DNA of 64,000 bases, taken from positions 95,899,605 to 95,963,604 of the forward strand of contig OX457036.1 of assembly GCA_949752735.1 (NCBI GenBank), written 5' to 3'. The DNA is from Lumbricus terrestris (lineage: Eukaryota > Annelida > Clitellata > Crassiclitellata > Lumbricidae). A model generated the notes under the pieces. It saw only the letters and a program-made list of their open reading frames with translations, did no database searches and had not been told where the DNA came from. Both the position numbers and the translations under genes were made by a program. This document shows, one piece after another, positions 1 through 64,000 of the stretch. The stretch's first letter is position 1, and every line of letters begins with the position of its first letter.

Positions 1-1098
1 ATGCTTTCGCACGTGACAGCCGCCCAGCTATGGAAAATCTCCACTTCTCTCTTTCTTGTGCTTTGTGTGTACACTCCTGCCATACACGTCCATTTGCATA
101 TCGCCTAAACCTGGTAATCCCTGCTGTGCGGAATATATGGACAGCAGAGTGTAGAGTAGTATGTTTTGGAAGGGTAGAGTTGGATCTATAGGGGATGGTA
201 AGATAGCGTATTGTAAGCTCGATCTTGCGCTTTGTACATGGGTGCCAGCAGAAATTTTTCCACGAGGGGCAAATCACAATGGTTACAATGGTTATGGTTA
301 AATTTTTAGCTAGAGATGAAAAATTCAGGGCAGAATATTAAGAACACGAATATTTTTTTCGCAGAGTTTTCTAAATGTGAATTTATCAGTTTTACTTTGG
401 GTATCGTTAGTAACATTTGCACTTTAGTGTGAAGAAATTTGTTAAAAACCAAAAGTAGTAGTTAAAAAGTAGGAGAATCGGTTTTTCAGGGGGTACAAGT
501 GCCCCCTCTTGTCCCTATGTGTGGGCGCCCATGGCATTGTAGAACTTGCCATTTGCTCTCGAGTACCAATTGATAGCCAAGTGTTGGAAAACAACCCCTA
601 GCTCAACCAATATCATTACACAGCAGTTTCCTGCCCGATCCCCTGCTGATATTTCAAGCCTCTTTTTCCTGCTGATTTGTATTCAAAACATTGATATAGA
701 ATTGGCCTGACAAACAGACAGTTTGCCCATAGAGGTAATTGACAAACATGCGGTGTTGACTTTGCAAAATTTTAGTAGCAGTGTATGTTGGCAGACAGCA
801 ATCAAGCCATGTTGAGGGGAGTGTAAAAGTGAAAGTGGATTTGATTCTGAAGGAGCAGAGCTATTACCCAGGAGACCTGCCATGATACGGACTCTGCATT
901 TAAATTCTAACAAACATACATCGAAGACGTGAGAGCTGATTGCAAGCTGATTGAGTGCTGTTGTATCTATAAATCTATGATCCTTATATCTATATTGCAA
1001 TAATTATCTACATTTAAAGACTTTGTTGATAAAGTCTTTGATTGATTAACTGATTGATTAACTGATTGATTAATTGATTGGTTGTGTCTGGTGGTCAG
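1..1098. other. Intron or upstream flank of the RASSF gene, no exon recognised
   Basis: No reading frame here resembles a protein family I know. RASSF2/4/6 proteins have further N-terminal residues before the first visible exon at 1099, so this stretch is more likely intron than intergenic. Around 240-540 there is a sequence with loosely inverted ends (tgggtgcc... and ...ggcgccca), but no target-site duplication was seen. The last 60 bases are a simple 'attgattaactg' repeat leading into the acceptor at 1097-1098. Confidence 0.4.
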
Positions 1099-4000
1099 GT
1101 TGGTGACAAGTTGCTACTTGAAGGTCAGCTGCGCATCTGTTGGGGCATCATCCACCCGATCCTCTTCAAGGAGAAGGATGATGAACAACCTACGTCTCCC
1201 CAGACCCAGCACAGACACAGCTACAGCCCGGCGGTACCCGACGCAACGGATTTTGTCCTGGTAAGGAAATGTCACTGAACAGTCTTTCTCTTCTCTTTGC
1301 ATTTGCTGTGAAATCGTATGAATACGGAAATCTATCTCTTTCTGTCTGTCTGCGTCTCTCTCTCTGTTTCTCTCTCTTTCTCCATGTGTCTTGTGCTCTC
1401 TCTGTCTGTCTCTATATCTTGTTGTGTATCTGTCTCTTTTTGTCATTGTATCTTTATATGTGTGTGTGCGTCTGTCTCTTCCTCTGGCTCTCTGTATCTT
1501 GTATCTGTTTCTATCCTGCTTGTCTTTCTATAGATCTGTCTCTCTGAAATGTTGTCTTTGTCTGTCTGTCTCTCGCCTGTGTACGTTCTCTGTTTTATCA
1601 TTGTCTGTCTGTCTTTCTGTTTGTTTCTTTGTCATTGTCTTTCTCTCATTCTCAAGACTTTCTTCTCGTTTCATTTTCTGTAGAACTTTGACCTTGCCGA
1701 TGGTCCGTTGAAAAATGGAAGTTCCGAGAAGGGAAACGCAGAAGAAGGAAAGAACCGGTTTGGAGCGGTCGTCATGAGAAACGGAAAGAAGCGGAAGAAG
1801 ACGAGAAAACGTCTGTCGATAATAAACGGACATTTGTACAGTACTGAGGTAAGAACGTTGTACGGCCATTTGTACAGTACTGAGGTAAGAACGTTGTACG
1901 GCCATTTGTACAGTACTGAGGTAAGAACGTTGTACGGCCATTTGTACAGTACTGAGGTAAGAACGTTGTACGGCCATTTGTACAGTACTGAGGTAAGAAC
2001 GTTGTACGGCCATTTGTACAGTACTGAGGTAAGAACGTTGTACGGCCATTTGTACAGTACTGAGGTAAGAACGTTGTACGGCCATTTGTACAGTACTGAG
2101 GTAAGAACGTTGTACGGCCATTTGTACAGTACTGAGGTAAGAACGTTGTACGGCCATTTGTACAGTACTGAGGTAAGAACGTTGTACGGCCATTTGTACA
2201 GTACTGAGGTAAGAACGTTGTACGGCCATTTGTACAGTACTGAGGTAAGAACGTTGTACGGCCATTTGTACAGTACTGAGGTAAGAACGTTGTACGGCCA
2301 TTTGCACAGTACTGAGGTAAGAACGTTGTACGGCCATTTGCACAGTACTGAGGTAAGAACGTTGTACGGCCATTTGCACAGTACTGAGGTAAGAACGTTG
2401 TACGGCCATTTGCACAGTACTGAGGTAAGAACGTTGTACGGCCATTTGTACAGTACTGAGGTAAGAACGTTGTACGGCCATTTGTACAGTACTGAGGTAA
2501 GAACGTTGTACGGCCATTTGTACAGTACTGAGGTAAGAACGTTGTACGGCCATTTGTACAGTACTGAGGTAAGAACGTTGTACGGCCATTTGTACAGTAC
2601 TGAGGTAAGACGGTTGTTCAACACCAAAGTAAGACATTAAAAATTGGCTCTATATAAATTCTTGTAAAACCCAGTTCTTTTTTCATCTATAGAAATGTTT
2701 GATAACATTACCGTGCAGGGCTTAGCTCCTAAATACCTCTGTAACTTGATGTGCAAGCCACTCTCTGTACGATCTTCACGCCATCTTCGTTCTGCTGATC
2801 GCCTTTATCTATTTATACCTGGGTCACAAACCTCATTAACACCGCATCGGGTTTTAGTTATTATGGGTCTTCACTCTTCAGTGTGGTTCACCTTCCCCCT
2901 GCAATTTGTTGCACGATTCTGGTAGGAACTCACCAGCATCTTTTCGCTGCTTGAAGACCTACAGGTCTCTTTTCATGGGCCTGTCAGTCTGTCACACTGA
3001 GAGCACTTCTGAGTAGTTCTGCTGTGAGAAGTGGTTTGCAAATGTTAGATTAGATGGATTAGATGACATTGCAATGCGCAGTGATCTGTTAGATGGCACA
3101 GTTGTCGCTTTGGTTGGATGTTTGCATATATGGGAATGTTTAGTATTTTCTGTCGTTTATTTATTGGTTGATTGTTTGTTGATAAGGCGATTTATTTTTT
3201 ATTTTTTATCTAATTTTGTGATTTATATATAATTGGTTGATTTATTGATTGTCTATTCGTTGATCCAGTGTGATTTGCTTTCGCTTCTTAATGAATTTGA
3301 TTTCGGTTTTAGACGAGCTTATTCAAACCGGTGCATGGTACAATGACGGGCGTCACCGTCACAAGTCTACTCACGACGCAACAGGTCATCAAAGCCCTGC
3401 TCGACAAATTCAAGGTTCACTTTCTCAATAGTCTCAATAGTCTTTGTTAGGACGACTCAACCTTCTATTCGGCAGATGGCAAATAGTAGAATGAATAGTG
3501 GTATGGGTGCCTTGTTGTATAGCTGCCAAAAGTTGAAAACAAACATCAATGCTATGACACATAACTACACGTAGCTGCCTAGGCAACCAACTTACGTTGC
3601 TATCGCTTTGTTTATGAAAACTCCAACTTTTTAGGCCTTAGTGTTTTTATATTGCAAGCTAAGGAATTAGATCTATGTAACGCCAGTAATAAATCATCTA
3701 GCTTGACTCTTACTTATAATTAATAATTGGTACATATATTGATTAGTTTACTAGATAAGAGTATACTAATTCGCCTTGTTGTATAGCTGCCAACAGTTGA
3801 ATTTGATTCCTGTAATAACTTGTGATCATCCATTCCAGGCTACATGGTACGTTGCGTTGCAAACCGTCTGAACGTCTGATCTGAACTTCTGGTTTTTTTT
3901 CAGGTTGAGAATCATCCGATCGAATTCTGTCTTTGCATCGCCAAAAGCAACGGAGGTGATTGCGATCGTTTGTCCATTCCAATTCAATTTCTCAAATAGA

Positions 4001-6075
4001 AATTTCTTCTGTTCGTTATAACGTAAATAATCATTTTGGTCATTACATGGAGGGTCTGGCTCCCATGCACCTGCGGGGGGGGGCGTCCAGCGACGATCTG
4101 CCTCCGATTGGCTGTTGTCCCGTTGCTCGCAGACTGCTATATAATGCAGCGCCACTTTCTCTCGGTGACTGGCCCTAAAACCTGGAATGGGTTCCATGTT
4201 GTGATCCACCTGGAGGTCACATCATTATGTTCCTTTCTTTCCTAAAAACTGCCTTATTTAGACGTGGTTGTACTGGGAGCGCTTCTTAGTGGATTATCTT
4301 GAAGGTGCGCTATACATGTAAAACTCAATACTACTAATAATATTATGAATAAGAGCAATAAACAACGTGTTGATATTGCTCAATGGTAATAAATGCGGTT
4401 AGTTGTTGTAAAGTTTTTGTGTGGTCTTTCCAGAGAGGTACGCACTGAAGGACATGGACTTTCCGCTTCTGGAGCGCATCCGACAGGGACCACACGAAGA
4501 CGAAGTGAAGATATTCATCATGGAGAAATATCGACTCCTTGACATAAGCGAGGAGGTGACTGATCGTGTCAACAGTATTGAATATTTTAATATTGGCTAA
4601 AGAAGAGAAACTTACCCCATTAACAGACTAAATATAGGCTTCATCCATCACTAATTCATGATTTGGAATGAGTGCTGGTGTCACGTGACAAAGTCTCCCC
4701 CTAAAAGTCTTCCCTGAAGACTTTATTTCAAAACAGATTCTCCCTGGCGGATCTGTTCCAGAATAAATTTGCCCCCAGAGACTTCTGAAATAAAGTCTCC
4801 AGGGAAGAGAATATTTCCTCTGTCCACAAACTAAAGTCTCCCCATTCAGTGTGAAATGGGCTACAGTTGCATAAACTTTATAGATGAGTTGATAAATTAT
4901 TTAACAGGAAAATGTACATACTTTACATCAGAAAATTTCTTCCAATAAAGAGGTTCAGCCAGGGGAGACTCTGTTTCGGGGAAGACTTTATATCATGACA
5001 CTGGCCCTTTTTGTTCCTTTTGTTGAACATGTGAGAAAACCCTTGTTCAGTTAAGTAGGAAATACGAAATGAAACAAACTCTTTGATAGCTGTGCTCGCA
5101 AGTGTGCTGTAATGTTTTCATCAACGAGGTTGCAAACGTGTACACGTATTGTATGTTGTGAATGTAGAAGGGAAACATCGTGGCTGCCCCAGATTGCGAC
5201 AAATCAGAATAGATCTATTGAGTAGGATGAATTGATTTGTTGTTTTCAGGTTGCTCAGTTTGTAAATCTTCCGGAAGCGGTTCTAGTGGGATTTCTCGAA
5301 AAGTATACGAAAGATGAAGAGATGGAAAAGGGACTAATCCGCGAAAAGTAAGACTCTTTCATCTCCGGCGCTTTCGCTATTTGGGGAAACAAAGGAATAG
5401 AAATGGAATGAATCAGTAAACTATGAGAATGGATCCAGGATTGATGGAAAGCATTCCAGGAATGGATTAAAGTTTCAGAATTGAATCTCATGCAAATTTT
5501 AAATTGTTATTTCATAAATTTATATAGCCCTATTTTGTAAACAAATCTAATCACTTGCACCATACAGCACCATTTTCATGATATAATATCAATAAAAAAT
5601 AATTTTAGGTGCCAGCTCTATCATTATAATTGCATTGTTATTGTAAATTTTTGTCATTGTAATCTGACATTTATAAAGCTTAAAGAAAAAGCTCAACCTT
5701 GGTGCTTCCAAGCCAAACAGTGAAATTACTAGTAGTGTCAATAATTAATACAGGCTTCAGGGGCCTACGAAACTGCAAAAGGGACAAACTGAAGCTCTTG
5801 AGAAAGACTAATCTATCTGGTGGGTCTCGTGAGTAATAACTTGAAAGTGAAAAATTAATGATAAAATTGCCATTAACTGAACTTGAACTATTTTAGATGC
5901 AAAATCTATGATGAGATTAAATTAAAGATTAAATAAACTGAAATCTTAGTACGAGCGAATTTCAATATAATTATAGGTCTATAGTCTATACTAATCTGGA
6001 CATCTGTTGTGTTTTAGGTACAAAACCTATCGTGAGAAACTAGAGGAACGCCTTGACAGTATGTCTTCCCTCTGA
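1099..6075 (+). CDS. RASSF2/4/6: RASSF2/4/6-like Ras-association domain protein, 3' seven exons (5' incomplete)
   Basis: Seven exons join in phase: 1099-1260, 1684-1848, 3313-3414, 3904-3955, 4434-4555, 5250-5347, 6018-6075 (TGA at 6073-6075), 252 aa visible. Exon 1 has the family's N-terminal block (LLLEGQLRICWG, like EGLLNISWG in RASSF2). Exon 2 is basic and ends INGHLYSTE, matching the SINGHFYN segment. Exons 2-5 (about residues 102-190) form the Ras-association domain (KALLDKFK, RIRQGPHEDEVKIFIMEKY). Exons 6-7 (from about residue 201) are the SARAH helix that in this family binds MST/Hippo kinases (FLEKYTKDEEMEKGLIREK, then YKTYREKLEERLDS). These proteins are adaptors without catalytic activity. 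Introns are GT-AG; the donor after 3414 (gttcac) is weak. The donor after 1848 is the first of a 22-copy array. Earlier N-terminal exons were not found. Orthology to the RASSF2/4/6 ancestor rather than RASSF1/3/5 is inferred from the motifs. Confidence 0.88.
1327..1665. repeat. Pyrimidine-rich simple repeat (tctctctgtctgtctg) in RASSF intron
   Basis: About 340 bases of irregular tct/tgtctg repeats fill most of the short intron 1261-1683 on the plus strand. This gives an unusually long polypyrimidine tract before the acceptor at 1682-1683 (ttttctgtag). The open frames through it are artefacts of the repeat. Confidence 0.85.
1828..2610 (+). repeat. 36-bp minisatellite, 22 units, each carrying an exon end and a GTAAGA donor
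   Basis: Units start every 36 bases from 1828 to 2584. The first unit (gga at 1828-1830) is the real end of RASSF exon 2; units 2-22 begin ggccatttg. Each contains catttgtacag, then tactgag, then gtaaga, so each has an acceptor-like 'tttgtacag' and a strong donor 'gag|gtaaga'. Units 14-17 (starting 2296, 2332, 2368, 2404) share one T-to-C change (catttgcacag). The last unit diverges after gtaaga. Because 36 is divisible by 3 and no unit has a stop, the exon frame stays open to TAA at 2638-2640, each unit adding 12 residues (GHLYSTEVRTLY). Confidence 0.97.
2690..3050 (+). mobile_element. Non-LTR retrotransposon 3' end fragment
   Basis: The translation contains GLAPKYLCNLM and then a degraded stretch typical of the C-terminus of CR1/L2-type reverse-transcriptase ORFs (GLAPxYLxxL...LRSS...). 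It is followed by the tail found throughout this window (gagagcacttctgagtagtt). It is out of frame and lies in the RASSF intron 1849-3312, so it is not coding here. Confidence 0.7.
4030..4345 (+). mobile_element. Non-LTR retrotransposon 3' end fragment
   Basis: Sits in RASSF intron 3956-4433. Reads MEGLAPMHLRGG..., later PKTWNG and FLKTALFRRG with frame changes, and ends with the tail 'gggagcgcttcttag...gtgcgctatacatgtaaa'. The same C-terminal pattern and tail occur in the larger LINE copy at 31826-33090. Confidence 0.72.
4670..5010. repeat. Fold-back-like repeat rich in aagtctcc/ggagact
   Basis: In RASSF intron 4556-5249, short motifs such as aagtctcccc, gaagacttta and ggagacttt occur many times in both orientations between 'ggtgtcacgtgaca' (about 4677) and 'tcatgacactgg' (about 5003). 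The outer ends are roughly inverted, which would fit a degraded DNA transposon. No target duplication was recognised. Confidence 0.35.
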
Positions 6076-7649
6076 GTTCATTGCCTGCCTGGTTTTGAGT
6101 TGTACCAAGAATACTGATTGAATCCTGCCGTCTTCACACGGTCGTCGGTTGTTTTCACTTCGTTTTCCAGAGTGGGAATGTTCCCTCTCGCCCCAGGGAT
6201 GTGTCCCACTGATGTTGAATGCAGGCAAATTTTGTGCAGAATTAAATGCCTTGTGTCTTGAATCTTGATCCATATGTTAGTGAAATTTTATGTTGGCTAA
6301 TAAGTTAGTTTCTTCGTTTCACAAAGTACCACGCTTTCTGTCACCTTGTTTCGTTAGCTTGATATTTGCAGAGTCTTGTAAGACCTGTCTGCTTGGTCAA
6401 ACTCTCTTGCAATGCTCAAAACACAGATTGGCAGAAATTTAAAATCATGAATTATAATTGGTATATAAGATTTTATTTGACTATGTTGCTGATATTTGTA
6501 CCATTACATTTCAACGCTGCTGTGTGGCCAAAGACAGATTGACCCCATAACTCATGTACTATAATTGTGTACAAGCAGATAGTCTGGTATACTTTTTTTG
6601 TTGGGCACGGTGGCTATTTGGTTACTGGGAAATGCTTTGTGTGTAATGCGGAGAGTACGGGATTGAGAAGCTACGCAAAGGTAATACTGCATAAGGGTTT
6701 GAGCCTTCCCCTCTTTGATTATTACTGCATGAGGATTGGAACCTCCCCGAAGGCCGTTACTGTGTAATGATCTTAAGGAAGTACTTGATGCACATCTGCT
6801 CAGCGTCATTGTCTGACATGTAGTTATATGTGCACTTCTGAGCTTTATTAGGAGGACAATATCAACATCCGGTTGTATTGTATTGATGACTTAGGATCAT
6901 CTTTTCACTTGCGTAAAACCTTTGTATATGCATTCGTTTTATTCAGGGTTTATAATGTGGCTGGACAGCGTCCATGCACTTATTTTCAAATCTGAACGCT
7001 GTCTTGTCATTGAGCCTGCACAGCCTAGAGAGGTAAAGGGTGTCCAGGCACTTCGTTTATTATTTCTTGCATTATTGGCTGTGTGATTAATTGCAAAGGG
7101 CGTCCAGGCACTTCGTTTTTTACACTTCAAGTTTTATTGGTTTTATTGATGGTTATTTCAATAGGTTGAATATATTACTTTTTTATAGTGTTTGTCAATT
7201 TTCAAAGGGATGTGCATTAAGTTTCTAAGCATATGGTACCGACGACTCATTGACTGAGCTCACCTCTTGTAATAATTGGGGAATGTGCCTCCCATGAGCA
7301 AGACTGTTGCTTGCTCGCCTGCTATAATTGTTGAACAGTCTATCCACAAGTTTTTTTCTTTGGCATTAGCTTAAGTAAGGTGCTCTGTATATGACATAAT
7401 AAAAAGACAGCTTGGAGATTCTCATCTACCTACATCACAAGTATTGATAGTTAGTCAAGGTTGGGCTGGTCAAAGCTTTATTTCTTGCATTATTGGCTGT
7501 GTGATTAATTGCAAGTGTATTTTCAACTGTCGCAGAATCTAAGTCAGGAAAAGTGGATTCATAGTTGCTCAGTCAAAACAAAATCAGTTCGGTAGTTTGA
7601 TTCTAGGTCACGCAGATTCACAATGGAAGCTACAAAGAATGGCAGTTGC

Positions 7650-7905
7650 TTAGGGTAACCCCAAAAGACGACTGTGGGTAGGCAGTGTTAGCAACTTCAT
7701 TTTACTAGTCTTTGAACATGAGGATGGGTGGAGGTTTAGTTCCCAACCTTGCCGTCTGACACTTGCATTGGCGGACTGAATTGATAGCCGCATTTGAAAG
7801 GATGGCAGAAATTGTCTAAACATCGTTATGTTCTGGACGGGGTCTGAACCTCTAACCTCGGTCGAATCTAACACTTCAACCACTAAGTTATCATACACTT
7901 AAAAG
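7650..7905 (-). mobile_element. tRNA-derived SINE (degraded)
   Basis: On the minus strand, from about 7900 down, the sequence has a tRNA-like A box (taacttagtgg) and about 35 bases later a B box (ggttcagaccc), in the spacing of a tRNA gene. No clean acceptor stem or anticodon arm is present, so it is read as a tRNA-derived SINE rather than a tRNA gene. Confidence 0.55.
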
Positions 7906-10513
7906 TAAAATGGGGTGAATTGGATATGAGATGAGTAAACTGGGCTTTGGTGTTCAAATCAGCATCAAAAAGCATCAGTGATGCTTTTTATGCTGATCTT
8001 TTCACTTTTCTTCAGGTTAACATTTTTTCCATTTTAAAGTGATTTTGCCTTTATTCTTTTAATTCTACAAGTCAGCCTAAAGTTCCATGTTTGTCGTTTT
8101 TTTCGCTTTTTGTGTACATAATTGTTTCCATTTAACTGCCTAATTTATAAAACACGAACAAAATGACCAAGCTCTAGTTTTTTGCAGAAAACTATGATCA
8201 TATAAGTTGTTGCTTACGTGTTAATAGTTGTATTGTTTGATTTAAGTATTGTCATTTGCTTTCACTGTCATTATGCAAGTAAGCATGTGTGCATTTCTGT
8301 AATGTTCGCTATTGATGTTAGGTTCAAAATTAAGAAATATTTATATGTGTATTGCTTCTATAACTCAATTTATTACACAGATATATTGTTATTAGTATTT
8401 TTTTGTTTACCCGAGGTAGTTCTAATATCTCAGGAGGCAAGGAATTGTCTGGAGACTGTTGGTTATTATTATTACCATTATTTATTATTCTGGATTGCAT
8501 TGTCAGTTCCTATTCTCTTGGGTAATTTTACCCATTACAATCACTTCATTACCCTTTACTGTTTGGGTTAAGTTTACCTCTTTCTGGTAGATTACATGTA
8601 ATCATTATGAAATTGGCCTCTCTTAAGTTTAAATTAAATCAGATTAAATTTTTCTCTTTACAGTCCATTAATGCGCTGGTTATTTTTCAGTGGTGGTGCT
8701 AACAAAGTTAATACTAACTATCCCAGTGAAATTTTACGGACTAAACTTACCCGGTATGCCTTGACTGCTGACGTCAGTTATATCAGTTTGTGGGAAATGA
8801 ATTTAGAGATTATACAGGATATAGGCTCAATAGTTCTCTGAATTATATTCTCAGAAATGCCAAATATATTGCTCAAATATTAATTGTGTAACTTCAAGCT
8901 ACATAAAACTAATTTTGCATATATAAAATCTTGACTAAGGTGTGGAAAGTTACGTTATTTTAGAATTTATCTCGCAATGTTTCTACTAAGGTTTAGAAAA
9001 CTATGTTATTTTAAAATTTATCTTGCAGTGTTTCAACGTTTTACACACAGGCATAGGCCTAATTTTCTTTACTTTTCCTATTTTTGCAAAAATGCTTGGT
9101 TTCGGAGTCTTTGGTTCCTGTGTAATCCAGCGCAGTATTAAAAACTTTCTAAATTTCTGACTTGTGTCAGATTTTTTCTCAGGAGACGTTAAAATTGATT
9201 TAATGAAATAGTTTATTGATTCTTTTTTTTAATTACTAGTCTGCGAAGATGAATGATGTTTGTGGCTTGTGAGATATATATGTCACTTGCTATCAATCAT
9301 CTGTCAGAAGCTTAAAATTGCATTAGAACTGTCTTTAAGATGGTAGATGGTGTCACCAGTTCAGAAGCACTGTGAAGGATTTCACTCTAGTGATGTTGTA
9401 TAAATGTCTGTGTACATTACGTTTAACATGAAATCCATGGTTGTAAATGTTGCTTTTTTACTTTTTTAAGAGCTGCTTAACATGAAAATTCCCAGAAATG
9501 TTTTTTTTTAGTCTTTTGAGAGTTGCTTAGCATGAAAATTCGTTCTTAAGAGCTACCGTACTCTGAATGTTTCCTTACATGAAAATCCTTAGTTGGTAGT
9601 GATACTTTCATTTTTTAAGAGTCAATAAGAGTCAATTTATATTTGGCTGCGGCCTCTCATGGCATTCCAGCAAAATGTTCCTACTTATTTTTTAATCATG
9701 CTGCAATATATTTTTGCTTAATCTGGTGGTGAAATACATTGTGTGTATGTGTATAGCTACATAACTACTGACACTGGTGTGAGTCAAAATCACTTCCAAT
9801 TGTAGTATTAGTTGCTGAAAAGACAGTTTGTATTTTTTACATAGCCGATGTGTATTTCTTTTCGCTAAAATTAATATCAAGCTAAATACACTGGTATGTT
9901 AACAGTCAATGGCTAGCCTACTTCCAATTATGTTGCTTCTTCTTACGGTGTACCAGTGGCAAGGCTTTCCAGTTTATTTCAGAACTTGTTACTGAAACCA
10001 CATGCAATTGGCATACTGATTGTCGGCAGCAACTTATTTGCTTTCTATGTTCTTCACGTCAGTATTTTTGGTTTAGTCACTACAAACAATTTTCTGTGTA
10101 TTTTATTGTATATAAATTTGCATTATGTTCATTTAAGAATCAAGTCAGATACTAAAGCCAACGTACCAGCAATGTTAACAAACGATTGCTATTGGTACTT
10201 GCGTTGCTTTTCATGGTTCTGCCACAAGTATTTCATTTACTGACAACCATTTATTGCAAGAGACTTGAGAATTATAGACAGCTTCATGTGTGTACTATTG
10301 ATAATATTTGCACTCGTTAAGTCCTAATATTTTTGTATTAATCATGTTTTGTGTCAGCAACAAATGCTATTTTATATGTTGCTGCTTGAAGCAAAGCTAA
10401 TCAGATGCAGTTTGTGCTGCTCGAAGTGATGTTAATTGTGATTAAGAAGAGAAATGTCATCAGTAAGCAGAACAATAAACAGAAAAGAAGAGTAGCCAGT
10501 GGTGGGCCCACAC

Positions 10514-10798
10514 CAGGGGCAATCCGGCCATGACCCCTATTTAGAAAATTCTTTCTCACCAGCCATTTTGGCATGGTATGTGGACGTGGCCCCTCCCCCG
10601 TCAGTTCGGCAGACCTTTACAAAAGCAGTCTATGATGACTAAAAGAGATGGTCATCAACTTTTTTATGGGGAAAATGGTATGTTTTTCTGGGAAATGGGC
10701 TCTGTTTTGGCCGAATGACTAAAAAAGGTCATCAGATTTTCCGCCAACTAAAGATGAAAATTTTGGCCCCCCTTCGAAACGTTCTGGATCTGCCACTG
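10514..10798. mobile_element. hAT-type miniature element, 285 bp, 8-bp TSD
   Basis: Imperfect inverted ends (caggggcaatccgg at left; right end reads caGTGGCAGATCCAG on the other strand) are flanked by identical 8-bp copies of GCCCACAC at 10506-10513 and 10799-10806. An 8-bp target duplication with CAG-type ends is the mark of hAT-superfamily elements. No transposase remains. Confidence 0.75.
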
Positions 10799-10964
10799 GC
10801 CCACACATGGAGTCCACCTAACAGATTCCCATCTTTACGGCTTGACATGTAAAGTAGTATTAAAATATATAAGAAAACTTAGAGAATGTTTTCCATGATT
10901 TGTATTTCTGTCCATGGGAGGTTGTTAAGTTTAGGAGACCATTGATTCGAAACCATAATTATTA

Positions 10965-11560
10965 TTCTATTATTATTATTATTATTAAGGAAGTTTTATA
11001 TAGCAACTCTTCAAGGTAGGCTGCTCAGAAGCTCTCCCAGCCACAGCTGCCGTAAATAGGACAGTAAGGAACAGAGTGGAGTGACCCCAGGCACTAAGTG
11101 CAATGTAACAGGAAGGTCATTCCAGGTTGTAGGACAAGCGACTGAGAATGAACAGCCCTGTCAGATAGCAGTCCTTAAGCGGGGAACCAGTAGCTCAACT
11201 CTGGTAAGGTCAACCAATGGTGGATCGACATTGGACATCTGTCCTGAGGTGGAACAACAGAGTTCTCGCAGATGCGTAGGAGCCAGTCCATTAATGCACC
11301 GCCTAACCAATGCACAGACCCTGTAGACAATCTGCTGCAGGAAAGGGAACTGATGCAAGTCACCTGCATGTAATATGAGTCAAAGACACGACCAAAAGTC
11401 GGAGAGTGTGATACCACTCTGAGCTGGTGCAACTGGTAATAACAGTCATGACATAGCAAGTTCCTATGTTGAGTAAAAGTTAGCTGTTGATCCAGAGTAA
11501 CACCATGTTCCCGACTTCCCGCACAAAGGGTGAGAAAGTGATTCAAGGAAACGGAATGTT
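10965..11560 (-). mobile_element. LINE 3' fragment (CR1/L2-like) with TAA tail
   Basis: Minus-strand frames read GVTLDQQLTFTQH...NLLCHDCYYQLHQLRV, then, after a frameshift, CINGLAPTHLREL, in the order expected at the end of a CR1/L2-type reverse-transcriptase ORF. It ends in a (TAA)n tail at about 10965-10987. Stops and shifts show it is dead. Confidence 0.75.
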
Positions 11561-12027
11561 AAATGTCTGTTGGCAAGTCGTCTGAACATTTGCCAAATGA
11601 CATCATACATGTTTATACGTTGTGTGAGACCTATAATATGGGCAATTGGGCATGCTAGCAGGGTTGATGATGATGCTGTCCATCCTCATTTCTGAGGGTC
11701 GGAGACCAGAGACAACAACAGCAGGGTTACTAATATTGTAATTCTTGTGTTCAGATGTAAACTTATACTATGGCAACTTTAGAATATCTCACAAAGTTCA
11801 TCGTGTGCTGTTAAATGCCATTAATGGCAGAAATGCAATGAACAAAACGAAACAAAAACAATAGCAGAAATGATTTTTCAAAATTAATTCATTCATTTAG
11901 CGACAAGTTTAACACGAAGACATCAAGTGCTTAACATTGTAATTAACAACATCACCGAGACATATAATTTAATAGCAAAATGTTCAGTTCTTTGCAAAAA
12001 CTACGACAACACCAATCGACACAAGCT

Positions 12028-12300
12028 TCAGAATTCACTTTTCAAGTCCTTTGACATCTTGCTCGGTATTGTATCGGAGTATTTGTAAAGTGCCTCTAGG
12101 ACTAGTAGGGTGAACCACTCAGAAGTGCTCCCAACGCACAGTGTTTGGATGAACAAAGTGGACGGTGAGAGGAGGCTGAAGTATAACGTCTGCCAGATAT
12201 AATATCTGCAAGATCTATCAGTCGGTATAAGCATGTATGATGCCATTTGGCAAATGTTCAGACGGCTTGTCACCAGCAAGAGCTCGCTGAACCCTTCAGG
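12028..12300 (-). mobile_element. LINE 3' tail fragment, minus strand
   Basis: The minus strand carries the familiar tail (gggagcacttctgagtggttcaccctactagtcc...actttacaaatactccgatac). Its inner side, 12231-12267, is an inverted near-copy of 11576-11612 (about 35 of 37 bases), so two related pieces lie head to head about 600 bases apart. Confidence 0.55.
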
Positions 12301-12634
12301 ATCAGAGTGAGGATCTTAAATTGTATACGGTCACAGTAGTGTTGCTTATCCTCTTAATTGAAATGCACCAAAGCACTTCTGTACACAACAACTAAAACAC
12401 CTTTCTTCACTGCTACACATCACTGTAGTGTTGAATTACAACGACTTCACTAGTACACTGACTTGCTAGGAATGGCACAGCTGCCAAGAACAACACTGAC
12501 TTGCAATTGCATTAGTGCATGCACTGACTTTGAACCTTATAGCACAGTTTCCAGCAGATTGCTCAAAAGATATTGCACAGCTGTTTGGGTTTCTCAACCG
12601 GTTCTGTTCACGATCAACTGAAGCCAACGGATCC

Positions 12635-15136
12635 TCAGATCTCGTAATTTCTGAATTTCCGAAGCAGCTCCTCCCTTCCGCAAGTCATTGTTGACACGCA
12701 CCCTATAATTTGCACATGCATATATACAGTATACACATATATTTGAAAAAATTATACACGTGTACTTAGGTATATACACCTATATTTTACCTACATAATT
12801 GTATCCATAATTTACCAGAAATACAATCTGTAGAACATGTGACACTACCTTTAACTGTTGCATGGAGTGGAGTTATTTTTATCCAGCCCTAAAGTTAACA
12901 CAACATATTATAGGACTTGTACTCTCTGGTTTTATTCATTTATTCATCCAAGTATTTATATAGCATCTGATTCAAGAAAACCTATCAGGTGCTCCCAACT
13001 TCAGCACAGCAAAAAAGAACAATTTTACAGGGCTTGCAGAATGTGCCTGAGACTAATGGTTATTCCATTAAGCAGGAGCCACATCAAAGTGAACTTTTGT
13101 CTTGCTTCAGGAGACTGTTAAAACTCACTTTCCTATTCACTTTCAAGCACCACGATATCCAGTCACTCTTCATAGAATTGTCAATAAATGTTTTATTATA
13201 ATTCATAATCATAAATAACCACATACCTGGCCATTGTTCTTTTAGACCAGTCTCTGGTTTGATGCCTTCTAACATTGGCTCCTTTTTCTTTGCAGGTGCC
13301 CAATGCATTGACTAAATGAGAAAAATATTGTAGTTAACATAAAATTATATAGTTACATACATGTATATTACGAGTATGTATATTCATTTATTTCCAAAAT
13401 ACAACAGGCAAAATGCTGTGGATATACATTAACAAAATTGACATATATGGCCATTGGCTACATAGTATTTATCGTTGAGTTTGTTACTTTAATAACATTG
13501 TTGGGATAAAGTTCATCGAGTCTTTATCAGAGGAGAGTGAATTGGTGAGCCCTTTGCTGATTCAAGTTATATAATGGATCTCACTGCAGTGGGCAGAGGT
13601 TACTGACATGAAGTTCATTTCCATGAACAACTCTGAACAGCACTGTGTCAACCTTTTAAGCCAGAGCATAATATGGTACTTGTAATACAATATATGACAA
13701 TACAAACATACACATGTACACATACGTATGTAGTGTTTTATGGTTACTTACAGCATGACAGCAATCAGCTTTGGCTATCCAATCCTTGAATGACATACAG
13801 ATCCCACTTCGACGCCATTTGTCGTACTGTTGACGCATTTCAATGCTACACAAGATTTCCTTCGCAGTCTGCAGCTGTTGGAACCTTTCCACTGAAAGAG
13901 AAAATGAAATAATTATTTTAGATATTTACCTAAATATGACTTCTTATTGGAGTGCTACCAGTTGATACCTTGTGCATTAGACATGGGTACAATAGACTAT
14001 TCTACTAGTTCCAGTTATTTATGCTAGCCGCCTAAATATGCCTCGCGTTTATTCGTTTCTCGCATTTCTGTGTCACTGCATGCGTTCAAATCTGTTACTA
14101 TAATATATTAATAACAATGATATTCCAATTTCTTTTACAATATTTAAGCCACTTGTAAAGATGCATTCTAATTGAATTTATAGTCAATTGCTGGACATTT
14201 AGACCAAGCACTCCTGACTATAGTAGCAGCGCCAGCTATACAATTTCAGCATGGTGAACCAAGATCCTGCGATTTATTCGGCAGGTCTAAATAATTAAAT
14301 GTAAAAAATATTAAAAATAACTGAGAATTTTTGACAGGTCATAAAGGCAGTCAAGAGTAAAATAGGTAGTACGTCAAATGACTGACCACGACCTATGGTG
14401 GCGACGCCACTGCTTGACCATCACTTTCATGGGATTTGAACCAGAAACAGATTTATACAGAAGTGTAAGATTCTTTTACCAGACTCTGGGCAGCTGGGTG
14501 CTTTATCTGGGTGAAGCTGCCTTGCTTTGTTTCGGTATTCACTCAGTATTTGATCAACCTGAAACGAAAATAAATCACGTAACCATCAGATCAAATATTC
14601 GACCCAACAGTTCGATTTATTTCATCCTCATCAAACTTCAACTGTTACCGCAATAATCTGCCATTTTCCCCATCCTTACTTACGCTAAATTGTACTTTTA
14701 TATTTTATATTATTTATATTATTATTATTTATATTGTTTGTCTGTTTGTTTGTATGTGCACTTGTTATAGAACCCCTAAAGCTCTCCCTACTCAGAGGTG
14801 CTCCCGACTGCAGATCGCACACTGCATCGGAGTGTCACGAGGTGCTACACCGTTTAAGGTCTCCAATGTACTGTCCGTTCTAGTCCGATAGTTAGTCACC
14901 ATCTGTAGCCTTTAAGAAACGATATCCGCACGCGCATGTTTTGCAAGTGCCTGCAGGGTCGAACCGTGACCCTCGGAATTACAGACCCTCTTAGCAATCA
15001 ATGTAGCTAATGTATCCTATGTGTCTACATACAGGCTGTGTCTACTTACTGTCGACAACTCATCGCAGCCAAGAATTGCATAATAATCTTCTTCTGGATT
15101 TGGCTTATATGACAAAATAGAATTAAATGCATCCAT
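12635..15136 (-). CDS. DNAJC12: DnaJ homolog subfamily C member 12-like J-domain protein (complete)
   Basis: Five exons join in phase on the minus strand: 15050-15136 (ATG at 15136-15134), 14480-14558, 13752-13891, 13227-13311, 12635-12702 (TGA at 12637-12635), giving 152 aa. Exon 1 reads [13 protein letters not shown]. Exon 2 carries the J-domain HPD loop ([10 protein letters not shown]45-P46-D47) needed to stimulate Hsp70 ATPase. Exon 3 has the family signature AKEIL...[11 protein letters not shown], exon 4 has [15 protein letters not shown] (human SMHWVVRGKKDLMLE), and the end is [11 protein letters not shown], the conserved DNAJC12 C-terminus. In vertebrates the protein is a cytosolic co-chaperone for aromatic amino-acid hydroxylases. 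This one is about 45 aa shorter than the human protein because the acidic linker between exon 4 and the C-terminal motif is nearly absent. Splice sites are GT-AG. Exon 5 has a weak acceptor (aaattatag) but exact phase and a perfect terminal motif. Confidence 0.9.
12940..13200. mobile_element. LINE tail scraps inside DNAJC12 intron 4
   Basis: 12940-13000 is the minus-oriented tail 'tttatatagcat...ggtgctcccaac'. 13115-13200 reads aaaactcactttcctattcactttcaagc, like the last codons of LINE ORFs elsewhere in the window (compare 19725-19765). Both are short and degraded. Confidence 0.45.
14765..15010 (-). mobile_element. tRNA-derived SINE in DNAJC12 intron 1
   Basis: On the minus strand, a B box (ggttcgaccct, about 14955-14965) lies downstream of an A-box-like sequence (ttgattgctaagagg), followed by a non-tRNA body. 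That body ends in 'gggagcacctctgagtaggg' (complement of 14782-14810), the same tail as the LINEs here. This is consistent with a SINE that borrows a LINE 3' end. Confidence 0.55.
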
Positions 15137-15423
15137 GAAATTCCAAGTATTTCGCCCAACTTAATAGTATTTTAGCCGACAATTCAGACACGCTTTTCGA
15201 TTCGTAAACAGTAAACAAACTTCTAGGACCAAAGATCGTAAAAATTATTATCAACGCAACATTCAACGTCCTTGACATTGACCCAAGGACATAGACCTAA
15301 TTATAGGTCTTTGGTCCGTGTACTTTCCAAATAATATCTCACCCTGAACACAACCAATCAATCCAATCATAATATGGAACTCAATTCGTCTAGTCTTGGC
15401 TAACTAATTAACTATTCACATTG

Positions 15424-15706
15424 CAATATTAGGCCTACTTCTTTTCTTTTATATTCTAATCATTCACGATCACTTTCCTCAGGCTTCGAAACTTGAGATT
15501 GAAGTTAGCCTACATCACTTCAAGGACTCGATCTTTAATTTCTTATCTGATCTTCAGCCATCCAAATGATAGCTGAAGATCAGATAAGAAATTAAAGATC
15601 GAGTCCTTGAAGTGATGTAGGCTAACTTCAATCTCAAGTTTCGAAGCCTGAGGAAAGTGATCGTGAATGATTAGAATATAAAAGAAAAGAAGTAGGCCTA
15701 ATATTG
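15424..15706. repeat. Perfect 135-bp inverted repeat with 13-bp spacer
   Basis: Arm 1 is 15424-15558 and arm 2 is 15572-15706. Reading arm 2 on the minus strand gives arm 1 base for base (caatattaggcctacttctt ... tgatcttcagc). The spacer is 15559-15571. No mismatch was found over 135 pairs. The repeat lies 288 bases upstream of the DNAJC12 start codon. It could be a recent fold-back duplication, a hairpin-forming element, or an assembly or cloning hairpin artefact. Confidence 0.95.
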
Positions 15707-16474
15707 ACACAGACGACACCCGCCATCGTTGCAGTTCCGACTTCTCTGCATGATCCTCTGTCAACCCGACTCGAAGTGATTAATACGGACCTCGGTCGAT
15801 TCTTATGCTAATTTGGATTACTTTAGGCCTAGGCCTAACGGACAATTCACCGTCTGTTGCAGTGCCTTAGCCTAATTCGCGCTTGGCTTTCGAGTGGCGC
15901 ATTAGAAGTTTGGAAATTACTGTTAGGTTTAGGCTAATGCGCTGTAGGCCTACGTACTCTGAAACAATGATATTAATTCTCCTCGGCTTGACCACAGTAG
16001 GCCTATAAATAATAAATAACAATTTGTTATTTATACTGTGGCTTGACCTCCCGGTTTTTGACCTGGCACCGGAACGAAAAAGGCAGCTCTGGCTATTGCG
16101 GACCAGAGCCTTATATGGTTCTGTTGCAGACTTGATTTGATATAGCGCCTGTGATCATATATAGCCTAATAAGCTGGTCTCCCTGACGTGGCTTTTGTGG
16201 GCGCTGAGAAATTCTCGAAGATTTAGGCTAGGCCTACATCACATTTACATTACATTACATTAGAGGTCGTTGCATGGTTGGGAGAGCATTTTCAACAGAA
16301 CTCGTAATCTCCAAATTTCTAAAGCGCGACTCGAAAGCCAAGCGCAGGACACCCGGCTTATATTCACGAGCGCGGCGTTCACGAGCAGGCCAATAGGCCT
16401 AGGCCCTACAGTATATGAATTGTAGAAAAATACAAATGGAGAGGAGTCAGACGTTTAATTTACAAAGTCATTAG

Positions 16475-16476
<2 letters not shown>

Positions 16477-16534
<58 letters not shown>
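16477..16534. repeat. (TA)n microsatellite
   Basis: An uninterrupted run of TA dinucleotides, about 29 units, flanked by GGCCTA-rich DNA. Confidence 0.98.
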
Positions 16535-16536
<2 letters not shown>

Positions 16537-16717
16537 CTTAGGCCTACGGCTGGACTAGAGCTAGAAACACTGTATACTTGCGAGGCAAGTCTGAAGACTC
16601 GAGAGTGCTTCTGGAAAATCCTCTAGACGTGTAAACATTTGCAAAGAATCTATAGTTTCTCTGCCTTCTCGATTTCTTGTTCTTTAATTATTGACGCAAA
16701 TTAAGACAGCCTGGACT

Positions 16718-16943
16718 AAAGATTTTAACAGGGCTCCCTCCCTGTTAAAATCTTTGGCCTGGAAGGGAGCCCTGTTAAAATCTTTGGCCTGGAAGGGAGC
16801 CCTGTTAAAATCTTTGGCCTGGAAGGGAGCCCTGTTAAAATCTTTGGCCTGGAAGGGAGCCCTGTTAAAATCTTTGGCCTGGAAGGGAGCCCTGTTAAAA
16901 TCTTTGGCCTGGAAGGGAGCCCTGTTAAAATCTTTGGCCTGGA
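16718..16943. repeat. 30-bp minisatellite, 7 direct units plus one inverted partial unit
   Basis: Seven copies of a 30-base unit (ccctgttaaaatctttggcc plus tggaagggag) run from about 16739 to 16943. An inverted partial copy at 16718-16739 (aaagattttaacagggctcc) forms a palindrome with the first unit. Because 30 is a multiple of 3, both strands show repeat 'proteins' (ALLKSLAWKG and FNRAPFQAKD). Neither has family support or a plausible gene context. Confidence 0.95.
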
Positions 16944-19438
16944 CGAAACAATTCCTTCTGCAACGCTTCACTGAACAATAGGCTACGCCTGCAACAGTGA
17001 AATCCTCGCCAGATCGATCGATTTAAAACCAGCAAATTAACGGCGAGAACATTTAATTAGCACTACGTACTATGCGATTAAAACCTGAACTAGAGAGAAA
17101 AAGTAGAAATTATTAATGTGTAGACCCCTACGCCGCCGCCATAGCCGCAATTTTTGGTCACGCCGGAGCCCGCCGAAACAATTTCGGCGTCAGCCGCCAA
17201 AAATTTATTTAATAACTATCTCTTCAATTTTGTCTGCAGAAATTGCTGTAGGCCTACTGTAAGTTATGTTTTCAAAATGCTGAGCTTTATCTAATCCAAA
17301 GTTGTTTACTGTTAGCTGAATTCCAGACGTATTTCTGGGTTTACGTAAAAATGTGGCTAAGCCGAAATTTTTGACCAGCCAGCCGTACGTATTGTTTTAA
17401 CATTACGGCTTGGGAGTTTACCAATTTTAACGGCGTTTTATAGCCGCCGACATTTAAAAAATGGACGACCACATTATCTTTTAGCTGTGTAACTAATCGA
17501 GTGCGCCTTCCAAGATTCAAACGTACGAAAATGTACGAATTACCGTGACATTTGGACGGTCTCAATTTTACAGCAATATCAGTGAAGTTTAATGGAACAA
17601 AGCATACATTCTGTACAACAGATCTGAAACCTCGCCTGTCAACAGTAGGCTCTACCCACATTCATCGGCAACACCCAACTGAAAATCGCAATTACATGAA
17701 ACCAACCTTTGGTCGTTGTTTATGCTAAGTGCCACAAAATTAAGCTTCATGAATTACAAATAAACCAATACCCATGTGAATAATGTATTCTGTGACCAAA
17801 TTAAATCATCCTAACCATGCATACATGAAGCATTTAAGCAATACGATTGAAGCATGAATTTATTTAGAACTTCAAATGTTCTTCAGCCTTGAAGTTTGCA
17901 AGTATGAAGCACTTAACCGAATTGCAGGGTAAAGGGCAAGCACATATATTTATGCACGTATGTATGTAGGCGTATAATATTATGTAGGCATGAGTATGTA
18001 TGCATGTATAGTATGTGGACAATTGGCCTTTTTAACGAACCCTAGCAGCATTGATTATAGTCCTCAAAAAACTTTTAACCAAATCACTAGTAGCTTCCAA
18101 CATGCATCGAAACATTGATGCACATAGCAACATGTCATAGTGCATTAAACTAGCATAAAACTAGCCCAAGATGTCTAAACACAATTTGAGTGGAGAAACA
18201 TCTGCATTAAGAACAGAGTTGTGTGTGTGATCTCAAGACAGACTTTTTGATGTCACAATCTCGAAGTCACTGTTTCAACTTTTGAAAACTGGTGAAATCC
18301 TGGTTCTTTTGGAAACTCAAAATTCTCGGACAAACTGTCCTTAGCTCCGAACTTATTGTGCTATAAAATTGTCGTGCACCCATGTGGTAAAAAGAAAGCT
18401 AATAGGCATAATTATGTGCTTATTTATTTAGGCCTACTGCAGTAAACAGAGCAAGTTGGGAAATTGGGAAACTAGTTCACGAGTTGCTTTGTAATTATTG
18501 CTTATTCTTAAACGTGTCCTGCCAAAAGTCTCGGTCTTGACGTTGTTGAACGGTCTCGGACTTTGTGTCTCGGTCTCGGAGCCTATTGTCTCCGTCCCCA
18601 TTGTCTTGGTCTTAGTTTCAAAGTTTACTGTCTAGCATACAAGTCTGATTAATAGGCGCTATCAGTAAGGCTGTTTCCAAATGTTCAAGCACATACTTAC
18701 ATCAACACATACTTACACACATGTATATACATGCATACAAAGATGCATAAACATGTATGTATACATGCATACACACACATTACACACATTCATAGAAACA
18801 TACATACATACAAAATGACACAAGACAAACACTCAATTGCGGCCAATAAATATTACCCATTCCATATACGTCTATTCAGAATTGGTCAGCGCTGTGGCCA
18901 ATCAATTGGTATCGTTTCTATTATCAGCTACAAGACTCTTGCAAGCAATTGACAGATGCTGAATCACTTGCATGAAATGCAAAGCAGAGGAGATTCGAAT
19001 TGAAGCACAAAGACGAAAGCGGCGACAGCAATTTAACAATAGCTCAAAAGAAACAAATATTTGCCAAAAGCTAGATCATCCGTACACAACTATTCAGATC
19101 TCTACTCCTTAGATCGAATATTGAATTTCGATCGTAAGTGTAGTTCCGTTTTTGAACACTGATACGAAACACAAAATCTACTGTTACCATTGCAAACAGC
19201 TTATAAATGCATTCTAACAGCGATAAACGATATTCACATGTTAATATCCGCAACAGAATTCTTAGCAGACTCTTGATAAGACGGTTTCGTTCGCACTGAG
19301 GGACGTAAAATGCAGAACTTTTTGCATCGGTTTAGTGAACGAAGATTTGAAGCATGTTGAGAAGCATGCAAAAGCAGAGGCAAAAGTGCCAAGATTCAAT
19401 ATCCCAAGATTCGCTTAGACTGTCGGTCGTGACCATCA

Positions 19439-19988
19439 TCACTGCTCTGTTGCCGCAGTCATGGCTGCTTTCATCCTTGCGACAAATGCCTGAAATGAAC
19501 AACAAACTGTTTATTATAGCACCAACACACCTTCCTACCCTCAGTCACTACTAAATCCTTACAATCCTCCTCGTTGCTTACGTTCATCGGGTACAAGTCT
19601 TTTATCTGAACCTCGATGCAAAACAGTTATGGGCTTGCGTGCATTCGATGCCTCTGCAACCAGGGAATGGAATCGGCTTCCGCTCTCGCTTCGTAGCTCA
19701 GTTTCACTTCCTTCCTTCAAAAAGTGGCTCAAAACTCACTATTTCTCCTTGGCTTTCAAGCACATGGATCTCTTAACTGCATCTTCCTCTTGCGTGCACT
19801 ACAAATTTATTTAGTAATAATAATAATAATAATAATAATAATATATTTACCATTATTCAATGTCAGCAGAACATAATATGCACCTTTATACGGCTCAACA
19901 TTTGATGATTAAAAGATGCATAAGATCCAAATTCAGCTTCAGAAGTGACCTGGTAACAGCCTACTCATAATGGGAGTACTCTGCGCGC

Positions 19989-20019
<31 letters not shown>

Positions 20020-23000
20020 CGTGTAGCTGCTACATGCAGGGCTGAAAGTGGTTTGAGCTGTACAACTGGATTATGAAGGAAAGCCTACGTGGAACAAACG
20101 AATGGCCGATGCGTGAATGTTTTGATTTTCTACACTGTTATCTAATAATATACTAAAATGGGATATATGCGTGCGTCTAAATGTTAAACACGCGACCAGC
20201 CTAAGACACGACAAAACAGGGTGCCAAAACGAAAGGCCGGGTCACAGACCCGGACAGACCCGGTTAACTTTCAGCCCTGGCTACATGTGACCAGGGCCGT
20301 GTTTAAGGTTCGTCGAGTGTCGGTGCAAAGTGTTACAGCAGGGGCAAAGTGCCGTTCGGCAGTCTTACAAGATTAGTCCTTTACACAAATCCGCTGTTCA
20401 ATTAGGCTATAGGCTAGCCTACGTGGTTTGTCGGCTGTGGCGGGTCAGTAAGCACGCAACGTCGGTGAACTTAGTTAAATGAATGTTTTCTTACAATTAC
20501 TGATTTTACAAAAGGTTTAAGTAACACTGAGACTCGCAAAAGACATTTGGCCAATGACAACAAAACTCTCGGCTCAGGGGCATTCGGTGCACCGCACCGA
20601 ATGGACCTATGTTAAACACGGCCCTGCATGTGACACATCTTTCAAGAACGTCACAAGGGTGTTTAACAAGACAGTTGAAACCAAATAAAATATTTTCTGG
20701 CTCTAAAAGCTAGCAAAGTAAACCAGCTCCATTGTAAACCTCAAACTCACTAAAAAATAAAAAAGACAGATCCCAGTAACATCACCAGCAGTGCATGACA
20801 TCCTGCAACAGCACCACATCTTCACGACCTACTCTACTTGGCATCGGGTTGACCTCTATACCCCTCGAGTCAGGACCACCATGGCTCAATCCCGATCATT
20901 TGCCTGCATTGGTCCCTCCCTATGGAATGGGCTCCCCCCGCCATCAGTTTGCTCTGCCATCCTCTCTGGTAGTGTATTCTCGTCTATCTCTCATCTAAAA
21001 ACTTGCCGGTTTTTTCGGGGTTGAATGCACTGAGAGCGCTTCTGAAAGGCTCTTGCTGCAAGAAGCGCTTTATAAATGGTCAGATACAATACAATACAAC
21101 ATAAATGGATCGGACCAACTTGCCTCGGTGTATTTCCTGTCTTTGTCGAGAACTGTTACAACTTTTCCGATACTTCCACTTCCAATTAATTTCTTCTGCT
21201 TCTCCTAAAACAGACATGTATGGAAAAGAGATGAAGCTGCACGAAAAGCATACTAAACAATTCATATCAAATTCTGAACAGAATAATTGTTAAATTCTGA
21301 ATAAAAACTAATTCAAGTGTTGTGAGAGATAGAGTGGTTGGAATTAAGAGATGGCATTCACCACTTCACTTAACTATTCGAGTGACATGGCAGACAGTTG
21401 GGTTGGCAATTGGCATGGCATGGTATAGTTGGGGCTACAATTAAAGGCAGGGCTTAAAGTGTGGCTGGACGGTCATGGACGGCGTCCATGCACTTGTTTT
21501 AACTTTGACCCAGACACTTTGCACGCTCCGTTTAAGCATCTAAAGGGTTCGTCAGAACAAGTTGTCATTTTGCAAGACCAACCTTCAGTAAGACCTGTAT
21601 TCCCTTGGGTGAAAGTGACGGAGGTTCTCTGAGAAGATCCCACGTGTAGACCCACTGGCTGTCCCAGTGGCCAAACAGATCGCCTTTGCTCAGAAAGATG
21701 ACGCGTCTAAAATGAACGAATGCATACTTCCCTTTATCAACATAGGTGCAATCACGTCCTAAAAGTTGGGGGGGACCATAATGAATCACGTCCTAAAGGT
21801 TGGGGGACCATAATAATAAAGTTAGGGGACCACTCAAAAGTTGGGGGACGCGTCCCGTGGGTCCCATAGGGTGGCTGCGCCTATGAATGACAACCAACTA
21901 TACTAACCATCAACCACGTTGTCTCAATTGTGTCTTCTAATAATAAGTTGGAGGCGAAAAATTGCTGGAACATACGTTACTAAGTTCTCAATTTTACTAA
22001 AATTTATGCAACTGACATCACTTTAACCTTCACAAACTGACAAAGTGCCCTCACAGTACAACCTAATCAGAGGTGCTCCCAATCTGAAGAACCCCCGCTA
22101 TCACTTTTCTCACTCCCTTCTTTTGTAACTCAAAATATCTATAATTTTCCACGAAAAAATGTTGTACACAAGATCTTTATATTTGAGACCTGAATAAATG
22201 AAGTTGGATGTTAGTTATTGAAATCATTGAATTGATCTGATCTTACTTGTCTGTTCCAAGGAGAACATTTCGAGCGTCACCCGACACGTAGATGTGTCCG
22301 ATGTAGACGTCAGATGCATACTTCCCTTTATCAACATCCTAAATTTGAAAGAATCAGTCAGTCACTCAATCAAACGTTTGACCAATAAATACATCAATAG
22401 ATAATACTCAAATCAGTAATATCAAATTATATGACTCAGAATACATAAAATAATAGATATATAATGAAATGAAAAATAAAAAAACAGCAAATATCAATGA
22501 CACCAAATAATTAATTGACCTGTCAATGTTTCTCTGATATATCTTATCTTATTAGAAACAAATGCCTTAAAGCTCACTATTTCTCTGTGACTTTCAAACT
22601 TTTGGTGCCTATCTGTTTTTCACCGGGTAACTGACTAAACCACACCTCAAATATACACCTCTCTGCACCTCCGATACACCTCTCTGTACCTAGGAAACTC
22701 AGAAACATCTCCATGTACCTCACATACATCTATCTGTACCTCAGGTACACCTCTCTGTACATCAGATACACCTCCTTGTACCTCAGACACGCCTCTCTGT
22801 GACTCTGCGCAGAATGACTGATTTTTCACTGTTATTTACTTAAGAGAAATCTCGAGAGAGAGAGAGCGAAATCTCGTGGCAATAACAACTGTCAACCTGT
22901 AGGATTTGGTTTCCCTCTGCCTCTCGAAAGACGTACGGTCGGAGGATGGAGTCCGTCTGAATGAACCGAGCAGGTCGCAGTCGGTGAACTTCATCAGACA

Positions 23001-26000
23001 TCTCAGCAACCCTAACAAAACAATTCGATTATCATTAATACAATACAATACACACGTTGCAAGTTCTTTTAATTTATTCATTGTTCAAATAGAAACGACA
23101 GACAATGGATTATACATCCACGAAGAGTAAACACAGTAATTGTAGACACTGGTAATTATGACGATATACAATCAATACGTGATGATATACAATCAATACG
23201 TGATGATATACAATCAATACTTGATGATATACAATCAATACTTGATGATATACAATCAATACGTGATGATATACAATCAATACGTGATGATATACAATCA
23301 ATACGTGATGATATACAATCAATACGTGATGATATACAATCAATACTTGATGATATACAATCAATACGTGATGATATAAAATCAATACGTGATGATATAC
23401 AATCAATACGTGATGATATACAATCAATACTGTATCATATCTATAAATTTATAAAGTACATCCCACAGTGCATGCCAATCTGAGGCGCTCCAACTACGAA
23501 AGACCCAGAAAAAGAAAGTACTCTTAAGACAGCGAAAAGATGCGCTTGAGGTACCAGATAATAAAAAAATAATGTGTCATTGGAGAGAAGCTGATTCCAA
23601 AATGCACGGCCAATGAAGACAGTAGCGCTGAATGCACAATAATAATAATAATTTCTCAACTCAGTATTGACCTACGTGAAAGGTGCTACATAAATGATCG
23701 CATACATACATGTCATGTCATTCCGCCATCGTCGTTCTGCGACGGTTGGCTGCACGAATGGATGAGCATTTTCCACAGTTGTCTATCTCCTGCCATGTTC
23801 ATTAACCTCCTCCCCGAAAGTCCAGTCCACTTCAAGATGTTGTCTATCCATGCCATTCTTGGTCTTCCTCTTCCCCTTTCTCCCTCCATCAGTCCCGTCA
23901 TCATGTTGTTTTCTATGCTTTCCTTTTGCTGTCTCATCACGTGTCCGAAGTATCGTAACTTTCTTGTTTTTACGTGGGTCAACAGTTCTTGCTTTGTTCC
24001 TACTATGAAGTACACCTGTTCGTTGGTCAGTTTTTTTGTCCATGGGACTCTTAATGTTTTTCTAAGACATTTGTTCTCGAATGCTTGTATGCGTCTTTCC
24101 TCCTCTTTCTTTAAAGTCCATGCCTCACACCCGTATGTCACCACTGGAAACACCAATGCCTTCAGTAGTCTCGTCTTTGTTCTGTTGCTGACAGCTTTAT
24201 TTTTCCAAATCTTCGTCATATTTACCAGACTCGTCATTCCCATCGCATGCATATATACAACTGTCACCTACCTTCGAATGCCTTCGAATGAACTGGATGC
24301 AAAGTCGACGACGCCACTGGCTGGTCGAGTGAAGACACCAACAAGTCCCTTGCCCATTCCTAATTAAGCAGAACAATCACTTTCAAGACAATGATGAATT
24401 AACATGCAACCATATTATTCGTCAGTCTATCAACGTTGGCTTATCCACCGTAGGCTGTCTTTGCATCTTTTCTAGAAGTAGTCTGTAAAAACTAATGTTA
24501 AGACCTATTTATTTAAGGTCTATTATAGACTTTCCTGTCATGCATTTCATGCAAGATTCTTTTTGCGTAGGTGTGGTACAAATGACAGCTCAATAATCTA
24601 ATAATACTAAGCATAATTTAGGAGAGATGCAACTGATTTTTAAAAGCCTATCAGAGAGAAGAAACGTTTGTTATAATGCAGCAGCAATACAGAATTTATG
24701 CAAATCTAGAATCTAAAGCGTAGAAGATCTATTGGTGAAGCGATGGTTAAGAAACTGTCGAACCTTTGAAGAATCCGCCAACACCTTCCTGCTTTGCTCC
24801 TTCAACAGGTTGTGTTACAATGCCAGTCACTCCATGCACCACACCCTAACAAAGAAGAGACAGAAACACTGATATTTTAAGCTGCATTATTACATTAAAC
24901 AAGATTATATTCCAAGCAGCTGCAAAAACTTCACAATAATAATTAGAATAACAATTGATAAAATTTCATTAACTCGGCAATTTCTATAGCGCCCAGTCAA
25001 GGAAATTATTCAGAACCACTCCCAACTCTAGCATGCCGAAAAAGAACAGCTTAAAGCAAGGAAGGATTCTGGGTTTAGGTGTATGTTCAAAGGATGGTCA
25101 TTCCTGACTACTGGAATGATTTATATAACGTTGTAACTCAGAGCGAAGAACCTCTTGAAAAAGAAAATGGTTAATGGTGCTATACCAACTATCGCAATAT
25201 ACATGCATACCAGAGCACAGAAAATCTCGAAACTAAAGTGAATCTGTGCAGTTATAAGTAATTAAGTATATATATTGTGAAATAAAAGAATGCATGTTCA
25301 ACGTACCACGATTGTAATAAAGTATATATTGTTTATTGTGAAATAAAAGAATACATATGTTCACCGTACCATGACCAATCCTTTTCCTCCTCTTGCCAGT
25401 CCTTCCTTGAGATCAGCCGGACGTTTGTTCAGCGCCTCTCTTCGCTTCTTCTGATAGTTTTCATCCATCGTCAGTGTTGCGATTCCCTTGCCCAGGGCGC
25501 CTGTGATACGAGACACTGCACCAGCAGCTCCACCTGGTGATAAATACATCAAATGCAACCGTTGATTTTCAATCTCGACATTCCCAGCATTCACCACGTT
25601 CCTTAATTAACATAAAGTTGTAAGATGCGTGGGCACCCACATACAGAGGGTTAAAGGTGTATTTAACCTGGGAAAATTGGCACTTTACCAATTTTTTAAC
25701 CGTACTAGGTCTGTGGTTTTCAACCAACTTTCTTGCAGTAAACTACTAATGACACTATTGAATTGCAAAGTGAAGCTGACAGTTTAAGAATAACATTTTT
25801 TTCAATTTATATCTACAGCTCCCCCATGTCATTTTCTATGATTATGATATAACAACACCACCCAATTATGACTTTGTTTGGATATTGTCTCAAGATTTCG
25901 AATTCTATATTTAAAAGCTCTGCAAAAAAAGAAACGTTTTTAATTCCATCTTTTGCATGGACTTTTTGACAACAAAACTGTTTTGCACCACCTGCAAAAT

Positions 26001-29000
26001 ATCAGCAGGCGACCATGTTCTCAGCTATACTGTTTCTTGAAGGTGTGCTATAAGTGAATAGAATGAATGAATGTTACTATGCTCCCTCACCCACGGCATG
26101 TCCAAATAGGCTTCGGACTCCAAGAGCGAGTCCCTCGGCAAACTCCTCTGGTCCCTGGATTGCTCCCTGGTACGGTTCGTAGAAAAGGTCTTCGATGCCG
26201 GTGGCAAGGCCACGAATCACACCAAATGGATTGCCAAGGACATCCAGGCCAAGGACAAGGACATACATCTGCTTGAGGGCCTGCAGAGGACACGAACAGA
26301 GAACAACATCCACCAACGAGTTTACATTTCAATCAGTTTCAGACGTAATATCAACGATCATCAAAATGTGCAATAAAAACGTTGTGGCTCAAATGATTTT
26401 GATAAAAAAAGTCACTGCCTTTGCCATCACAAATTTTTCACAATTACCTTCTTTCGTTGTGTAGATTTATACATTGAAACATAATTTCTTCTGCCTTAGA
26501 CGGCCTTTTGTCTAGTGGGACCTAGGCCTCCTTTGGAATCATTACTCCAGTTTTTACTTGTGAAAATGACCAAATAAACACATTTATCTCAGAAAAAAAA
26601 TTGACTACTGGTGTACCGTTAATGCCTACTATTGTACTGCTATTGACTACTATTGTACTGCTATTGACTACTATTGTACTGCTATTGACTACTATTGTAC
26701 TGTTATTGACTACTATTGTACTGTTATTGCCTGTCTTAATAATGGACCATAAGAGAAAAGAATAACTGATTGATAGAACATCACTCTTAACTTTTAAGTA
26801 GTCCATTAGAAATTTAGAGATTCTGATTTATACGATCAACATGGAAAAGGGACATGCTTTCAACAATTAATCAAAACTTGCATCTTCCTTGACATGTGTC
26901 AGCACCTCTGCCTTATAAATGGTTCAATTTTTCACTGAAACCATATTAAATTTTGCATCGTGCAGAAACAAAGTCTTCGTTACCTGCTGCGTGTAATGTC
27001 GCGTAATCTCCGACGTAAGCTGCGCCTGGTTGTAGAAGGCGAACTTGCGTTCAAAATAAGCGAGTCTGTAAATGTAGATAAATTAAAAAAAGTCTTTACC
27101 ATGCCTGCTATGCAACATCTTTTCACAATATGAACCATCATTAGTTAGTTCAGCGTGTGAAAACGGTTCTTAATTGCCAGCATTGGGATGGGAGTACCTC
27201 TGAATAGTTGGTATCTAAGAGGGAGTCACATATATTATTATATTCAATGTCCATATCATTCATTAGAACTATTATGGCTCAATTTCGATCGTTTGCCTCA
27301 ATTGGTCCTTCTCTTTGGAATGTGCTTTCTCATTCTGTTCATTCAACAATTCTGGCTGCCAGTCTATCTTCTTCCTTCTATCTTCCTCCTTCTCTCTTCT
27401 CAAAACCTGCAGCAGTTCTTCTTGCGGTGTCATGCACGCTATGAGCACCTCTAAACGGTAAACCCAACTAGAGATGCCTTACAAGTGCTCAAAAACAATA
27501 CAATAAAAATCCTTTGAACAAAAGAAAGCATGAATGAACATATGATCCATTACTAGACCATATACGCTTCCCAAGTAGCATCTGCTCACGCTGCTTCATT
27601 ATTTATCAATTGTCTCATTTCGATAATTATATTCTTATCCACCATTGAATAATATTATAATTTCTCTATCTCGGTTGATTGATCATCTCAACATTGACCG
27701 GACACTAATATGACTTGGTTTCTGTAGAATGTCATTGCTTTATGCTTAACGCAAAAGACATCAACGCAACAGAAGCAGTTCCTAATTAATTAAAAGACGA
27801 GTAACCCTATATGCATGAAGTGTTCGCGACTTCATTTTCTCAGCCTCAGCATATGAGGGCAATGTGTGGCCAGTCCTCTCCCTCACCATCTCATCTTCAC
27901 ACCAACAGGTCCAACAGTGTATGGTTGATGTACTCATTCTTCAGTTGAGTTGGCTAGTGGGAATGGCTGGTGGAGCAGAAATCTCAACACAAATGTTCTA
28001 CCTTTTGAACCACTGACCTCTCGATCAACAGTCCAGTGCAATAACCACTACACCATCGAGCACCACTGAATAATACAAAGCAGCCTAACTACAAATAAAA
28101 ATAATAATATCTAAAGTAGTCTAGCTAATCACAATAATAAAAATAATAATCATAAAAATAATAATAAAAATAATAATAATTACTAATCTTGTCAGCATTT
28201 GTCGAAGTATAAGGTTAACTCGCTTTGTTCAAATAATCACTGTTATTAACAAAAAAATAAACAAAGAAGTGAGTTTTTCCTGATGGGTAAAAAGTGTTTT
28301 GTAGACGTACTTGAAGACAACATCCTGTATGTCCGTCAGTACAATTCCGACGCTCTGAAGGAAGAGACTGAGTATGTTCCACTGCATCTGAGGTTTCTTG
28401 TCGCTCTCCGCCTCATCTCCTCCGTACATGGAAAAGCTCAGATGGACCTAAATGACAGTCAACATTCTATATAAGCACCTTAAAACTACTCTTGCTGACG
28501 ATTCTGAAGTTGGGAGCACTTCCGAGTAGTTTTCATGAATACTTGTAAATACAAACCCGCATTTCACTTACCCCAAATCACGCACATACAGGGCATAGCC
28601 AGGAAATTATTTTGGAGTGAGTTTCAATTTCAAGGGAATTTGCAATGTACATGTTCGCAAGCCACACAGACTTGGTAAAAAAAATTAGAAAATTATTTAT
28701 TCCAGGGTTTACAATTAGACATGTCCGGAAAAATACACAGACTTGGCAAAAAATTCGAAATTTTATTTTATTTCCGTGGGTGGCGGTTCGAATGAACCCA
28801 TAAAGCCCCAAACTGGTTAATTTGCATCGACATAGACAATACCTTGAGTGGTGAGAAGTGCAGCATGTCATAGAAGTTCTTGAGGTCACTGCTGGATGTC
28901 TGAATAGCATCATCAAGCAATGACCTATCAATCAATTCACAATCCTGTTTGAAGGCAACCATCTGCTGCGTCTCGTCTATCGTTCCGGATGCAAACAGCG

Positions 29001-32000
29001 CCAGCATGGCACCGATGAAACCCTGGTCGACCTTCACAGCCATCTCCTGGATCAACAGCTTACAGTACCTGTCCAAAAAACACACATTATCTTAAATTCA
29101 ATACCGTATATACCATCCGAATGACGAATGCCTCCCTCATCCTGCTACCTGCCTGCGGAGGGATTGTACGGTTATGGGTCAGTGAGCACAGATGGTAGGT
29201 GGCTTTGACCGACAGAGAGATATTGGAATTCGCCTTACTACACAGCTGCTCAAAGGAGGGAGCAGTCTCCTTTGAGCAACTAAACAAATGACTCACTTCT
29301 CCTCACCAGCATCTCATTCTTTAAAAACAGTTTCCGTGCGGAGAGCGCCTCTGAATAGTCATTCTGCAAGAGGTGCTATATATATATATATATATAAATC
29401 TATAGATATGATATAAATATATATATATATATACATTAGGGCTGCTGATTAATCGCAGTTAACGCGCGCGATTAACGCGTTAATTTTTTTAACGTTTAAC
29501 ACGATTAAAATATTTAATCGCGATTAAATTTTAATCGCAAAGACCACTCTACAGGTAGAAATTTTCCGAACACTACGACGCATCGGTTAATGTCAAAGCC
29601 TAAAATCTTTGGCCGAGATTGGGCTTAATTCATAGAGGTGGGTTGGGCGTATTTGACGGCAACAAGAAGCATTTCCTGTTATCCTAATGGCGGCTAGAAT
29701 GGGTTTAAAAAAAGTTTAGCCTATCCCTTCTGTGAAAGTGTATCTTCCTGTAGACCTACTTTGATTTCCATTCATATCATAAATAATAATTATTTTTTGC
29801 GGGTTATTGCAATCTGAGAATGAAAATATCGGAGATAAAAGCAGAGAAAAGTCAAGCGATATAGGCCTATTATGCCTATAGGCCTAATAAACTATCAGAC
29901 GATATCAGCTTACCTTTAAAAGGCAGATAGGCCTGCGTTAGCGTGCAAACAATTTAAGTAGGAATTTAAATAGCACACCTAATTCTCTCTTGTATTATAC
30001 ATGCACGAAGCATGCTTTGTTTTTTTGTCAGCCGCGCCCGTTTCTTTGTTGTAAATCGTCATAATTATCTGGGTCTTTGATCTCACATCCATTTGTTTGT
30101 GAAAAAATATTCTGTGCATAGGCCTAAGTCATGGCATGTTAACCGAAACGGGGGGACCCATGACTCAAGAGAAGCACAACTCCATTGGTAACTGGTTCAG
30201 TACCTTGCTCTTAAGTGCTGTAATATGCCGAGCAAATTTTTGTCCAGGGTAACGGCCTCTGTTGTCATAGACCCTGGTCAAATCGGATCCATCCATCCCA
30301 TTGGTAATGGACCGTAATGCTCTTTCTTTGAGGACAGCTAGGGATAGTAGACCATTGAATGCAGTAAACGATAAGGATTTGCAAAGATCAATTGCTATTT
30401 TATCAACATGCGATTAATCGCAAGTTTAATCGAGATTAAAATTTTTAATCGCACGATTAATCGCGATTAAAAATTTTAATCGTTGAGCAGCCCTAATATA
30501 CATATAAATCTACAGATATGATATAAGACACAATCTGATTAGATGACCTTTGATACTGAGAGATGATCAGGAGAGTCAATATTAGATGACTTTTAACACT
30601 GAGATAATATTGGTGACCTACTTGAACTGCTTGACGCTGCTGTGGCTGCTCTTGCGGATCATCACACTCAACTCCGTGAAAGGCTTTGGCACTGGACAAA
30701 AACAACAACAATCATACATTTTCATTATATAAATATAGTAAACCACAGCAGTGCAATATTCAGCATACTGTAAACATACTTTAAAACTCAGCAAAGAAAA
30801 TGCTCAGCAGCTTTTGTCAGGCTAATCTCACTTCAGTTTAGCTTCTGGCATATCCAAGTGATCATATTATATACACTAATTTCAATATAATAATTTAAAG
30901 TAACAGTAAAATAAAAACAATAATAATTTTAAAGCTTTAATTAATGACTAAATAAACAAATTCAACGATTCTAAGTGAAAGGAGAAATGCATTCGAAACG
31001 TTCTTGTAGGGAGCTATATAAATGCTTAGACACATTCTGCACACACATGAACTTTGCCACTGCTCCTAAAATGGCAGTGCCAGTTCCAAGTCTGGAGAAT
31101 CAGGGGAGGGCGACAAATCAGCCACTAACCAACCATACATACATGTACAATGTACATCTAAAACATATAGCACTACCTCTGTAACAATAAACTAAGCATA
31201 TTTCCGAATAAAAAAACTTCTTTCAAATTATCACTCATAATGAGTAACACAATGAATCACAATGATCACAAGAAGAGTGTCTTGCTAAGCGAGCAGAAAT
31301 CAAAAAACTTAAAAAAGCGCAAAGAGCTGAAAATCGTGAGCGCCACAGACCGCTGTCAGCTGCGATAGACTTCGGAGGTGGAATCGGAGCGAGAACTGTT
31401 GGGAAGACGGCGCCAGCCAACTGACTGTCCAACTGTCAGAGAAACAACAAAAATCAATATAATATAAGCAATTAACATCGTTACCATCTTCGATTTCTCC
31501 ATCAGTATTTAGCTCAAATTTACTCAGACTGTTTGCTTTTGCTTCACGTCCCAACAATCGCCAACATCTGCAGGAAAAGAAGCTCTCGGGTTCTTTTTGC
31601 TTGTGCTCCAACCATATAGAACAGAGCTTTTTCTGTGGTGGGACCATTGATCTGGAACATCATTCCTTTAGAATTATGCCTACACCCTGTGGATCAACCA
31701 GAAACATACCTCACCGAACTTAAAACTGTTCTGTTTGGGAGTGCATGAGTTGGGAGTGGCTCAGAGTAGTCTCTCAGATGGGGTGCTATATAAATTAACG
31801 AGCGAATGAATGAATGTGTATCATGATTACTTACTGACATCTTTGCCGCTGTTGATCAATCCCACATTACCTTACTTGCCCTGTTTGACGTCAGTGCGGC
31901 GTTCGACACTGTTGACCATTCTATTCTACTCGAGCGTCTGTCCAAATCTTTTGGCATTGGTGACTCTGCCCTCCTCTGGCTTAGTTCTTTCCTCTCTGAT

Positions 32001-35000
32001 CGCTCTGTATCTGTGATCTTTGGATCCACACGCTCCTCCTGGACCTTTGTTCCCTACGGCCTGCCTCAAGGCTCTGTCCTGGCGCCGCTTCTATACATCC
32101 TATATACTGCTGATCTATTGAACCTATTATCCCGCAAGGGTGCCTCTGCTCATCAATACGCTGATGATACACAAGCATTTGTCCACGGTTCTCCCAGTGC
32201 TGCCTCTTCACTGGTTGCAACTATCCTTGACGCCACTATGGAACTGAACCAATGGATGTCTTCTAACCGTCTTCGCCTTAACTCTGATAAAACCCAATTC
32301 ATCTGGCTTGGTGGTAGAGTCCAGCTCGCCAAGATTGATATGGAGCTCCTCAGCACGTTGTACCCAGATATCCAATTTTCTCCAACTGTTCGTGATCTGG
32401 GTTTTACTCTGGATCCAATTCTTTCTCTTACTGATCATGTTAACCGAATCTCTCGAACATGTTTCTATCACTTGCGACAATTGCGTACTATCCGCCACTC
32501 ACTCTCCCTTCAAGCGGTCAAGGCGCTTGTCCATGCTTTGATTTGCTCTAGAGTCGACTTTGGAAACTCTGCCTATGCTGGTCTCTCCTCTCTTAACCTC
32601 TCTAAGCTTCAGTCTATTCTTAATGCTGCTGCCCGCTTAATTGCTGGTCTTCCCAAATTCTCTCACATATCTGATTTTATTCGGGACACTCTTCATTGGC
32701 TTCCTGTACCTCAGCGCATTGAGTTCAAGATCCTGACTCTTATGCGCAACTCTCTTCTCGGGGTAGCCCCCTCTTATCTTCGGGCACTGTGTAACTTGGT
32801 CTCCACTCTTCCTGGCCGCTCTGCCCTTCGATCTGCTGCCAATGGCCTTCTAGTTGTCCCGCGCATGCGTGGAGCTACGGCCCAGTCCAGAAGCTTTGCA
32901 TATCTTGGTCCTACTTGTTGGAACCGCCTTCCTCACAAGCTCCGTTCTGAGCTTCTTGGCCTTTCTCTTCCCCTGTTCCGTAAACGTCTGAAAACTATAC
33001 TATTTGTTAGCGGTGAGCACTAGCTTGGGTCGGGAGCGCCACTGAATCTGTGAGCGGCGCTATATAAATGTTCAATTACTATTACTATTACTATTACTAT
33101 GATAATGATTTGTGTTGTTGTTGTCGGTGTTGTTGTAGTTGTTTACCTGGAGTCGATGTATCTTGAGGTGGATCTGTGTCTGATGTGGCGACGTACGATG
33201 TTGCATCCAGATGCCATGCTCAAAACTACGACGGATCTTCACCTTATGAGGCTTCAGCATCATCAGCTGATCAGGTTGACCAAAGTCAACCTAGTAAGCA
33301 ACAGAAATAGGACAGAGCTATACATGATGAAGATATGAGATATACAGAATGAAGATGGGACAAATATATGGACAAGATAGGACAAAGATAGGACAAATAC
33401 AAGACAAAGCTAGGAAAAATACAGGACAAAGATAGGAAACATACAGGGCAAAAATAAAACAAATACAAGACAAAGATATGACATATACAGCATGATGATC
33501 ATGATCATCGCCATTGTCATCATCATGAACAGCCAATTGTTTACATGACCCTACACCAACTTCACAATCTCCCTCATCTCTCTGAACCTGGCTCCCGTTG
33601 CAGAGCCAGGTGAGATGGAAGCAGCCTTACCTCTATCTTGTCATCAAGCATCCTCTTCTTTGGTGCCGTAGGATTGGCGAGCAGTTCCATGGAAAACTTC
33701 TGGAATCCTTCTTCGAGCGCCTGACTCACTTTCAACTTGAGCGCCTTGAAGCGTTTCCTCTTTAACTGTTCCCAGATGATGCCCGAACTAAAACCATCAC
33801 CAACATCATCACCATCGCATTAATATCGTTTTCAACATTATTTATAATAATAATCATTTTAATAATTATTAATATTTATAATTGACTAAACAAACATTCT
33901 TTAATTATTATTATTACTTCACAAATGGTTTTGTTGATGGGAAAAGTGATGCAGAAAACGACTGCATGAGAGCGCTGAATAGTCAAAGATAAGCGCTTAT
34001 TATTTTTACTTTATTTGCTAAAGGGTTTTAGAAATTGTGAAAGTGGTGCATCTGGAACGAGACTACCTCTCACACATGTCAAGTAACGACTTAACAACAG
34101 AGTCAGTTAAAGTCACAGCGTTATTATTATTATCAATTATAAATCATGAATTATTATCAATTATTACCATTAACTATTATTAATTTTTTTCTAAGCCTTG
34201 ACATATACAGGATCCCTCACTCAGGGACTTCACTAACACCTAGTATAAAATCGAAAGTATCATCATCGTCGCCACTGTCGTCGTCATCATCATCATCATC
34301 ATCATCTTAAGAGGAGTAGCATCATCAGACATTTGAATGTGCCTGAGATAGTGGAAGAGAGTATAAACAAGAAACAGAAACGAGACAATAGAAAGATATC
34401 TCTAGAATTCTTACCTTGTGATGCCAAGATAAGCGATCTCTTTGCGCAGCAGATTGTTGACAAGCGACAGACCAAATCCTTGCAGACTCACTTCAATCTC
34501 CAACTCAATTCGCTCCAATTCACCCGCCTATCAATCATCACAGATGCAACATTCTATTTACAGGTACAACATTCTATTTACAGGTACAACATTCTATTTA
34601 CAGGTACAACATTCTATTTACAGACCTGTACAACATTCTATGGCCAAAAACGCTGATGGACAATGCAAGCAGTACAGCAGAATTGATCAAGATCCAGTTC
34701 TCTACAATCACTTGATAATTCATCTGGTTATGGGCAATAAAAACACTGTAAAATAATGATATAAATTTTCTTTATATAAGCTGAATTATATTTTAGAGTA
34801 ATGTTAAATCCAGCAGTTACTGTTCTTGAACGATAGAGATATATGGTAAGAGAAATGATCTCACAAACAATGTAAACAATGTGAGATTCTGGTTATTCAT
34901 CAATATTTCATGAATTTATTCAATGTCTCAATCAATTTATAAAGTGCCAACGCAGGACAGCATTCAACAAAAAGCACAATACAAGACAATAATGAAATTT

Positions 35001-38000
35001 AAATTTAAATTATAGCTCTTCGTTGCTAGCATCTGACGTACGTTTCTCGCATTTGACACAACATTAACGTCGTCTGTGAACAATAGAACGCGCTGCATTC
35101 CATCCAAGAACGACGCCCAGAAGAGCTTCGTGTCTGAGTTGGCAAAGAAGTCTTTGAATCCGTCCTGTAAAACACAAGAAAGGTGTTTAATAAATTGTTA
35201 ATTAATTAATTGTAAGTTAAAACACAAGAAAGGTGTTAATAAACTGTTAAATAATTAATTGTAAGTTAAAACACAAGAAACGTGCTGCTACTGTATAATG
35301 GCAAGCGTCCTGTCTCTCTCATCTGGGTGCACAGGGGTATCATGCTCTACATCCCTCCACTTGGGCTGAAAGTTCTCTTCGTTCCCCGAGCAAAAACTAA
35401 TCTTAGACACCACCTTACCTTCTCTGTTGTTGGCACCATGGTATGAAATGGGTTTCCACTGTCTACACACTATAATCTTGTTGTAATATAATTGCTTCTA
35501 AGATAAATACTATTAAAAAGGTTATCCAAAATAATTGGGATTGCTGTCCTTTTGGGTTTCCCAGTGAATCCTAAGAACCTGTTGTGCAACTAGGCTAGCA
35601 TGTCCACGTTACCTTGTCTCCCCCAAGGGTCAAAAGGCCTTATATAGCCTGAGTCCTCGTCCCCCATGTCCTCGGCTTCGAACTCACGATAAAGGACGAA
35701 AGAAATTGCACTTTCTGAGTACTATATGGACAACTAGCCATGGTCCCACTATGTGACTTGCACCGACTGCATCGAATTCATAAAAAAATTCTATAGTCAT
35801 TTTATATTTTATTCATTGTAAGTGGCTGCCAGCAAGAGCTCAATAAAGTGAATATTTGACCATCATCACATCATATCTTTACAAGTATGGATCGTCAATT
35901 TCAAAGCCACTGGATCAATAACTGATTGATTGATTGATCGAACCCATATGAAGCTTTAACATTTATCACATAACCGGTACGTAAGTAAGAGAAGAAGCAG
36001 AGCGGACTCATTAGCCTCCTCACCTGGATCAAACCGTCCTTTACTTCTTTCGTGTCTCCGCAAGACCAGACGAGCTCTCGTTTACTGTTTGGGTCCTGCC
36101 AGGTGTACATGACCGCTTCACTTGGTTTCAATGATCGGATTTGATCCTTCAGATCTCTGCGAGAGAAAGAAAAGCATGACAATTTGAATAAATATGTATG
36201 CAACATGTTCTCATGCATATCCTTATGAATGGAAGCATGACATTGCATGTAAGAACCCAGATCTGGGAAGAATACTCATTGAATTGAATGCAGGCCTGCA
36301 CTGACGATGATGATGATGATGATGATGATAATGATGATGATGATGAGTTCTTTGCCCGAAGGCAATTCCTTTGTCAAGGATGAGATGACTGACGTGGTTA
36401 CCCACTGCCTTCCTCCCAGACAATTCTGGGTGAGCAACTTTTACAGGAATTGCTATGCAGTGGCTTCATGTAGATTCGAACCTGCTACCTTTTGGTTACA
36501 ACACACAGAAGATACAGCTACACCACTGCGTCCCACATGCATTTTTAAGGACTGGCAAATCCCAAATTTTCACTCGAATCGACTCTCAAATTAAATCGAG
36601 AAAAGTTTCCAATAAAACTGACATGTTCTTCACATCTGAGAGAAGCTGTGCTACTTCTGGATATAAAAGTTGCAGAGTGCATCCCAGAATGAAGATTTTT
36701 CAGCATGCAAGAAGAGCTTATGACCGATTCTGAGAAGGCGCTCTTCCTGTGGCCAGGGGCAGTTCAAACCACTTCATAAAGCATGGCTTACTTTTGATAG
36801 TACTCAACACTGGAAGTTGCTGTACTGTTGACGAGAAGGACGGATGCGTATCCATGCATGTAGTGCTGAAACGTTATTGTGATGGCGCCTTCAACCGCTT
36901 GCACTTCGACGTTTATTCCGCCATACTACACACAATTCAAAACAGAATATATACTTCAACGTTTAATATTCAATGCTACACAATAAACAAATGTTCACAT
37001 TTCCATAATACATTTCCACAATAAACAGCATACTCCTACATTCAATACTCAATGCCACATAGCATACAGTACACTTCAATATTTGATACTCAATGCTACA
37101 TAACATACAGTACACTTCAATATTTGATACTCAATGCTACATAACATACAGTACATTTCAATATTTGATACTCAATGCCACATAGCATACAGTACACTTC
37201 AATATTTGATACTCAATGCTACATAACAAACATAGTACACTTTCTCATTTAATACTTTGCGAGCTCTGCGCATCCAACTCTTGGTGCTCACCTCTTCTGC
37301 TCCCTTCGCTCGGCCGAACAAATTCTGCTCTCAGTCCCTTTTTCTCATACCTCTACTATGGAAGGCTTAGTATGATGCTGTTCAAACTGACAATGTACAC
37401 ATCGAAAATGACATAATATCTACTAACATCATGGTACAGTTGAAGGAGAGTGATGTGTGAGTCGGTGATGTCAAATGGCTTCGTTTCGATGTCTGTGCCT
37501 TTGATAGAAGCCACCAGTTGCTTCGTCATTCCGGCCTGGCTCGGCCAGAAAGGCACACATGCACCGGGTTCCACTTCTGACCATTGTGCGTTCGGCACGT
37601 GCTCCTTGTAGCGAACCGTAAACTGAAAACATAACATTAATTTAATATGCTACAATCATTATCATCATTATACGGCAATTATTATTATTACTATTATTCC
37701 ATTATTATACTTATTAATATTATTATAATCATTATTATTATTAGTATTATCATTATTATACTTATTACCAAGGAAGCAATAACCATTGAACGCCAAGAAG
37801 TTATGGTTAATCTGTACCAATAGTGAATGCACCATATTAGCACTACTATTCGTATTGACCTTTATCCTTTTTTGCAAAATAATGAAAATTTATGTAACTA
37901 ATATTTAATCCCCAAAAAAGTCCAGACTGCTCTTCTCATACTCTTTCTCTCTTTCTCTTCTCTCACGAATGCGCCTACGATGAAGTCCCAACATGGCATC

Positions 38001-41000
38001 TCCACAAGTCTCTGATTTTATCAACGGCATCCGTCATATCCATGTTAGCGCCTTTTATTCGCCTCTAAGTCTTACCATCTAAAAAATACTCAACATTTAC
38101 ACCATTTTTGGTAGACTAAACTTTTGCAACATGGCAGACTGAACTTTTACAGCCTTCAAACATTTACAAACTGTGCTACCCTATTAATACCCTATTAATC
38201 AATTAACTCAGTAATGTCAGCGAAAGTGAGAGCGACGACGCACCTTGGCTTGGTTGATGATGTTGTAGAATGGCAGAAACGTCACAATCTTTGTAAGTCC
38301 AGAGCTTGCCAAAGTAATCTTAACCCCAACCTGTACACGAAAAAATCACAAGAAACTCAGCCGACAGATTTCTCAACAAAGAGAACCTGAGAAATGGAAA
38401 GACATTGAGATGGGAATAATTCAATAATATCTAATGCAGAAACTAACTATGACAGATAAATTCATTTTAACTCAACATTTGCAAAGTACCACAGTACACC
38501 TTCTTCAATGGTCCCTTAAACCAGAGGTTCTCAACCGGTGTGTCGCGACACACTAGTGTGTCATGAATAGACCGGTGGTGTGTTGCGTAATAATGGTGTG
38601 TTGTTGGTGTGTTGTGAGGAATTGGTGTGTCGCGAATTTTCACAGCACAGCCTACACCCGTCGGACTAACTTTAGCATATTTTAATTTTAAAGATATTGA
38701 CATAATGACGATTGCATGGTGTGTCGCCAAATTTGGTTGAAAGTTAGGTGTGTCGCACGCAAAAAATGTTGAGAACCTCTGCCATAAACAATATGTCATG
38801 ATAATGGTTTAACAAAAAAACTTTTAAAATGTTGTTTTCTTTGTTTTAAACAAGCCATATTACAATGCGATGATGTTTTAGAACCCACGAATATGATAAT
38901 GTTCAGCAACAATATAAAAACAAACACAATGCGTCACATTTATGACACGTCAGAGCAAGGATGGCTTCCTTCCAAGTTTTATTATTCATGGCAATGCACT
39001 TCCTATCTATTGGTAAAAATATTAATTTAAACCAATAAACTGTAAAATAAAGTGACTAAATCAGTCAACTAGTTGAGAAAACAATTTGAAAAGGTTTATC
39101 ATGCATTAAATCAAGTGTGTAAAAGTCTACAGTGTACAAGTCAATCTTGCATTCTAACAACATGCAATCTACCACATGCTCCGTACTTTACCAGTTCAAT
39201 ATACATTATACCAATGAGACATACACCATATCTGTAAACCATGCAATCTACTACATGCTCTATATTTTACCAGTACAACATACATTATACCAATGAGACA
39301 TGTATACACTGTATCTATAAAACATGCAATCTACCAATAGATAATCTACCAGTGAGACATACATTCTGATTATAAAAAAGAAATTCTCAGGACAGAAAAT
39401 GCTTTTTGCTGTAAAATGACTAAAAAAATTCAAGACAGATTCTAGACAAATTCAAAGACGGGTACGAGAAGACAATCTAGTCAAAGTCAACCCAGTTCTT
39501 TTGGTTGCACTACAGTGGTTAGTTACTCAAGCAGATACAAGAATGAATAAATAAATATCAGATCACTCAAGGATACTCTAATTAACTAGAGCTCATGGCT
39601 ACTAAAGAAGTTACTAAAGATGCTCATTTTCAATACTTTTCTATATATCTTTAATATTCTTTATTTACCCATGTCACTTGTTTTGTGGGCATTAAACGAA
39701 TATATATATATATACATTTTTATATATATATGTATATACACTGTGTCCGGATGAAAAGTAGTACACAACTAAAAGTGTCATAACCCGGTCAAAACTTTTA
39801 GGATTTGTCTGAAATTTTTAATACAGCAACAGTGACCATATGTACACGAGATTCCAAAGTCGTTTGCAAATATTCGTGAGTTTGCCAAATTTATGAGCGT
39901 TTGCGATGGAGCACTGAAAAATTAAAGTTTCCAACATGGGTCCTCACATAAGAGAGTGAAGTTCGGCTACAGTTGGTGTTCAAAATGTCCTCCTCGTTGA
40001 CGGACACACTACTGTAGACGTAGACGCTACTGTTTGATGGTCCGGTCGATGATCACTTGGTCAAACATCTGCCACTCTTCAATCAGACGCGCCCTACGCC
40101 CTACGGTTATCGATGTCATGAATACGCGTGAACGAAAAACGCGCCCCTCCAGTAAATGCACCTGGTACTCCGGATCGAGGTCTGGACTGATGGGCGGCCA
40201 CAGCTGCAGCATATGAAGCCAAGTGTATCTCTGGACAACTACTACGTCTACGGTCGTGTGTTCGTGAACAAGAAGGACATTTTGAGCACCATATATAGCA
40301 GAATTTCACTTCTTTTCAGGTTTTCCATGTTGGAAAGTTCAATTTTTTGGTGGTGCATTTTAAACGCTCATAAATTTGACAAACTCACGAATATTTGCAA
40401 ACGACTTTGGAATCTCGTGTACATATGGTCACTGTTGCTGTATTAAAAATTTCAGACAAATCCTAAAAGTTTTGACCGGGTTATGACACTTTTAGTTGTG
40501 TACTACTTTTCAACCGGACACAGTGTATATATGGCTAACTCTTGCTAAATCATAGCACAAGGCTAACTCTGGCTGAAAAACTTGTGTTAATTCACTGACA
40601 AGGTTAGTCTATGGCTAAATTCTAGATCAAGGTAAAAACACAGCATAAGGATAAAACGAACCAAATCACACGGAAGGCTACTCTACTAAGGCTAAGAGAA
40701 AGAGTAACAGAATTACCACTAAAACCTAAATTGTAAACACATCTAACTAAATTGGCATCCAGAATGAATCTGACCAAAATGTTAAGAAAGACCGAAATGA
40801 AATCTAAAACCAAAGTTGAAAGCTTTTACTTTCTACTAGGTAACTAGTGGAAAAGAAATGTTTTAGAATCTTGTTACAAGGTTTTAAACCATATACACAG
40901 ACTGGGAAAGCAGTTAGTGCCATCCGTATGAATACAAATATGCAATGCAATATATAAACACACCAACAAATCCTGAAACACTAGTTGCAGGCACCATATA

Positions 41001-44000
41001 TCAAATGAATAGCAAAGCCATGCCCTAACAATGGGAGTGACCAATTGTGAATTGTGGTTATTGTGTTCAGCAGTCTGTCAAATGCAGGGTGGAACAGAGG
41101 CAGCCAATTGTTCTATCATACAATTCAATTGAGGTGCTGAGTGCAAGGGTGGCCTAACCCCTTTGATAAACTACACCATGCTAAGCCACTCTTGTGCTCA
41201 ACACCTCCATTCATTTAACTACAATTCCATTCTTTGTGGCATGACAGTCTGTTTGGTAGTGAACTGGGTCTGCAATCCAATGACTGCAGGTTCAAGCGTG
41301 CTGATTAGACTCATGCAAGTGGGGACTGAGCAGGATATTCATGCAAGTTCATCTCATGCCAGACATGCAGATATGTTTAGCTTCGTAACACGTGCAATAA
41401 AGATAAATAAATAAATAAAATATACTCTATTTGTGCACAAAACCAAATGTCTTCTTTGACATCATCATAGTTTCTTTCTGTTTTCTCAGCAGACCTATGA
41501 GAACGATGTTGGATTTTATCAGGTTTTCTCCTGTCAAGCCATTATTTCTATCTGCAGTTAAGACCAATGACGTGTTTGATCATGGCTCTCTCTTGTCGAG
41601 TCACAATCTCTATAGCACAGCTGAGAATGATGCAATGTCATTGAATATGGCTTTTCTTGTCAAGCCACAAACACTTTGAACAGTTTCCTTTTGCAGCGGT
41701 TCTAGCCATAATAAGCACAAATACGACTTTATTGAAAACAACAGACAATTCAGTGACCTACTATACTACTGTGACTACATACAGATTAATATGGGATTAA
41801 TAATTAGTCAAGCGAGAGATGATCTACGTTTGGCGCATGCAGGGATGGCCAGTAAGCATCCACAAGACCCGACGACTACGTCACTTACTGCCAGTGTTTT
41901 GCTCTCCTTGCTGTTCGTCTACACCACACATCAAACAATCAGATCAGCTCAATAACATTGAAAACAGTAGAAAAACATGAAAAAAGTGTATAACATAATC
42001 AAAAAGAGTTGGATCAATGCTACAATCTCATTTCAACCACATCGATTCGAGATCAGACATGAGGTTGAAATCTTCGTATCAATATACCAATATGAATACT
42101 GCAATAAAAATATTACACCAAAAACAAAATAACAAAAGGGTGTGCACTTGGTCCCATTTGCACGAACTACAACTACCTGGAATCGATGACTTACCGTGGT
42201 GGGCCCAGTCGTTCACAGGAGCAACGTCTGTTTCCTGCGGTTCTTACTGAAGCATTGCTTAATCAACTAAAAACTGTGCTTTCGCTGTGCCAAAGTTGGG
42301 AGAACTTCTGAGGAGTTTCCTTTATAAGTTGCAATAGGAATTCTTGAATGAGTGAATGACTGCACAATTACACTGTCTGTAATACAACTTACTAAGTACA
42401 TTACCGGTCCTACCCTGACGAAATCCGTTATGGTGCCAAAAAATTGTAATGTAAAAGGTATTAATTGAGAGAAACCTTACGCAACTCCTTCACCTTACTT
42501 CACAGTACTTGCCTCAGAAGGGATTTTTTCCCAACAATGTACAACTATTCCTCAAGAAGAACTTGGAAGTATAACAAAATCAAAACCACAGATATAAAAG
42601 AGCATGTTGTCTGTTGAGCTATCTCATTCCTCACATGCACCAATGTCAAAGTTGGAGAAGGTCGAAGGCTGCACTCACCGGTTGACTCTCGCTTCCTTTC
42701 ACCTTGCAGGTCACGGTGCCAATGCTTCCGACCGTGTCCAGAGAGAATTTATCCGACCATTCCGACTCTTCAAGTCTGAGAGCCACCTGCAGAAAAAAAG
42801 AGCAGACCACTCAAATATAACACAGCTGTTTCAGAATGACTGACTGAACATCTTCCTATAAACAAAGCCTCACAGAAACTGGTCACAAAATCTTCTGATG
42901 CAACCCAGTCTGTAGCATGACTGGAGATAGCAAGAGTTTTGTTTGCGAGTGAATGAGTCTTGAATTTTGTATGTGTGTGTGTGTGTGTTTATCATATAAT
43001 ACTATGATTAGAATTAGTTTTTTGCAGTTCATCATGAAATTGTTGTTTCTTATGGTGTATTGAACTGGCTGCTTGTAAACTGCTCATGTGAAAGAGTAAT
43101 CCATGCTGCAGGGTCCCAACTTACCATAGCTCATTTTGGATTGCTTTTGACACCAGCACTTTATATGGTATAAACAGTGATGGCTAGTTACTTTTTAAAA
43201 GTAATCAGTTACAGTAACTAGTTACTGGACTGCGAAAAGTAACTAGTTACTGTAACTGATTACTTTTCCAAAAAAGTAACTAGTTACTGATTACAGTTAC
43301 TTTTCAAAGTAACAATAGTTACTTTTAGTTACCACAGGTCCAATTTCATTGATTGGGTCTTTCAGCATGTAGTCACCAGAGTAGTTGTCTGTATCGCAAA
43401 AATAAGTAACTACACACCACGTTTAGCTGCTCACAGTGTTCACTGTCATTGATGAAGATGATTTAGTTGCAAAGTTGCCAATGTTGCTACTGTCACTTAG
43501 CTAACAACTAAAAAATGAGTTCACTTTTTAGTTTAGCTAAAAGTTGAAATGTTAGTCAAACTTTTGCCCATCACTGACCAGTGATATAGTCGAGTCCACC
43601 TGAGCCGAGTCCGAGTTCAAGTCCGAGTCCAGCTAAGCCGATGCCGAGTCGAGTTCGAGTCCAAAGGAGTTAGAGTCCGAGCCCCTATAAGGACCGAGTC
43701 CATGTCAGAGTCCAGTAACATCAACACTCAATATAATGACATAGAAAAGGTATCGATAATATTTATAGAAAAAGGCTTTTAATGTAATTTATCCAAATTG
43801 AACTTTAAAAATACTGAATAAAGCTTAGATAAAGTTTTGTTCGATAATCTAGAGCAATGGAATGGATACAATTCTTCCACCGCCAAACACAAGTTCAACA
43901 CTTGCATCTTGTGAAGTCTCTTACGTTGAGATTTGTGGCCAAAACTGCCACCCATCAGCAATGCCTCTACTTTTAAAGTAGATATTCTGAATCTGTGGTT

Positions 44001-47000
44001 TGGGGAGATGGGGGTCTATCCACTATGATAATGTCATCTGCCCTCCAATACTCAAGCATAGAACAAACTAAGTGCTACGACTCTGCCTGCGCACCTGTTG
44101 CAATCCGTATATTGTGTAGTATCTGATCTATTAATGGAAATGGAAATAGACCTCTGCCGCTCTGCGCCCGGTCCCAAGGTCACAAGCCACAAATAGACAT
44201 GTCCAACCCTATCCTCGTTGGTTTTATCCATAAACATCTCCTATCGGCCTATTCGATCAGCCTATTGGTGCCAAGTCTATTAAGGTGTCAAAATATCGAA
44301 CTCGATTTCAACTGTACGAGTGCCATGAGTGGCACCTGGTTATGTTTGTGTATCTATACTTATAGGCTCATGTTCAAATAATGTTCACACTCGCCCATCC
44401 CGTAACCCAACGCCGACCATACATCAAATAAACTTACACCTGTAATTAACTTCGATCATCTCTGTGGTCAGTGGTGCCCAGCCATCCGTCACATTACTTC
44501 AATGTCAGGTTGTTTAATTAACGGACGATCCAGTGTCTTAAGCCCGTAGGCTAAAAGGGCTCCTTTGTCTGAGCTGAGTGACCAAGAAAGCAGACGAAAT
44601 GTTTGAATTGGTTGTGGCAATAAACAATGGCCTGTTCCACGGAGAGTAACGAAAAGTAACTTGTTGTTTTAGTTATCGTTACCTGGTAAAAGTAATCAGT
44701 TACTGTAACTAATTACTTTTTCCGAAAAGTAACTAGTTACTGTAATAGTTACCTCAAAAAGTAACTAGTTACTAGTAACGCGTTACTAGTAACGAGTAAC
44801 GCACAACACTGGGTATAAAGGTGAAGCTGTCATAATTTGATTTGCCTTTTGTGGCATTCCAGTAAACAGTTTAAAATTTTAAATTAATCAAAAATCAATG
44901 ATGAGTTCAAGGGGTGAAGGAAAAGGATTGGGATATGTCAGATACTAGGTGGAAAAAGAACGATAAATAAGGAAAATAATCTGATTTCACTAAATGTTGT
45001 AAAGTTTTAAGTTCGGTTGTTATGTTAAAAAACAGTGCATGGAAGTTTTACTTCAAAGAACACCTAATGAGAAAGAAGGGAGTAAGAGCACAGGTGGGAC
45101 TGAGGATGGGATGGATCGCCAGCAACATAATCTGAATGGATGTGTCATTCACTTGGAGCGGACAGAGACCGAGCGAGGACAGAGAAAAAAATGGAGAAAA
45201 CTTGGCTATGAAGCGACCATCGCTCGGACCGTCGAAGGTTGAAGATAAGACAAGAAACTAATCTTCACTTTGAAATGATAACTACTTATCACATTCTTTC
45301 AAGTATTTGAACACATCGAACTGTAATGCTTGTGGGCAACTATCTACAGATCTATCAATCTGTGGAATTTATATAGCAGCCCTCTGAAACTGGCAAAAAC
45401 AACATCTCAGATTCCAATTTATTGAGCACTTCAACCATTCAGATATGCATGTCAGTATGCCATCTCAGCTACAGTAATTAATTACTGGTAGTCAATGTCA
45501 TACACATTGGTTATATCCCAAACACATGACAATACGCCAATTGAATGGTCAGAATACAATCACTTCAAAATAACATTAAGGGCAGTAGCAAGGGCATGAG
45601 AAAACACATCAAACTTCAATAAATCTCTCTCCATCAGACCTTTCCATCTATAATGTTAAGCAGTCAAACTCATTTTAGAGCTAAAAGCTACCGGGGAAAA
45701 CTCTGTAATGCTGTTATCAAAAGCCACAAGACAATTCAAGCAAAACAACTGTAAAAGTCAAAGTCTTGATTATAGAAGTCAAGTCAAATTCACCTAAAGT
45801 CCAACCATAGATTTACATATCGCCTCAACCACAGAAACCCACAAGAGAGGCACACGTCAGACCTAGCAACGGAAAACCAGGATCAGAAAAGCTTTCCAAG
45901 CTGCTAAAGAATAGAGCTAAAAGTCCATGTCATAAGATGCTTGGTAAAGCTATTCCAGAAAGTTGGACTACCACAGCAAAACTTCAGTGCTGTACACACA
46001 CTGTATGGTGGAGATTTTTGCAATCACAAAGAAGCACCTAATCTGACAACTGCAACACCATCATCATAACTCCAATGGTCATCATTTCAGTTAATATAAA
46101 CAATCGATTTTCTCATTGCTTACAACGATATACATACAAAAAAGTGGCAACTTCGTCTATAATGCAGATGTCACAAACAGTTTCGCCATAATAAGCCACC
46201 AAGCCATCTCTAGCAAAGCATCAAAATGGCTGCACAATCAACACTTTAGAACAATTAAGAAAAATTAGAATTCTGAGACCTAAATTCTGTATTTCCATCA
46301 GTAATAAACCAGTTAGAAGAAATAAACAAAAGACTTAAGATTTAGCTTAAATCTCAGTTGAATTTCAGTTTAAACCTCTGCACAAACATTTCTAAAGCAC
46401 AAAGCAAAATACAAAATTCAGATGCTAACTACGGGCAAAGAACAACAGAGCCTGAGGGTATCGAAATAATATAATGGAAAGGTAAACGAAATTAGTAACA
46501 AATAATACTAAATATTACACGATAATATAAAAGTCTGAACGAAAGAATATACCTTCTAATATACGTAGTACATACAAATGTTGTAGGAAAGAAGCCCCAT
46601 TAATATTATTCATAAAAAGACTGTTATGTTGTGATTGCCCCTTGTTGGCACCTACCACAGATGTTCTTGTCTTTATGATAAGCCTAGCACAGCCTTTCAG
46701 GTCATTATACCACACAACGTTATAGTCAGAATATCGTAATCATATCGACGGTTGATTGTTTTTAAGACATATGTACGCCAGAATGTGGATATGCCATTGG
46801 TTAATAAAGGAAATACTTACGGTGTGCACTTATTTACTTATCTACATTAAAACATCTAAAACACAGGTCCAGATTAACTAAACAGCGCTTAACCACAGAC
46901 CGTGCTATGCTAACCACAGCATTTGCTATGCAGATCATATATCCCAACCCAAGAACCCAGGTTTACATCCTGCAGACAATCATCCACATTGTTACCTCAA

Positions 47001-50000
47001 CTATTTAAGTCTCTGCTGTTTCCTGCTCATAATCATTCTCACAGTCATTTTCTTAATCATAATCATTTAATAATTTTTTCGAGTTGACCTTTCTACTAGA
47101 AACATATTTGGCGATAGCACAGCATAACTTAGGCAGCCAGCTGTTCCCTTAATTGCTTAACAAATCCAAGCTTTCTTATTGACCCGATCCATTTAGAGAA
47201 GCCGAAACAATTTCCAGAAATGGCGAGAAAAGCTACTGCATGAGAGAATTGAACTTTAATATGACTAAAGTTATATGCACTTCTAAGACAGTGTCCACCA
47301 GGGCCGGATTTAAGGTGGTGGAGGCCCATGGGTGCCCAATGTGGTGGGGCCTTTTTCTGCAACAAATTTTTTGCCTTTGTTGATATATAGCCTCCGTCAG
47401 GGACCCCCCCATATCAGCGGTCATTACATGTCATACTAACTCATACATGCAAAAGCTTCAACGGCAAAGTTTAACTTGTTGACTTATTGTTAACTACTTA
47501 TTCTTAAAATTCATACAAATGAAAATGAATCAAAAGAATAATTTGATTATAAAAGAAATTGCCTTCTAGTAAATTTATATGTATGCCCCTAATAAATCTT
47601 TTTTTTCAAAAGTAGAACTTAAACATAACAAAACGATCAGCTTTTAAACTTCTTATCAAGTTAAAAAAAAATAGATGTTGTTGAAACACACAAGTATAAG
47701 CGGGACGCAAAATAAAAAAGCAGGTAGCTGAGTCAGTTAATTAGATCAGTTAAAGTCTAAATTTTAATAGGACCAATGCTTTGCGACTTTGCAAACTGTC
47801 TAATTTGCAAAATCACCAATAAATTTATTAAATCTAATTGGCATAGAATATCACAATCTATGTTCAGCATTTTGGTGGGAAAGTCTTTCACACATCATAC
47901 CTGCACTATGCAATGCATGCAGTTTTTAATTATCTTCATCTTAGAAAAATACCAATCTGTATTCAGCATTACAGTTTGTGGCCATGAACAACAAGTTCAT
48001 TTGAAGCGCAATTTTCACATTTCTAAATCACTCGATGATTTGAATACCAGGTATTAATTGGTACATGAATTGCTCCTGACCTGACAAAGCCCTGAGCAAC
48101 CTGTCTTGTCTTTGCATATTTGAATATTTGAAAAAACAAGAGTACAGCATCGGCTCGTTGTGAAGGCTTTCATTGAGATCATCACCATAATAATTTTGCT
48201 ACAAAGTTTCTCGCCGAGTTGCGTATAATTATCTTCATAGCTGTATGTGACTCAAGTCTATAGATCGAAAACAAGGCACTGAGCAGAGTGGGCCTAGGCC
48301 GTATAATCGAAGTCTTTTTGTCAACTCAGTTGTGATTATTGGTGAATAGAAAATTGTCAATCCAAAACTTCTCTGAATCAGCACGCACAGTTTCTGGTGT
48401 TGACCATGCGGTGATGGTATGCAATTCGATATATGCATGTTTTGGCATCGTGGTCTTCTTTTAACATATTCTGCTGTTCCACAAATTTCTGTGCCCTTGC
48501 TTTTAGCCTGTGTGAAGTGATCTCAGAAAAAAAATTTCAACTTGTGAGGCTCTCAAATGGTGGGGTCCCTGTGCTGGCGCCTGTGTAGCCCATGCTTAAA
48601 TCCGGCCCTGGTGTTCACTATCCACCATATTTCATTATAACTAACAGGTCTATCAGGCGAATCAAGACGATGTCAATATGCAGATGATAAGCTTAAGTTT
48701 AATCTATCATTCGACTACATGCAAGCAATCGAACCTTCGTCGGTGATGTCAGCCTCTTTTGGATAATTCGTCTAACCTTCCCCATGTCTGATAAAATTAA
48801 CCCAAGACACGTGTGTCTCCACAGATACAAGTACCTTGTTCGCTGTGCAAACACAAATGAACGTCATTCTATCAAGATTATAGTCTTGTGTTTAGATGTC
48901 CTATTGTAAAAGACCGAATAACACGTTTGACCTGTAAACAGATGATCGTAGGTTGGAGCACGTTTTAAGGCAACTAGTTTCTCAGTTGTCTCAGTTTATA
49001 TAGGAGCTGTTGGCTATTTTGGAGTTGACCATCCAGCCACTATGAACCAATATGTCAGATTCTGATCTTACTAGATCTTTCTTTGAGTTAGAATATAAAA
49101 CCCCTCATTTGTATAATTAAGTTTCAAGAACCGCATCAGTTTCCTTCGCATAGTTCTGTAGCCGGTAGCGTAGAGTTTTCTCCAACCTGCAAACTGGATG
49201 GATGTTTAATATGTGTGGTCAAACTGCCTGACTATCAATTAACCCGTGTTGTGGAAAAAAAAGCTTTAAAAAAATTCAAAATGTATCAAAAATCCAACTC
49301 TGAAAAGCTGAAAAATACGTTTTAAAAAAATGCAAAAAAGCAACAAACCAAAAATGGCAAAATCTAGCGCATTACCACAGTCATGAAACGCTAAAATGCA
49401 AAGATTAAATCAATCTATATAAAAAAAATGCAAAACTGAAATAAACACAATAAAAAATTACTAAAAGTAATTGCCTAAAAGAATGTGACTGTATGTAACT
49501 TTAAATGGTAATGCAGATGACTATGACAAAAGTTCTATGCGCTTCCAATACAGAATCCACCATCCACCAACTTAAGATGAACCTGATGGAATGCGTTTCC
49601 ATACAAAAAACCAGACCTCAAAAGAAAAGCTGTGTGTTTTAACAGTAACACAACAAAAGGATGTTCATGTTAGGAATAATTATCAAACAATGAGGCTAGA
49701 TTACCAGCATAGTGGTGAAAGGGTGTCACAGATAAAGGACATCGCTACTATCCTTTTTTTGACAACAGGCCCCCACATTGTAAGAAGTAATAATTAATCC
49801 TTTAAATTTGCATGACTTGGTTTTGCCATTCACAAACCTAAGACTCCTCCCCATCAGTAGAAGAAGCCTGCAATGAAGACCATGGCAGTGGAGCACATAT
49901 GCCACAGCACAAGATTGTTAAATCCATCATAATATATGCAAATTTGTGTACATATATTATGTCTGCCCCGTCTCTTTTTGCTCATAGCTCCATTATGCAG

Positions 50001-52925
50001 AACCATGCTTTCCCAGTTGTAGGACCCTCATCCGGGAATGGTCCCCCCTTGATGCTCTGCTCCCTTTTCAGAACTTCTTCCCCAGGTATTCTTCTCTCAT
50101 CTTAAGACAGTTTTATTACGCTGGGGACTGGGAGTGCCTGTGAGTAGTCCCAAGTTCTTGTAATGAATGAATTTTGTATGAAGTAGTACAACGTAACATA
50201 ATATAAATAGACGTGTTTGTAGAATAGACTTACGAAATCTCTAACTGACGTAAAACAATGATAATATAAACCCAGCAGCTAAACAACATAGATTTCCTAA
50301 AAAACAGAACAGGTTCAAACGAAGAGCACATGGGTAACATGGAACTTATCGAACACATACGCACATAATGTGCAAAAACATAGGCAATGACCACATTAAA
50401 AAACTGAAGAGTTCACTTAACAGTCTCCCAACAAAAGCGCAGACAATAACCGTTAGCCATCTGGGCAAGAATGTCGGAATATGGGACTTGACAATATCAT
50501 GCAATCAGCACCCTCAGAGTACAGGGGACTTATTCAGGACTTTTTATTTAAATTCTTCAAATGGAACTATGGAGTACTTTAAGACTGGCAGGCAAGGTTG
50601 ACAGTGCATGGGAAGCTTTCCGAGTCACATGAAAGCGCTCAAGCACATTCTAATTCGGGTCAGGCAGATGGATCAAATTCATAGTTTATCGACAACCTAT
50701 GGCACTAAAGGCCGTTATTTTTTAACAGTTCTCATGAATTGCAACGCACAAAACAGGTTACAAGGTGCGATATATAGTTATGTATAAATGCAGTGGATTA
50801 TCAGGACAGAAGTTGGAAGGCCATAGGCGCAATCACGTCCTAAAAGTTGGGGGGGACCAAATGAATCACGTCCTAAAAGTTGGGGGGGACCATAATGATA
50901 AAGTCAATGGGACCACCCAAAAGTTGGGGGGGACGCGTCCCGTGGGTCCCATAGGGTGGTTGCGCCTATGTGGAAGGCCACTGGAAAGATTCTTTTATGG
51001 CCAATGAAAAAAGTGTGAATGACACAAAGAGCCTTTTGTGGCCATTTGAAAAGAGCCTTAATGGCCACTGGAAAGGAGCTGCAAACGGTCAGACTATGGA
51101 CAATTTGGACATACATGTATATGTATATGAGAAACTGCGCATACCTTGCTTCTAAAGAATCTGATACATTGGAAATTGAATTATCGGTAACTAAGAAAAT
51201 GAGCTGATGAAATGTCACATAAAAACTTTTTTCTAAAGACATCAACGGCTATATCAGCAATAGAATGTCGATAAACTTTTGGAATAGATACAAAGACAGA
51301 AAGTAGGATCAGATCTGCCCCACTATTCCGACATCCAACGCCCACATTAGCACAAAAACACAAAACTAAACAACTGATTAAGAGATGTCCGAGGAGCATG
51401 CAGGCAGGCAGCCCCAGGCTTACGACATTCAAGGCGACATTAAACGTGACGTTAAACGTGACATTAAACGTGATGCTAAACGTGACGTTAAACGTGACAC
51501 CGCTGCCGTTGACGAGCGACTTACTTTGACGTTCTTGTTGATGTGTGACTTATGCTTAGATGACTTCTTGCCTTCGGTCGATTTCGTCGAAGCGTTAGTG
51601 GCGATGGATGCATTGCTACGCCGAGGACTACACGTCTTTGAAGGAGTCTCCACTTCATCGGCGGATAAGTCACCAATCGCTGCGCTTTCCTTGCTCTCTT
51701 TATTTTTCTTTGTTTATTGGAAGGCAGGCAGCAGCATCAAGCAGAATGAGCAAAGTCTTATATGTGCTTATATGAATCAGGTTTTTCGATGAATCATGAC
51801 TGTTGTGCAAGAATCTAAACCCGTTACAACGTGTGCAATGGTCATTAAATGAATTTCTATAAAACCTCTTCAAGGGACTACTCAGAGGCGCCCCCGACCC
51901 AAACCCAGCACGGCCAAATAAAACTGTCTTAAGATGAGAGAAGAATGCCTGAGAAGAAAGAAGTTCTACAAAAGGAGCAAGCATCAAGGGAAGGCCATTT
52001 TAGGTCGAGGGTCCTACCGTAAAAATAAAGCAATGGTGCCTTAATTCTTTTTGCTGAAGGGCTAAATGAGACAACGACTATCTTGCACGCACAACAAAAG
52101 CTCGAAAAATTTCTGAATGCAGAATGTAACGGTATAACAAAGGTTTTCAGACACATCACACAATACAAGCAAACATGATTCATGAAGGTTTTTAAAAACT
52201 GCCTTTGCCAGTTATACCCTTCATACGCAGTAATAAAAAATTCTCAAAGTCAAGATTGAAAACTCACTTTGCATTTGGTCTGGCCCATAAACAACTTAAA
52301 TACTGTTTTACATATCTTAAACTCTTGATAGCTGAAGATTAACTGAAATTTGAAATTCAGACTTTCTGATTCTTTCATTCCTTGTATGTTCACTGAAGAA
52401 GCCTCTTAGAGATTCAATTTCCTTGAACCTTAACGATAACCTGCACTGGATTTCCAGTCGCTAGCAGTACCCTCACCCCACCCACCCGATCATTAAAGTG
52501 CTGACCTCACAAACAGAAGCAGAAATTGGATATCCATGTAGCACAGTCTCCAAATTCTCAAAATTGAGCCACTGCAAGATTACAGCCACAGAAGAAAACA
52601 AGCAGAAATCTCAGATTGCAAACTCAACAATTCAATCAATTCAATCAGTTTTTTAAAACAGACTTGAATGAAAGAAAAGAAGACAAGCGAGTTCTACCTT
52701 TTTCGAACTGCCTGGAACGGATGACTTCTTAAATAAGAAGAAGACGGCTTCACTGAAAGACGACTCGTGCTTCACGATGTAGTCATCTGATGCCTATATA
52801 AAAGCAAAAACAATCGAAACCAGTACAGGATAATGTAATGCAAGTAACTTCTATAGTGCCACTCACAGCCATGGCCATTCAGCAGTGCTCCCAGCGCGAG
52901 AACTCAGAGAAAAAAAGATCTTATG

Positions 52926-52968
<43 letters not shown>

Positions 52969-55900
52969 AGGGAGGGAGGAAGGGAGGGAGGAAGGGAGGG
53001 AGGGAGGGAGGGAGGGAGGGAGGGAGGGAGGGAGGGAAGGAGAGGGAGGGAGATGTAGATAGCGATCCAAAAAGAAGAGTCCCACATAGAGTGGTGGGAA
53101 GGTTATACCATACAAAGGACCTCATGAATGATGGTAAAGGATCGAGTTGGAGTAATCGGTCTGAAATTGACTGCCTCCAAGAACTGTGTCTGCTTCCTGA
53201 GACTCTTATCAAAGCAATTCATGAATGATTGAATGAATGAATGAATGATCACTGTAGCCAAAGGAAGAAGGAAGCGAGAGCAATAAAACCTCAATCTTAT
53301 TGGGACGATTGTTAGAGTGGCATGATGAGAAGAGACAGATAAGGCGGCATTAATGGCTGATCTCTCATCATCTACTATCTGGAATGTCATCTACCTTGTA
53401 GGAAAGGTTGTGTGCAGTTTTGTTGATCATCCAGTACGGACTGTAGAGGGAGAGCTGGAGAAATCCAAAGCTGTTGTCTGAATGCACACCAAGATCCTGT
53501 AATAAAAGATGAACCACCAAGTGTTACTCATCAAGCAATATCACCTTCTACTCATCAACTTACATGATGACCAATCAACATAACAGTAAATATCTCAGCA
53601 TCACAGTTTTATACACCATACAATGCTTATCATATCAGAATATAAACAAAATTTAAACATACAAGTTACAGCTTAACTACTCGCAATATTAGATCCTAAA
53701 TCTAATGAAATCAATGAAATCAATACATGACTTACAATCCGAGATCTGCAATACTATCTAGTTCACACCAAGTTACAAATCTGAAGGGAGCAGCATAAGT
53801 CCTTGCAACGAATGAATGGATGTTTAACTAATACCATCTAGCAATGAATAAGCAAGCGGCTAATAACAACAAGATTCTGAGCAAAGGTTAACACCAGTGA
53901 AACGTATGAGCGCATCATCTAATCACTATAATCTGTGAGAAGTAATCAAATCTCTCATTGTTCTGACCATCGTAATTCTTTGTCCGTTGTCCATCGATTC
54001 AAACGTCCAGACAGAGAGTGTCTCCGGCTTAACATCTATCACCTGGTGAGCAGTCCAGTCTTTCGACTGATACGTAAACTACACGCAACAACACAAACGC
54101 ACACTTCATATTAAAATTGTATCGTATTGTATCTAAAAAATTTATAAAGCACCTCCCACACTGCACACCAATCAGCGTAGATGATCGAGCTGTAAAGAGC
54201 TGTACATGCGTCCTGAGATGTTCAGGTGTTTGTGAAACAGTCATGTACAGTTGGTGCACAATGTGACTCGTTACAGAATCTTCTAAGCATTTCTATTAAT
54301 ATTAGTTTTCACATAAACAGATTCAATGTCTGTAAGTTAGAAAATGTTCAAGCGAGTGGAAAGGTCAGCTGCACTGGATCTGGATCTTGCACGACTAGCC
54401 AGTGTTGTTTCACTGATACACAGTTATACTCAGCTTATGTTGTGCTGATACATTGTTCTTACAGCAAACAACTTCAAAGGTTTAAAATATTGTGAACCTC
54501 TGACAGAAGTCAGAAGTTCTTGGTAGGCACCGTATCATCAACGCTGATGAAATATATCATCTCTTAAACATCAACATACAATATCACATAGCAATGTTGC
54601 ACAAGAGAAAATGGATAATTGTTCTTGACACATATTTAAGGCATAGTAGAAGCCTTTTGATATTAGGAACATCAATTTCATCATCTGTAATACAACCACT
54701 ACTTGCTAAATATTGTAAAAATAACAATACTGTCTCACTTCCTAAAATTATTCACACTCAAGCTGCATTTCACAATACATTTAAATGCCAAAAAATACAG
54801 CAAAATAGAAATCTTTGAATGAGAATTGAATGCAACTCTACACATAATTGCATATTTATGTTTGCACACATTTTAATGCACTTGTTTGAATTGCTGAAGT
54901 TTACATTATTTGCTACACTATAGTTTTCCATTTTGTTTCGAACTTACGCTGACAGCAATGGATGTTACGCCAGGATTGACACTCGTCATCTGAACTTTCT
55001 CTCCTGCTTCCACGCGGAATTTCGATTCAGATCCCTACAATGGAAATCAGTCACAGTTGAAGTGAAATGCAAAACTCATTCTGATAGGTTCTTAGGTTGC
55101 ATATACATTATACACATTACACAAACACACACCAACAGATCTCATCTGCTTCTATTGATGGCATTGCAAGACTGTCTTTCTTTGAAATTTCCTTTGTACA
55201 AACGAGAAATGAAAAATTACCAATCATCCTTTGTCAGTTGAAATGATCTTATTACTAACCAACAACATAAACATTGAAGTGTTAACCATACTGTTCTAGT
55301 CACAACAATTCTCATGATCTATACTCTTCTGTGGCAGGCACTATGTGTGAGATTGACCATATCTCACAAGTTCTATTAGTAGTAAAACTTCCCAGACCAA
55401 TGGTTTCAAATGGAGGCATGTGTAACACCAGTGGTGCACCAGGTGTCAATGGTTTCAAATGGAAGTATGCGTAACAGGTATCCGGTCAGCACCGCGCACA
55501 CAAATACCGCGCACACAATACCGCTAATTTTATTACAGCGCACGGTCGTTACCGCACACGATCCTTACAGCGCATCTGTTGAATATCGCATCTGGTGAAG
55601 CCATCACTGTACAGAAAAGGTGCGACCCAATCGAAGTAGAAAGTCACGAAATCTGGACTGTTTATACTATGTGTTCGTATAAGGAGTAGACCAAACAGCC
55701 TAGGCCTATCTGGTTAACCGGTGTATATAAATGCAGGTGGCAACAAGATTCCCATTCTAACGCATTCTTAGAATTTTTAAAAGTCGAGCAATATATTGCT
55801 GGCCAAGAACCTACTCGTGGGCGCCGGATTTACAAGGACACGGCTGTGCGGATCAAGTCAATCGTCTTGGGATACGCTGAGCGTCCATTGCTTGATTATC

Positions 55901-58900
55901 TTCGCGGCATCGCTCACAACTTAAATTTGCAAGTTTAGACGTGTATATATATATATTTAGCTAAGCACATTTAAGTAGGACCTGTTCTTTTGCCAATTTA
56001 AGGCATTGCGTTTTTATGAAGATTTAAAATTAGTTCGTAGGACCTGTTCTTTTGCCAATTTAAGGCATTGCGTTTTTATGAAGATTTAAAATTAGTTCGT
56101 TCGCAGTAGGACCTGTTCTTTTGCCAATTTAAGGCATTGCGTTTTTATGAAGATTTAAAATTAGTTCGTTCGCAGTAGGACCTGTTCTTTTGCCAATTTA
56201 AGGCATTGCGTTTTTTATTAACTTCGTTCATAGTAGGCCCTCTTATATAGAGATTAAAAGTATACTTTCAACCTAAATCACGAAGTGTTTATCGATTAAT
56301 CAACTAATGCGCGGTAATGGTGGTCCGCGGTAACGATAGTGCGCTGAATTGCAATTAGCGGTATTGTGTGCGCGGTATTGTGTGCGCGGTATTTGTGTGC
56401 GCGGTATCGATAGTAAACCTGCGTAACACCATGCAGCAGGTGGAATTTTTTTAATAATAAAATATAAATTTTCAATGAGTTCCATAGCTACTTCAGATTG
56501 TTTTTACAAAAAGATCGTTGGCTACCAGCAGAAATAGAACTCTCGCACTTTTAAAGATGTTTCTTTTTCCCTGGCGCTTGTGTGCTGAAAGTGCCTCTGA
56601 TTATTCAATGCTGCGAGTGACTATCTATCTATTTTAGATACAATACAGTAATAGATAGAGACATATCTAATTGAAATGCTATCTGACTTTGTACCTCAAT
56701 GGAGCAGACAATGTGAGATGGCAGAAGATTACGGAAGACGACCGTTGGATTGAGTGTGATCAAGTAAGACTTCGCAGATGCCTCTGACGTCCACTCAAAC
56801 AAAATGTTCTCAATCTCAACCTTTGCCTAAATTCATCACACAACACGCAAAGTATAAGAACTAAAAAAATTGCATCAATCTGATAAACTGAGGAAGAAGA
56901 ATAGAAGTCTCTCTAGCTAGTCTTTGATGCAGCCATGGGCATAGGCGCAACCACCCTATGGGACCCACGGGACGCGTCCCCCCCAACTTTTGAGTGGTCC
57001 CATTGACTTTATCATTATGGTCCCCCCAACTTTTAGGACGTGATTCATTTGGTCCCTCCCAACTTTTAGGACGTGATTGCGCCTATGGCCATGGGTATGA
57101 AGTGTTTGTGACTTCATTTTCTACGCCATCGCATTATAAGGGTTGGATTTGAACCCTGACCTCTCAATTAACAGTCCAGCACGCTCTGGAAGAATTAGGT
57201 TAAAAAAACCAGTAAACAAACCTCAAGAAATACACAATTGCAACATGTCTATAGCACGAAAATAGTCTGCACAACGTAACGCGTAGAAATCTGAAACTCT
57301 GGAGGCAACCCATACTTCACATAATCATATAGCACAACCAATATGGTCTACTATTTACACACTGGGTTTACAGTAAATCAACTAATGGTCAGAGCTGCTG
57401 ATAAATAAATGTAATGTAACACAGAGTAGTAACCTTAGACTGGTTACGATGTACGTAAGTTGCGCACGCAGTCAATGGAACAAATAAATATTTTTTACTC
57501 TCGTCAACCATTCAACCAAGAGAGACAAACACATTAAAAAAAGACCGATCCCAATCTCAAACGACTTCACACATGTTACATGCTACGTTACGTGCTATGA
57601 CGCAAGCAAGAATAACATAATAAAGGTAGCAAAGAACATTTGACAGATACTTACAAGTGCCAACGTAGACAAAAGGTTGAATGCTTACTTTAACATACAT
57701 GCAAGTCAACGTTCACATTGAAATTTAGTAAAAGCATTTGAAAAAGGAACTTACGGATATGAAGACTGTGGGAGAGTCCGGCTTATTGCCTTTACATTCA
57801 AACAGCTGACAATGGCCGCCATTCGAACTTAGATTCTTCCATTTATAGCCTGTCGTTGACTCCAAGTAACTAAGAATAGAGAAAGAAACAAAGCACATCA
57901 AAACATATATATATATTGCCAGTTCAAAGTTTGTAGAACATGGCTATCCAGCAACACGAGTTCTTTGCAAGCCAACTAAAAACAACCTACTTAAAGCACA
58001 CACAGCTACACTCTGGCACAACAAAAATAATTCTCACCTGTGAAAAGACAATAATTATATTGAGCCCACAAACCGATTTGCAAAAAAACTCAATGTTTTC
58101 GGTGTCAGAGTAAACACTCTCCAACATTGCTATATCTAATGACGTTGCCATATTTTCACACTTTAATCCACATTCATGAATTACAACAAGCGAAAAGAAG
58201 GTTCATGGTTAAAAATTTACATAACCGAGAAAAATGAGCAAAATCCATTGCGTTAGAATAAACGAAATGGTCAATGGCTATTTCGCGAGAATTAGAATGC
58301 ACAGCAAGAAAATCCATTGCAATATATAATCAGTTCTGTATGAACCACCACATTCCACAGACTTGCCTTCCTTGCGCTGGTTTGAAGAATATCTCGTATG
58401 GCGCAGCGTAGACCGCATCACATGGTAGGCTGCAGATGCTGCCGGGTTTTGCCGATCCGCATCGTGCGCTGGCGTCGTCGCTCAGCTTGTAGTACATCTC
58501 GACAGCAACTGGTAGGCAGTTGTGTATCTAAGACAAACAGTCTCTACGCTGTACTGTAACTGTACGGTAATTGTAACTGTACTGTAACTGTACTGTAATT
58601 GTACAGTAATTGTACGGTAATTGTAACTGTAATTGTATTGTAATTGTAACTAGTGACTTCTATTGTGCCAGTGAGAACAGATGGTGCACCAAAACTAAGC
58701 TGCAATCAGATTGATATCAAGAAGATCAGTCTGTTGTATGGCAGAACTTCACTGTTTGCACATCGATTGGAAGCAATTTAACCCAAAATGATATCTACAT
58801 GTACAACTTATTGTATCGTATTAAAACATTTCAAAAGCACCTGTAGTAGGGTGAACTATACAGTGAGCAAGGCCCTGAGAGAAGAAATAGGTTTTAAGAA

Positions 58901-61900
58901 AATCAAATGAGGAGGGGGGATTACCAGAGATCGAGTAGATGGGGCCCCAAACAGATGGGCCAATTGAGGTAAAAGACGGGGGACTGAGCCATAGCTGTTC
59001 TAGTGTGAATAGTTAAGAATAGATCCATGAAGCCTGTCTAATGTCTAATATAAATCGAATCCACTCCATGATTATTTTGTACCAATAATTATTCTAACAT
59101 TCTGAATGACATGAACAGGTTAACGATAGTTGTGCATGACTCAGAAGCAACTGTGACAGATAGCTCCGTGATTGTTTTGCATGATTAGAATAAACAGAAA
59201 GAAAGTCCAAGATGTACACACACACGTGATGAAAAGCTGGTCTTCGCTTCTGCATCAGTTAACTTACCTGTACAATGGACCTGAGAGTAACTGTTTTGCA
59301 TCCAAACGACGTGTCTGTCTGAGCGACGAGATGCCACGGCTCACCAGGAGTTGCTCGCTGAATGAGCGCGAATGCTCGCTTCTCTGCTCGTCGTAAGTGA
59401 AGCTCACGAGTCTCACCAAGATCCTCAAACTGCCATAGCAACAACATTCATTAATTCAATGCATCAAATGCCGTGCAAAAGCTATCGTATGGTATTGAAA
59501 AATAAGATTAATTGCTATTATAATTCTAATTACAATCTGACAATTAAAAAGTGTTTTTCAAGACAACAACCATAAATGAAAGGAAAGGAACGAGGTAAGT
59601 GTGGCAAGGAAAGAACATAGAGTCAATGTTAGAACAGTAGCAAAAAAGAAAATAGTCAGGTTGTAGTAAGGTACAGAAAGGACAGGTAGGGAAGGAAGGT
59701 AGCTAATGGTAATAAAAATCAATTATATTACTACAAGAAGTTGAATGGTAACTCTAATTAATTATTAATAATTAATAATAATTAATAATAATTACTAATA
59801 ATTACTAATAATTATTAATAATTAATTATTAATAATTATTACCCAGGTCACATGATCCAATCCTACCTAGAGTTGACTCCATTGTCAAAAGAAGTTGTAT
59901 TATGAAAATGTTGTATTACTTCATGTCTAAATATTTCTATTATTGATTTCTGTAAACTACTGTGTGCTTGCTGGTTATCTAACAAAGAACATACTTACTT
60001 ACTTACTTACTTACACTACAGGCATCACATATAGAAGGCTGGACATATTTAGCTACGGCCGATGTCAGACATCTCACTCACAGTGATGGACAGCTTTTTA
60101 TTCTGATCGTCGACAACGCTGTTGAACAAACCATCCATTCCACTCCGATGCTTATTGATGTCGCCGATCTTCTTGTTCAGCAACTCAACCGATTGATCTG
60201 GTTCAAGAACGTAAGAACCCTCGGCGTTTGGCTTAACCTGAGAACAGCAGAACAATCTACACCATCCGCTACTAAGTGGTTTGCAACAACAACAACAATA
60301 ACTTTTGTTATAACTTCAAACTGATTTATAATAACTTCACTGTGATCACAATTCAAAGTATGAAAGGATGATCACAAGTTACTACAGACAGTTGAATTTA
60401 AATGTTTGGCAGTCATGCAAAGCGTCCATCAAGTTCTAATATTAATTTAATCAATGAAGCGATCCTGTGTCTGTGCACGCTCTGTGCTAGAAAGCGTTCC
60501 CCATTATCCTCAACCCTCTCCCATTAGACTCTACTTCTAATTGGATCCATACTAATGACTCTATAGCACAGCGAACAATGCATCATAATTTTATGCCACC
60601 CAGACTTGATGCGTTTGCCAAGAGACATGAGACACGATTGAGAAATAATTTTCCAATAGTTACTTCTGCTGTAACAAAACATGCATTTGCTGTTTGTCTA
60701 GTGGAGAATTTATTCTCACCTACTTACTAATTGAAAATAACAGCACTTCATGGAAACAATGGAAGGAACAAAGGACGCTGTTGTGCTCACCTGTGCACCT
60801 GCCTTGCCTTCGAACGTATCGCCCGGTTTAACTGTCACAACCATACCACTCTCGTTCTTTATGAGATATGGTGCAACCACTTCGTTCTTTGCAGCTGGTA
60901 TTGCCACGAGGCGATATGCATCGCTGAAAGACTGGAATGGAAAAAATCAACACAGTCACAATGCCATAAATTGTATTGTATATGATCATTTATAAAGCGC
61001 TTCTTTCAGTAATACCCTTTAAAAGCGAAGGGTAGGATTGATTTGAGACTACAGATAGAGGAGGAAGGACTACCAGAGAGAAAGGTGAAGCAAACTGACG
61101 GTGGAAGTCCATTCAATAGATAGAGGGATCTTTGGATTGAGCCATGGTGGTCCTGACAACTAATCACATCAATTGAGGTCTCATCTAAGTATATTCTTTC
61201 TTTATTTATCCAACCGCAATCAATATTGGTAAATCTGAATTTGAGGCAAAAGCCAAATGTATGTCAACAACCAAGTTCACTGATGCATCAAATAACAAAA
61301 TTGTATTAAACAACACAAATTCTTTCGCATAGCACACACACTGCATCACATAACATAAATTGCATCACATAACACACATCGCATCACATAACATATATTA
61401 TCCAAAATAGCATCATTTCATCACATAACACATTTCATCACATATATTATCCAAAATAGCATGTATTTCATCACATAACACATTTCATCACGTAACATAC
61501 ACTGCATTAAATACAAGACTCATCTTACAAAACGCATTGCATGATCACACAACATACATTGCACCAAACACCATAAATCGCAAAACCTAACATACACATT
61601 GCATTGCAAAGCACATTAAATGCTGTGTCACGCAAAAATACTGTGACACCGGTGGCATTACCTGTCCAAGACTTTTGAAGACGTCAAGCGCCGTCTTTGA
61701 CACCGTCACCTGCATGACATCGGCCGAATTGATGCCAACGGTCATCTTCGGCGGTGGTGTCACGAACGCTGGTGGATCAACGCTGGCGTCCAATTCATCC
61801 TCGATAGCAGCCAACAACTCAAGGGCTCTCACCTGCACAACGCATCACACAAGCCATCTCAAGTAACAATGCAGGAATCGTAATCGTACAAAAATTCCTA

Positions 61901-62894
61901 AGCAAGACAAAGCATAGGCTTTTCGAGAGTGCTTAGTCCAGTCAGAGGGTTGTCCCATCCCGAGATGCTGAATAAAATTCCAAGCCATGATGCCACCAGA
62001 AAAGGAGGCAGGTAAGAGGAAGTCAGTTAGTTAGTTCTGATATTACGAGCAACAACGAGTGAAGATGGCAAAACCAACTTCCGGCTGCTTTATTGTATTG
62101 AAACAGTTGTACAACCCGTCTGTAGTACGGTGAACTGTTCATAGGCGCTCCCAGTGCACCAGGCCATGAGAGAAGAAACAGATTTTGAGAAAAGCAAAGG
62201 AGGTGTATGAGTTACCAGTTAAGATTTGAGATCAATTAGATGGAGACAGCGTATTCCAAAGAGACTTTACCAATTGAAGTGAAGGACCGAGATCGAGTCA
62301 GAGCTCAGATTCCAGTAGAAGAGACAGATAAACACAGTCTGCACTTGAAACAAATCTTTTTCTTCCTCGTCCTCTTTCTCCTCTTTATACACGCATCCTC
62401 TCTTTCTTCTTCATCAACTTATTCTTCTAGAACTGTTGATCCAGAGTTGGACACCATCAGCATTCAGCACCTAGATGCAATTCTAAGCCAATGCAGGATG
62501 CGATGGTTGACAGTGCAGAAAATAAACAGCATTGACCATGGTACAGAACTTTGAAGGATCTGTAAAACTGGCAGGGAAGTAGGACACACAGAAACAACCT
62601 CTTTACCCTATCTGTAATTTTATACAGATAAAAACAGCAATGTCTGTATGTATGTACGAGTACCTGCCATAGCACCCCTGCAAGATTCTACTCAGAGGCG
62701 CTCCCGACTACAGCGCGGACACTGAATTGGAGCTTCATGCCAAAGGGCATGAGCAATTGCTAAAGTGAAGGACTTGCTCAGGGTCCCAACGTGGTGGCTT
62801 GAGGTGTATTCGAACCTGCAACCCTCCGGCTGCAAGGCACCAAGCATACCCCTACACCAACATGCCCCAATGTGGCAATTAATATTGCAATTAC

Positions 62895-62925
<31 letters not shown>

Positions 62926-63922
62926 AATGACTGTGGAGTGCATAGGTTGGTGAGTATACTACCTCAACAATGAGTTCCCACGGTCTGTGCCTTCCCTCGC
63001 TCTCCACTGGTTCAATGAGAGACTCCCAGACAGATAGCTTCTCGTTGTAGTACGTCATTTCAAGGGTCAACTCGCAGTCAACCTTCAACTGCAAACACGA
63101 AAGCATTCACCCTTCTCAACACCAACAACAGCAAGAAAAACAATAGCAAGACCAACAATAGCAAGAAAAGCTGCAGTTACAGAACGTACGAAAGAGTATA
63201 TAATGCATGGTTGGTTATGATATTGAAATAATCATAATCAATTAATCTCTTAAATTTAATCGCATTTTAATCAACTAAATTGGTCTTGCTATGTAAAATA
63301 CTTTCAAAAGTGCTGCTGCCATTACCGCCGCCGCCACCACCAAGAATTCTGTCTTCTTTCTTCTCCTCCATCAGTTTCCTGACGATGAGGCCCTTACTGA
63401 GTTCCTCCACAGTGTTCTGTCCCTGATAGTTTCGTCCACCATGGTCAAGTTCATGTGTTTGCATTTCAAATCTTCCTTGATATTGTCTATCCATTTCTTT
63501 CGCTATCTCCCTCTACTTCTTTCTCCTTCAACGTGTCCATGCAGGGCTGCAAGTGGTAATCTTTTGTTGTGACCATACCACTTAAGTCTTCTCTTTTGCA
63601 TATTTTCAACTAATGTTTCCTCTGCTCTGAGTGCCTACTACTAGTCTTTTAATGCACAGAGTTGTCAAAACAAATGCAACAACGTACACAAAAAAGTCAG
63701 GATAATGAAGAAAAAAATCATAAATTGACTAAGAGGTTACTTAAGGAGTAACGAAGTGAATTGTAAAGTTGAGAGGGACAGGTCCATCCCACTCACCCTT
63801 GGTGTGCTCCAATTCCTGACGTCAACCGACTTAAGAACGAGTTGCGTGATCATCAGAGGAATCGTACGTTGATCCACGCCACACAACAACGTCACGGTTA
63901 TCTTCGTGTTCGACATCATCAG
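19439..63922 (-). CDS. VPS13: VPS13A/C-type lipid-transfer protein, C-terminal half (5' end beyond the window)
   Basis: Minus-strand exons in order: 63922-63797, 63088-62963, 61832-61662, 60931-60791, 60237-60082, 59429-59268, 58527-58367, 57869-57755, 56826-56695, 55034-54948, 54078-53968, 53496-53395, 52793-52698, [51695-51525], 42786-42679, [41918-41889], 38330-38244, 37622-37428, 36925-36792, 36156-36024, 35164-35042, 34527-34415, 33787-33631, 33290-33147, 31432-31351, 30691-30622, 29068-28843, 28447-28311, 27065-26984, 26280-26091, 25533-25370, 24845-24764, 24359-24272, 23011-22897, 22338-22247, 21706-21583, 21204-21124, 19489-19439 (TGA). Bracketed exons are candidates; all phases join. 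Hallmarks: [109 protein letters not shown]13 proteins channel lipids at membrane contacts. Motifs favour A/C over B/D. Two introns use GC donors. Confidence 0.93.
19545..19850 (+). mobile_element. LINE 3' end with (TAA)n tail
   Basis: Reads [19 protein letters not shown], then [21 protein letters not shown] and [14 protein letters not shown], a textbook C-terminus of a CR1/L2-class reverse-transcriptase ORF. The stop is followed by (taa)n at 19815-19843. It lies in the last VPS13 intron, antisense to the gene. Confidence 0.82.
20037..20279. mobile_element. hAT-type miniature element, 243 bp, 8-bp TSD
   Basis: Perfect 13-bp inverted ends (cagggctgaaagt ... actttcagccctg), flanked by GCTACATG at 20029-20036 and 20280-20287. 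A (GT)n tract lies just to the left (about 19989-20016). Confidence 0.88.
20292..20626. mobile_element. hAT-type miniature element, 335 bp, 8-bp TSD
   Basis: Perfect 15-bp inverted ends (cagggccgtgtttaa ... ttaaacacggccctg), flanked by CATGTGAC at 20284-20291 and 20627-20634. Its left target copy overlaps the right target copy of the neighbouring element (20280-20287) by four bases. Confidence 0.9.
20797..21092 (+). mobile_element. LINE 3' end with (ATACA)n tail
   Basis: Reads [20 protein letters not shown] then [10 protein letters not shown], then stop, then 'gagagcgcttctgaaaggctc...gcgctttataaatggtcag' and an atacaatacaa tail. It belongs to the same family as the piece at 27195-27510 ([16 protein letters not shown]) and the long copy at 31826-33090. 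Confidence 0.82.
21720..21743 (-). repeat. 24-bp exact copy of a VPS13 exon start, placed in the next intron
   Basis: Bases 21720-21743 are identical to 22314-22337, which are nucleotides 2-25 of the VPS13 exon 22338-22247. The copy ends 14 bases upstream of the acceptor-exon boundary of the next exon (starts 21706) and abuts the miniature element at 21741-21885. It is part of the intron by phase, but on the minus strand it reads DKGKYA-like codons immediately before the acceptor. Confidence 0.9.
21741..21885 (+). mobile_element. CATAGGCGCAA-type miniature element, copy A
   Basis: Starts cataggtgcaatcacgtcct and ends ggctgcgcctatg, with internal 'aagttggggg' blocks and 'gacgcgtcccgtgggtccc'. 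It matches the elements at 50822-50970 and 56940-57087. Unlike those, it has no recognisable target duplication (tttatcaa left, aatgacaa right). Confidence 0.82.
22640..22800. repeat. Degenerate 19-20-bp tandem repeat (cacctctctgtacctcagata)
   Basis: About eight imperfect copies of 'acacctctctgtacctcaga' in the VPS13 intron 22896-22339. The minus-strand translation ([16 protein letters not shown]) only reflects the repeat. Confidence 0.75.
23158..23432. repeat. 21-bp minisatellite, about 13 units
   Basis: Units of 'gatgatatacaatcaatac' plus gt or tt run uninterrupted through VPS13 intron 24271-23012. Because 21 is divisible by 3, both strands give repeat frames (MIYNQYV and VYHHVLI), which are not taken as genes. 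Confidence 0.95.
23690..24240 (-). mobile_element. LINE reverse-transcriptase C-terminal fragment (CEAWTL type)
   Basis: The minus strand encodes about 170 residues with the conserved wording [50 protein letters not shown] and [13 protein letters not shown], the usual C-terminus of an endonuclease/reverse-transcriptase ORF. It is a different lineage from the CR1/L2 copies in the window. The frame is nearly intact to its stop, suggesting a fairly recent 5'-truncated insertion in the same orientation as VPS13. Homology begins within about 35 bases of the VPS13 donor at 24271-24270. Confidence 0.88.
26624..26735. repeat. 21-bp tandem repeat, about 5 units
   Basis: Units 'tattgactactattgtactg' plus c or t, 21 bases each, in VPS13 intron 26983-26281. 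Confidence 0.9.
27195..27510 (+). mobile_element. LINE 3' end fragment
   Basis: Reads [20 protein letters not shown], then degraded codons, then the tail 'atgagcacctctaaacgg...aatacaataaaa'. Same family as 20797-21092. It lies in VPS13 intron 28310-27066, antisense. Confidence 0.75.
27815..28075 (-). mobile_element. tRNA-derived SINE
   Basis: From about 28070 down, the minus strand shows a tRNA-like head (ggtgtagtggttattgcac, then a degraded B box ggttcaaaagg). It ends in a body with 'gaagtcgcgaacacttcatgc', shared with the SINE at 57085-57190 (gaagtcacaaacacttcatacc). Confidence 0.6.
29437..30495. mobile_element. hAT-type nonautonomous element, 1,059 bp, 8-bp TSD
   Basis: Ends tagggctgct ... 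agcagcccta, flanked by identical ATATACAT at 29429-29436 and 30496-30503. Subterminal regions are dense in attaatcg/cgattaa palindromes, the pattern of the common 'TAGGGCTGC...ATTAATCG' hAT derivatives. No transposase frame was seen in the interior. It lies in VPS13 intron 30621-29069. Confidence 0.88.
31575..31810 (+). mobile_element. LINE 3' end fragment
   Basis: Plus-strand frames read [16 protein letters not shown] and [11 protein letters not shown], followed by 'ttgggagtggctcagagtagtctc...gtgctatataaat' and a short gaatgaatg tail. It lies immediately upstream of the larger LINE copy. Confidence 0.75.
31826..33095 (+). mobile_element. 5'-truncated CR1/L2-type LINE with partial reverse transcriptase
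   Basis: An open plus-strand frame runs from about 31826 to TAG at 33021-33023 and covers reverse-transcriptase motifs: [40 protein letters not shown], and the catalytic box QYADDTQAF. It continues [12 protein letters not shown], then the C-terminal [23 protein letters not shown] and [11 protein letters not shown]. After the stop comes the family tail 'gggagcgccactgaatctgtgagcggcgctatataaatg' and a (TTACTA)n tail. The endonuclease and N-terminal part are missing, so it cannot move by itself. It sits antisense in VPS13 intron 33146-31433 and is probably the youngest LINE copy here, as about 400 codons lack a stop. Confidence 0.92.
33340..33490. repeat. Short irregular repeat (ggacaaagatag)
   Basis: About ten imperfect copies of a 12-13-base 'agataggacaaa' unit in VPS13 intron 33630-33291. 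Confidence 0.7.
34545..34640. repeat. 20-bp tandem repeat containing tttacag|gtac
   Basis: Four copies of 'aacattctatttacaggtac' in VPS13 intron 35041-34528. On the plus strand each copy has an acceptor-like tttacag directly followed by gt. The gene runs on the other strand, so this is not expected to be used. Confidence 0.92.
35165..35290. repeat. About 52-bp repeat flanking a VPS13 exon
   Basis: Two and a half copies of 'aaaacacaagaaaggtgtt' followed by an attaattaattgtaagtt block, starting at the acceptor side of exon 35164-35042. Each copy includes the ttttaca-type acceptor context on the minus strand. Confidence 0.75.
36345..36545 (-). mobile_element. tRNA-derived SINE
   Basis: The minus strand from about 36535 has an A box (tggtgtagctg) and a B box (ggttcgaatct) at tRNA spacing, then a body ending near a (gat)n tract at 36306-36345. 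It lies in VPS13 intron 36791-36157. Confidence 0.65.
37031..37240. repeat. 41-bp tandem repeat, about 5 units
   Basis: Units 'cacttcaatatttgatactc' plus aatgctacataacatacagta repeat between two VPS13 exons (37428 and 36925). Confidence 0.92.
38522..38781. mobile_element. hAT-type miniature element, 260 bp
   Basis: Perfect 14-bp inverted ends (cagaggttctcaac ... gttgagaacctctg), flanked by CCTTAAAC and CCATAAAC (one mismatch). The ends match the widespread CAGnGGTTCTCAA class of hAT derivatives. The interior is rich in gtgtgtcgcgacacac-like palindromes. Confidence 0.88.
39120..39360. repeat. Imperfect about 70-bp repeat, three units
   Basis: Three diverged copies of 'catgcaatctaccacatgct' followed by ...ttaccagt.caatatacattataccaatgagacat... 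in the VPS13 intron. Confidence 0.7.
39739..40525 (-). mobile_element. Tc1/mariner-type element with about 190-bp inverted repeats
   Basis: Ends 'cactgtgtccgg' and its inverse, flanked by TA. The left arm (39739 to about 39905) and right arm (about 40360-40525) are near-identical inverted copies. The minus-strand interior keeps the end of a mariner-like transposase: [21 protein letters not shown] (WPxxSPDLxP box), [20 protein letters not shown] and RGGHFEHQL, with frameshifts and most of the gene missing. Total length is about 787 bp, so it is a deletion derivative. Confidence 0.85.
41215..41425 (+). mobile_element. tRNA-derived SINE, plus strand
   Basis: A-box-like 'tggtagtgaactggg' (about 41250) and B box 'ggttcaagcgtg' (about 41290) at tRNA spacing, with a terminal ataaataaataaa tail at 41398-41420. 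Confidence 0.55.
41889..41918 (-). CDS. VPS13: Candidate 30-nt VPS13 microexon
   Basis: The minus strand reads gtgtag|acgaacagc...ctggca|gtaagtg: a usable acceptor, ten codons ([10 protein letters not shown]) and a consensus donor. Both neighbouring exons (42786-42679 and 38330-38244) join in phase 0, and so does this segment, so inclusion or skipping keeps the frame. It would sit between KGSESQP and VGVKITL in the VAB region. Support is only splice-site quality and phase. The peptide resembles the polar loop residues expected at that point but has no clear homologue. Confidence 0.4.
43175..44811. mobile_element. hAT-type nonautonomous element, 1,637 bp, 8-bp TSD
   Basis: Begins cagtgatggctagttact and ends taacgcacaacactg, flanked by identical GGTATAAA at 43167-43174 and 44812-44819. 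About 150 bases at each end are dense in taactagttactg palindromes, typical of the 'CAGTGTTGGG...GTTACT' hAT derivatives. The interior holds a (GAGTCC)n-like stretch at 43590-43710. No transposase frame was recognised. Confidence 0.88.
44820..47298. other. VPS13 intron interior without recognised features
   Basis: This is the middle of the 8.7-kb intron 51524-42787. It is AT-rich, and no exon with flanking splice sites resembling VPS13 was found. A weak tRNA-like trace near 46895-46965 (ccaggtttacatcc) was not strong enough to call. Confidence 0.5.
47299..48610. mobile_element. hAT-type nonautonomous element, 1,312 bp
   Basis: Perfect 16-bp inverted ends (cagggccggatttaag ... cttaaatccggccctg), flanked by GTGTCCAC and GTGTTCAC (one mismatch). 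The ends resemble those of the 335-bp element at 20292-20626 (cagggccg...). The AT-rich interior has no recognisable transposase. Confidence 0.87.
49930..50190 (+). mobile_element. LINE 3' end fragment
   Basis: Reads [20 protein letters not shown] and then PGILLSS, followed by 'gggactgggagtgcctgtgagtagtcc'. It is related to the inverted piece at 51830-52035. Confidence 0.7.
50822..50970 (+). mobile_element. CATAGGCGCAA-type miniature element, copy B, 8-bp TSD
   Basis: 149 bp with 11-bp inverted ends (cataggcgcaa ... ttgcgcctatg), flanked by TGGAAGGC on both sides (50814-50821 and 50971-50978). Internal 'aagttggggggg' blocks match copies A and C. Confidence 0.9.
51431..51500. repeat. 12-bp repeat (gacgttaaacgt)
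   Basis: About six units of 'aaacgtgacgtt' or variants, just downstream (on the minus strand) of the donor of the candidate cassette exon. Confidence 0.85.
51525..51695 (-). CDS. VPS13: Candidate low-complexity VPS13 exon, possibly alternative
   Basis: The minus strand has an open frame ending in a consensus donor (gtcaaa|gtaagt at 51524). It encodes a Ser/Lys/Thr-rich segment ([19 protein letters not shown] ... [14 protein letters not shown]). Taking an acceptor at about 51696 or 51690 gives phase 0 on both sides, so it can be included between [11 protein letters not shown] (52793-52698) and [14 protein letters not shown] (42786-42679). Those two also join directly in a way that matches other VPS13 proteins. 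The acceptor is poor (A-rich, next to a LINE fragment), so the left boundary is uncertain. It would add a disordered, phosphorylation-prone loop of about 55 residues. Confidence 0.42.
51830..52035 (-). mobile_element. LINE 3' end fragment, minus strand
   Basis: The minus strand reads [20 protein letters not shown] then LFGRAG, followed by 'gtttgggtcgggggcgcctctgagtagtccc'. It is related to the plus-strand piece at 49930-50190, placed head to head with it. Confidence 0.7.
52928..53053. repeat. (GA)n / (GGGA)n microsatellite
   Basis: A GA run followed by ggga/agga repeats, about 125 bases, in VPS13 intron 53394-52794. The Arg/Gly/Glu- and Pro/Leu/Ser-rich open frames on the two strands are artefacts. 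Confidence 0.97.
55477..56419 (+). mobile_element. MULE-type element, 943 bp, 9-bp TSD, with transposase remnant
   Basis: Flanked by identical 9-bp TGCGTAACA at 55468-55476 and 56420-56428. Inside both ends are inverted blocks of 'accgcgcacacaataccgc'. The plus strand at 55755-55938 keeps a frame, [18 protein letters not shown] then [20 protein letters not shown], ending AHNL..QV and stop. This resembles the C-terminal segment of MULE/FLYWCH-type proteins (...[14 protein letters not shown]). The 9-bp duplication fits Mutator-like elements. A tandem array at 55974-56240 follows the stop. It lies in VPS13 intron 56694-55035. Confidence 0.8.
55974..56240. repeat. About 65-70-bp tandem repeat inside the MULE
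   Basis: Three full copies and one partial copy of 'taggacctgttcttttgcca' continuing atttaaggcattgcgtttttatgaagatttaaaattagttcg. The second and third also carry a 'ttcgcag' extension before the next unit. Copies are almost identical, implying recent duplication. Confidence 0.93.
56940..57087 (-). mobile_element. CATAGGCGCAA-type miniature element, copy C, 8-bp TSD
   Basis: 148 bp, opposite in orientation to copies A and B, with ends cataggcgcaa ... ttgcgcctatg. Flanked by GCCATGGG at 56932-56939 and 57088-57095. Confidence 0.9.
57096..57190 (-). mobile_element. tRNA-derived SINE fragment
   Basis: The minus strand has a B box (gggttcaaatcc) and body 'gaagtcacaaacacttcatac', shared with the SINE at 27815-28075. 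The SINE continues on both sides of the 56932-57095 target region, so the miniature element probably inserted at its edge. Confidence 0.55.
58550..58655. repeat. Short repeat (gtactgtaactgtac)
   Basis: Irregular 6-12-base units of gtaactgtactgtaattgtacggtaattg directly upstream (on the minus strand) of VPS13 exon 58527-58367. Confidence 0.8.
59750..59845. repeat. AT-rich (aataatt)n repeat
   Basis: A run of attaataattaataata units in VPS13 intron 60081-59430. Confidence 0.9.
61310..61600. repeat. Degenerate repeat (gcatcacataacac)
   Basis: Many imperfect copies of 'tgcatcacataacacaca' over nearly the whole intron 61661-60932 proximal part. No coding potential. Confidence 0.75.
62685..62875 (-). 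mobile_element. tRNA-derived SINE
   Basis: From about 62870 the minus strand has a good tRNA-like head (ggggcatgttggtgtagggg, then B box ggttcgaatac), a body, and the end 'gtcgggagcgcctctgagta'. That end is the same 3' tail as the CR1/L2 LINEs here, so the SINE probably uses their reverse transcriptase. Confidence 0.7.
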
Positions 63923-64000
63923 CTAAAACAGCAATTCATAGCGAAATCATCAGATCAGATTATTTAAATTGATCACGATTAGAATTCTGATAATCCACTG

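Follow-up and report, generated by a model that had tools for sequence, protein, structure and literature searches.

The window (by which we mean the whole stretch of 64,000 nucleotides that we analysed) holds seven exons of a RASSF gene on its plus strand, and the second of these exons ends inside a minisatellite. The first exon (1099..1260) encodes VGDKLLLEGQ...DFVL and has the donor CTG/gtaagg. The second (1684..1848) ends in ...INGHLYSTE and holds the exonic part of the first repeat unit; as a query it had one match in the genome, hence there is one locus. The next exon (3313..3414, TSLFKPVHG...DKFK) starts the RA domain, which also takes up the exons at 3904..3955 and 4434..4555. The exon at 5250..5347 has the first part of a SARAH domain, and the last coding exon (6018..6075) ends in ...YKTYREKLEERLDSMSSL and a stop codon.

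The searches for the RA domain, PDB sequences, and related proteins, as well as the alignment, were run with a 252-amino-acid model of the gene from the window. This model carries a wrong end, 5754-5830; P0002, the best of the nine matches in our protein search, ruled out this candidate and gave 6018-6075 as the true last exon. The RA domain (PF00788) was found by Pfam both in the window model (E = 3.5e-10) and in P0002 (E = 4.3e-10, residues 158-230). Nore1-SARAH (PF16517) was found at residues 250-284 of P0002 (E = 0.00029, 21 bits versus a cut-off of 21), in a stretch that is encoded by the exons at 5250 and 6018, so going by sequence the SARAH domain of the RASSF2/4 family appears to be only just recognizable. 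The only PDB sequence that matched the window model was the RA domain of RASSF5 (3ddc_B, E = 0.00024), and one of the related proteins bears the name RASSF2_4. Together, the two domains in P0002 and the named relative bear out the original identification of this gene as a RASSF, which had been made by a sequence-only reading of the locus. (The predicted protein of another relative, P0008, has an extra N-terminal domain, PF00412 or LIM, besides the RA domain.) In the translated array, Pfam suggested DUF6911 and DUF4209, but none of these stretches passed on its own, and we consider them to be repeat artefacts. Scans of the window gave no Rfam family at the gathering score and, with ARAGORN, no tRNA.

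P0002 is 290 amino acids long and is encoded by a 1777-nt contig. Across nine exons, 288 of its 290 residues agree with this gene; seven of these exons are in the window and the other two lie upstream, ending about 8.3 kb and about 0.5 kb before the window's first base. The two differences are at residue 70 (in the exon at 1099..1260), which is M in P0002 and T in the genome, and at residue 1, which is M in P0002 and TTG in the genome. TTG may simply have been called as the start. Because all eight introns are missing from it, we take P0002 to be apparently from a spliced transcript. As residue 70 differs, the source of P0002 might be another individual, or a close relative, whose array is short or absent.

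The minisatellite lies at 1826..2617. Tandem Repeats Finder gave a period of 36 bp, 22.0 copies, 99% matches, no indels, and a score of 1535, which is far beyond chance. The first unit consists of the last exon bases and the first intron bases, so the array spans the exon-intron boundary. In a unit-by-unit comparison, 16 of the 22 match the consensus at every base. Of the others, unit 1 is one base off, unit 22 is two bases off, and units 14-17 have a T>C change in common that turns HLYSTE into HLHSTE. GAGGTAAGA is present in all 22 units (at positions 1846 to 2602), and so is the donor GAG|GTAAGA, from the first (1849..1854) to the last (2605..2610). The reading frame is open from 1684 to the TAA at 2638-2640, which would end the protein if the intron were retained. 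These results agree with the sequence-only reading, which had described a 36-base array of 22 copies over an exon end and its donor, with "gag|gtaaga" kept by every unit and an open frame through all copies to a stop at 2638. It had also placed an acceptor-like tttgtacag in each unit, which is so for 18 of the 22; the other four have tttgcacag instead.

A query of two units against the 1.056-Gb assembly had 10 matches, all of them within the array. It is extremely improbable that misassembly explains the number of copies. One lancelet array of a similar kind is described as apparently misassembled in a draft genome (PMC3087553), but here the edge units and units 14-17 have variants of their own, the array sits on contig C1, which is 98.9 Mb long, and a single long read could hold all 792 bp, if long reads were used.

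Tandem arrays with donor-like motifs are common in this genome, and they are not enriched over the control. For three tandem copies of AGGTAAG at set spacings, we found 2,098 overlapping matches on one strand and 2,042 on the other, or 4,140, and the reversed pattern, which served as the control, had more (6,898 + 7,149 = 14,047). The 100 listed places with the AGGTAAG triplet, all from the first 46 Mb of contig C1, form 33 clusters. We also ran Tandem Repeats Finder on 20 random 10-kb pieces of C1 and kept rows with a period ≥ 10, ≥ 5 copies, and ≥ 90% matches. Nine rows at eight loci passed in these 200 kb (3,296 of the bases read were N), and none of the nine consensus units contained GGTAAG or GGTGAG on either strand. 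No row passed in the 30 kb upstream. What is special about the RASSF array is that it starts exactly on a used donor.

Several other repeats came up in this survey. Two families of dispersed minisatellites, found at many places in C1, have units that start with a perfect, donor-like AGGTAAG (32 bp, AGGTAAGGGGCGTCCAGGCACTTCTTTTGGAG; and 22 bp, AGGTAAGACGCCCAGTCAGGTG). The window contains another very uniform array, with 6.8 copies of a 30-bp unit and 100% matches (16740-16943), and an array of 13 copies of a 21-bp unit with 97% matches (23159-23430), over which an open frame (23073-23483) codes for a heptad repeat of the DDIQSIR type. An open frame at 31827-33023, with a domain of the reverse transcriptase family (PF00078, E = 1.1e-19), probably belongs to a fragment of a non-LTR element. 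A sequence of 33-34 bp, AATCACGTCCTAAAAGTTGGGGGG..., occurs in tandem pairs at 21750-21814, 50831-50898, and 57012-57078, once inverted, and seems to belong to a dispersed element.

If the RASSF exon were spliced to the exon at 3313 from any of the 22 donors, then the normal C terminus would be reached, with anywhere from 0 to 21 additional 12-residue blocks just before the RA domain. The sequence-only reading was therefore right that any donor joins the next exon in frame, and right about where the blocks would go. In the spliced message, donors 2-22 would be recognizable by the junction GGCCATTTGYACAGTACTGAG/ACGAGC and the first donor by GGACATTTGTACAGTACTGAG/ACGAGC. A 23rd in-frame donor, AAA|gtaaga, lies 3' of the array (2629..2634, cut at 2628|2629) and would add ...VRRLFNTK before TSLF. 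If the intron were retained, 263 residues would follow HLYSTE before the stop. To compare the donors, we scored their duplexes with the 5' end of U1. Of the eight exon-end donors scored, the array donor forms the strongest duplex (-9.6 kcal/mol, versus -2.0 to -8.5 for the others), and the 23rd donor is weak (-4.5 kcal/mol).

Splicing between units, by way of the acceptor-like site, had also been suggested. In the inner units that we looked at, the pyrimidine content of this site is 0.60, and seven of the gene's acceptors range from 0.55 to 0.85, so by this measure it could be an acceptor. A splice between neighbouring units would need an intron of 29 nt; with one unit skipped, the intron would have at least 65 nt. 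If at least one unit is skipped, then a single extra splice adds 7 + 36m bases and shifts the frame. As all 1,540 such splices lose the normal C terminus, the acceptor-like site would not be a useful source of isoforms in this way, and we dropped this suggestion.

The junction in P0002 (...INGHLYSTETSLFKPV...) joins the exon at 1684 to the exon at 3313 via the first donor (HLYSTE/TSLF), with no block. None of the nine related proteins that we found has an insert at this junction, and in the alignment of these proteins and the window model (10 rows) the surrounding N, G, H, Y, E/T, F, and P are invariant. When the whole frame of the array was compared to proteins (7,999 candidates that shared the most words were scored), P0002 to P0004 matched, and each match took in 16-17% of the query. 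When two blocks were placed between the exons, the search gave 40 candidates, none of them at E ≤ 1; the length limits of this search exclude P0002. The absence of the block from P0002 and from the other proteins found supports use of the first donor. We read the source of P0002, "lgn", as a short-read assembly. The missing inserts are weak evidence, because an assembly of that sort would drop minor isoforms and break inside a 36-bp repeat. P0002 does show the normal splice junction, and the array may be different in the individual that it came from.

The same uncertainty about the source of P0002 bears on the idea that, in alleles with the array, a donor far downstream is favoured and a long block is normal, with P0002 coming from an allele that has no array. 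P0002 is one internal residue off and so is probably not exactly this haplotype, and work on duplicated splice sites (for which our literature search found no paper) has it that the downstream one of two equal, close donors is preferred. We nevertheless consider this idea to be very unlikely: the junction is short, and its surroundings are conserved, in nine of the nine proteins found, and up to 252 extra residues in front of the RA domain would alter the protein greatly.

We propose that splicing takes place mostly at the first donor (1848|1849), in which case the messenger would encode the normal protein and the remainder of the array would be intron. The downstream donors, which are equal and in frame, might be used at a low level, and would then add 12-residue blocks (VRTLYGHLYSTE) before the RA domain. 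We are fairly confident of this combination of first-donor splicing, an otherwise intronic array, and possible minor use of downstream donors. Reports on lancelets, where splice sites are likewise duplicated and normal splicing is described, favour the first donor (PMC3087553 and PMC3902484). A report on human IFI6, in which downstream units are described as being used as donors, argues against it (PMC4526556).

The IFI6 report, in which two downstream units of a donor minisatellite are described as being used (PMC4526556), also favours the sequence-only reading's description of the array as an isoform generator. In that case several donors would be used at substantial rates, and the proteins would form a ladder, from no block up to 21, with a range that depends on the allele. 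The part of this claim that stands is that there are 22 donors that are equal and strong and that all read in frame into the next exon. In the AlphaFold2 model of P0002, which was built from nine sequences and has a mean pLDDT of 63.7, the junction (E147/T148) falls between predicted strands at 142-145 and 150-152, so a block of 12 residues could perhaps be tolerated there; this is only a hint, because pLDDT is under 50 for residues 56-150. The part that is not supported is the production of isoforms: the only nearly identical spliced sequence that we found, P0002, has no block, no protein with the block was found, and the open frame and intact donors would be expected without selection (see below). 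Overall, we think that substantial use of several donors is unlikely. The fuller form of the idea, that graded use of the 22 donors gives each animal its own RASSF ladder, with a reach that is set by the length of an unstable allele and that could differ between individuals or even cells, seems somewhat less likely still.

The open frame and the intact donors make a weak case for selection. First, when 20,000 random 36-mers from the window were each repeated, a given frame stayed open in 52% of them. The repeated unit is open in one of three plus frames and in all three minus frames (4/6), and if pieces of 21 + 15 bases from the six exon ends of this gene that we tried were repeated in the same way, 5/6 would stay open (including the array's own). 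Selection on the open frame is thus unproven. Second, the probability that all of the changes between units would miss the donor 9-mer is 0.42 if there are three changes or 0.32 if there are four, so selection on the donor is unproven too and need not be assumed. Since the array arose by duplication, the 22 donors count as one feature and not as 22.

Instead of working through the protein, the array might act on the intron by binding U1 snRNP, which would either aid the first donor or mask early poly(A) sites. Each unit's donor is predicted to form the -9.6 kcal/mol duplex given above, and outside of the array just 5 of the 3,423 GT sites on the plus strand of the window are as strong. But this genome has many tandem AGGTAAG arrays, and we consider a role of this sort to be highly improbable.

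The closest parallels that we know of are in lancelets, where repeats of this kind are called mirages; Canestro et al. (2002) is reportedly a reference on them. Mirages are minisatellite-like repeats over exon-intron boundaries, and those described are in Adh3 and in the globins BflGb6 and BflGb9 (PMC3087553). According to the same source, the Adh3 mirage has units of 10-72 bp and shows somatic instability, normal splicing is apparently undisturbed, and BflGb6 has 6 units in one haplotype and 3 in another. A later paper adds a mirage in TnC and describes PGBD5 as having imperfect repeats (PMC3902484). Like the mirages, the RASSF array consists of tandem units across a boundary that copy a splice signal, and on these two features we would class it with the mirages as a boundary minisatellite. 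Unlike them, it has 22 nearly identical 36-bp units, with all donors in frame, and the genome around it, at 1.06 Gb, is larger than is known for lancelets.

Other comparisons match less closely. The IFI6 gene (6-16 or G1P3) is said to have a minisatellite with multiple splice donor sites, going by the title of Turri, Cuin and Porter (1995). Two downstream units are described as being used as donors in human IFI6, which gives three mRNA species (PMC4526556, with Turri et al. as its source). In both genes a minisatellite supplies several donors, which are putative in our case; unlike in IFI6, which is a different gene, the use of downstream donors in the RASSF array is only predicted. In the model of Rogers (1989), introns are gained by tandem duplication of AG/GT sites (as cited in PMC2812944 and PMC3087553). 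The RASSF array similarly has duplicated splice signals beside an exon, but an existing donor was copied and we see no new intron. Our literature search for RASSF, minisatellite, and splice donor gave no title on such an array among the matches listed.

As to how the array arose, we suggest that a tandem duplication across the exon/intron border of this RASSF2/4-like gene grew into a minisatellite and that repeat turnover kept its units uniform. This route, the dominance of the first donor in animals that carry the array, the minor isoforms, and the variation in length are what we infer for this locus. The array would be a natural test of how the spliceosome chooses among 22 identical donors that are 36 bases apart and that all yield readable proteins. 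If several of the donors are used, then a change in copy number alone would alter the length of the protein. With this array, the lancelet type of boundary minisatellite gains a further gene and probably a further group of animals.
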